Source of the DNA: Oscillospiraceae bacterium Zagget6
Lineage (GTDB): Bacteria > Bacillota > Clostridia > Oscillospirales > Oscillospiraceae
Direction of reading: 5' to 3'
DNA: 38,406 nt
Assembly (NCBI GenBank): GCA_001941075.1
Contig: MSHH01000060.1
Location: 1 to 38,406, forward strand
Each line of letters begins with the position of its first letter. Position 1 is the first letter of the stretch. Below, in pieces: positions 1-38,406 of this stretch. The translations under genes were made by a program, and so were the position numbers. The notes under the pieces were generated by a model. The model worked only from the letters and a program-made list of their open reading frames with translations. It ran no database searches and was not told the origin of the DNA.

Positions 1-1
1 C

Positions 2-91
2 CGTATCAATGCGCTGCCGAGAAAAATCCTGGGCTATCGGACGCCGGAGGAACTGTTCGAGCAGGAACTGGATCGCATTTACGCCGCCTGA
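2..91 (+). CDS. IS30-family transposase, C-terminal end (partial at window edge)
   Basis: The first 30 codons, ending in TGA, read as the tail of a DDE transposase. The motif LPRKILGYRTPEELF is the conserved C-terminal signature of IS30-type transposases (typically N-x-R-P-R-K-x-L-G-x-x-T-P-x-E). The start and catalytic residues lie before the window, so I cannot tell whether the element is intact. It would cut and rejoin element ends in the chromosome. It is followed by a perfect inverted repeat and a TTGCAA-rich sequence that may be the element's terminal end. It lies just downstream of the convergent rhaD gene. Confidence 0.7.
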   Translation, partial: RINALPRKILGYRTPEELFEQELDRIYAA

Positions 92-100
92 GTAGCCGCA

Positions 101-153
101 CGTTTGGGTTTCTCTCCGGTCGGGCTACGCCCTCCCTCCGTGAAACCCAAACG
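101..153. repeat. 12-bp perfect inverted repeat (hairpin) after the transposase
   Basis: CGTTTGGGTTTC at 101-112 is the exact reverse complement of GAAACCCAAACG at 142-153, with a 29-base loop. It begins 9 bases after the transposase stop. There is no T-run on either side, so it is not a standard intrinsic terminator. It may be a structural part of the IS30 3' region, or a guard against read-through into the element. Confidence 0.55.
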
Positions 154-180
154 CATCTGCCAACGAACATCACTGGAAAA

Positions 181-214
181 ACTATTGCAACTTGCTATTG
201 CAATTTGAGGCGGA
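181..214. mobile_element. Probable terminal end of the IS30-type element
   Basis: The stretch holds two TTGCAA boxes (185-190 and 198-203) and an ATTGCAATTTGAGGC sequence about 100 bases after the transposase stop. IS30-family ends often sit at such a position and have this look. The partner end is outside the window, so the inverted repeat cannot be confirmed. From here to 328 I see no gene and no convincing terminator for rhaD. Confidence 0.35.
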
Positions 215-328
215 AATATTTTAAAGTGTGCCCGAAACAGCTGCCATGGAATAGGAAGAAGGAGCGAATCAGAGGGGTGAAGCAAACGGAATCGAAAGCA
301 GCCGCCCCGGACACACAATAAAATCAGT

Positions 329-1159
329 TTATTTCTCGTACAGGAACTTTTCAGGCAGAGTCACGCCGAAGTCCACCGCCAGGTGCCGGAACTCGTCGGG
401 CTGGATGGTCTGGCGTTTCGTCCCGCCGGTCATGGAATAGACCTTCACCAGGATTTCAGCGGATTTTTCCACGGTGTGCATCAGGCCAAAGGTCAGGTCG
501 AAGTCCTCGCCGGAGCAGAACATCCCGTGGTGCGCCCAAATCGCCACGTCGTACTGCTTCATCAGCTCAGAGGTGGCAACGGCGATGTCCCGTCCGCCGG
601 GGACCATCCAGGGCACCACGCCGATGCCGGAGGGGAACACCACGGGACACTCGGTAGCCATTTCCCACAGCTCCCGGGTGAATGCCTCGTCGGTCAGGGG
701 CAGTACAAAGGTCAGGGCGATGGTGTTGGCGGGATGAGCGTGGTAAATGACCCGGTGCTTGCCGCCGGAGGCCGCCTTTTTGACCTCGTGGTTCATCAGG
801 TGGGAGGGGAACTCACTGGTGGGGCGTCCGCCGTTCACCAGACCCCAGCAAACCCGGTACTTCTCGCCCTTGTCGTCAATTTCGCAGATGGCGCAGGAGT
901 CCTCCGGGGCGGTCATCACGTTGCGGAAGTACTTCCCGGAACCGGTAGCCACGAAGAACTCCCCGGCCAGGCCCGGCACGGTGGTGCCGATGTCTTTCCA
1001 CTCGCCGTCAAAGGACAAATCCTCCCGAACGGCCTCCACCTCCTCTGGCTTCATCCGGTAGGTCAGGTTGCCGCCGTTGCGCTCGTGCCAGCCCTGCTGC
1101 CAGCCGTCGTCAGCCATGCGCATAAAGCCCTGCATAAAGTTGGATTCTAAAACTTTCAT
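329..1159 (-). CDS. rhaD: Rhamnulose-1-phosphate aldolase
   Basis: A class II (zinc) aldolase of about 276 residues, matching RhaD in length. It splits L-rhamnulose-1-phosphate into dihydroxyacetone phosphate and L-lactaldehyde, the last step of the phosphorylated rhamnose route in the cytoplasm. The N-terminal motif WHERNGGNLTYR is typical of RhaD. HAHPANT and the later HHGMF motif supply the zinc-binding histidines of the class II aldolase fold. I place the start at the ATG at 1159 because a GAGG box lies about 9 bases upstream. The ATG at 1168 overlaps that box and cannot use it. The gene is last in the rha operon, 36 bases after rhaM. Confidence 0.95.
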   Translation of the reverse strand: MKVLESNFMQGFMRMADDGWQQGWHERNGGNLTYRMKPEEVEAVREDLSFDGEWKDIGTTVPGLAGEFFVATGSGKYFRNVMTAPEDSCAICEIDDKGEKYRVCWGLVNGGRPTSEFPSHLMNHEVKKAASGGKHRVIYHAHPANTIALTFVLPLTDEAFTRELWEMATECPVVFPSGIGVVPWMVPGGRDIAVATSELMKQYDVAIWAHHGMFCSGEDFDLTFGLMHTVEKSAEILVKVYSMTGGTKRQTIQPDEFRHLAVDFGVTLPEKFLYEK

Positions 1160-1195
1160 AGTGTCCATCCTCTCTAAACGTCTGCTTTGTTGTCG

Positions 1196-1531
1196 TTATT
1201 CCAGCCAGAACACCTGCGTCAGCAGCGGCTGCGCGCCGGTCTCCGGGTCTTTTTCCATTTCCAGCACATCTTTCATGTACTCGTCCCAGCGGGCGACCAC
1301 TTCGCTCTCCGCCTGCACCTTGGCAGCGTATTCGATGCCCTTTTCACACTCATAGTAGCCGAACAGCTCGTCTCCAGTCAGCCAGATGCTGTAATGGCAG
1401 ATACCGGCGTCTTTCAGGACCTGCTTCATCTCCGGCCAGATGTTATCGTGGCGGCGCTTGTACTCCGCCTGTTTGCCGGGCAGGACGCGGCCCTTCCATG
1501 CGTAGCGCTCTACCTTTTGCTCGTTCACCAT
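1196..1531 (-). CDS. rhaM: L-rhamnose mutarotase
   Basis: A 111-residue protein of the RhaM/YiiL family, of typical length (about 104-112). It interconverts the alpha and beta anomers of L-rhamnose so that the isomerase receives the form it needs. Visible family features are YKRRHDNIWPEM near residue 25, HYSIWL, LFGYYE and a C-terminal LLTQVFWLE. An AGGAGG box four bases before the ATG fixes the start. It lies between the transporter and rhaD in the rhamnose operon, which supports the assignment. Confidence 0.95.
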   Translation of the reverse strand: MVNEQKVERYAWKGRVLPGKQAEYKRRHDNIWPEMKQVLKDAGICHYSIWLTGDELFGYYECEKGIEYAAKVQAESEVVARWDEYMKDVLEMEKDPETGAQPLLTQVFWLE

Positions 1532-1600
1532 TATCCCTCCTATGCAATCCGATGTGGACGGGAGCCGGGCAGCAGTCCAGCCCCCGTCATTCTTGTGCTT

Positions 1601-3300
1601 TTATACGGTTGCCGTCTTGACGCTGACATCCGCATAGGCAAACACGGTTTTCAGTGCGCCAAAGATGAAGTACAGAATGGTCAGCACCATCGCGTAGGTC
1701 TTATAGAACGCCACGGTAGCGGCTCCAAAGAACACCGCGAGGGTCAAAATGGCGAACACCGCAAGGATGGCGTAGGAGATCCATGCACAGACTTTCCTTG
1801 CGCCGGGATGGTTCGGCACCTTGTCGGGGATTTCGTTTCTCTCGTTCTCTGCCAGCTCTGCCAGGGCTTCTGTGACCTTCCGGTCCTCCTCTGCCTGCTC
1901 ACTGTAGTCTTTTCTGGCGCCCATAGCGCAGGCCAGGATGAGGTAGAGCACGATTGCCATAATGTATTCCGGCAGCCACAGGAAGTAGGAGTGCAGCGCG
2001 CCGGTGACTTCCATGATCGCCACATAAATCAGGCAGACCGCCCAGGTGATGAGACCGGCATAGTTGAGCTTCCAGCCCTTGAAGGTGGCCCAATACCGGG
2101 TGCCGCCGATCTTCGGCAGAATCCAATGCTCAGCAATAACCATAGCGCCGACGGCGGGGACGACCAGCGCAATCATGTTGACGATGGACATGATGTTGGA
2201 GGCAGCGGGGAAGAAGGCAACGAAGGTCGCAACCGCGCCGATGATGTAAGTCAGCTTCTTAATGTCGAGCTTCGTGAAAATCGTCTGATATGCCAGGGAT
2301 GCACGGTAAATGTTGGGGTTGGCGGTGGTCCAGCCAGCGACCACGACGGCCAGCAGGCCGACCCAGCCAAAGACCGCGTTGGTGATTGCGCCGGAGTCCA
2401 GCACCAGCAGGGACTGGTTCAGCAGGATAGCGGCGGTAGCGCCCATGATACCGGCGCTGGCCCATGCGAAGAAATGTCCAAGATACATGCCGTAGGCAGT
2501 GATGAAGCCGTATTTCCAGGTCTTTGCATAACGGAACATGGCCATGTCGTTCAGGCCGCCGTGATAAGCCAGGTTGCACATCCAGGCCCAGCCAGCCACG
2601 TGGAACACCGTCAGCTTGGAACCGCCTTCCACCACTTCTCCGGTAAACACCGAGTTGTTCATCAGGGCAAGGAAGTCGCCGATGGAATGGATGCTCTCCG
2701 AACCGGTGGCCTGCACCAGCTGCGGGATGACCACGAAGAAGCCACCTGCGAACACAATAATCATCCAGGGGATGCAAACAGAGGAGAATTTGCCACCGCG
2801 TTAAATCCGTTGGCCGCGACCAGTGTGACGACAATGCCAAGCACCAGCACGATGAGCACATACTTGATGTCAGTGGGGTACCACTCCGTCTGTAAATCGA
2901 CTCCGAAAATTTCCCGGAGAGCGGAGGCGGAAACGCTCAACATGGACGCAGCCATAGCGATGGAGGCGATGCCCCAAATCACGTTGTAAATCTTCTGCAT
3001 ATACGGCCCCATGACCTTTTTGAGGTAGGAATACAGGGTCAGCCGGGTATCCACGCCAATGGGGGCGCAAATCAGCGCATAGGTCAGGGTCGCCAGGATG
3101 TTGCCGAAAAACAGTCCGATAAAGATGTCCGTTGCCTTGACGCCCAGCGTCAGCAGTGATGCGCCAATGGCAAATTCCGTTGCGGCGATGTGCTCGCCGC
3201 CGTAGATTCCCAAAAAGTCACCCAGGCCGGAGATTTCCTTCTGGGGAATGGGGCGGTCTTCTACGGGCATAGAAGCCGCGATTTCCTGATACTTCGTCAC
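1601..3300 (-). pseudogene. NCS1-type (cytosine/purine permease family) transporter, split by a one-base frameshift
   Basis: Two overlapping frames make one protein of about 565 residues. The upstream part (3300 to about 2791) carries ISGLGDFLGIYGGEH and the first membrane helices. The downstream part (about 2790 to 1601) carries the remaining helices and a charged C-terminal tail. The join is at the TTT run at 2789-2791 (AAA on the coding strand). One extra A there would give a continuous A-K-F-S-S-V-C-I-P-W reading into the second part. As it stands the first frame ends about ten codons later. The start is GTG with GGAG about 10 bases upstream. The family imports nucleobases and related compounds with a cation. 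Its position between the isomerase and rhaM suggests L-rhamnose uptake, a role proposed for similar permeases in other Firmicutes rhamnose loci. It could be a real loss or a sequencing or assembly error. Confidence 0.8.
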
Positions 3301-3336
3301 AGTGATCTCTCCTTTTCTAAATATAGATTTATCGTG

Positions 3337-3362
3337 GCCTGACGCTGTTCCCGGCGTCAGGC
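3337..3362 (-). other. Intercistronic hairpin between isomerase and transporter genes
   Basis: A perfect 9-bp stem (GCCTGACGC / GCGTCAGGC) with an 8-base loop lies in the gap after the isomerase gene. No T-run follows on the minus strand, so it is more likely an RNA-stabilising or processing hairpin than a terminator. Confidence 0.55.
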
Positions 3363-3384
3363 GTGAGACAGGTCGGTTCTTTTC

Positions 3385-4803
3385 TTACCGGGTGACGATG
3401 TCCACCGGCACGTTCAAAATCTTCGCCACTTTCAAGATGGTGTCGATGTGCCGCCCGGTGGCCGCCGCGAAGTGGTGGGTGGGGCCGCACTCGCTCCAGC
3501 GGGTGACGAACTCCGTCGCGCCGCAGGTGAACCGGGTGCGCATATTGGTGTCGCCGAAGGACAAAATCTTGCCCTCCTCGTTGACGCCCTCCGCCACAAC
3601 GAATTTAAAGTTGCCGTTGCCGTCCTGGGTGATGGCGAGATAGGTCACCGGGCCGGTGTAGGGGTAGAATTGGGTCAGGTAGCCGCCTCCGGTCTTGCCG
3701 TGGAACACCTTGACAATCTTCATGGTGGGCTTCTTGTCGGAGATGTCGGCGTCGCCGGATCCGCTGTGACCGATGATGGCGATGTCGTCGTTGAAGTCGA
3801 TGGAGTACATCTCCGCCAGCTGGCCGGTGCCGGAGATGGTCTTGAGGATGCTCATAGCCATGGCGACTTTCATGTCGCCCTCCACGGCGCAGGCGGTGCC
3901 CTGCTTGATGAGCATGGAGAAGGCGGGGATGAGCATACTGTCCAGCACGCCGGCCTTGCCCTGGGCGTAGCCGTCGTAGTGGGAGGCGATGAGACCAAGC
4001 TGCTCATCCTTGACCCACTGCTCAAAGGCTACCACGTATTTCGCCATCTCCCAGACTTCCTCGATGCTGCCGCCGCCCTCGATGTCGAAGGTGTCCAGGA
4101 TGTCCTGGGCCTTGGCGCGGATGGCGTCCTCGTCGGTGACGTTGTCGGCAATGGCCCACATCTTTTCCCAATCGAACTGCTTGGTATAGAGGCCCATCCG
4201 GCGATAGAGGTTGGACTCGTCGATGTACAGGTCCATCATGCCGGGATAGGGACGGCCGATTTGGGCGATGTTGGTCTGACGGAAGCGGCGGCGCACCTGG
4301 GCGGCCTTGCACCAGTCCTCGATTTCGGCCTGCACAGCGGGGTCGCCCCCCTCCACCACGCCGGTGATGACAGCGTGGCGCTTGCCGAACCGCTCCAGGT
4401 CGGCCACCATCTCGCCAACCGCGCCGCAGGCGTAGCCCTCGCCCAGCCAGGAGGCGATGTCGGTGTGGTCATAGTCCAGGGCTTTCAGCTTCTGGACGTT
4501 GACCAGCACCACCGGCACGTCCAAATCCTTGACGGCGGGGAGCATATTATAGGAGGTGGCGTAGGTCAGGAGCTGCAAGAACACCAGATCCACGTCCGCC
4601 GCCCGGAACAGGTCGCCCGCCGCCTGGGACTGCTCTTTCGTGGTGACCATGCCGCCGTCCACGATGTCCACCGTGTCAGGGATGGTCTTTTTGAACGCCT
4701 CATACTGGGCCTGGAACTCCGGCACCAGAGAGGGGAACTGGGGCAGATACGCGCCCAAGGCGATGGAAAAGACGCCCACCTTTGCTTTTGTATTGACCAG
4801 CAT
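3385..4803 (-). CDS. L-arabinose/L-fucose isomerase-like protein, likely the rhamnose isomerase of this operon
   Basis: A 472-residue member of the AraA/FucI-like sugar isomerase superfamily. The likely metal and active-site residues lie in CAVEGD (Glu), the nearby AEMYSIDF (Glu), IIGHSGSGD (His) and GPTHHFA (His), matching the Glu-Glu-His-His pattern of AraA. No classical rhaA is present, and this gene lies between rhaB and the transporter. I infer that it converts L-rhamnose to L-rhamnulose, though arabinose or fucose activity cannot be excluded. The start is the ATG at 4803, because GGAGGT lies 7 bases upstream. An ATG 15 bases further upstream overlaps this box and is unlikely to be used. 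It begins 17 bases after the rhaB stop, so the two are co-transcribed. Confidence 0.85.
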   Translation of the reverse strand: MLVNTKAKVGVFSIALGAYLPQFPSLVPEFQAQYEAFKKTIPDTVDIVDGGMVTTKEQSQAAGDLFRAADVDLVFLQLLTYATSYNMLPAVKDLDVPVVLVNVQKLKALDYDHTDIASWLGEGYACGAVGEMVADLERFGKRHAVITGVVEGGDPAVQAEIEDWCKAAQVRRRFRQTNIAQIGRPYPGMMDLYIDESNLYRRMGLYTKQFDWEKMWAIADNVTDEDAIRAKAQDILDTFDIEGGGSIEEVWEMAKYVVAFEQWVKDEQLGLIASHYDGYAQGKAGVLDSMLIPAFSMLIKQGTACAVEGDMKVAMAMSILKTISGTGQLAEMYSIDFNDDIAIIGHSGSGDADISDKKPTMKIVKVFHGKTGGGYLTQFYPYTGPVTYLAITQDGNGNFKFVVAEGVNEEGKILSFGDTNMRTRFTCGATEFVTRWSECGPTHHFAAATGRHIDTILKVAKILNVPVDIVTR

Positions 4804-4820
4804 ATGTATTACCTCCATGC

Positions 4821-6281
4821 TTAAATTGACGTGATTGGTTGCACTTCCGGAATGTCAAAGCTCACACGAATGGCGTCCCGCGCCGCCTGCAAGCCGTCAA
4901 ACTCGCCTGCCCGGATCATCTGCACCAGCAGATTGCCGATGGCGGTGCCCTCCACCGGCCCGGCGTAGACGGGGAGGCCGGTGGCGTTGGCGGTCATCTG
5001 GTTCAGGTAGCCGTCCTGACAGCCGCCGCCCACCACGTTGATGCTGGTGTAGGTCTTGCCGGTGAGCTTCTGCAAGTCGCCAATGGCCTCGGCGTAGCGG
5101 CGGGTCAGACTGACATACACGCACTGCATGACCTCCCCCACCGTCTCCGGGACGGGCTGATTGGTTCTGGCGCAGTAATCTTTCACCGCCTGAATCATGC
5201 TGTCCGGGGCCAGAAAACTGGCGTCGTCCACATCCACCACCGAGGAGAACCCCTGCGCGCCCTGCGCGGCTTCAATCAGGTCGGGGAAGCCCCACTGACG
5301 CCCGGTACCGGTGAAGGTGTTCTTTCCCGCCACATAGCTGACGCCGTTCAGTTCCCGGCGGATGGACTGGATCATCCACAGTCCCATGATGTTTTTCAAA
5401 TACCGATACCGATACCACGCGCCGCCCTCGTTGGTGAAGTTCTGGGCGCGGCTGGCCTCGCTGGTGATGGGCTGCTCATTTTCCACTCCCAGCAGCGACC
5501 AGGTGCCGCTGGAGAGGTACACCGCGTTGTCGTCCTTCGCGGGGACAGCGAGGAACGCGGAGCCGGTGTCGTGGGTGGCGGGGAGAACCACGGTGGCGTT
5601 AAAGCCAACTTCCTGCTGAATCTCCGACGAGAAGTCCCCCACCACGGTTCCTGGCATGGACAGTTCTCCAAACAGCTTGGTAGGCAGGCCCAGCCGGGCG
5701 ATGAGGCCCAAATCCCAGGTTTTTTCACGGGCGTTCACCAGATTGGTGCTGGTGGCGTTGGTGTACTCTTGCTTCTTCACGCCGGTGAGCAGGAAATTGA
5801 AGTAATCCGGGAGCATGAGCAAACTCTTCGCCTGTTCCAACTGCTCCGGGTGTTCCTTTTTCTGCGCCACGAGCTGATAGATGGTGTTGAAAATTTGCTT
5901 CTGGATGCCGGTCTTGTCGTACAGCTCCTCTGGAGAGATTTCCGCCTCCACCAGCGCGTCCACGCCCTCGGTGCGGCTGTCCCGGTAAGCTACGGCGTCT
6001 CCCAGCAGGTTGTCATCCTTGTCCAGCAGAACATAGTCCACCGCCCAGGTGTCGATGCCTACGGTGGCGGGGATTTTCCCGGCGGTTTTGCAGGCTTTCA
6101 GCCCGCCCACGATGCCGCTCCACAGGTTGTCCATGTCCCAGCAGTCGTGACCGTCCCGGCGGAGCTGCCGGTTGTCGAAGCGGTAGATTTCCTCCAACAC
6201 GATTTTGCCGTCCTGGACGTGGCCCAGGATGTGCCGCCCGGAGGAGGCGCCGATGTCGATGGCCAGATAGTACTCGTTCAT
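4821..6281 (-). CDS. rhaB: Rhamnulokinase
   Basis: A FGGY-type carbohydrate kinase of 486 residues, the usual RhaB length. It phosphorylates L-rhamnulose with ATP to rhamnulose-1-phosphate in the cytoplasm. Visible motifs in order are LAIDIGASSGRHI at the N-terminus (first ATPase phosphate loop), the RhaB-like FDNRQLRRDGHDCWD, HDTGSAFLAVPA near residue 240, SSGTWSLLG, and VVGGGCQDGYLNQMTAN near the C-terminus (adenosine-binding region). A GAGGTG box 8 bases before the ATG supports the start. It is the first gene of the rhamnose catabolic operon, preceded by a promoter with tandem AraC-type sites and by the terminator of the regulator gene. Confidence 0.96.
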   Translation of the reverse strand: MNEYYLAIDIGASSGRHILGHVQDGKIVLEEIYRFDNRQLRRDGHDCWDMDNLWSGIVGGLKACKTAGKIPATVGIDTWAVDYVLLDKDDNLLGDAVAYRDSRTEGVDALVEAEISPEELYDKTGIQKQIFNTIYQLVAQKKEHPEQLEQAKSLLMLPDYFNFLLTGVKKQEYTNATSTNLVNAREKTWDLGLIARLGLPTKLFGELSMPGTVVGDFSSEIQQEVGFNATVVLPATHDTGSAFLAVPAKDDNAVYLSSGTWSLLGVENEQPITSEASRAQNFTNEGGAWYRYRYLKNIMGLWMIQSIRRELNGVSYVAGKNTFTGTGRQWGFPDLIEAAQGAQGFSSVVDVDDASFLAPDSMIQAVKDYCARTNQPVPETVGEVMQCVYVSLTRRYAEAIGDLQKLTGKTYTSINVVGGGCQDGYLNQMTANATGLPVYAGPVEGTAIGNLLVQMIRAGEFDGLQAARDAIRVSFDIPEVQPITSI

Positions 6282-6316
6282 GTTGTTTCACCTCTCTCTT
6301 TGTTTTTGATGTCATT

Positions 6317-6345
6317 ATTATAAAAGTAGACGCTCTGATTTAAAA
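6317..6345 (-). promoter_or_regulatory. rhaB operon promoter
   Basis: On the minus strand a perfect TATAAT (plus 6317-6322) stands about 36 bases before the rhaB start. At 17-bp spacing the -35 position reads TTTTAA, a poor match to TTGACA. A good -10 with a poor -35 next to tandem repeats fits activator-dependent transcription. Confidence 0.7.
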
Positions 6346-6386
6346 TGACAAAACTTGACCGACTCAGTGACAAAATTTGACCAACT
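6346..6386 (-). promoter_or_regulatory. Tandem direct repeats, probable AraC-type activator site for the rha operon
   Basis: TGACAAAACTTGACCGACT (6346-6364) is repeated as TGACAAAATTTGACCAACT (6368-6386), 17 of 19 bases identical, with a 22-bp period (two helical turns). The pair directly abuts the -35 region of the rhaB promoter, the usual class II position for AraC-family activators. The neighbouring AraC gene is the obvious binder. Confidence 0.75.
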
Positions 6387-6412
6387 TGCATAACTGTTCA
6401 GATAGGCACATT

Positions 6413-6455
6413 AAAAAAAGGCCCCAACGCAACGATGCCTCGTTGCGTTGGGGCC
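6413..6455 (-). terminator. Intrinsic terminator of the AraC-type regulator gene
   Basis: A perfect 15-bp stem (GGCCCCAACGCAACG at 6420-6434 with its complement at 6441-6455) and a 6-base loop, followed on the minus strand by seven T residues (plus 6413-6419). It lies 12 bases past the regulator stop and separates it from the rhaB promoter. Confidence 0.93.
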
Positions 6456-6467
6456 GGAAAGTTTGTC

Positions 6468-7445
6468 TTAAAACGTGTGGTTTTGCAGCTTCTGCCGCGC
6501 CTCTCCGGGGTTCATATGATATTCCTGCTGGAACCGCTTGTAAAAGAAACTCTTATTTTCGTAACCAACGGAAAGAGCGATTTCATTGATCGACAGGTCC
6601 GTGTCACGCAACAGGTTTACCACCTGCTCCATGCGCTGTTTCGTCTGCAATTCCTTGAAGGTGGCGCCGGTGTGCTTCTTGATGAGGCGGCTCAGCGCAG
6701 GTGCAGAGTACCCGGTGCGGCGGGCCAGTTCGCTCAGCGTCCCCGTGCGGTACTCATCGCTGATGTATTTTTTTACTGCCAAAATCAGCATATTTGCGTT
6801 GGTATTTTCCTCGGAGATCTGCACCTGCTCCGCCGCGTTCAGCAGGTGCAGAAACAGCAACCCCATAGAGATGCCAAGGACCCGCTCCTCGTTATGCTGT
6901 TTGCGCAGAATGGCATAGACGATGTTTTCCGCCAGGTTTTGAATACAAAAGTCATCCGCAACAGGGAAATATAAATACTGCGCAACACTTTCCTCCTGTT
7001 GCAGGACATTCACCATAAATTCCGCCAGAATGTTTTCCGGTCCGACCATTTCCCTGACCTGCTCGAAAAAAGCGGGCATAATAATCAGGTTGATGGCAAT
7101 GTCATCCTCCCCGCAGGGAAGAATTTCATGCTCGGTGTGCTGGTTCATGAACAGCAGCTCGCCGCTTTTCACAACCAGCGTTTTCCCTTCCACTCTATGG
7201 GTGACAGAACCGGAAAGGACGTAAAAAAACTCTACATAGTTGTGTTTGTGTGGCGGAAAATAGATGAAGCGTGCGTGTTTTCGGGCAGTGATCGATCCAT
7301 TGTTCTTCAGCAGCTTTTCGTGCTCGATGACACTTTGCTGGGGCTGGTCGGTATAAATGGACCACTGGACATCCTTCTGCCCGCTTAAAGCCTCTTTCTC
7401 CTCCGGTGTGATTCGCTTCAGCATTCGGAACAGTTCTTCATTCAT
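6468..7445 (-). CDS. AraC-family transcriptional regulator, probable rhamnose operon activator
   Basis: A 325-residue regulator. Residues about 60-130 look like the cupin ligand-binding domain (FPPHKHNYVEFFYVLSGS, then LLFMNQHTEHEI). The last 100 residues hold two helix-turn-helix motifs (LSELARRTGYSAPALSRLIK and INEIALSVGYENKSFFYKRF) with the family's C-terminal arginine/proline pattern. AGGAGG five bases before the ATG fixes the start. It has its own promoter at 7515-7543 and its own terminator, and lies directly upstream of the rha operon in the same orientation. I infer it senses L-rhamnose and activates rhaB through the 22-bp-spaced repeats. The sugar is judged from context only. Confidence 0.88.
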   Translation of the reverse strand: MNEELFRMLKRITPEEKEALSGQKDVQWSIYTDQPQQSVIEHEKLLKNNGSITARKHARFIYFPPHKHNYVEFFYVLSGSVTHRVEGKTLVVKSGELLFMNQHTEHEILPCGEDDIAINLIIMPAFFEQVREMVGPENILAEFMVNVLQQEESVAQYLYFPVADDFCIQNLAENIVYAILRKQHNEERVLGISMGLLFLHLLNAAEQVQISEENTNANMLILAVKKYISDEYRTGTLSELARRTGYSAPALSRLIKKHTGATFKELQTKQRMEQVVNLLRDTDLSINEIALSVGYENKSFFYKRFQQEYHMNPGEARQKLQNHTF

Positions 7446-7514
7446 TTAAGCCTCCTGATTCCCCTGTGGTGTTTTCCGCTTGCTAAGATTACAGATGGCC
7501 TTTTCGTTATTATC

Positions 7515-7543
7515 ATTATACACAATGGAAACGCGGAATACAA
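7515..7543 (-). promoter_or_regulatory. Promoter of the AraC-type regulator
   Basis: On the minus strand TTGTAT (plus 7538-7543), a 17-bp spacer and a perfect TATAAT (plus 7515-7520), about 70 bases before the regulator start. It is a good sigma-A type promoter. Confidence 0.75.
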
Positions 7544-7838
7544 TAACAATATTTGTCCACTTTAGCCAGAATACAGGCAACAAAATAGTTATTATATTTT
7601 GTCATATCGGGGAATATTCCGCTCTTTTTGCAAAAAACAGAGTGTCCTTTTGTGTAAAAGAAATATAAAATACGTTGCAAAACAGCGGCATATAGCTGAA
7701 CGCGGATTCTGCTCCCGGTATGGTAAATGCAATACCGCCGGGTTGAATTGTTGGGGAACCTGCTCTTGGTAGTTGAATCATAGCAAGCAGGCGGGAAAAT
7801 AACAAAGCACCTCAGGTTTCCACTGGGCCAACTTTTCC

Positions 7839-7852
7839 AGAAAACGTTTTCA
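7839..7852 (+). promoter_or_regulatory. CcpA cre-like or LacI-type palindromic operator
   Basis: AGAAAACGTTTTCA contains the perfect 12-bp palindrome GAAAACGTTTTC around a central CG. It differs at one base from a TGAAAACGTTTTCA catabolite-responsive element. It sits about 30 bases upstream of the extended -10 of the EFR1 promoter, a position suited to control of that gene. Confidence 0.55.
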
Positions 7853-7877
7853 CTGCGGTGGATTTTTGAATAAGGAT

Positions 7878-7887
7878 GTGATATAAT
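7878..7887 (+). promoter_or_regulatory. Extended -10 promoter of the EFR1 gene
   Basis: TGTGATATAAT contains the extended -10 motif TG-N-TATAAT, with the hexamer at 7882-7887. There is no clear -35 at the expected distance, as is common for extended -10 promoters. It lies about 90 bases before the start codon. Confidence 0.6.
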
Positions 7888-7977
7888 TTTGACTGGAAAC
7901 CCTGATTTAGTCGAATTTTCAGGAAAAGCTGCCAGCCTCCATCATATTGAATTCTCTTTGAAGGGGGACATTGAACG

Positions 7978-8739
7978 ATGAACTTTTTTGAAATCACTTT
8001 CAGCCCAACCGGAGGCACAAAGAAAGCCGCCGACATTCTGACCCATGCTCTGGCGGAGCAAGTTCTGGAAGTTGATTTGTGTGATCGAACGGCTGATTTT
8101 TCAGGATTCGCTTTGAACAGCGACGACATTGCATTGATCGCCATCCCGTCTTACGGAGGGCGCGTCCCCCAGACCGCTATGGACCGGCTTGGAGCAATTT
8201 CCGGGAACAACGCCAGGGCCGTGCTTGTCTGCGTATACGGAAACCGCGCTTATGACGACACCCTGGCGGAGCTGATGGATGCTTCCCGTAAGGCCGGCTT
8301 CCGGCCAATCGCAGCGGTTGCAGCCCTGGCGGAACACTCCATCGCACGAAAGGTCGCCGCTGGCCGGCCTGATGCGGAGGATGAAAAACGCCTGCGGGAA
8401 ATGGCCGTCCAAATCCGTGAAAAAATCGCCTCAGAGGGTGCTTCCGCTCCTCAAGTTCCCGGAAAAGTGCCGGAGAAACCGGGGCACACTATGCCGGGCA
8501 TGGCGCCGGATGCTTCGTCCGCCTGCGTAAAGTGCGGCCTCTGTGCGGAAAAATGCCCGGTGGGAGCAATCGACCCTGTGACAATGAATCCCGACAACAA
8601 AAAGTGCATCAGCTGTATGCGGTGTGTTTCCATCTGTCCCGTGGGCGCAAAAAAGCTGGGGCGGGTATTCACCAGTGTGGGCGGTGTGGCGCTTGGCGTC
8701 CTCTGCGCGAACCGCAAGGAATGTGAGCTGTTTTTATAA
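7978..8739 (+). CDS. EFR1-family flavodoxin/ferredoxin fusion protein
   Basis: A 253-residue redox protein of the EFR1 type. Residues 1-160 look like a flavodoxin fold, with FSPTGGTKKAADIL near the start as the FMN phosphate-binding loop. Residues 183-220 carry two 4Fe-4S motifs, CVKCGLCAEKCP (Cys183, 186, 189, 193) and CISCMRCVSICP (Cys210, 213, 216, 220). All eight cluster cysteines are present. A GGGGG-rich ribosome site precedes the ATG. It probably shuttles electrons from flavin to iron-sulfur clusters in the cytoplasm of an anaerobe, but the partner is unknown. It is a single-gene unit with its own promoter and terminator, unrelated in function to the sugar genes on either side. Confidence 0.9.
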   Translation: MNFFEITFSPTGGTKKAADILTHALAEQVLEVDLCDRTADFSGFALNSDDIALIAIPSYGGRVPQTAMDRLGAISGNNARAVLVCVYGNRAYDDTLAELMDASRKAGFRPIAAVAALAEHSIARKVAAGRPDAEDEKRLREMAVQIREKIASEGASAPQVPGKVPEKPGHTMPGMAPDASSACVKCGLCAEKCPVGAIDPVTMNPDNKKCISCMRCVSICPVGAKKLGRVFTSVGGVALGVLCANRKECELFL

Positions 8740-8748
8740 AGCATAAAA

Positions 8749-8795
8749 AACGGGGAGAGTGAGCTGATTTAGCTCCTCTCCTCGTTCGTTTTCTT
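8749..8795 (+). terminator. Intrinsic terminator of the EFR1 gene
   Basis: A GC-rich hairpin pairs GGGGAGAG-T-GAGCT with AGCTC-CTCTCCTC (one bulged T), followed by CGTTCGTTTTCTTTG. It starts about 10 bases after the EFR1 stop, in the gap facing the convergent GH32 gene. Confidence 0.75.
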
Positions 8796-8864
8796 TGTCT
8801 TATGAAGGGAAATCCCATTTCTGACGGTGTGGCCTCGCTTCTCTGCCCGGACCCGCCCAGGCGG

Positions 8865-10364
8865 TCAGTCCTCCGTCGGCAGGACCACGTCGTATTTCTC
8901 CACGTCCATCATGGCCGACCCCACCGCCTCAAAGGAGATGCTGTCCGCCTCCTGGGGGGTATAGAGGGTGGATGTCAGGGTCTGCTCTCCGTCGTTGACG
9001 AAAATCTCCACCGAAAACCGGTCCAGCAGGATGCGCAGCTTGATCTCGCCGTTCTGGTAGCGCACCGGCGCCTTCCGGGTGGAGACGATGTTGTGCCGGA
9101 ACCCAGAGTTGCTGCGGTCAAAGCGCAGCACACTGTTCATGGGGTCGTAGGTGATGGAGGTGTAAAACTCTGTGTCCTTGGCCACCTTGATGGTGAACCT
9201 TTGGTACAGGCTCCCCCCTGCCGGGCGGACGAACACCGTCATATCCACGGTGCGGCCGGACACGCTGGGCAGGCACAGCCGTTCCCGGACGTAGACGTCC
9301 CGGTACAGCACCGGCTCACTGCGGTATTGCTCCAGCTCCCGGACGGGGTTCTGGAGCAGCAGGCCGTCCTTCATCCCCAGCTCCCGGGGAATGGTCAGCT
9401 GGCCGAACCAACGGACCCCCTGAGGCTTGTTGTGGCCCGTCTCCGGGGACTGCATCCAGCCGATGAGGATGCGGCGGCCGTCCGGAGCCTCCACCGTCTG
9501 GGGGGCGTAGAAGTCCAGACCGTAGTCCAGGGCGTGGACCTCCGTGCGGTCAAAACTGTGGGTCTTTTTGTCGTAGGAGCCGGTGATGTAGACCACGTTG
9601 TTGCCGTTGTGGAACTCCAGGCCCCGGGCGGTCATCTCCATGGGAGAGGTGATCAGCACCGCCATGCCGTCCAGCTGGAAGAAGTCGGGACACTCCCACA
9701 TCCGGCCATACTGGTTCCGGCAGCGGTCCAGCACGGTGACGTATTCCCACTGCATGGAATCCGGGCTGCGGAAGAGCAGGATCGCGCCGCTGTCGTCCGC
9801 CACCCGGTTGGCGACCACGGCGTAGAAGCACTGCTCTTCCCCGTCCCACCAGATTTTGGGGTCCCGGAAGTCCTGGGCGCTGCTGCCCGCTGGCAGGCTG
9901 TCCACGGTGATGACCGGGTTTCCGCTGTACTTTACGTAGTCCACGCCGTCGCCGTAGGCCATGCACTGGGTCTGGCGGCTCTCGATGAGGCCGTCCTCCC
10001 TCTGCCACTCCTCCACGCCGGTGTACATCAGCAGGTGCCGCCCGTCGGGAAGCTCCAGGGCGCTGCCGGAGAAAACGCCGGCGTTGTCGTACTTCTCATC
10101 CGGGGCCATGGCTGCGGGCAGCCGCTCCCAGCGGATGAAGTCTTTGGTGGTCAGGTGGCCCCAGTGCATATTGCCCCACACCGTTTTGTAGGGGTGGTAT
10201 TGATAAAACAGGTGGTACTCGCCCTTGTAGTAGGAAAATCCGTTTGGGTCGTTGAGCCAGCCCACTGTGGGCGTCACATGGAAAAGAGGACGCTCCTCAG
10301 GCGTGATTTTCTCACCGTAGATTTCCTCGTACTTGCGGGCGCGCAATAAGAGCTTGCTGTTCAT
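8865..10364 (-). CDS. GH32 beta-fructosidase (sucrose-6-phosphate hydrolase / invertase type)
   Basis: A 499-residue glycoside hydrolase of family 32. The three catalytic blocks are present: WLNDPNG (nucleophile Asp39), FRDPK (Asp168, transition-state stabiliser) and ECPD (Glu224, acid/base). A C-terminal beta-sandwich module follows (roughly residues 350-499). There is no signal peptide, so it acts in the cytoplasm on an imported beta-fructoside such as sucrose, a short fructan or their phosphates. No PTS gene is near, and the adjacent importer is an ABC system. This favours free oligosaccharide over sucrose-6-phosphate. It follows the LacI gene, and a copy of the regulon operator lies 30-43 bases upstream of the start. 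The ribosome site (GAGG) is modest. Confidence 0.92.
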   Translation of the reverse strand: MNSKLLLRARKYEEIYGEKITPEERPLFHVTPTVGWLNDPNGFSYYKGEYHLFYQYHPYKTVWGNMHWGHLTTKDFIRWERLPAAMAPDEKYDNAGVFSGSALELPDGRHLLMYTGVEEWQREDGLIESRQTQCMAYGDGVDYVKYSGNPVITVDSLPAGSSAQDFRDPKIWWDGEEQCFYAVVANRVADDSGAILLFRSPDSMQWEYVTVLDRCRNQYGRMWECPDFFQLDGMAVLITSPMEMTARGLEFHNGNNVVYITGSYDKKTHSFDRTEVHALDYGLDFYAPQTVEAPDGRRILIGWMQSPETGHNKPQGVRWFGQLTIPRELGMKDGLLLQNPVRELEQYRSEPVLYRDVYVRERLCLPSVSGRTVDMTVFVRPAGGSLYQRFTIKVAKDTEFYTSITYDPMNSVLRFDRSNSGFRHNIVSTRKAPVRYQNGEIKLRILLDRFSVEIFVNDGEQTLTSTLYTPQEADSISFEAVGSAMMDVEKYDVVLPTED

Positions 10365-10393
10365 GGTCGTGCCTCACATTCTTTTTGGGATTT

Positions 10394-10407
10394 TGGAACG
10401 GGTTCCA
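10394..10407 (-). promoter_or_regulatory. LacI-type operator upstream of the GH32 gene
   Basis: TGGAACGGGTTCCA has perfect 6-bp arms (TGGAAC / GTTCCA). The same motif occurs at 15008, 15072 and 16053, upstream of the transporter and DUF624 genes. The LacI regulator encoded next to it is the likely binder. Confidence 0.8.
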
Positions 10408-10496
10408 TATGTAGATGGAAAGCGCACCGCACAGGTCGCTGACGCGGTTCGTGCGGTGTGTTTCCAAAGCGCCGGTTTCCGGCGGACGCGGGGCGG

Positions 10497-11522
10497 TCAG
10501 ACAGTGGTCGATGCGCCCCGGCGAAGGGTGACGGGAAGGGTGACGGTCTGCGCGGCCAGCTCCTTGCCCTGGATCAGATCCAGCATCATCCGCACCGCCT
10601 CCTGCGCCAACTGGCCGATGGGCTGGACGATGGTGGTGACCGAAGGGTAGGCCAGCTTGGTTATCTGGGTGCCGTCGTAGGACACCAGCCGCAGGTTCTG
10701 GGGTACGCGAAGTCCCCGCTCCTGGGCGGTTTGCAGCACCGCCAGGGCAAAGGGGTCTGTGGCAAAGACCCCGTCCACGTCGGGGATCTCCCGGAACATG
10801 GTCTCGGCAGCCACGCGGTACTGCTCGAAGTCAGCGGTGATCCACTGGTCGGAGCGGGTGTGGCAGGTGACGCCATGCTCCTGCATCACCTGGGCGAACA
10901 CCGCGTGACGGGTGACGGCCGGCGTGGAGACCCAGCCGTGCTCCCCGCCGAAGGGCGTGGCGGGAACTGAATCGTCCGCCCCGCCGAACTGCACCACATT
11001 GTGGCAACCCGCCCGGAGCAGTTCCTCAGCGGCCAGACGACCGCCCTCTCGGTGGTCTGACGAGAGGCAGGGGATGCTGTCGCCCAGATAACGGTCCAGG
11101 GCCACGATGGGCCGGTGGATGTTCTGGTAGCGCTCCAGAGCCAGAGAGGTGTGGGCGGCGAAGATGATGCCGTCCACCACCTGGCGCTTGAGCATGTCCA
11201 GATAGCGCAGCTCGTAGTTCTCCTCGTAAAAGGCGTTGCAGATCATGGTCTGATACCCAGCGGCGCACAGCGCCATCTCGATGGCGTTGACCAGCTCGGA
11301 GAAGAAGGGGTGGGACAGCTCCGGGACGATGACGGCCACGATGCCGGTCTTGCGAAAAAACAGGTTCCGGGCCATTTCGTTGGGGGTGTAGTCCAGCTCG
11401 TCGATGGATTTGAGGACCCGCTGGCGGGTCTCCTCTTTGACATAGCCGTTGCCGCTGAGCACGCGGGAGACAGTGGCCGCGCCCACCTGGGCGTGTCGGG
11501 CAACGTCCTGAATGGTAGCCAT
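10497..11522 (-). CDS. LacI-family transcriptional regulator
   Basis: A 341-residue repressor with the classic LacI layout. An N-terminal helix-turn-helix and hinge (TIQDVARHAQVGAATVSRVL, then NGYVKEETRQRV and LDYTPNEMARNL) is followed by a periplasmic-binding-protein-like sensor domain (VAVIVPELSHPFFSELVNAIE, then DGVFATDPFALAVLQ near residue 240). I take the ATG at 11522 as start because MATIQDV aligns with family N-termini and GGAGG lies about 11 bases upstream. The ATG 18 bases earlier overlaps that box. It lies between the transporter genes and the GH32 gene. It probably represses both through the shared TGGAAC-N2-GTTYCA operators and is released by an incoming sugar. Confidence 0.92.
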   Translation of the reverse strand: MATIQDVARHAQVGAATVSRVLSGNGYVKEETRQRVLKSIDELDYTPNEMARNLFFRKTGIVAVIVPELSHPFFSELVNAIEMALCAAGYQTMICNAFYEENYELRYLDMLKRQVVDGIIFAAHTSLALERYQNIHRPIVALDRYLGDSIPCLSSDHREGGRLAAEELLRAGCHNVVQFGGADDSVPATPFGGEHGWVSTPAVTRHAVFAQVMQEHGVTCHTRSDQWITADFEQYRVAAETMFREIPDVDGVFATDPFALAVLQTAQERGLRVPQNLRLVSYDGTQITKLAYPSVTTIVQPIGQLAQEAVRMMLDLIQGKELAAQTVTLPVTLRRGASTTV

Positions 11523-11604
11523 AGGTACGAATTCCTCCATAGATTGCTGTCCTTAGTTTACAACGCTGCAACGGACTTGTCAAACGGTTACACCGGTAAC
11601 GTAC

Positions 11605-11640
11605 AAAAAGCGGGGCCGGCCGGCAAAGCGGCCGACCCCA
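11605..11640 (-). terminator. Intrinsic terminator after the ABC transporter genes
   Basis: On the minus strand GGGGTCGGCCG pairs with CGGCCGGCCCC (plus 11612-11622 and 11629-11639), followed by GC and five T residues (plus 11605-11609). It lies 36 bases after the second permease stop and before the LacI gene, so LacI expression is at least partly separate. Confidence 0.85.
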
Positions 11641-11675
11641 TAGGAGGGAGGAAAAACAGTTTGCAGGGAAACAGG

Positions 11676-12533
11676 TCAGCCCTTGATACCGGAGGAGGCG
11701 ATGCCTTCCACATAATACTTCTGCATGAAGATGAACATGATGATCATGGGGATGGCAGAAATCACCAGGGCAGCCATAATTGCGCCGTAGTGGACGGGCT
11801 GAGTGCCGAAGAAGGACTGCACAGCCAGCTGAATGGTGCGCTTGTTCTCGCCGGTCATGACCAGGAAGGGCCACATAAAGTCATTCCAGTGGGAGACGAA
11901 GTCCAGGATGAACACAGTGGCGTAGACGGTCTTGGAGATGGGTACGACCACATTGAAGAAGGTGCGGATGGGGCTGCACCCGTCGATGGCCGCAGCCTCC
12001 AGCAGGTCGTTGGGGATGTCGTAGAAGAACTGACGGAACATATAAATCGAGAAGCACTTGGCGATGAAAGGCACCACCAGGGCCTGGAGGGTGTTGACCC
12101 AGCCCAGCTGAGACATCTCGATGTACAGCGGCAGCATAATGGCCTCCATGGGCAGCACCATCAGGGCGATGACCAGGTTCAGGATCAGGCCCTTGCCCTT
12201 GAAGTCAAACTTCGCCAGGGCGTAGCCGCAGATGGAGTTGACGATCAGGTCGAAAATCAAAATCAGGCCGATGTAAAGCAGGGTGTTTTTGAACACCACC
12301 AGCAGGTTCATCCGGGAGAACACTTCCAGGTAGTTGGAAAGCGTCGCATTTGTGGGGACGAACGTCATGATGGAGCTCATGTTGGCGAAGATGTCGGCCT
12401 CCGGTTTCAGAGAGGCGGAGATCATCCAGAGCAGCGGGGAGACAAAGATGACACCGATGACGATGTTTCCCGCGTAAAACAGGAATTTGCTCAGAAAGGC
12501 GGACGCCTTTTTGGATTGCGGTTTTCTGGTCAT
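11676..12533 (-). CDS. CUT1 sugar ABC transporter permease, MalG type
   Basis: A 285-residue inner-membrane permease with about six hydrophobic helices, the first at residues 15-38. The EAA loop that contacts the ATPase is visible as EAAAIDGCSPIRTFFNVVVPI, and the C-terminus ends in the typical GIKG. It pairs with the permease encoded 18 bases upstream and the solute-binding lipoprotein to import an oligosaccharide. No ATPase gene is in the operon. CUT1 systems in Firmicutes commonly share an MsmX-type ATPase encoded elsewhere. An AAGGGGGA box precedes the ATG. Confidence 0.93.
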   Translation of the reverse strand: MTRKPQSKKASAFLSKFLFYAGNIVIGVIFVSPLLWMISASLKPEADIFANMSSIMTFVPTNATLSNYLEVFSRMNLLVVFKNTLLYIGLILIFDLIVNSICGYALAKFDFKGKGLILNLVIALMVLPMEAIMLPLYIEMSQLGWVNTLQALVVPFIAKCFSIYMFRQFFYDIPNDLLEAAAIDGCSPIRTFFNVVVPISKTVYATVFILDFVSHWNDFMWPFLVMTGENKRTIQLAVQSFFGTQPVHYGAIMAALVISAIPMIIMFIFMQKYYVEGIASSGIKG

Positions 12534-12551
12534 AGTTCATATCCCCCTTTC

Positions 12552-13451
12552 TCAGTCTGTGGCCGAGGTGACTCGTTTCATTGCCAGCGACATGGTCACC
12601 ACAATGACGAAGAACACCGCCGCCACCGCGCAGGCATAGCCGAAGTTGCCGTTTTGGAAGCCCTGGGTATAGATGTAATAGACCAGCGTCTTGGTGGAGT
12701 TCTTGGGGCCGCCCTGGGTCATGACGTAGGGCTGGGTGAAGAGCTTCATGGCCTGGATCATGGTGATCATGATGACATACTTGATGGTGCTTTGCAGGCC
12801 GGGAATGGTGACGTAAAGGAACTGCTGGAACTTGGTGGCTCCGTCCACGGAAGCGGCCTCGTACTGCTCGCCGGGGATGCCCTGGAGCCCTGCCAGGAAA
12901 ATCATCATCTGGTAGCCTGCGCCCTGCCAGGCGGACATGAAGATAATGGAGTTCATGGCGGTCTTTTCGTTGCTCAGGAAGTTGATAGAATCAAAGCCCA
13001 GGTTGGTCAGCAGGGAGTTGATGAGGCCGGTGTTGGGGTTGGAGTTGTACAGCACCGTCCACAGGATGGAGATGACCACCATGGAGGTGAGCTGGGGGCT
13101 GAAATACATGGTGCGGAAGATGGCCACGCCCCGGAACTTTTTGGACACCAGCAGCGCCAGCGCCAACGCCAGCGCGCACTGGCAGGGGACGACGATGACG
13201 GTGAAATAGACGGTGTTTTTCAGCGCCTGCCAGAAGTCGCTGTCACCGAACAGCTTGACGTAGTTTTTCAGCCCGATAAAGGTGATGTCGTCCGGCCGCA
13301 TGATCTGGTACTGAAACACGGAATAGTAGACCGTGTAGATCATGGGGACCACCAGGAAGGCCACCAGCAGCACGACCGCCGGGATGACAAACACATAGGC
13401 GGCGATCCGCTCATTCCGCTTGCGGGCAGACAGGTTGGATGCTTTTGTCAT
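12552..13451 (-). CDS. CUT1 sugar ABC transporter permease, MalF/UgpA type
   Basis: A 299-residue inner-membrane permease with six predicted helices, beginning with AAYVFVIPAVVLLVAFLVVP after a short basic N-terminus. The EAA loop reads EAASVDGATKFQQFLYVTIP. It forms the translocation channel with the MalG-type partner encoded just downstream. The gap from the binding-protein gene (about 130 bases) holds a strong terminator-like hairpin, which probably lowers permease expression relative to the binding protein. The ribosome site is AAGGGA about 11 bases before the ATG. Confidence 0.93.
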   Translation of the reverse strand: MTKASNLSARKRNERIAAYVFVIPAVVLLVAFLVVPMIYTVYYSVFQYQIMRPDDITFIGLKNYVKLFGDSDFWQALKNTVYFTVIVVPCQCALALALALLVSKKFRGVAIFRTMYFSPQLTSMVVISILWTVLYNSNPNTGLINSLLTNLGFDSINFLSNEKTAMNSIIFMSAWQGAGYQMMIFLAGLQGIPGEQYEAASVDGATKFQQFLYVTIPGLQSTIKYVIMITMIQAMKLFTQPYVMTQGGPKNSTKTLVYYIYTQGFQNGNFGYACAVAAVFFVIVVTMSLAMKRVTSATD

Positions 13452-13516
13452 GAGGCAATTTCCCTTCTTTCTTCACGAATAGGTGCGGAATTGACATGAT
13501 GCAGGGAATTTTGGGT

Positions 13517-13550
13517 AAAAAATGGCCGCACCGCAGGGACAGTGCGGCCA
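13517..13550 (-). terminator. Hairpin terminator between binding-protein and permease genes (probably leaky)
   Basis: TGGCCGCAC (13523-13531) pairs perfectly with GTGCGGCCA (13542-13550). Six T residues follow on the minus strand and five A residues precede it. Such partial terminators behind solute-binding protein genes are known to set a high ratio of binding protein to permease. Confidence 0.85.
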
Positions 13551-13583
13551 AAAAGGGGTGATTCTGTTTTGTCGGCAGGAGAA

Positions 13584-14951
13584 TTACTCCGCGTAGTAGG
13601 TCTCGTAATTCTCGGTGAAGTTCGCGGAGACGCGGTCCAGCTCGGACTGGATGTAGTCCTCATCCACGGTGCCGGTGGAGGCGGCGTCGGAGAAGATGTT
13701 GGTCATAGCCTCAGCGTAGTCGCTGGAGAAGTTGGCGTAAGAGGGAGAACGGGGACGGGGAGAGGCGGTATTCTCAAGCTGTTCCACGATAAGGGCGCGG
13801 GCGCCTTCCGCATAGTCGGCCATGGCCTCCTCGTCATAGGCGGAGGAACGGGTGGCGGGCTTGGCGATGGCGGCGGCGTAGGTGGCCACGTTCTCGGTGT
13901 TCATCAGCCACTGGAGGAACTCACCGGCGGCGTCAACGTTCTCACAGTTCTTGGAGATGGCGGCAGCCCAGTCGCCGCAGGGGGAGACGGCGGTGCCGGT
14001 GTCGTCAGAGACAGGGTAGTAGGTGACGCCCCACTCGAAGTCGGCGCTCTCCTCCAGGGTGGCGATGTCCCAGGAGCCGCCCAGCATGGTGGCGCAGGCG
14101 CCGTTCAGGAACTCATCGTCGATGGGGTCGATATTGGCATAGCCGTTGGCGATGATGTTGGCAAGCCAGGCAGTAGTAGTGACAGCCTCAGCGCTGTTCA
14201 CATAGCCCTCGGCGGTGGTGCCGTCGTCGCTGATGTAATCCACGCCCTCAGAGACGTACAGCGGCTCCAGCGCATAGGGCAGGCCCTCGCCGTGGTCCAT
14301 GATGATGTGGGTGCCCACATAGCTGTCGGTGGTGCACTTTTCGGCGATCTCCAGGAACTCAGACCAGGTGATGGGGTTGTCGATGGTGCGGGAGTCCAGG
14401 TCGTCCACGTCCACGCCGCACTCGGTCAGGTAATCCTTGTTGTAGAAGAAGGCGACGGAGGATTCAGTGGCGCCGATGGCGTAAAGCTGACCGTCATAGG
14501 TGTTCTGGGTCACGGCGGAGTCTACGAAGTCCTCCAGATCCTCGGCGGTGAAATAGTCGTCCAGGGGAACGGTGACGCCGTTGGCGGCGTAGTAGGAGAC
14601 CTGGGGACCGTCCACGTAGAAGATGTCGGGCAGGTCGTTGGAGGTGACGGCGGTGGCGATCTTGTTGTCGTAGGCGTAGGAGTCAGAGCGGTCGATGGCC
14701 TCGCGGCTGACCTGGATGTTGGGGTTGGCTTCGTTCCACTCAGCCAGCTTTTCTACCCACCATTCCTCCACGGCGGCTTCGTCGGTGGGGCTCCAGATGG
14801 TCAGGTAAATGACCTCGTCGCTGTCGGTGGCGGCGGCGGCGCTGCTGTCAGTGGTGGTGTCGCTGGTAGTGGTGGTGCTGCTGCTGGAGCCGCAGGCCAC
14901 CAGAGACAGTGCCATTGCCAGAGCCAGGACCAGAGCAATGAGTTTCTTCAT
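13584..14951 (-). CDS. Extracellular sugar-binding lipoprotein of the CUT1 ABC importer
   Basis: A 455-residue secreted lipoprotein of the family 1 solute-binding type. The signal peptide MKKLIALVLALAMALSLVAC ends in a lipobox with Cys20 for membrane anchoring, followed by a Ser/Thr-rich linker. The mature part starts with VIYLTIWSPTDEA and continues with the usual two-lobe pattern, including LPDIFYVDG and SGTWDIA-like GGSWDIATLE segments. It captures the sugar outside the cell and delivers it to the two permeases. AGGAGG 8 bases before the ATG at 14951 fixes the start, and the open frame further upstream covers operator and promoter DNA. Expression is driven by the strong promoter at 15098-15126 under LacI-type control. 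Confidence 0.94.
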   Translation of the reverse strand: MKKLIALVLALAMALSLVACGSSSSTTTTSDTTTDSSAAAATDSDEVIYLTIWSPTDEAAVEEWWVEKLAEWNEANPNIQVSREAIDRSDSYAYDNKIATAVTSNDLPDIFYVDGPQVSYYAANGVTVPLDDYFTAEDLEDFVDSAVTQNTYDGQLYAIGATESSVAFFYNKDYLTECGVDVDDLDSRTIDNPITWSEFLEIAEKCTTDSYVGTHIIMDHGEGLPYALEPLYVSEGVDYISDDGTTAEGYVNSAEAVTTTAWLANIIANGYANIDPIDDEFLNGACATMLGGSWDIATLEESADFEWGVTYYPVSDDTGTAVSPCGDWAAAISKNCENVDAAGEFLQWLMNTENVATYAAAIAKPATRSSAYDEEAMADYAEGARALIVEQLENTASPRPRSPSYANFSSDYAEAMTNIFSDAASTGTVDEDYIQSELDRVSANFTENYETYYAE

Positions 14952-15007
14952 AATGGGTTCCTCCTTGTGATTTGATGATTTCCCTTTGAAAAGAGAGCGG
15001 TCATTTA

Positions 15008-15021
15008 TGAAACCCGTTCCA
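15008..15021 (-). promoter_or_regulatory. Second LacI-type operator upstream of the binding-protein gene
   Basis: On the minus strand TGGAACGGGTTTCA, one base different from the GH32 operator within the arms. It lies 57-70 bases before the start codon, in the transcribed leader, 51 bases from the operator at 15072-15085. Two spaced operators would permit a repression loop or roadblock. Confidence 0.75.
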
Positions 15022-15071
15022 CATTTTGAATTTGTGAAACCGCAGCGGGACTGCGGGTAAAATTCCGAATG

Positions 15072-15085
15072 TGGAATCGGTTCCA
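15072..15085 (-). promoter_or_regulatory. LacI-type operator just past the transcription start
   Basis: TGGAATCGGTTCCA, with arms matching at all but one position around a central CG. It lies about 6-19 bases downstream of the predicted transcription start of the binding-protein operon, the classic position for repression. Confidence 0.82.
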
Positions 15086-15097
15086 TATCATGCTTAT

Positions 15098-15126
15098 ATG
15101 ATAACGGACGCAGCGGAAAATGTCAA
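15098..15126 (-). promoter_or_regulatory. Promoter of the ABC importer operon
   Basis: On the minus strand a perfect TTGACA (plus 15121-15126), a 17-bp spacer and TATCAT (plus 15098-15103), five of six matches to the -10 consensus. Strong -35 and -10 boxes with an operator just downstream fit a repressed, inducible promoter. Confidence 0.88.
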
Positions 15127-15268
15127 GCGAATAGATGGATTTTTTTTGCGCCAAAATAGAAAAATGTGAAATCCGACAAAAATAAACATTTCTTTTTGTG
15201 CAGAACCCACAAATGCCCTGCCTCCCGGCAAAGGGCATATCCCTACGCTGTACATCCCCAAAAAGCGC

Positions 15269-15303
15269 GAAAAAAGAGTGACCGACAAGATTGCCGGTCG
15301 CTC
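15269..15303 (-). terminator. Intrinsic terminator after the DUF624 gene
   Basis: On the minus strand GAGCGACCG pairs with CGGTCACTC (one mismatch) and is followed by a TTTTTT tract. It lies just past the DUF624 stop and separates it from the importer promoter. The remaining gap (15127-15268) shows no coding sequence. Confidence 0.82.
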
Positions 15304-15324
15304 TGATGGACAAAAAAGCAGCGT

Positions 15325-16002
15325 TCAGTTGTCCTCCGCGTCCTCCTCTGGTTCTGCGTCCTCCTCCCCTTCCTCAATGGCCTGGATGCGCTCCGGGTCG
15401 AAGAGCCGGGACAGGTGCAGCGAGTTCAGGTAGGCCACCAGCGAGAAACCGATGATGAGCAGCACAAACAGCGCCTGGGGCGCGTAGGTGGGAGAAAAAA
15501 AGAAAATCAGGATGGGCAGCACGTCCAGCAGCATGATAAAGATGGTGAAAATGCTGTTTTTCATGGCCAGCAGAAAGCCGTGACGGACGGATTCCCACAC
15601 GCCGCCGCCGAAATAGGCCAGCGCCGGAAACGCATGGCTCACCGCCGCCAGGTAGAAATAGCCCACGGAGAGGATGACCACCTGAAACACGAACCGAAAC
15701 CCAATGTCCCAGGAGGAGGCGGCCCAGAAGTCCAGCACCAGCACAGCGCCAACTCCGACAGCCAGCAGGAAGAGCAGGGTCCCCTTTTTCAGGTTCTTGC
15801 GGAAAGCCCGGAAAAAGGCCCGGTACAGGCCGGTGTCCTCCCGAAAGACCATGCGCAGGGTGACATCGTAAAGGGCCGTGGTGGTGGCCCCCAGGGTGAC
15901 GATGGGCAGACTGCACACCACCCAGATGACATTGAGGAAGATCAGGTCGATCATGCGGTTGAGCAGGCGAACGACGGAATTGTCCTGTTGCAGGAATTTC
16001 AT
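15325..16002 (-). CDS. DUF624 (YesL-like) membrane protein
   Basis: A 225-residue membrane protein with about five hydrophobic helices and an acidic tail rich in Glu and Asp. The N-terminus FLQQDNSVVRLLNRMIDLIF and the following NVIWVVCSLPIVTLGATTTAL are typical of the DUF624/YesL family. These small proteins are often encoded in CUT1 sugar importer operons of Firmicutes, and their exact role is unknown. It has its own promoter with a TGGAACGGGTTTCG operator inside the spacer, so it belongs to the same LacI regulon. AAAAGGAGG lies 7 bases before the ATG. Confidence 0.88.
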   Translation of the reverse strand: MKFLQQDNSVVRLLNRMIDLIFLNVIWVVCSLPIVTLGATTTALYDVTLRMVFREDTGLYRAFFRAFRKNLKKGTLLFLLAVGVGAVLVLDFWAASSWDIGFRFVFQVVILSVGYFYLAAVSHAFPALAYFGGGVWESVRHGFLLAMKNSIFTIFIMLLDVLPILIFFFSPTYAPQALFVLLIIGFSLVAYLNSLHLSRLFDPERIQAIEEGEEDAEPEEDAEDN

Positions 16003-16040
16003 GGAATGGCCTCCTTTTGCGATTGCCGGTTGGTAAAGAC

Positions 16041-16069
16041 ATTATAACAATATGGAACGGGTTTCGCAA
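16041..16069 (-). promoter_or_regulatory. Promoter of the DUF624 gene
   Basis: On the minus strand TTGCGA (plus 16064-16069), a 17-bp spacer and a perfect TATAAT (plus 16041-16046), about 40 bases before the start codon. Confidence 0.82.
16053..16066 (-). promoter_or_regulatory. LacI-type operator inside the DUF624 promoter
   Basis: TGGAACGGGTTTCG occupies the spacer between -35 and -10. Repressor bound there would block RNA polymerase directly. It is the fourth copy of the regulon motif in this window. Confidence 0.75.
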
Positions 16070-16140
16070 TAGGATAATCAAAAAAAATTGAACGATTCAA
16101 AGATATGGCGGCTGGTTGATCTACTTCCCAAAAAGCGTCA

Positions 16141-16186
16141 AACCAGCACTGCACAATTCGGCAAATACGATTGTGCAGTGCTGGTT
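16141..16186 (-). terminator. Long perfect hairpin after the permease remnant
   Basis: A perfect 17-bp stem (AACCAGCACTGCACAAT at 16141-16157, complement at 16170-16186) with a 12-base loop. It lies 46 bases past the stop of the truncated permease. On the minus strand it is followed, after a few bases, by CTTTTTGG, a short T-run. It may be a terminator or a small palindromic mobile repeat. Confidence 0.55.
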
Positions 16187-16232
16187 CCATTCGTTACGGT
16201 ACTGTCCAGTCCAAAGGAACAGCAAATCGCCC

Positions 16233-17312
16233 CTATTCTCGACGCAGGGCGTCGATGGGGTTCAGATTGGCGGCCTTTACCGCCGGGAGCAGTCCAAATA
16301 CCACGCCGATGACCACGGAGAACAGCACCGCCACCAGAATGGAGAGCAGGCTCACCGCCGTGGGCGTCCCGGTCAGGCTGCTGATGACCCGGGCCAGGCC
16401 CAGACCGGTGACGACACCCAGCAGGCCGCCGATGCTGGTCAGCACCGCCGCCTCAGTCAAAAACTGCCAGAGGATGCGGCCCCGCTTGGCTCCCAGGGCC
16501 TTTTTCAGCCCGATCTCCCGTGTCCGCTCGGTGACGGAGACCAACATAATGTTCATCACGCCGATGCCCCCTACCAGCAGGGAGATGCTGGCGATCCAGA
16601 TGAGCTGCTGGTTGGAGGTGGCGGACATCTGCTGGAGACTGCGCGCCGCTTCCTCCAGGTCGGTACTCTGGTAGGAATAGGTGGGGTCCACCATGTCAGA
16701 GAGATTGGCGTTGAGGATCTCCGCCGCCTTTTTCCCTGCGGTGGTCATGTCGTCGGTGCTGGAGGCCCGGACCGCCGCGTTTTGTGGCTCATCGTACTGA
16801 TAAATTTCCGGCCAAAGCGTACCGGGGATGAGTACCGTGCCGCTGGACGAGCTGACGTAGGTGTAGTAATCGGAATAACTGGTGATGACCGGCTCGCTGG
16901 TGCTGGCCAGCTCCACCAGGCCCACCAGGGTGAAGGGGTCGCCGCTGATCTCGATGACCTTGCCCACGGGGTTCTCTCCGTTGAACAGGGCGCTGGCCGC
17001 CGCCTGGTCCACCAGGGCGACTTTGTGGTATTCGTCGTAATCTCGCTGAGTGAAGGGGCGGCCCAGAGGCACCTGGTAGCCGTAGACCTCCAGATAGTGG
17101 TCGTCAATGCCCGTAATGGCGCCGTTGAAGCTGGTGTTCTGGTAATAGGTGTTGTAGGTGTACTCCCGCTGCCGGTAGAGGGTGGCGCTCTCCACCGTCT
17201 CCAGCCCCTCCAGCCGGTCCCGAACGCCCTCGGTGATGACCGGCACCCCTTCCGGGATGGCCTCGTACTCCGGCTCCAGCGCCCGGTCATCCACACAGAG
17301 CTGCACCTCCAC
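16233..17312 (-). pseudogene. MacB/FtsX-type ABC transporter permease lacking its N-terminus
   Basis: The remaining 359 codons cover an extracytoplasmic domain (residues 1 to about 230) and three C-terminal helices, including LIWIASISLLVGGIGVMNIML, ERTREIGLKKALGAKRGRIL and the end NPIDALRRE, all classic for MacB-type permeases. The N-terminal helix and about 60-80 residues that precede the extracytoplasmic domain are missing. A TAA stands directly before the first possible GTG codon, there is no proper ribosome site, and the DNA upstream does not look coding. The partner ATPase gene is also absent. I read it as the remnant of a deletion or rearrangement. Confidence 0.82.
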
Positions 17313-17982
17313 TTAACTGGCGCGCTCCGAAAGATATTCTTTTTTCTCCCCCCCCCTGACGGTAAAATATGGTTGACAAACCTACACAAATTTCCATGGT
17401 ATTTGTCGTGAGAAGTCTTGCTTTTTCCCGTGCAGATGATATAATAACAATTAGTTATTTTTTTCGTCACAGTTCTGTAAAGTTCCTCTTCCTTTGACGG
17501 TCCCCGCCTTTTCACTTCCCTTTTGCTCAACCAATGAGAGGATTCCCTGCCAAAACCAGCGAGACGGGTTTGGCAGGGACAGGCAGGGAGCACAGCGCAG
17601 GCAGGGAGGCACGGAGTGTCGGAAGTGCCGTTTGACAGCAGAGGAAGCGCCCCTTCGGGGCTTTCCTTCTGTCACAGCAGAAATGGACGAGACCTGCCGC
17701 AGGGCAGGGCGTGGGATAGGGAGCTTGCGGCGGCGACACCCAGCCATCCAAGGTTTCCTTTCATCAGAGCTTCCCTAAAATGACCAATATCAATGGACAT
17801 GATTTGTCTACCAGAGAGAGGACGGAACGCCCTCTTTCTCTCTTTGACTTTTCCGCCACACACCATGGGGACGGAACAGCGGATATGTTCTGTCTGCGGG
17901 AATGTTCTCCCCTGTGAACGTCCTTCCGTGAATGACGATTCCACTGTATGGCAACAATAACAAAAAAGGAGAAACGAAAAAG
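17313..17982. other. Non-coding stretch upstream of the envelope cluster, with a probable dispersed repeat
   Basis: Next to the truncated permease is a run of nine C (17348-17356). A plausible plus promoter (17418-17445) follows. From about 17530 to 17760 there is a GC-rich, structured segment containing the imperfect long hairpin 17633-17674 (TGACAG, GGAA, GCCCC / GGGGC, TTCC, CTGTCA). It has the character of a dispersed intergenic repeat of this bacterial group, and short open frames in it on both strands look spurious. The last 200 bases lead into the TagF-like gene without a clear promoter. Confidence 0.5.
17418..17445 (+). promoter_or_regulatory. Candidate promoter for the envelope cluster
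   Basis: TTGCTT (17418-17423), a 16-bp spacer and a perfect TATAAT (17440-17445). It is the best plus-strand promoter seen before 17983, although over 500 bases from the gene. A weak AATAAC/GTTATT hairpin with T-run directly follows and may attenuate it. Confidence 0.4.
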
Positions 17983-20742
17983 ATGGGGCAGTATGCTTTT
18001 TCCACTGTTCTCTATGTGGATCACGAAGACTTATTTGATAAAGCGCTGTCAAACCTTCGGGCAAACGGACTGACAGAGGAGCATGTGCAGCTGATTGTTA
18101 TAGATCCCTTTGTGTCGGACGCGGTGCGCCAAGTCTGCACAGAGGTCGAGGATGTGATTTACCTTCCTCTGGAAAATGCGGATATGATCGTCGCCTATCA
18201 GGAGGGCTTTCTACGCGCAAAAGGAACATTTGTGAATTTTACGCTTGCGTCTTCCAGCTATGCTGCCCATGCCTACCGGGATGTCGGGAAAGCGTTTGCG
18301 AAGTATCAGACCGATCTCGTGGCCCTGCGTGCGTTCTTTGTCGGTGCGAACGGGGAACAGAAAGCCTATGGCGGTTCCTGCAAAGCGCGCGAAAAAATGG
18401 AGCAAATCGACTTGACGGAAGAACCCCACCGGTTTCAGCTGCTTCTCCAGGCGTATTTTTTCCGGCGGAAGCTGTTGAAAAACCACGCCTTCCGCTCCGA
18501 ACTGCATGGCGACGCACTCTATCAATTCCTGCTGGAAGTGTTGCTGAAACAGCCGGTTTATGTCTATCTGCGCTGCGCGGAATACCATTTCACTGTGGCG
18601 CTGGAGGACAACGCCTCTTTGAATCCTCTCCAGTACTGCCGCTGGTGGTATCACAATTCCGTGACCGATTTCCTGACGCCGCTGCTGAAACAGGCGAAAG
18701 AGGAACGGGGCCGCATCCCGGAGTTTTTGCAGGCTGCCTGCTACTACCTGATTTACTCCAAGTTCAACTGCAATTACAATGACCGGACAAAGGGCATCTT
18801 AAAGACCAAAGAGGAATCCATGCGTTTTTTGCATGAGGTGTTCCAACTGACTACTTTTATCGACAACACCGTCCTGATGGACCGGGACATCACCAGTTTC
18901 ACCCAGGCCAACCGTGCCATTCGGATGCTCCTGCTCCAGGGCAAGGCCGAGGTACTGAACAAGGACCTGAAAATCGTCGATGTCAACCACAATTTTGTGG
19001 CGCTGATGGAACCAAAAGACGGCGTACAGGATGATGATTACGAAAACCACGCGGCCGTACTGACCCGCAACAACAGGGAGCTGCTCCGTATTCGTGTAAT
19101 GAATTACGAGAACGGAATGCTGCACATCGACGCCAACGTGGGCGTGGTGGATTTCCTGCGCGCTGACGAATACGAGGTTTTTGCCCGTTGCTCCCTGTCG
19201 AATGGCGAGACCATGACCTATCCGGCGGAGCGGGTGGAGGTCTATCCGCTGGTCAAGTGCTTCGGCATCACCTTCCAGCGCAAGCACTCCGTTCAGTTTC
19301 ACATCCCGGTCAGCAATGACCCCAAGCAGCGGATCAACTTTTATTACCGGTTCTGCGGGCGGGTCTACCAGTTTAAAATCACCTTCAATATCTACAACTC
19401 CCGCATGACGCCCCTCAGCGAATACTCCTATTGGGTGTTCCGGGATGGCTGGATGGCTACCTGGTATAAAAAGGAAACTTTGATCCTGCGCAAATACAGC
19501 GGGCTGTTTCACTTCAAGCGGGAACTGCTTTTCGCCTGGGACCTTTACAAAAAATCGGAGGATAAATCCGTTGCCCGACGTGGGCTATGGCTGCGTCTGC
19601 TCTATTGGCTTACGCGGTCCCACTACGGCAAAAAACACATCTGGGTGACCTTCGACAAGCAGTATAAGGCCGGGGACAACGGCGAGTATATGTACCATTA
19701 CTGCCGGGAGAACCACAGCGACGAGGTGGAGATTTATTATACCCTCCGGAAAGAGGCTCCGGATTATCGCAGGCTGGTTCAAGAGGACAAAAAGCACATT
19801 TTGGTCTATGGTACGCTCCGGTGCCAGTTGATCAGTTTGATGGCGGAAGTCCTGCTGGCCACCCACGCCAACATCGCGGCGCAGTATAACCCGGAGCCGG
19901 ACTATAACACCTTTACGAAGGATCTGCAACGGGGCAGCGTCGTCTGCATCCAGCACGGTTTGACGATTCAGAAGATCGCCCAATACCAGAACAGGGTGTT
20001 TGATAACACCAGGCTCTATTGCTGCGCCTCTCCCTACGAAATCAAAAACCTGAGCCATCCCTTTTACGGATATGAACCGGAGACGCTGAAGCTGGTGGGG
20101 CTGGCCCGCTACGACGGACTGAAGAGCAGAGATCAGAAAATCATCCTGATCACCCCCTCCTGGCGGCGTAATGTGGTCAACTCCAGCGTGGCAAACATCC
20201 GCAAAACGCATAACGACAACTTCAAGGGAAGCTCCTATTTCCGCATTTATAACACCCTGATCAACGACCAGACCCTCATTGACTGCGCCAAGTCCTGCGG
20301 CTATCGCATCGTCTACCTGCTCCACCCGGCCATGAGTGCGCAAATCGACGACTTTGACCGCAATGACTATGTAGAGCTGATACCGGCTACAGGGGATGTC
20401 AGCTATGAAAAAATCCTTTGCGAGTCCAGTCTGATGGTCACGGACTACTCCGGCGTCCAATTCGACTTTGCTTATATGCGCAAGCCTCTGGTCTACTACC
20501 ACCCGGCAGAGCTTCCTCCCCACTACGATGAGGGCGGGCTTGTCTACAGCACGATGGGCTTTGGCCCCATTTGCACCAACCATCAGGAGATTGTAACGAC
20601 GCTGTGCGAGGCTATGCAAAGAGGCTGCCAGATGGAGCCTGAGTATATCCGGCGGGCGGACGACTTCTTCGCCTACGACGACCACAACAACTGTCAGCGC
20701 ATTTACAACGAGGTACGCCGCTGGCAGGAACAAAACCACTAA
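17983..20742 (+). CDS. CDP-glycerol glycerophosphotransferase family protein (TagF-like) with long N-terminal region
   Basis: A 919-residue protein. The C-terminal part (about residue 553 to 915) is a Glyphos_transf domain, as in the teichoic acid polymerases TagB/TagF. It includes CIQHGLT (His658), an ITPSWRRN segment and MVTDYSGVQFDFAYMRKPLVYY (Asp821 onward). It would add glycerol- or ribitol-phosphate units to an envelope polymer at the inner membrane face. The first 200 residues resemble a glycosyltransferase family 2 fold, but the expected DxD-type metal site is replaced by NFTLASSSY, so that domain may be inactive. The middle (about 350-520) is a beta-rich region I cannot name. I choose the ATG at 17983, with AAGGAG about 11 bases upstream. 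It is the first gene of a five-gene plus-strand cluster. Confidence 0.86.
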   Translation: MGQYAFSTVLYVDHEDLFDKALSNLRANGLTEEHVQLIVIDPFVSDAVRQVCTEVEDVIYLPLENADMIVAYQEGFLRAKGTFVNFTLASSSYAAHAYRDVGKAFAKYQTDLVALRAFFVGANGEQKAYGGSCKAREKMEQIDLTEEPHRFQLLLQAYFFRRKLLKNHAFRSELHGDALYQFLLEVLLKQPVYVYLRCAEYHFTVALEDNASLNPLQYCRWWYHNSVTDFLTPLLKQAKEERGRIPEFLQAACYYLIYSKFNCNYNDRTKGILKTKEESMRFLHEVFQLTTFIDNTVLMDRDITSFTQANRAIRMLLLQGKAEVLNKDLKIVDVNHNFVALMEPKDGVQDDDYENHAAVLTRNNRELLRIRVMNYENGMLHIDANVGVVDFLRADEYEVFARCSLSNGETMTYPAERVEVYPLVKCFGITFQRKHSVQFHIPVSNDPKQRINFYYRFCGRVYQFKITFNIYNSRMTPLSEYSYWVFRDGWMATWYKKETLILRKYSGLFHFKRELLFAWDLYKKSEDKSVARRGLWLRLLYWLTRSHYGKKHIWVTFDKQYKAGDNGEYMYHYCRENHSDEVEIYYTLRKEAPDYRRLVQEDKKHILVYGTLRCQLISLMAEVLLATHANIAAQYNPEPDYNTFTKDLQRGSVVCIQHGLTIQKIAQYQNRVFDNTRLYCCASPYEIKNLSHPFYGYEPETLKLVGLARYDGLKSRDQKIILITPSWRRNVVNSSVANIRKTHNDNFKGSSYFRIYNTLINDQTLIDCAKSCGYRIVYLLHPAMSAQIDDFDRNDYVELIPATGDVSYEKILCESSLMVTDYSGVQFDFAYMRKPLVYYHPAELPPHYDEGGLVYSTMGFGPICTNHQEIVTTLCEAMQRGCQMEPEYIRRADDFFAYDDHNNCQRIYNEVRRWQEQNH

Positions 20743-20766
20743 CCGCCTGGGAGAACACGAGACAGC

Positions 20767-21552
20767 ATGAATATTGCAATGATTTTTGCCGGGGGACACG
20801 GCGTCCGCATGGGCGCTGGCGTACCCAAACAGTTTCTGGAGATCAACGGAAAGCCGGTGGTGATCCACACCCTGGAGCTGTTCCAGTACCACGCTTTGAT
20901 CGACAAGATTTATGTCTCTGTTTTGGATGAGTATATCGACTATATGCAGGCGCTGGTGGAGGAATTTCACATCACCAAGGTGGCCGGCATTGTCCCCGGC
21001 GGCGAGACTGCCCAGGACTCCATCTATCATACGCTGAAAAAGGCGGAGAGCGAGAACCCGCCCGACTCTATCGTCCTGCTCCACGACGGCGTGCGGCCCT
21101 ATGTCTATTCCGACGTGATCACCGATAATATCCACGCGGTAGAGAAATATGGCAGTGCCATCACTGGCACCCCGGGTTATGAGACTGTGGTCATCAGCAA
21201 AGACGGCAGCACGGTCCAGCAGGTCCCCCTGCGGAAGCAGACCTTCACCGCCCAGGCCCCCCAGTCTTTCTACCTGAAAGACATTCTGGCCGCCCATGAC
21301 CAGATCCGCGTTACGCCCGGCCGGTATCAGGACATGGTGGATGCCTGCACCATCATGACCACTTTGGGCAAACCGGTGCATTTGGTTTACGGCAACCGGG
21401 GCAACATCAAGGTGACGACCCCGGAGGACGTTTATATTTTCCGGGGCCTGCTGCAATACAAAGAGAACGAGCAGGCGTTCGGCTTCGGACTGACCAACCG
21501 CATCCAGGCGAAGATGGATCACTACAGGCGGAAGAAGGATCATACTTCCTAA
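20767..21552 (+). CDS. TarI/IspD-type cytidylyltransferase
   Basis: A 261-residue nucleotidyltransferase. The N-terminal CTP-binding motif reads FAGGHGVRMGAGVPKQFL, followed by LLHDGVRPYV and the C-terminal NIKVTTPEDVY. These fit both IspD (methylerythritol phosphate cytidylyltransferase) and TarI (ribitol-5-phosphate cytidylyltransferase). The context, directly behind a TagF-like polymerase, favours TarI-like activation of a polyol phosphate with CTP for an envelope polymer. No TarJ-type alcohol dehydrogenase is adjacent, so the substrate is uncertain. It starts 25 bases after the previous stop, with only a weak ribosome site. Confidence 0.88.
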   Translation: MNIAMIFAGGHGVRMGAGVPKQFLEINGKPVVIHTLELFQYHALIDKIYVSVLDEYIDYMQALVEEFHITKVAGIVPGGETAQDSIYHTLKKAESENPPDSIVLLHDGVRPYVYSDVITDNIHAVEKYGSAITGTPGYETVVISKDGSTVQQVPLRKQTFTAQAPQSFYLKDILAAHDQIRVTPGRYQDMVDACTIMTTLGKPVHLVYGNRGNIKVTTPEDVYIFRGLLQYKENEQAFGFGLTNRIQAKMDHYRRKKDHTS

Positions 21553-21584
21553 TTCGGAATCCTGAGAGAGAAAGAGAGCGTGCA

Positions 21585-22655
21585 GTGGAGCGTAAAGCTG
21601 TACAAATAAACACACAGGGCCAAACCAGAATCGAAAAATGGGATTTGCTGCGGGCGCTGCTGATTTTTCTGGTGGTGCTGGGACACACGGTGAACTATTA
21701 TACGGCTGACTCCGTTTGGATGAGGGGGTTGTTTTTGTTCATCAATTCCTTCCATATGCCCTGCTTTCTGTTTTTGGACGGACTGTTCAGCAAACATAAT
21801 GTAGACGGGAAACGATATTCGCGCATTTTTTCCTATCTTGTTGCTTATTTCTTTGCCAAAATGCTGCTTTGTTTCGCAAAAGGAATCCTTGTCCACGAGT
21901 TCAGTTTTTCGCTGCTGGAGGCTGCCAATCTGCCGTGGTACGTTTTGGCATTGTTCTGGTTCAACCTGGCCACGATCTTCCTGAGCCGTCTGTCTCATCG
22001 GTGGGTGCTGATTGCCTCTGTGGTGCTGGCCTGCTTTGTGGGGTATGACAGCAGTGTGGGCGATACACTGGCACTGATGCGGACCATTGTTTTCTATCCG
22101 TTTTTCTTTGCAGGCTATTGTCTGGACCCGGGGAAGGTGTCAAAAACGCTTTCCAGCAGGTGGATTAGAGTGTGCGGCCTGCTGGTTTTAGTGGCGCTGG
22201 GACTGGTTTGTATGACCCAAACGGACAAAGTGTATTTCCTTCGGACACTGATGACAGGACGACACAGTTTTAGTTCGCTGGCGAAATACGGATATGAGAA
22301 CCTGGTCTTTTATGGCGGTCTGCTCCGCCTGGGTTATTACGGGGTGGTTGCTCTGCTGTGTGCGGCGTTGGTTGCAGTCATACCCAATCATATTCCCGGA
22401 GGGAACGTATTCGGCGCTGTTGGCAGACGGAGCCTGGAAGTCTATCTGCTCCACCGGCCACTCCTTCATATCCTGTATCAAGGCTTCCACTTCCGCACAG
22501 TAACGGCGGCGGCAGGCGTCAGCGATCTCATTATTTTTCCTATTGCTGTGCTTGTGACCGTTTTCTGCGCCCTTCCCTGCTGGGAAAAGCCCATTCGGGC
22601 CGTCATTTACCCCGGGCCACACCAGTCTAAGGGCGACGCAGAGCAGAAACAATAA
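21585..22655 (+). CDS. Acyltransferase-3 family membrane protein
   Basis: A 356-residue integral membrane protein with about ten helices. The family signature is at the N-terminus (RIEKWDLLRALLIFLVVLGH, with the conserved Arg and His), followed by SFHMPCFLFLDGLF, the usual F-H-M-P-x-F motif. Such proteins O-acylate extracellular or envelope glycans. The start is GTG at 21585, since no ATG lies nearby and family members begin close to this point. It is co-directional with and close to the cytidylyltransferase, so it probably decorates the same polymer. The last 15 residues are hydrophilic. Confidence 0.88.
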   Translation: MERKAVQINTQGQTRIEKWDLLRALLIFLVVLGHTVNYYTADSVWMRGLFLFINSFHMPCFLFLDGLFSKHNVDGKRYSRIFSYLVAYFFAKMLLCFAKGILVHEFSFSLLEAANLPWYVLALFWFNLATIFLSRLSHRWVLIASVVLACFVGYDSSVGDTLALMRTIVFYPFFFAGYCLDPGKVSKTLSSRWIRVCGLLVLVALGLVCMTQTDKVYFLRTLMTGRHSFSSLAKYGYENLVFYGGLLRLGYYGVVALLCAALVAVIPNHIPGGNVFGAVGRRSLEVYLLHRPLLHILYQGFHFRTVTAAAGVSDLIIFPIAVLVTVFCALPCWEKPIRAVIYPGPHQSKGDAEQKQ

Positions 22656-22680
22656 GAAATCATCAGGAGGTTAAACGAAT

Positions 22681-23739
22681 ATGTGGCTTGAAACTCCTGT
22701 TTTTCAGGAAGATTTGGAACGTTTTGCCGCTCAGGAGCAGATTCCATGGCAGGAACTGCGAGGCAAGACACTGTTTTTGACCGGCGGCACCGGACTGATC
22801 GGCTCCACCCTGACCAGCGGGCTGCTGTACGCGAACAGGCAGCGGCAGCTGGGGATGACCCTGGTGCTGCTGGTGCGGGATGTGGAACGGGCAGCGCGGC
22901 AGTTTTCTGACCAACGCGCCTACAGCGGCGACGCGCTTGTGTTGGCGGAGGGAACGCTGGAGCGGCTCCCCGCCCTTCCCAAACCCATCGACTATGTGGT
23001 ACACGGAGCCAGCCCCACGGCCAGCGCCTATTTTGTGCAGCATCCGGTGGAGACCATTTCCACTGCCGTAGGCGGCACCGCCAATCTGCTGGCGCTGGCA
23101 AAGGAAAAAAATGCGGCGGGTTTTGTTTATCTCTCCAGCATGGAAATGTATGGGACCATCCACACCGAAGCACCCCTGACGGAAAAAGACGTGGGGTATC
23201 TGGACCCTCTGGTGATTCGGAACTGTTACCCGGAGAGCAAGCGGCTCTGCGAGGCTTTGTGCGCAGCCTACGCCAGTGAATATGGTGTGAACGCCATGAG
23301 CGTCCGACTGGCCCAGACCTTTGGCCCCGGCGTGGCGGCAAATGATAAGCGGGTGTTCGCGGAGTTCGCCCGCTGCGCCATGAACCGACAGGACATCGTT
23401 CTGCAAACCGAGGGCAGGAGCAAACACTGCTACGTCTACGCCATGGACGCCGCCGCCGCCATCCTGACCGTCCTGCTGAAAGGGCAGGCCGGTTGTTCCT
23501 ACAATGCGGCAAACCCTGCCACCTATTCCTCCATCCGGGAGATGGCAGAGATGGTGGCCCAGGAGCTGGCGGGAGGCAAGATCGGCGTGAAAATCGCCGC
23601 CACCGAGGAGAGCCGGAAGAAGTATCCCGCCGACCATTTTCTGAACCTGGACCCCACCGCCCTCCGTGAACTGGGCTGGGCGCCGACGGTGGACCTGATG
23701 GAAATGTATCGGCGGATGATCGCAGCTATGGGTCTGTGA
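22681..23739 (+). CDS. NAD-dependent epimerase/dehydratase (extended SDR)
   Basis: A 352-residue sugar-nucleotide-modifying enzyme. The Rossmann nucleotide motif is FLTGGTGLIGS (glycines 35, 36, 38 and 41), the active-site serine region is YLSSMEMYG, and the catalytic pair is Tyr183 and Lys187 in YPESK. HYGASPTAS-like GASPTASAYF marks the substrate side. It would epimerise, dehydrate or decarboxylate an NDP-sugar in the cytoplasm. The exact substrate cannot be read from sequence. AGGAGG lies 9 bases before the ATG. It belongs to the envelope cluster, 25 bases after the acyltransferase. Confidence 0.9.
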   Translation: MWLETPVFQEDLERFAAQEQIPWQELRGKTLFLTGGTGLIGSTLTSGLLYANRQRQLGMTLVLLVRDVERAARQFSDQRAYSGDALVLAEGTLERLPALPKPIDYVVHGASPTASAYFVQHPVETISTAVGGTANLLALAKEKNAAGFVYLSSMEMYGTIHTEAPLTEKDVGYLDPLVIRNCYPESKRLCEALCAAYASEYGVNAMSVRLAQTFGPGVAANDKRVFAEFARCAMNRQDIVLQTEGRSKHCYVYAMDAAAAILTVLLKGQAGCSYNAANPATYSSIREMAEMVAQELAGGKIGVKIAATEESRKKYPADHFLNLDPTALRELGWAPTVDLMEMYRRMIAAMGL

Positions 23740-23760
23740 CCAGAGGAGGCACTGTTTTTC

Positions 23761-25548
23761 ATGCAGAATAAGAAACCAAAGAGAATTTTATTGCTCACGC
23801 ATAAGGATTCCGACAACTTAGGCGATCAGCTGATTGAAGTTTGTGATATGTCCCTTTTGCATACCATAATGAAAAATTTGGGGTTTCAAGAAGGGGAATA
23901 TGAGATCATCGACGAAAAGGCCGCTATTGTCACGCCGCAATATGTGAACTCAAGAGACCCGAAATTGTTAAAAAGGGCAAGAAAACTGATTAAGAATGCC
24001 GATTTGGTCATTGTGGGTGGAGCACCCCAATTTAACTATCTTTATCAGTATTTTTCCGAGCGAAGCGTAGTTTTGATTAAGCTGGCAAAAAAATACAATA
24101 AGCCCATTCTCTTTTCCAGCATCGGAATTGAAGACTACGATCCGGAGCATCCAAAATGCAAACGTGTAAAAGAGGCGTTAAAGAGTGACTGTGTCAAAAT
24201 GGTCACAACCAGGGATAATTTAACGGATTTAAAGAGATTAAGAACGAGAAAAGAGATGGTGATCGGCCAGGTGGCGGACCCTGCCGTGTGGTCAGCGTAT
24301 GTATTTCGCAATTTTGTCCAAAACAAGCAGGTACAGCCGCCTGCGGAGCAGAAAACCGTCGGGATGCGTGCGGGGACGTTTTTCGGGCGTATGCTGAAAA
24401 AGAACCCCGAGGAAATACAGCCGCCAAAGAGGGAAGAATCCCCCCAAAAAATAGGCATCTTTTTGATTCGCGGCGGTGCGTTTACAGCCAACCACATTGA
24501 TTTCACGGAAGAGGACGCTACAAATATGTGGCTGGATCTGACAGCGGAAATTCAGGCCAGAGGATATGATTATGAATTTATAACCAGCGGCCACTTTGCC
24601 GATGAGGTATTTATGGACCATTTGGTTCGGGATTGTGGAGTGAAGCTGGCAAAATGTGTATTTAATATGTACAAACCGGAACAGCTGATTGAAAAGATCT
24701 CCTCTTATGCAGGCGTTATTTCGTGCAGACTTCATCCGGGTATCGTCTCTTACTCGCTGGAAGTACCGGCGGTAGGAATTGTTTGGAATCCCAAGGTGCC
24801 GGGCTTCTACAACGCGATTGATTATCCGGAGCGGCTTATTTATAAGGACGATATTTCGGCCCCCTATATTATGGACAAACTGGAATCGGCCATGAAAGAG
24901 GGCGTTCATCATAATGAAGCGTTCATGACCAGTGTGTATTCCTATTTGTTTAACGCGGTTAAGAAGGAATTGTGTCCGGAAAATGAAGCAACCGTTTATG
25001 ACTATGACAGAATCATTGCAGAAATGCCATTGTACCCGGGAACAACCGAAAGTGAAGCGCAAGACAAATTGAGGAGGCAAACCAGGCGTTGCTATAAGAA
25101 TTACAACGCAAAGGAGCGTGAGCTGAAGAGTTTAAAGGAGGCGCATGATTTAGAGAAGCACCCCGTTTTCATCCGATATTTCAGCAAGGGAGGAAAAAAT
25201 CTCCAGTGTATGTATAAGGAAGAAGGCGGAAAAGAGGAACTCTTCAAAAATGGCGGTCACGAATATACAGCGCCCACCATGCTTTTCCATAACAATGGAA
25301 AGGATAGGGTGGATAAGATTCAATATATCTATGACGGTTATCAATTTATTGGCTGGAATATTCGCGTCAGATCAGATGATACATGGTTTTGGTATATGAA
25401 AAATACCATGTTATGCAGCAGGATAAAAAATCCGCCGCCAGACTTCGACCAGTTAAAATATGTGGTGGGAGATGAAGAGGTACTCCCTGTGCTTCCGCTA
25501 AAGCGCATCGACTCTGTTGTGCTAGAGGCATGTTGGGAAAAGGAGTGA
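23761..25548 (+). CDS. Polysaccharide pyruvyltransferase family protein with C-terminal extension
   Basis: A 595-residue protein. Residues about 5-400 form a PS_pyruv_trans domain, with SDNLGDQLIEVCD near the start, LVIVGGAPQFNYL, and SCRLHPGIVSYSLEVPAVGI near residue 325. It would attach ketal pyruvate to an envelope sugar. The last 150 residues are an extra region I cannot name. They contain a Trp-rich patch (QFIGWNIRVRSDDTWFWYM) and are preceded by a charged helix. The gene is clearly AT-richer than the four upstream genes, with many A/T-ending codons and runs of Lys AAA and Asn AAT. This suggests separate acquisition. GAGGAGG lies 11 bases before the ATG, so it was fitted into the operon. 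Confidence 0.85.
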   Translation: MQNKKPKRILLLTHKDSDNLGDQLIEVCDMSLLHTIMKNLGFQEGEYEIIDEKAAIVTPQYVNSRDPKLLKRARKLIKNADLVIVGGAPQFNYLYQYFSERSVVLIKLAKKYNKPILFSSIGIEDYDPEHPKCKRVKEALKSDCVKMVTTRDNLTDLKRLRTRKEMVIGQVADPAVWSAYVFRNFVQNKQVQPPAEQKTVGMRAGTFFGRMLKKNPEEIQPPKREESPQKIGIFLIRGGAFTANHIDFTEEDATNMWLDLTAEIQARGYDYEFITSGHFADEVFMDHLVRDCGVKLAKCVFNMYKPEQLIEKISSYAGVISCRLHPGIVSYSLEVPAVGIVWNPKVPGFYNAIDYPERLIYKDDISAPYIMDKLESAMKEGVHHNEAFMTSVYSYLFNAVKKELCPENEATVYDYDRIIAEMPLYPGTTESEAQDKLRRQTRRCYKNYNAKERELKSLKEAHDLEKHPVFIRYFSKGGKNLQCMYKEEGGKEELFKNGGHEYTAPTMLFHNNGKDRVDKIQYIYDGYQFIGWNIRVRSDDTWFWYMKNTMLCSRIKNPPPDFDQLKYVVGDEEVLPVLPLKRIDSVVLEACWEKE

Positions 25549-25609
25549 GAAGAAACCCGGTTCCCTCTGGAAGTGGGCGCTGCGCAAGGTAAAGCGTCTG
25601 CTGTCTTGA
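25547..25609 (+). pseudogene. Possible C-terminal remnant of a lost cluster gene
   Basis: Directly at the pyruvyltransferase stop, another frame reads EKKPGSLWKWALRKVKRLLS and then TGA. This basic, Trp-containing tail looks like the end of an envelope glycosyltransferase-type protein. Its GC-rich codons match the older cluster genes rather than the pyruvyltransferase. It may mark the gene replaced when the pyruvyltransferase arrived. It is very short, so this is only a suggestion. Confidence 0.3.
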
Positions 25610-25643
25610 GAAAACTCTGTCAGGTCAGCCGAGTCCCGCAACC

Positions 25644-25690
25644 GCAAAAGGTTCTGAAATCTGAGGATTTCAGAACCTTTTGCTTTGTTT
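25644..25690 (+). terminator. Intrinsic terminator of the envelope cluster
   Basis: A near-perfect 17-bp stem (GCAAAAGGTTCTGAAAT with ATTTCAGAACCTTTTGC) and a 5-6 base loop, followed by TTTGTTTTT. It lies about 95 bases after the pyruvyltransferase stop and ends the plus-strand cluster. Confidence 0.93.
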
Positions 25691-25722
25691 TTAGCTGGTT
25701 TTTCTTCTTCGATTCCTAAACT

Positions 25723-25779
25723 TTGAAGTTGAAATTACAGCAGGTCATTGATGCTATAGAAGAAGCGGATGATGAGTGA
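25723..25779 (+). pseudogene. Possible N-terminal fragment of a UPF0158-like protein
   Basis: A TTG-started reading gives MKLKLQQVIDAIEEADDE and then a stop. This resembles the first 18 residues of small UPF0158-type proteins, which begin with a short strand and a DAIE helix. No ribosome site is obvious and the frame is truncated, so at best it is a gene remnant in the space between the two convergent units. Confidence 0.2.
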
Positions 25780-25823
25780 CGAAAAATTGACTAAAGTGTA
25801 AAAGCAAAGCACTTTGGCGGCGG

Positions 25824-28724
25824 TCAGGTTTCAAATGCAGGGACGATATAGAAGGAAAAACGTATCTCCTCCTCCCCGCTGACGCGGTAGGGTTCCTCTA
25901 CGTCGCTCCGCCAGCTGTCGATGCCGCCCACGCCCCGGAGGGCACCCAAAATGCGGATGACGGTGCGGCTGCTCTCCGGCAGCTCCTCCTGATGCGCTGC
26001 GGCGGCCAGCTGGTGCTGGGTGTAGGGGAGGACCGAGCAGTGGAAGGGCCGCTCACCGCACAGGAAGGTCAGCTCTCCCGCTCGCAGGCGGTAGGTGTCC
26101 TTGTGGTTGCCGCACTCCTGGGGCACCAGGTAAGGGGTTGCTGAAACCGCAGCCTCATGGGAGCCGAACTGCGCGCCCTTGTATCGGTCCGGGTAAGTCT
26201 CCCCGGAAAGGCCGTCCCAGCGGTAGTTGTCCAGACGCTTGGCGGAGAGAAGCTCCAGGCCAAAGGCGGGCAGTTCTGGCAGTCCCTGTGCCCTCAAGGG
26301 GTACTTCCGGCACTTCGTGCCTCCCTGTGCCCCCTGATAGTCCATGCTCACCTTGATTCTGCCCCAGGCGTTGACCCGATAGGTCACAGTAACGAGGGTT
26401 TCCGGCGTGGTAGCGGTGGGCCAGGTGTAACGAATTTCCACTTCCCGGATGTCCTCCCGGGCAGGGCGGCGCTGGGCGAAATCCAGAGTGTCCAGCGTCT
26501 CGGTGAAGCCGTCGCCAAACTCCTGTACCTCACACGTCGTCGCCACGCTGTACCGGTCAGCGCCCATCCAGGCGGCGCTCCTGGCGGGGAAGTTGCAGCC
26601 CAGGTCGTTTTCCGTAGGCGCCCGCCAGAAGGTGGGCCGCGGGGCGCGGTAAAGCTGCTCCTGTCCGTCCACCATCAGCGACACCGGGCCGCCTTTGTCG
26701 AAGGAGAACACATAGTGGAACCCCGCCCCATAGAGGCCCAGGTTGTAATCGGTGTGGATCACCTGCAAACAGGGGCCGGAATCGGTCGCGTCGGAGAACT
26801 GCTCCAGCTCCCGCAGGGCGCTGCTGCGGCAGTCCTGCCGGCGCTGGGCGTTGGCATGGTCGAAGGTGGCCCGTTCCTCTTCGCGCAGATACCAGTACCG
26901 CACCTCCTCCATGGCCGGTTTTTCGGTTCGGTCCGCAAAGAGCAGGCCGTTGGCGCAAAAGGCGTAGTCGCTGGGCCGGTCGCCGAAGTCGCCGCCGTAG
27001 AGCAGCCGCTCCGACTGGTCGTCCTTGCTCCAATAGAGGGCCTGGTCGATGAAATCCCACAGGAACCCTCCCTGGAAGGAGGGAAATTCCTCCCGCAGCT
27101 TCATATAAGATTCCAAGCCGCCCACCGAGTTGCCCATGCTGTGCATATACTCACACAGGCACATGGGCTTGGGCGGGTCGTTTTCCAGATACGCCCGCAC
27201 GTCCGCAGGGGTAGGGTACATCCGGCTCTCGATGTCGGTGATGAAATCAAAGCTGCGGTCATAGAACACGCCCTCGTAATGCACCAGCCGGGTGGGGTCA
27301 ACCGCGTGGAAGTAGTCGCACATCTGCTGGATGACCGTCCCCACATGGGATTCGTTCCCGGCGGACCACCACAAAATCGAGGGGTGGTTCTTGTCCCGCT
27401 GGTACATGGACTTGGCCCGGTCCAGGCAGCAGGGCAGCCAGGCGGGGTCGGAGCCGGGGATGTTCCAGGAGGTCTCGGTGATGCCCAGCTTCATACAGGT
27501 CCCGTGGCTTTCCATGTTGGTTTCGTCCATGACGCAGATGCCCGCCCGGTCACAGAGGGTGTACCACAGGCTCTGATTGGGGTAATGGGAGGTGCGGACG
27601 GCGTTGATGCCGTTTCGCCGCATAATTTGGATGTCTTTCTCCATCTCTGCCGGAGAAATGGCCCGCCCGGTGCGGGGGTGCCACTCGTGGCGGTCCACGC
27701 CGTTGACCAGCAGCCGCTTCCCGTTCAGCAGCATGACATTGTTCTGTATCTCAAACCGGCGGAAGCCCACGTCCCAGGGGACCACCTCCAGCACCTGGCC
27801 CTCGTCGTCCAGTACCTGGAGCAGCAGCCGGTAAAGTTTGGGCTGTCCCACGTCCCAAGGCTGGATTTGGTTCAGCGTCACCGGGCGGCTGGTGCAGGCG
27901 TCGGCGGGAAGCGCACCTGCGGCAAGCACCTGTTCTCCATCCAGCAGCTGCCAGGAGAGAATCGCCGCCCGACTGCCGGAGACTTCTGCCGCAAAGGAGA
28001 GGGTGCCGGTCCCTGTCTCCGGGTCGTAATCGGCGCGAACGGTCAGGTCCTCCACATGGCCCTGGGGTTTGGCGTAGAGAAATACCTCCCGGAACAGGCC
28101 GGAGAACCGGAAAAAGTCCTGATCCTCGATCCAGGCAGCGGAGCTGCGCTTGTACAGCTCCACGCACAGGCGGTTCCCACTGGGGCGGACGGCGTCGGTG
28201 ATGTCGAAGTCCGACGGGGTGAAGGAGTCCTCCCCGTAGCCGATGAACTGGCCGTTGAGCCAGACGTAGATGGCCTGCTCCGCGCCCTGGAAGGAGATAC
28301 ACACCCGTTTGCCCAACAGCGGCGCATCAAGGTCGAACTCCTTCACATAGCTGGCCACCGGGTCGTGCTCCCAATCCACCTGAGGCGGGCGCAGAAAGGC
28401 GTGGCCGTCCCAGGGGTAGGCGGTGTTGGTGTACTGAATTTGTCCGTACCCGTTCAGCTCCAGGTGGGAGGGAACGGGGATGGGCCGGAAGGCAGAGAGG
28501 TCGTACCCTTCCTGCCAGAAGTCGGCGGGGCGCAGGGCCGGGTTTTCGCTCCAGGTCACCTGCCACTGGCCGTTCAGGGACTGTTTCAGGGTCTGGACCC
28601 CGGCCTCATAAGAGGCCGTGTCCAGATAATAGGGATGGTCGGAGTGGGCGTCCAGGCGGTTCACCTGGAACACGGTGGGATCTTCCAGCCAGGAGAGGCT
28701 GGGCGTTGAGACTTTTTGCGCCAT
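25824..28724 (-). CDS. lacZ: Beta-galactosidase (GH2, LacZ type)
   Basis: A 966-residue cytoplasmic GH2 enzyme, close to the usual LacZ length of about 1020. The order is a sugar-binding jelly-roll domain, an immunoglobulin-like domain, the TIM barrel (about residues 315-600) and a C-terminal small-chain domain. The acid/base Glu458 lies in SAGNESHVG and the nucleophile Glu525 in CEYMHSMGN. MDETNMESHG is also conserved. It hydrolyses lactose or other beta-galactosides brought in by the symporter encoded just upstream. AGGAGG lies six bases before the ATG, inside the end of the symporter gene, and only one base separates that stop from this start. The two are therefore translationally coupled. 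Confidence 0.95.
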   Translation of the reverse strand: MAQKVSTPSLSWLEDPTVFQVNRLDAHSDHPYYLDTASYEAGVQTLKQSLNGQWQVTWSENPALRPADFWQEGYDLSAFRPIPVPSHLELNGYGQIQYTNTAYPWDGHAFLRPPQVDWEHDPVASYVKEFDLDAPLLGKRVCISFQGAEQAIYVWLNGQFIGYGEDSFTPSDFDITDAVRPSGNRLCVELYKRSSAAWIEDQDFFRFSGLFREVFLYAKPQGHVEDLTVRADYDPETGTGTLSFAAEVSGSRAAILSWQLLDGEQVLAAGALPADACTSRPVTLNQIQPWDVGQPKLYRLLLQVLDDEGQVLEVVPWDVGFRRFEIQNNVMLLNGKRLLVNGVDRHEWHPRTGRAISPAEMEKDIQIMRRNGINAVRTSHYPNQSLWYTLCDRAGICVMDETNMESHGTCMKLGITETSWNIPGSDPAWLPCCLDRAKSMYQRDKNHPSILWWSAGNESHVGTVIQQMCDYFHAVDPTRLVHYEGVFYDRSFDFITDIESRMYPTPADVRAYLENDPPKPMCLCEYMHSMGNSVGGLESYMKLREEFPSFQGGFLWDFIDQALYWSKDDQSERLLYGGDFGDRPSDYAFCANGLLFADRTEKPAMEEVRYWYLREEERATFDHANAQRRQDCRSSALRELEQFSDATDSGPCLQVIHTDYNLGLYGAGFHYVFSFDKGGPVSLMVDGQEQLYRAPRPTFWRAPTENDLGCNFPARSAAWMGADRYSVATTCEVQEFGDGFTETLDTLDFAQRRPAREDIREVEIRYTWPTATTPETLVTVTYRVNAWGRIKVSMDYQGAQGGTKCRKYPLRAQGLPELPAFGLELLSAKRLDNYRWDGLSGETYPDRYKGAQFGSHEAAVSATPYLVPQECGNHKDTYRLRAGELTFLCGERPFHCSVLPYTQHQLAAAAHQEELPESSRTVIRILGALRGVGGIDSWRSDVEEPYRVSGEEEIRFSFYIVPAFET

Positions 28725-28725
28725 A

Positions 28726-30108
28726 TCAGCCCTCCTGCTTCTCGCTGTGGGCCTCGTCCCAGGCTTGGTTGGCCTGTTCCACCTTCAGGAAGTACAACAG
28801 CACCGTGATGAGGATGTTCAGGATGAAGGGGAACACCAGGTACATGAAGTTCAGCATATTGATGCAGGACTGGGGCTGTTGCGCGGCGTTCTGAACGTAT
28901 CCGCCGGCAGCCAGAAGCCAGCCGCCCAGGGCGGTGCCTACGCCGCCGCCGATTTTGGTGCCCAGAGAGGTGCAGGAGTACATGGTACCGTCGATGTGCT
29001 TGCCGGTTGTGCGCCAGGTGTACTCTGAGCAGGTGGCGATCAGGGCATTCAGGTCGCCCTGGAGGGGGCTGGTGCCGATGTAGGCCAGGGCGGTAAACAC
29101 CAGCATCAGCGGGACGTTTTTCATCAGGCCCGCCACGATGACCAGCGCCCGGAACACCGTGGACAGGGCGTAGCCGGTGAGGTTGACCTTGTAAATGCCC
29201 TTGGCCTTTTTCACGATGGAGGGGGTCAGCAGCAGGCCCACGATGATGGGGGCGTTCATGGCGATGGAGAACCGGCCCAGCAGGTTGGCGTCCCCCAGCA
29301 CATAGGTCATGAAATAGATGCCCATAGCGGTCAAGGCGGAGGACACCTGGCAGCAGATGTACACGCCGCAGATGATGAGGTAGAACCGGTTGGACAGCAG
29401 CAGCTTGGCGGATTCCAGCAGGGAAATCTGTTCCGCCGGTGCGTTGTCCTCCGCTTCGCCCTCCAGAGCAAGCTCCTCCGGGGGCAGTTCCTTGACGGAA
29501 AAGACGGAGAAGGAGTTGACCAGCAGGCCCACGATGGCGTAGATGATGGCTACGGTGCGCCAGCCTGCGGCCCCGCCGCCGAAATAACTGACCAGGCCCA
29601 CGGTGACGGACTGAATCAGCATACTGGTGCTGAAGGCGAAGATGAAGCGGATGGAGCCCATCTGCACCCGCTCATGGCCGTTTTTGGTGATGAGGGCAGT
29701 GAGGGCGGAATAGGCGATGTTGTTGGCGGTGTAGAACACAGCGTTGAGCAGGCTGTAGGTGATGAAAAAGTAGGCGTACTGGGCAGTCGCCTGGAAGGAG
29801 GAGGGGACGGAGTAAATGGCTACCAGCAGGAACGCGCAGCCCACATAGGCGTAGAGCATCCAGGGCCGGGCCTTGCCCATTTTGGAGTGGGTGCGGTCAA
29901 TGAGGGAGCCGAAGAACACGTCAGTGACGCCGTCAAAGATCTTGGACAGCATCATCAGCGTGCCGATGATACCGGAGTTCAGACCCACCGTGTCCGTCAG
30001 GTAGATCATAACGAAGGCGGAGAGGAAGGCATAGACGACGTTGCCTGCCACGTCGCCGGAGCCGTAGCCGATTTTATTAAACCAGCTCAGATAACGCTTT
30101 TCGCTCAT
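28726..30108 (-). CDS. GPH-family sugar:cation symporter (MelB/LacS-like)
   Basis: A 460-residue membrane transporter with about twelve helices. GPH features are the N-terminal FNKIGYGSGDVAGN, the SKIFDGVTDVFFGSLIDRT segment with conserved aspartates, and KMGKARPWML after it. There is no C-terminal EIIA domain as found in LacS. It takes up a galactoside with a cation for the downstream LacZ. I choose the ATG at 30108 because GGAG lies nine bases upstream and MSEKRYLSW matches family starts. The frame further upstream runs through promoter DNA. Confidence 0.93.
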   Translation of the reverse strand: MSEKRYLSWFNKIGYGSGDVAGNVVYAFLSAFVMIYLTDTVGLNSGIIGTLMMLSKIFDGVTDVFFGSLIDRTHSKMGKARPWMLYAYVGCAFLLVAIYSVPSSFQATAQYAYFFITYSLLNAVFYTANNIAYSALTALITKNGHERVQMGSIRFIFAFSTSMLIQSVTVGLVSYFGGGAAGWRTVAIIYAIVGLLVNSFSVFSVKELPPEELALEGEAEDNAPAEQISLLESAKLLLSNRFYLIICGVYICCQVSSALTAMGIYFMTYVLGDANLLGRFSIAMNAPIIVGLLLTPSIVKKAKGIYKVNLTGYALSTVFRALVIVAGLMKNVPLMLVFTALAYIGTSPLQGDLNALIATCSEYTWRTTGKHIDGTMYSCTSLGTKIGGGVGTALGGWLLAAGGYVQNAAQQPQSCINMLNFMYLVFPFILNILITVLLYFLKVEQANQAWDEAHSEKQEG

Positions 30109-30133
30109 AATTGATTTCTCCTTTGAAAAAATT

Positions 30134-30145
30134 TTCTCGCAAAAT
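30134..30145 (-). repeat. 12-bp leader element, copy for the symporter gene
   Basis: On the minus strand ATTTTGCGAGAA, 26-37 bases before the symporter start and ahead of its ribosome site. The identical 12 bases occur in sense orientation in the leader of the divergent AraC gene (30286-30297). It could be a regulator half-site or an RNA-level signal. Confidence 0.6.
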
Positions 30146-30180
30146 GATTTTCTGACGCGCCAAATCATCATTTGTTGTGG

Positions 30181-30190
30181 TATAATTATA
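30181..30190. promoter_or_regulatory. Symmetric -10 element shared by the divergent symporter and AraC genes
   Basis: TATAATTATA is a perfect palindrome that supplies TATAAT on both strands (plus 30181-30186, minus 30185-30190). No good -35 box is found at 17 bp on either side. Symmetric -10 elements of this kind can start transcription in both directions, here towards lacZ and towards the regulator. The poor -35 boxes suggest activator control. Confidence 0.6.
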
Positions 30191-30285
30191 GATAATTTGA
30201 GACATTTTGCACATGGCCGAACTATGCCGAAGAATGGACAAAACAGTATATATAAAACAAATGAAAAATGGATAAAAGAATATCT

Positions 30286-30297
30286 ATTTTGCGAGAA
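30286..30297 (+). repeat. 12-bp leader element, copy for the AraC gene
   Basis: ATTTTGCGAGAA directly before the AGGAGAGGAG ribosome site of the AraC gene. It is identical to the copy in the symporter leader and lies in the same orientation relative to its own gene. Confidence 0.6.
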
Positions 30298-30311
30298 GGA
30301 GAGGAGCAATT

Positions 30312-31208
30312 ATGTATATCAACGTCGCGTATCTGGAAGGGATGATGGAGCGCTACCTGACCCCGGTGGACCTGGAGGACCGGAGCGTCCCGCTGCGCGT
30401 CCTCTGCTGTGGGTTCTACCGGGTCACAGATGCGGACCCGGTCATCGACACGCCTCGCCCCAACGGGCGCAAGGACTACCAGCTGCTCTATTTTCACGCC
30501 GGACAGGGGCGGTTCTCTTTCCGGGCAGAGGAGGACGGCGGTCAATGTACCACCCTGGTCACGGCGGGACAGGTGGTGCTGTTCCGCCCCCACGACCGAC
30601 AGGTCTATGAATACTATCCCTCAGACCACACGGAGGTGTATTGGGTCCACTTCACCGGCAGCCAGGTGGAGGAGATGTTAGAGCAGTTCGGCTTTGGCGG
30701 CAAGGAACAAATTTACTGGGGCGGCGTGACGCTGGAATATCAGAATCTGTTCCGAAAGATGATAAAAGAATTGCAGCTTTGCCGAAAGGGATACGAGGCC
30801 ATGCTCACCCACCAGCTCCAGGCGCTGCTGATCTTGCTCAGCCGGAACCGGCACAATCCCTATGCCACCGGCACCCAGGCGGAGCAGATGGTCAACGACG
30901 CTCAGCTTTATTTCGATGAAAACTATGCCAAAGCGCTGAGCATCAACGACTACGCGGCCTCTGTTTACGTCAGCTCCTGCTGGCTCATTCGGAGCTTCCG
31001 GCAGTATGTGGGGGTGACGCCGCTGCAATACATCATCAACGTTCGCATGAGCAACGCCAGAGAGCTGCTGTTGAACCCGGCCCTGTCCATCTCCGATGTG
31101 GCCAGCTCCGTAGGATATGACGACCCCTTCTATTTCAGCCGGCTGTTCAAAAAGTGCGTAGGCGTGTCGCCCAGGGAGTATCGACACGCCTACAACGAGA
31201 AACAGTAG
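30312..31208 (+). CDS. AraC-family regulator of the beta-galactoside locus
   Basis: A 298-residue regulator. The N-terminal half is a cupin-like sugar-sensing domain (YQLLYFHAGQGRFSF, then VLFRPHDRQVYEYYPSDHTE and VHFTG). The C-terminal 100 residues carry the two helix-turn-helix motifs (LSINDYAASVYVSSCWLIRS and ISDVASSVGYDDPFYFSRLF) and end with the typical GVSPREYR. It is divergent from the symporter-lacZ operon and shares the control region 30109-30311, so it most likely activates that operon on a galactoside signal. The start follows an AGGAG-rich box. Confidence 0.9.
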   Translation: MYINVAYLEGMMERYLTPVDLEDRSVPLRVLCCGFYRVTDADPVIDTPRPNGRKDYQLLYFHAGQGRFSFRAEEDGGQCTTLVTAGQVVLFRPHDRQVYEYYPSDHTEVYWVHFTGSQVEEMLEQFGFGGKEQIYWGGVTLEYQNLFRKMIKELQLCRKGYEAMLTHQLQALLILLSRNRHNPYATGTQAEQMVNDAQLYFDENYAKALSINDYAASVYVSSCWLIRSFRQYVGVTPLQYIINVRMSNARELLLNPALSISDVASSVGYDDPFYFSRLFKKCVGVSPREYRHAYNEKQ

Positions 31209-31335
31209 GGAAACTGGCAATGTGGTGCGTTGCAGTCTCAAATGCAAGCCTTTTCTGATAGATTTCAGCGCAATGTCGCAGATAAATCTCGTATTTTTCA
31301 AAACCGCAAAAAAGAAAGATTCTATCATAATTATA

Positions 31336-31364
31336 TTGGGGCCAGGTGCTTTACCTGACCCCAA
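31336..31364 (+). terminator. Hairpin downstream of the AraC gene
   Basis: TTGGGGCCAGGT pairs with ACCTGACCCCAA (one mismatch) around a 5-base loop. The following sequence is AT-rich but has no T-run, so terminator strength is doubtful. Confidence 0.45.
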
Positions 31365-31393
31365 CATTTATGATAATGCGTACTGAACAAAGG

Positions 31394-31419
31394 CCAGGTC
31401 ATCCTGTTCGGATGCCTGG
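31394..31419 (+). terminator. Second hairpin downstream of the AraC gene
   Basis: CCAGG-T-CATCC pairs with GGATG-CCTGG around a 5-base loop (one bulged T), followed by TCTTCGCCTTCTT. It is a moderate terminator candidate, 185 bases past the AraC stop. Confidence 0.45.
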
Positions 31420-31686
31420 TCTTCGCCTTCTTGCAATGCGTTCTTTTCGTTTGGTTTGTGTCTGTAATGCCTTTGCTGTCTGTGTGGCGACTGCGGAAAT
31501 CACTTGGACGGACACGCAAAGGGCTGTGTTATACTGTGTTTGCGCTAGGGGAAGGGCTGCGAAGCGAACTCCCGGTTCAGGAAGCAAGCCAAAGCGATCC
31601 TGTCAGGTTCCCGTAAAATACGCCACAGCTTTTGTGAAAAAACGGTCAGTTTTTACAAAAGATGATGATTATTCGATGGAGAGGGC

Positions 31687-31715
31687 TTGCCATTTCGCTG
31701 AAACTTTGCTATACT
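31687..31715 (+). promoter_or_regulatory. Strong promoter of the structured transcript
   Basis: TTGCCA (31687-31692), a 17-bp spacer and TATACT (31710-31715), each five of six to consensus. The predicted start is near 31722. It drives the RNA candidate below and, by read-through, possibly the giant surface protein gene. Confidence 0.82.
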
Positions 31716-31721
31716 GAACAT

Positions 31722-31974
31722 TGGAAAAACAAAACAGTGCGATAGCTGCCAGGTGTGCCACCACCTGACAGCCTATGCAGGTGAGACAGCTACCATACAC
31801 AACGGCCAAGCTGCATCGCACCTTCTGTCATTATAGGCGGGTTTTACCCTTTTGACAAGGGGAAGTTCTGCCTAAACGGACAAGGAGGTGGTGTTTCTTG
31901 TCTGCTGTGCGCCTGACCCCAGCGTCTGTGCGCCGTGTGTGGGAGGAATCCCTGCACGGCGCTTTTTGTTTTTT
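31722..31974 (+). ncRNA. Candidate structured non-coding RNA or 5' regulatory leader, unknown family
   Basis: The transcript would run from the promoter at 31687-31715 to a strong terminator. Its pairings are an outer stem GTGCGAT (31737-31743) with ATCGCAC (31815-31821), and an inner AGCTG (31744-31748) with CAGCT (31787-31791). CAGGTG (31750-31755) pairs with CACCTG (31762-31767). A second CAGGTG (31778-31783) could take the same CACCTG instead, giving two exclusive forms. Next come TAGGC (31834-31838) with GCCTA (31870-31874) enclosing CCCTT/AAGGG. GACAAG (31879-31884) with CTTGTC (31897-31902) encloses an AGGAGG box. It may be a free small RNA, a riboswitch-like attenuator or the leader of a very short peptide. 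It matches no riboswitch class I can name. Confidence 0.5.
31930..31974 (+). terminator. Strong intrinsic terminator
   Basis: GCGCCGTG (31930-31937) pairs with CACGGCGC (31955-31962), and GGA with TCC inside, followed by TTTTTGTTTTTT. It ends the structured transcript 180 bases before the surface protein start. From 31975 to 32151 I see no gene. The reading frames there are without ribosome sites. Confidence 0.9.
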
Positions 31975-32151
31975 CCGGCGGCGGTCTGGGACCTCCCGGC
32001 TCCGGCCACCGTTCGGGAAAACTTCCAACTCCCATCCACACCTATGCCCGTCCGCACCCCCAGGGGAGTTTCTCGAAACTGCGTCTGCGTGCTTTGTTTC
32101 AGCCACAGCTGCGGGAGATTCTCTGAACTCCAAAGAAAGGTTGGAAATTAC

Positions 32152-35100
32152 ATGAAGCGGAACTGCAAACGGTTGACCGCGCTAATCTTAGCGATGGCCA
32201 TGTGCCTGAGTATGCTGTCATCAGCTGCCTGGGCCGCAGATGTGTCCGTTGAAGAGGAGGAAGTCACAGCGGCTTCCCTCACAACAGACGCAGAGGAACC
32301 CACAGACGACGAGGAAGAGGACACCAACGCAGACGCGGCCGGCGAAGACGCAGAGGACCCCGCCGAAGAAGAAGCGGCGGCGGAGGAATCCACGGAGGAA
32401 TCCGCCGAAGATGAAGCAGCGGCGGAGGAATCCACGGAGGAACCTGCCGAAGAAGAAACGGCGGCGGAGGAATCTACAGAGGAACCTGCCGGGGAAGAAA
32501 CCACCGAAGAAGCGGCCTCTGAGGACGAAGCGGCGGCGGAAGTCACCGCTCAAGCCGACGGAACCAGCGGACAGTGCGGCGACGACGTTTACTGGGAGCT
32601 GGACGAGGAGACCGGTGTGCTGACCATCAGCGGCACCGGCGACATGTACGATTACGCACATATAGAAGATGATGGCGACTACGGAACGGCTCCATGGTAT
32701 TCATATCACGAAAGCATCACCGCAGCTGTTATTGAGGACGGTGTAACGTCAATAGGCGAATTTGCGTTCTTTGGCTGCGGGTGCTTGGAAAGCCTGACGA
32801 TTCCCGACAGCGTGACGTCAATAGGCTATTTTGCGTTCCAGGCAACGGGACTGACGAGTATCACAATAGGCAGCGGTGTGACGTGGATAGCCGAAAATGG
32901 GGTATTCGACACCGAGAGCCTGACCGAAATTAATGTCGATGAAAGCAATACGGCGTACTGCTCCGTGGACGGCGTACTGTTCGATAAGGATATGACGACG
33001 CTTATAGCATACCCCAGGGGCAAGACAGATACAACTTATGCTGTTCCCGACAGCGTGACCTCCATCGGCGCGTATGCGTTCCAGGGCTGCGGGAACCTGA
33101 CCAGCATTGAACTTCCCGACAGCGTGACCTCCATCGGCGAGTATGCCTTCAATGAATGCAACAACCTGGAGACCGTCATTTACAATGGCACGATGGCGGA
33201 GTTTGCGGCCATCGAGGTTGGCAAGGGCAACAGCTGCCTGATGAATCTGACCATTCACTGCACCGACGGCGACGCCACCAACGACGACTACGTTGACAAC
33301 GCGGACGACGGCGAGGACGAGGAAGAAGAAGACTACTCCGTCGGCAACGGCGTGGAGTACCGTCTGGAGGACGGCGTTCTGACCATCTACCGCACCGACG
33401 AAGAAGACCAGGACGGCAGAATGTGGGACTGGGACGAGGGGGATTCTCCCTTCTACGAGCGGGACGACATCACCTCCATCGTCATTGAGGACGGCGTCAC
33501 CTACATCGGCGCAAACGCCTTCAAAAGCTGCTCTGTGGAGAGCCTGTACATCGGCGCGGACGTGGAGGACATCAACTTTTGCGACGGCGCATTTGTCTTC
33601 TGTACCCAGCTGAGCAGCATCGAGGTCTCTGAGGACAACGGCACCTACACCACCGTGGACGGTGTGCTGTTCCAGAAGGACGACGAGGGCAACCCCTCCG
33701 AGCTGAAGCTCTACCCCGTGGGCGACGAAAGCCGCACCAGCTACGAGATCCCCGACGGCGTTTGGTACATCGAACAGTGGGCGTTCTTCTATGCCGACAG
33801 CCTGGAGAGCGTCACCATCTCCTACGACGTCACCGACATCGGCTATGAGGCGTTCAAAAACTGCTACAGCCTGATGAGCGTTACCGTACCCGACACCGTG
33901 ACCAGCATCGGCGACCGCGCCTTTGGCTGGGGAGACTCCGACGAGGGCGATCTGGTGACGCTGGACGGCTTTATCCTCTACGGCTACGCCAACACCCAGG
34001 CCCAGTGGTACGCCGAGGACAACGACGTGACTTTCGTGGCCCTGGACGACGAAAACGCCGAGGGCGAGGGCGACTTCGGCGAGGACGGCGACAACCTCCA
34101 CTGGGTCCTGGCCGACGGCGTTCTGACCATCAGCGTCAACGATGGCTATGACAACGGCTGGATGGGTGAGATGAGCCGGGGCGACGCCCCCTGGTACGAC
34201 ATGCGCCACTCCATCTATGAAGTGGTCATCGAGGACGGCGTGGAGCACATCGGCAACTACGCCTTCTACACCTGCACCAATCTGGAAACTGTGACCGTCC
34301 CGGACAGCGTGACCGATGTGGGGGACTGGGTCTTTGCGCAGTGTCCCAACCTGGGCAGCGTGGAGCTGTCGAACAGCGTGGGATGGATCGGCTACTACAC
34401 CTTCTACCGTAGCGGCCTGACCGAGTTCACCATCCCCAACAACAGCGGCCTGACGGAGATCTGTGACGGCACTTTCCAGGGAACCAACCTGGAGAGCATT
34501 TCCATCCCCCGCCGCATCACTTCCATTGGCTACGCGGCGTTCCAGGACTGCGGCAACCTCAGTGAGGTCACCTTTAGCAGCACCTCCAAGCTGTCCTACA
34601 TCGGCGACAGCGCGTTCCGGAACTGCTCCAGCCTGACCAACATCGACATCCCCAGCGGCGTCACCACCATTGAGGACTGGGCCTTCCAGGGCTGCTCCGC
34701 GCTGGAGAGCGTCACTCTGCCCGACGACGAGGACTTTACGCGGGTCCCCAGCGGGATGTTCAGCGACTGCGAGAACCTGACCAGCGTGACCATCCCCGAC
34801 AGCGTCACCGAGATCGGCAACGACGCCTTTGCCAACTGCACCAGCCTGACCGCCGTCAACATCCCCGACGGCGTGGACTACATCTGTAGCTGGACCTTCT
34901 ACAACTGCTCCAGCCTGGAGAGCATCACTCTCCCCGACGGCGTGACCGTCATCGAGGACGAGGCGTTCCGGGATTGCTCCAGCCTGACCAGCATCAACAT
35001 GCCCGAAAGCCTGACCCAAATCTGCTGGGCGGCCTTTGAGGGCTGCTCCAGCCTGTCCGGTGACCTGGTCATCCCCGACAGCGCTTGTATTGACAGCGAG

Positions 35101-38100
35101 GCGTTCTACGGCTGCTCCAGCCTGACCAGCGTCACCCTGCCCAGCAACGACGAGTACACCGGCATTGGGGAGCGCACCTTCCAGTACTGCTCCAGCCTGA
35201 CCAGTGTCACCATCCCCGACACTGTGACCTACATCGGCGGCAGCGCCTTTGAGGGCTGCACCAGCCTGGAGTACATCGAAATCCCCGACAGCGTGGACAA
35301 CATCGAGTGGTGGGCCTTCGCCTACTGCCCCCTGACCGGGCTGGAGGACGACACCCTTGTCATCAACGAAAACGTGTACAACGTGGGCGACCACGCCTTC
35401 TACGGCTGCGGGTTCCACAATGTCATCATCTATTCCACTGAAATCGACATCGGCGACCTGGCCTTTGGCTGGGACGGCGACGACGAGGAGGCCTACGGCA
35501 CCATCGACGGCTTCACCGTCTACGGCTACGGCGACACCTCCGCCCAGTGGTACGCCGACGACAACGGCCTGACCTTCGTTGACCTGAACTGGGAGTACGA
35601 GGGACAGTGCGGCGACAACGTCTATTGGACCATCGAGAACGGCACTCTGACCCTCTACACCGAGGGCGAGGCCGAGGACGAGGACCAGAATGGCGTGATG
35701 TGGGACTACTGGGACGAGGGTGAGTGCCCCTTCGCCTGGCGCACTGACATCACCTCCATCGTTGTTGAGGACGGCGTCACTTACATCGGCGCCAACGCCT
35801 TCCACGGCTGCTCTGTGGAGAGCCTGTACCTGGGCGCGGACGTGAACGGCATCAACTTCGACAGCAGCGCGTTCGTCTGGTGTACCGAGCTGAGCAGCAT
35901 CGAGGTCTCTGAGAACAACGAAACTTACTTTGTGGAAGACGGCGTGCTGTTCGGCGACAACGGCTTCACCCTGTACCTCTACCCTGTGGGCAGCAACGCT
36001 GACTCCTACGCCATCCCCGACCATGTGACCTTTGTCTATCAGTGGGCGTTCTTCCACGCCGACAGCCTGACCAGCGTCACCTTCCCCGGCAACCTCTACA
36101 ATATCGGCTATGAGGCGTTCAAAAACTGCTACAACCTGTGGGAAGTCACCATTCCCGACCACGTGACCTACATCGACTACCACGCCTTCGGCTTCGCCGA
36201 CCAGGAGGACGAGGACGGCGAGTGGTTCGAGGAGATGGACGGCTTCACCATCTACGGCTATGAGAACACCGCCGCGCAGGACTACGCCGACAGATACGAC
36301 AGCGTCAACTTCGTGGCGCTGGAGGTGGAGCCTGTCAGCGACGGCGGTGACTTCGGCACCAACCTCCACTGGAACCTGGACGAAGACGGCACCCTGACCA
36401 TCAGCGTGGTGGACGCCGACCAGGGCAACAGCATGGACTTTGTGGGCATGGACAGCGCCCCCTGGTATCAGTACCGGCTCAACGTCAAGCACGTCGTCAT
36501 CGAAGAGGGCGTGGAGGGCATCGACAGCTACGCCTTCCTGTTCTGCCACTACCTGGAGGACGTGGACATTCAGGCGGACATCACCTATATCAACAGCGAC
36601 GCCTTTGGCTACTGCCGCAGCCTGGGTGAGATTACCATCCCCGACAGCGTCAGCTACGTTGGCGGCTGGGCGTTTGAGAACTGCTACGGCCTGGAAAGCG
36701 TTACCCTGCCCAACAACGACGAGTTCACCGACATCGAGGACGGCCTGTTCTACGGCTGCTACCTGCTCGCGGAAATCACCATCCCCAATACCGTCACCAG
36801 CATTGGCGATTACGCTTTCAACGGCTGCGGCAGACTGCGGGAGGTCGTCATCCCCGACAGCGTCAGCACCATCGGCGGCTGGGTCTTCGAGGGCTGCGGC
36901 AGCCTGGAGAGCGTTACCCTGCCCAACAACGACGAGTTCACCGAGATTCAGGGCGGCCTGTTCTACGACTGCGGGAACCTGACCAGCGTCACCATCCCCT
37001 CCAGCGTCACCTACATCGGCGGCAACGCCTTCAATGGCTGCGAGAGCCTGGGCGAGATCACCATCCCCGATAGCGTCACCTGCATCGACGGATGGGCGTT
37101 CTACAACACCGGCCTGAACGAGGTCACCATCCCCGCCAGCGTGGAGGAGATCGGTGAGATGGCCTTTGGCTATTACTGGTATTACGAGGAAGGCGAGGAC
37201 GAGGACGGCGACTGGTATTCCGAGGAGTACGACGCAGTGGTGGACAACTTCACCATCTACGGTTACACCGGCACCGCCGCCGAGGACTACGCTAACGACA
37301 ACGAACCGATTATCTTCGTGGCTCTGGAGGAGGAGGAAGCCGAAACCGAGGGTCAGTGCGGCGACAACGTCTACTGGTCCCTGAACGAGGAAGGCATCCT
37401 GACCATCTACACCGACGGCGAAGCTGAGGACGAAGGGCAGAACGGCCGGATGTGGGATTGGGTCGAATCCTTCACCTGGAGGGACGACATTCAGTCCATC
37501 GTCATTGAGGACGGCGTCACCTACATCGGCGCCGGGGCGTTCTACGGCTGCTCCGTGGAGAGCGTGTACATCGGCGCGGACGCGGAGGAAATCAATTTTG
37601 AATGCACGTTCCTCTGGTGTGCCCGCCTGAGCAGCATTGAGGTCGCTGAGGACAACGGCACCTACACCACCGAGGACGGCGTGCTGTTCCTGAAGGACAA
37701 CGAGGGCAACCTCTCCGAGCTGAAACTCTACCCCGTGGGCGACGAGAGCCGCACCAGCTACGAGATTCCCGATGGCGTTTGGTACATCGAGGATAGTGCG
37801 TTCTTCCACGCCGTGAGCCTGGAGAGTGTCACCATCCCCGACAGCATCACCACCATCGGCGGCACTGCGTTCGTCAACTGCGACAGCCTGATGAGCGTCA
37901 CCATCCCCGCCACCGTGACCGACATCGGTTTCCAAGCCTTTGGCTATATAGACATCGAGGACATGGAAACCGTAGACGACAGGCAGATTATAGACGGCTT
38001 CACCATCTACGGCTACGAGGGCACCGCCGCCGAGACCTACGCCAACGACAACGAACCGATTATCTTCGTGGCTCTGGAGAAGGCCGACATGACCGTCAGC

Positions 38101-38406
38101 AAGTCCGACTACTCCGGCACGTATGACGGCTCCGCCCACACCTTCACCCTGTCGGTCAGTGGACCCAGCAGCTACACCGTCTATTACAGCAAGACCACCA
38201 AGCTGACCAGCAGCAACTACAGTACCACCGGAACCACTACCAAGCCCACCCGTGTCAGCCTCGGACAGACCACCGTCTATTATTACATCGAGGACAACAC
38301 CGGGATTTATAACGACGCTTCCGGCACCGCTTACATCTACCTCAGACCGGAAGTGACCGCCACCGCCTACTCCGGCACTTACGACGGTTCCACCCATTCG
38401 GCCACC
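32152..38406 (+). CDS. Giant secreted BspA-like leucine-rich-repeat surface protein (runs past the window end)
   Basis: One frame stays open from the ATG at 32152 to the last base, 2085 codons without a stop, so the C-terminus is not seen. A signal peptide covers residues 1-28 (basic MKRNCKR, a hydrophobic core, then AWA before ADV). Residues about 29-140 are a Glu/Ala/Thr-rich acidic segment with a 14-residue repeat. Six modules then start with a G-x-x-V/L-x-W...L-T-I pattern (near 32572, 33343, 34087, 35611, 36355 and 37360). Each is followed by arrays of about 23-residue LRR_5 repeats of the type LTSVTIPDSVTYIGGNAF. Near 38080 a YSGTYDGSAHT region begins a YDG/MBG-type tandem domain. Such proteins are exported and mediate binding or adhesion. 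No wall anchor is visible in the part present. The ribosome site is an AAAGG box about 11 bases upstream. Confidence 0.93.
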   Translation, partial: MKRNCKRLTALILAMAMCLSMLSSAAWAADVSVEEEEVTAASLTTDAEEPTDDEEEDTNADAAGEDAEDPAEEEAAAEESTEESAEDEAAAEESTEEPAEEETAAEESTEEPAGEETTEEAASEDEAAAEVTAQADGTSGQCGDDVYWELDEETGVLTISGTGDMYDYAHIEDDGDYGTAPWYSYHESITAAVIEDGVTSIGEFAFFGCGCLESLTIPDSVTSIGYFAFQATGLTSITIGSGVTWIAENGVFDTESLTEINVDESNTAYCSVDGVLFDKDMTTLIAYPRGKTDTTYAVPDSVTSIGAYAFQGCGNLTSIELPDSVTSIGEYAFNECNNLETVIYNGTMAEFAAIEVGKGNSCLMNLTIHCTDGDATNDDYVDNADDGEDEEEEDYSVGNGVEYRLEDGVLTIYRTDEEDQDGRMWDWDEGDSPFYERDDITSIVIEDGVTYIGANAFKSCSVESLYIGADVEDINFCDGAFVFCTQLSSIEVSEDNGTYTTVDGVLFQKDDEGNPSELKLYPVGDESRTSYEIPDGVWYIEQWAFFYADSLESVTISYDVTDIGYEAFKNCYSLMSVTVPDTVTSIGDRAFGWGDSDEGDLVTLDGFILYGYANTQAQWYAEDNDVTFVALDDENAEGEGDFGEDGDNLHWVLADGVLTISVNDGYDNGWMGEMSRGDAPWYDMRHSIYEVVIEDGVEHIGNYAFYTCTNLETVTVPDSVTDVGDWVFAQCPNLGSVELSNSVGWIGYYTFYRSGLTEFTIPNNSGLTEICDGTFQGTNLESISIPRRITSIGYAAFQDCGNLSEVTFSSTSKLSYIGDSAFRNCSSLTNIDIPSGVTTIEDWAFQGCSALESVTLPDDEDFTRVPSGMFSDCENLTSVTIPDSVTEIGNDAFANCTSLTAVNIPDGVDYICSWTFYNCSSLESITLPDGVTVIEDEAFRDCSSLTSINMPESLTQICWAAFEGCSSLSGDLVIPDSACIDSEAFYGCSSLTSVTLPSNDEYTGIGERTFQYCSSLTSVTIPDTVTYIGGSAFEGCTSLEYIEIPDSVDNIEWWAFAYCPLTGLEDDTLVINENVYNVGDHAFYGCGFHNVIIYSTEIDIGDLAFGWDGDDEEAYGTIDGFTVYGYGDTSAQWYADDNGLTFVDLNWEYEGQCGDNVYWTIENGTLTLYTEGEAEDEDQNGVMWDYWDEGECPFAWRTDITSIVVEDGVTYIGANAFHGCSVESLYLGADVNGINFDSSAFVWCTELSSIEVSENNETYFVEDGVLFGDNGFTLYLYPVGSNADSYAIPDHVTFVYQWAFFHADSLTSVTFPGNLYNIGYEAFKNCYNLWEVTIPDHVTYIDYHAFGFADQEDEDGEWFEEMDGFTIYGYENTAAQDYADRYDSVNFVALEVEPVSDGGDFGTNLHWNLDEDGTLTISVVDADQGNSMDFVGMDSAPWYQYRLNVKHVVIEEGVEGIDSYAFLFCHYLEDVDIQADITYINSDAFGYCRSLGEITIPDSVSYVGGWAFENCYGLESVTLPNNDEFTDIEDGLFYGCYLLAEITIPNTVTSIGDYAFNGCGRLREVVIPDSVSTIGGWVFEGCGSLESVTLPNNDEFTEIQGGLFYDCGNLTSVTIPSSVTYIGGNAFNGCESLGEITIPDSVTCIDGWAFYNTGLNEVTIPASVEEIGEMAFGYYWYYEEGEDEDGDWYSEEYDAVVDNFTIYGYTGTAAEDYANDNEPIIFVALEEEEAETEGQCGDNVYWSLNEEGILTIYTDGEAEDEGQNGRMWDWVESFTWRDDIQSIVIEDGVTYIGAGAFYGCSVESVYIGADAEEINFECTFLWCARLSSIEVAEDNGTYTTEDGVLFLKDNEGNLSELKLYPVGDESRTSYEIPDGVWYIEDSAFFHAVSLESVTIPDSITTIGGTAFVNCDSLMSVTIPATVTDIGFQAFGYIDIEDMETVDDRQIIDGFTIYGYEGTAAETYANDNEPIIFVALEKADMTVSKSDYSGTYDGSAHTFTLSVSGPSSYTVYYSKTTKLTSSNYSTTGTTTKPTRVSLGQTTVYYYIEDNTGIYNDASGTAYIYLRPEVTATAYSGTYDGSTHSAT
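32374..32499 (+). repeat. Three tandem 42-bp repeats encoding an acidic segment
   Basis: Units at 32374-32415, 32416-32457 and 32458-32499 encode AAAEESTEESAEDE, AAAEESTEEPAEEE and TAAEESTEEPAGEE. They form part of the disordered acidic stalk after the signal peptide. Exact short-period repeats of this kind can change copy number by slippage or recombination. Confidence 0.88.
33343..37359 (+). repeat. Two long internal super-repeats (about 2.27 and 1.75 kb) in the surface protein gene, with a third beginning
   Basis: Module starts at 33343, 35611 and 37360 are of one kind (DGRMWDW or NGVMWDY following), and those at 34087 and 36355 are of another (NLHW following). The first offset is 2268 bases for both kinds, so the unit is a pair of modules that was duplicated. 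The next offset is 1749 bases, so the second copy has fewer leucine-rich repeats. Parts of copies one and three are nearly identical at the DNA level, for example around 33700-33770 and 37720-37790. Confidence 0.8.

Follow-up and report, generated by a model that had tools for sequence, protein, structure and literature searches.

A conserved minus-strand RNA in a probable antisense-controlled transcription attenuator ahead of a surface-protein gene of an Oscillospiraceae bacterium

We analyzed a stretch of 38,406 nt from Oscillospiraceae bacterium Zagget6, a gut bacterium (contig MSHH01000060.1; hereafter, the window), in which an element at positions 31687-31974 precedes a gene for a BspA-type leucine-rich-repeat protein (32152-38406, plus strand; at least 2085 aa, running off the contig). 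The element is probably a transcription attenuator that is controlled by an antisense RNA and lies ahead of this surface-protein gene. We found promoters on both strands, terminators of both strands as sequence features, a minus-strand fold with covariation, conserved complementarity between the leader and its terminator, and a position before a gene at most loci. The sequence-only reading of the window had proposed a switchable leader or a free small RNA. There was evidence for both, on opposite strands, and the fold had been read on the wrong one. A real RNA element is present, and that reading is partly supported and was correct in spirit.

Strand and conservation of the fold

The 288 nt of the element (31687-31974, plus strand) folded more stably than all of 200 shuffled sequences (z = -3.64). 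The stems GTGCGAT (31737-31743) and ATCGCAC (31815-31821), which had been described as closing this fold, are present and covary, but the fold that they close belongs to the minus strand. There they form the closing stem, P1, of an antisense RNA (GTGCGAT 31821-31815 with ATCGCAC 31743-31737). The closing stems also covaried in alignment A4, which included two spurious rows.

The strand was indicated by the homologues, of which 137 matches minus 10 duplicates gave 127 loci. In the paired columns of plus-strand alignments, which had been fitted to the plus-strand structure, we counted 252 A-C cells versus 46 G-U cells. An A-C combination on the plus strand is a G-U pair on the minus strand, so that an excess of this kind is expected from wobble pairs selected on the minus strand. 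Further, the minus strand folded more stably than the plus strand at 127 of 127 loci, and the mean folding energies were -49.6 and -37.5 kcal/mol, respectively. The same strand comparison in control windows (n = 216) gave -25.9 and -25.8 kcal/mol.

A minus-strand alignment of 50 sequences (A8) showed one closing helix and three hairpins around a four-way junction that was almost fully paired, with two counted unpaired columns only; the hairpin loops were the variable parts. Two-sided changes were present at 24 of its 33 pairs, 95.5% of the cells at paired columns were paired, and the covariation score was 0.502 compared with 0.192 in shuffles (0 of 500 as high) and no more than 0.107 in slid controls; these counts flatter the alignment, because 30 of the 80 representatives, mostly the most divergent, had been omitted by hand. 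A wobble was conserved at five pairs in 36-46 of the 50 sequences. Covariation among homologues had been set beforehand as a test of the element, and it proved strong. The antisense RNA of the window folded on its own with z = -3.59, and its single-sequence minimum-free-energy structure retained P1 and one hairpin rather than the full consensus. We concluded that the conserved structured RNA lies, with near certainty, on the minus strand.

Two smaller features of the sequence-only reading are present in the window but were rejected as parts of the conserved element. The segment CACCTG (31762-31767) and the two CAGGTG segments (31750-31755 and 31778-31783) are present, but the choice between the two pairings was not conserved, by eye, in an alignment of eight loci, and we rejected this alternation as the switch. 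Similarly, AGGAGG (31883-31888) lies inside a hairpin, but this hairpin was not conserved in the eight-locus alignment, also judged by eye. A block after the junction, considered for a time as a second hairpin domain of the plus strand, was dropped; it is the minus-strand promoter, conserved at 118 of 127 loci.

Transcription signals and antiterminator pairing

The sense promoter (31687-31715, plus strand) consists of TTGCCA and TATACT separated by 17 nt, with TG ahead of the second hexamer, in agreement with the near-consensus promoter reported earlier. Transcription would start near 31722, and the predicted leader RNA (31722-31974) would stop at the intrinsic terminator unless this is read through. 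Two features had been overlooked. One is a promoter on the minus strand (31830-31858; TTGTCA-17-TATAAT, 11 of 12 hexamer positions matched), which faces the sense promoter. The other is a U-tract, TGTTTTGTTTTTCC (31723-31736, minus strand), which follows P1, overlaps it by one base and is the putative terminator of the antisense RNA. The antisense RNA would be ~97 nt long (~31823 to ~31727, minus strand) and comprise P1 and the three hairpins of the four-way junction.

These signals are conserved. Promoters were scored as the number of hexamer positions matched (maximum 12), to which a bonus of half a point could be added, with a cut-off of at least 9. The sense promoter reached this score at 103 of 126 loci compared with 95 of 2105 control placements (4.5%), and the antisense promoter at 118 of 127 loci compared with 101 of 2105 (4.8%). 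An A-rich stretch of the plus strand before P1 corresponds to the minus-strand U-tract behind the closing helix, and at least seven A in 10 plus-strand positions were found at 112 of 127 loci versus 62 of 2074 controls.

The strong terminator of the earlier reading was likewise confirmed. It spans 31930-31974 (plus strand; -24.3 kcal/mol) and is composed of a hairpin (31930-31962), whose 5' arm includes GCCGTGTGTGG, and the T-run TTTTTGTTTTTT. A terminator-like hairpin was detected on the sense strand at 122 of 127 loci versus 87 of 284 control windows, and one below -12 kcal/mol at 110 of 127 versus 26 of 284, although several of the picks among the 127 loci differ from the conserved hairpin. 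At five of 127 loci the downstream search found no terminator.

The leader segment ACCATACACAACGGC (31792-31806, plus strand), which falls within the stretch opposite the antisense RNA, has its complement in the terminator's 5' arm and is the putative half of an antiterminator. The most common form of this segment, ACCUACACAACGGC, occurred at 38 of 99 loci, opposite arms such as GCYGUGUAGG, and a GCYGTGTAGG-like sequence recurred in the 5' arm in many relatives. Duplexes were calculated for 99 of the 127 loci. The median energy of matched segment and arm was -14.4 kcal/mol, compared with -7.3 kcal/mol for shuffled segments and -12.2 kcal/mol for segments combined with the arms of other loci (all cross pairs). 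When the segments were reduced to 28 distinct cores, the matched mean was -13.0 kcal/mol and the permuted mean -10.9 kcal/mol (sd 0.43), and 0 of 5000 permutations were as strong, in a permutation over segment types that ignores phylogeny. The own arm was the strongest partner in 0 of the 28 types, and in four of the 28 at least 21 other arms bound more strongly than the own arm. Compensating variants were CCAUGCAC/GUGCAUGG (L029 and L050), CCUACGC/GCGUAGG (L084) and CUCGUACA/UGUAUGAG (L079); CCUUACG/CGUAAGG was seen by eye in the copies of genome G598.

Folding of the leaders took in 81 loci. In transcripts that end just after the terminator loop, at least five segment-arm pairs were expected at 81% of these loci. 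In the window, a transcript ending at 31946-31955 was predicted to form eight such pairs, which are replaced by the terminator at 31960. For the full leader at equilibrium, the medians were 0.0016 segment-arm pairs and 12.8 terminator pairs. The finished terminator thus wins at equilibrium, and the switch must therefore be kinetic, with the choice made during transcription.

The arrangement is that of the attenuators of the pT181 and pIP501 type. As sequence, the antisense promoter lies inside the leader and is convergent with the sense promoter, and an intrinsic terminator lies between the antisense target and the coding region. Judged by complementarity, the terminator's 5' arm can pair with a part of the leader that the antisense RNA covers. 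A mechanism of antisense attenuation is likely. The sense promoter would produce the leader of the surface-protein mRNA, and the convergent promoter, ~115 bp away, the ~97-nt antisense RNA with its four-way junction, complementary to the first ~100 nt of the leader. In a free nascent leader, 31792-31806 would pair with the emerging 5' arm and delay the terminator, so that RNA polymerase could reach the gene. The antisense RNA would bind the leader, with the first contact through its exposed hairpin loops; 31792-31806 would then be hidden, the terminator would form and transcription would end before the gene. From these features we infer that the cell makes both RNAs, that the two bind each other and thereby bring about termination, and that each copy owes its specificity to its loops.

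Distribution and neighbouring genes

Using blastn, we identified another copy elsewhere in this genome (contig C79; 73% identity), and copies were present in five of 32 genomes of the genus, the own genome included. Two further hits in the own genome were not accepted: C21 reads by eye as coding sequence, and C4 reached 21 bits with no locus match at E 0.01. With a covariance model built from eight copies (R1), the element was detected in 105 of 400 genomes sampled from the same family, in 32 of 245 from the order, where a single genome had as many as 10 matches, and in six of 299 from the phylum. Another model (R2), for which the minus strand was used, detected it in 14 of 291 genomes of the class and nine of 398 of the phylum. 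These genome samples overlap and contain the own genome of the window, and the E-values of the models are only rough. Among named genomes, 28 loci were found by a pattern scan, and many of these are in Oscillospiraceae, Oscillibacter, Flavonifractor, Evtepia, Dysosmobacter or Pseudoflavonifractor; by sequence, Evtepia gabavorous KLE1738 and Oscillibacter sp. MSJ-31 are among the carriers. At L045, two copies lie on the same strand ~1 kb apart, each ahead of a different ORF.

Blastn of the window element gave no match in plasmids or phages, and blastn of the elements of two relatives gave none in plasmids. A stringent pattern search of viral sequences found nothing, and looser patterns gave 15 and 112 stretches. 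When 95 of these 127 stretches were searched with the model, there were one strong match (L259), on a proviral contig where a serine recombinase lies close by, and two partial matches at E 0.0099. Another copy (L318) lies in an unannotated record of a faecal phage.

A gene on the sense side, starting 60-560 nt beyond the element, was found at 92 of 119 loci, compared with 47 of 115 on the other side; at 27 of the 119 loci this simple positional rule gave no sense gene. By simple heuristics, a signal-peptide-like start was present in 45 of the 92 sense genes versus 24 of 177 background ORFs. The gene of the window, which we take to be the one controlled, matched Pfam LRR_5 (E = 1.8e-279) and has by eye a signal-peptide-like start. 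The genes downstream are otherwise unrelated, their 87 proteins giving matches to 47 Pfam families (87 of 94 references, aligned and cut at 420 aa). Among the 25 of these 47 families that were listed are copper-amine-oxidase N domains (eight proteins), TraX (five), SLH (five), phage-type integrases (four) and serine recombinases (three). Single cases are a SymE-family protein in a distant relative (L190, PF08845), a Spo0E-like protein (L188) and PemK (L058). A TnpB gene lies ~330 nt beyond the element in L111, with a small ORF between them by eye. Neither a replication initiator nor a toxin family was among the 25 of 47 families listed; the BspA-type gene behind the element in the window is neither of these. 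Two orphan copies, L002 (1652-1756, minus strand) and L009 (1517-1621), retain both promoters and have no sense gene. They occupy the same place in the own genome and in one relative, between proS and the convergent pflA (by eye).

In distant relatives (L158, L160, L162 and L181-L189), the element often stands ahead of small proteins of ~90-120 aa; these are Spo0E-like in L188 and DUF6809 in L160, whereas the match in L162 is under the cut-off of that family. Similar small proteins follow several copies in one distant genome. Upstream of another copy (L041) is an ORF that resembles by eye the start of what we take to be a type II Cas9, with a RuvC-like motif.

Directly upstream of the element in the window is a gene for an AraC-family regulator (30312-31208, plus strand), divergent from a gene for an MFS sugar-type transporter (28726-30309, minus strand). 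After the AraC-family gene lies a GC-rich hairpin (31333-31377, GGGGCCAGGTGC...ACCTGACCCC) that had no accepted Rfam match and is perhaps a terminator. VirF of Shigella is an AraC-type regulator. According to an excerpt of one study, VirF relieves attenuation in the RnaG/icsA system by binding both RNAs (PMC5394118). The resemblance of the AraC-family neighbour to this arrangement is probably a coincidence.

Loop variation, other explanations and related systems

Genome G598 has 10 matches, eight of which were compared. Two of the hairpin loops differed at 64% and 61% of sites among these copies, close to saturation, whereas the rest of the RNA differed at 4.3% (~96% identical), the spacer of the antisense promoter at 24% and the 55 nt that precede the antisense RNA at 13%. 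Five other genomes, in which two to seven copies were compared (seven of eight matches in G1260), showed differences at 38-86% of sites in both loops and at 2-34% in the paired columns; the value of 34% is that of G966, which has older copies. The loops of these sequences thus diverge faster than adjacent non-coding DNA, which suggests that selection has diversified them into separate addresses. The variation may also be due to relaxed constraint in a self-complementary pair or to homogenization of the remaining sequence. Our hypothesis is that the loops are locus-specific addresses. More tentatively, and with well under an even chance in our judgement, the element may be a portable cassette for antisense attenuation, common to mobile and accessory genes of Clostridia-type bacteria whatever protein these encode, with the two hairpin loops serving as an address under diversifying selection.

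The minus-strand RNA may be a free small RNA that acts in trans on other mRNAs, with the plus-strand promoter and terminator belonging to the neighbouring gene. Its own promoter and U-tract, its multiple copies (up to 10 per genome) and the orphans L002 and L009 are consistent with this, and an excerpt on LhrC, a multicopy small RNA family of Listeria, provides a comparison (PMC4132741). But the hairpin loops, at which small RNAs of this kind usually contact their targets, vary more than any other part of the RNA, complementarity is maintained between the terminator arm and the stretch of leader opposite the antisense RNA, and a gene lies on the sense side at 92 of 119 loci. We consider this explanation unlikely.

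Pairing of the two RNAs may instead block translation or trigger mRNA decay, in the style of a type I toxin-antitoxin system, in which case the terminator would be a side feature. In Escherichia coli, SymE is controlled by the antisense RNA SymR, and here, too, a putative antisense RNA lies over a leader and one distant relative of the element precedes a SymE-family gene. Unlike SymE, the downstream families are mostly not toxins (none among the 25 of 47 listed, and PemK at one locus). Further, the antisense RNA of the window lies ~330 nt upstream of the start codon, and the terminator arm is conserved together with its partner in the leader. These points argue for attenuation rather than a block of translation, which we regard as quite improbable.

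A riboswitch, or another leader that senses a ligand on the plus strand, would also have a promoter, a terminator and alternative pairing, and the window sequence folds well. Against this, the A-C excess and the folding energies favour the minus strand, the alignments showed neither a conserved unpaired pocket nor a ligand-binding core on the sense strand, and the downstream genes are unrelated (47 Pfam families in 87 proteins). No family of Rfam 15 matched at the gathering threshold in the window or in 20 homologous loci, in line with the sequence-only reading, which could name no riboswitch class and for which a clear Rfam match would have been a refutation. Another 20 loci (19 with the element and one rejected hit) gave only a tRNA outside the element, and a permissive search around the window element gave E-values of 1.2 or worse. 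A ligand-sensing leader is thus very improbable. That the fold works as single-stranded DNA, in recombination, transfer or as a single-strand origin, is hardly credible: several copies have recombinase or TraX genes as neighbours or lie on a proviral contig, but promoter hexamers on both strands, the U-tract and the complementarity of the terminator arm are features of transcription, and the hairpin loops are not conserved.

The attenuator proposed here has relatives among known systems. One is the plasmid pT181, which uses antisense attenuation; another is pIP501, in which two loop pairs are reportedly needed. Convergent promoters, a structured antisense RNA of 136 nt (RNAIII) and premature termination of the repR leader before the gene are described for pIP501 in an excerpt of PMC4981023. 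The window element resembles it, as sequence, in its convergent sense and antisense promoters, structured antisense RNA and leader terminator. In contrast to pIP501, which controls a replication initiator and plasmid copy number, the copies described here are genomic or borne by elements, before unrelated genes; the window element had no blastn match in plasmids, and no rep gene was among the 25 of 47 families listed. The target of RnaG in Shigella, IcsA, is a surface protein. RnaG, encoded on the virulence plasmid, is 450 nt long, is transcribed within icsA and causes premature termination of the leader via a kissing complex, according to the same excerpt as above (PMC5394118), whereas the present family is compact and multicopy, has its own conserved fold and occurs in Clostridia-type bacteria.

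We found no published description of this RNA family in literature searches, although supplements may contain it. The main text of a survey of thousands of candidate RNAs, as far as its excerpts go, names neither Oscillibacter nor Flavonifractor, and its supplements may list the RNA without a name (PMC8040213). We concluded that the elements form a separate, widespread family of probable attenuators that has no match in Rfam 15 and is not tied to plasmid replication.

To our knowledge, most described cases of antisense attenuation come from a few plasmids and individual genes. The present RNA family is compact, occurs in about one in four of the genomes sampled from a single bacterial family and sporadically outside it, and lies near or before genes for surface proteins, recombinases and a few toxin-family proteins. 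If attenuation is confirmed, it would be a general way for these bacteria to hold acquired and surface genes off or heterogeneous. If the loops are indeed addresses, a copy already present would silence any newly arriving gene of the same address, and the copies within a cell would have to differ, as plasmid incompatibility groups do. The RNA switches of one cell would then be orthogonal to each other, with one for each surface protein or element. Upon confirmation, such address-like loops would make RNA orthogonality within one cell directly testable, and the elements might be used as ready-made orthogonal gene switches.
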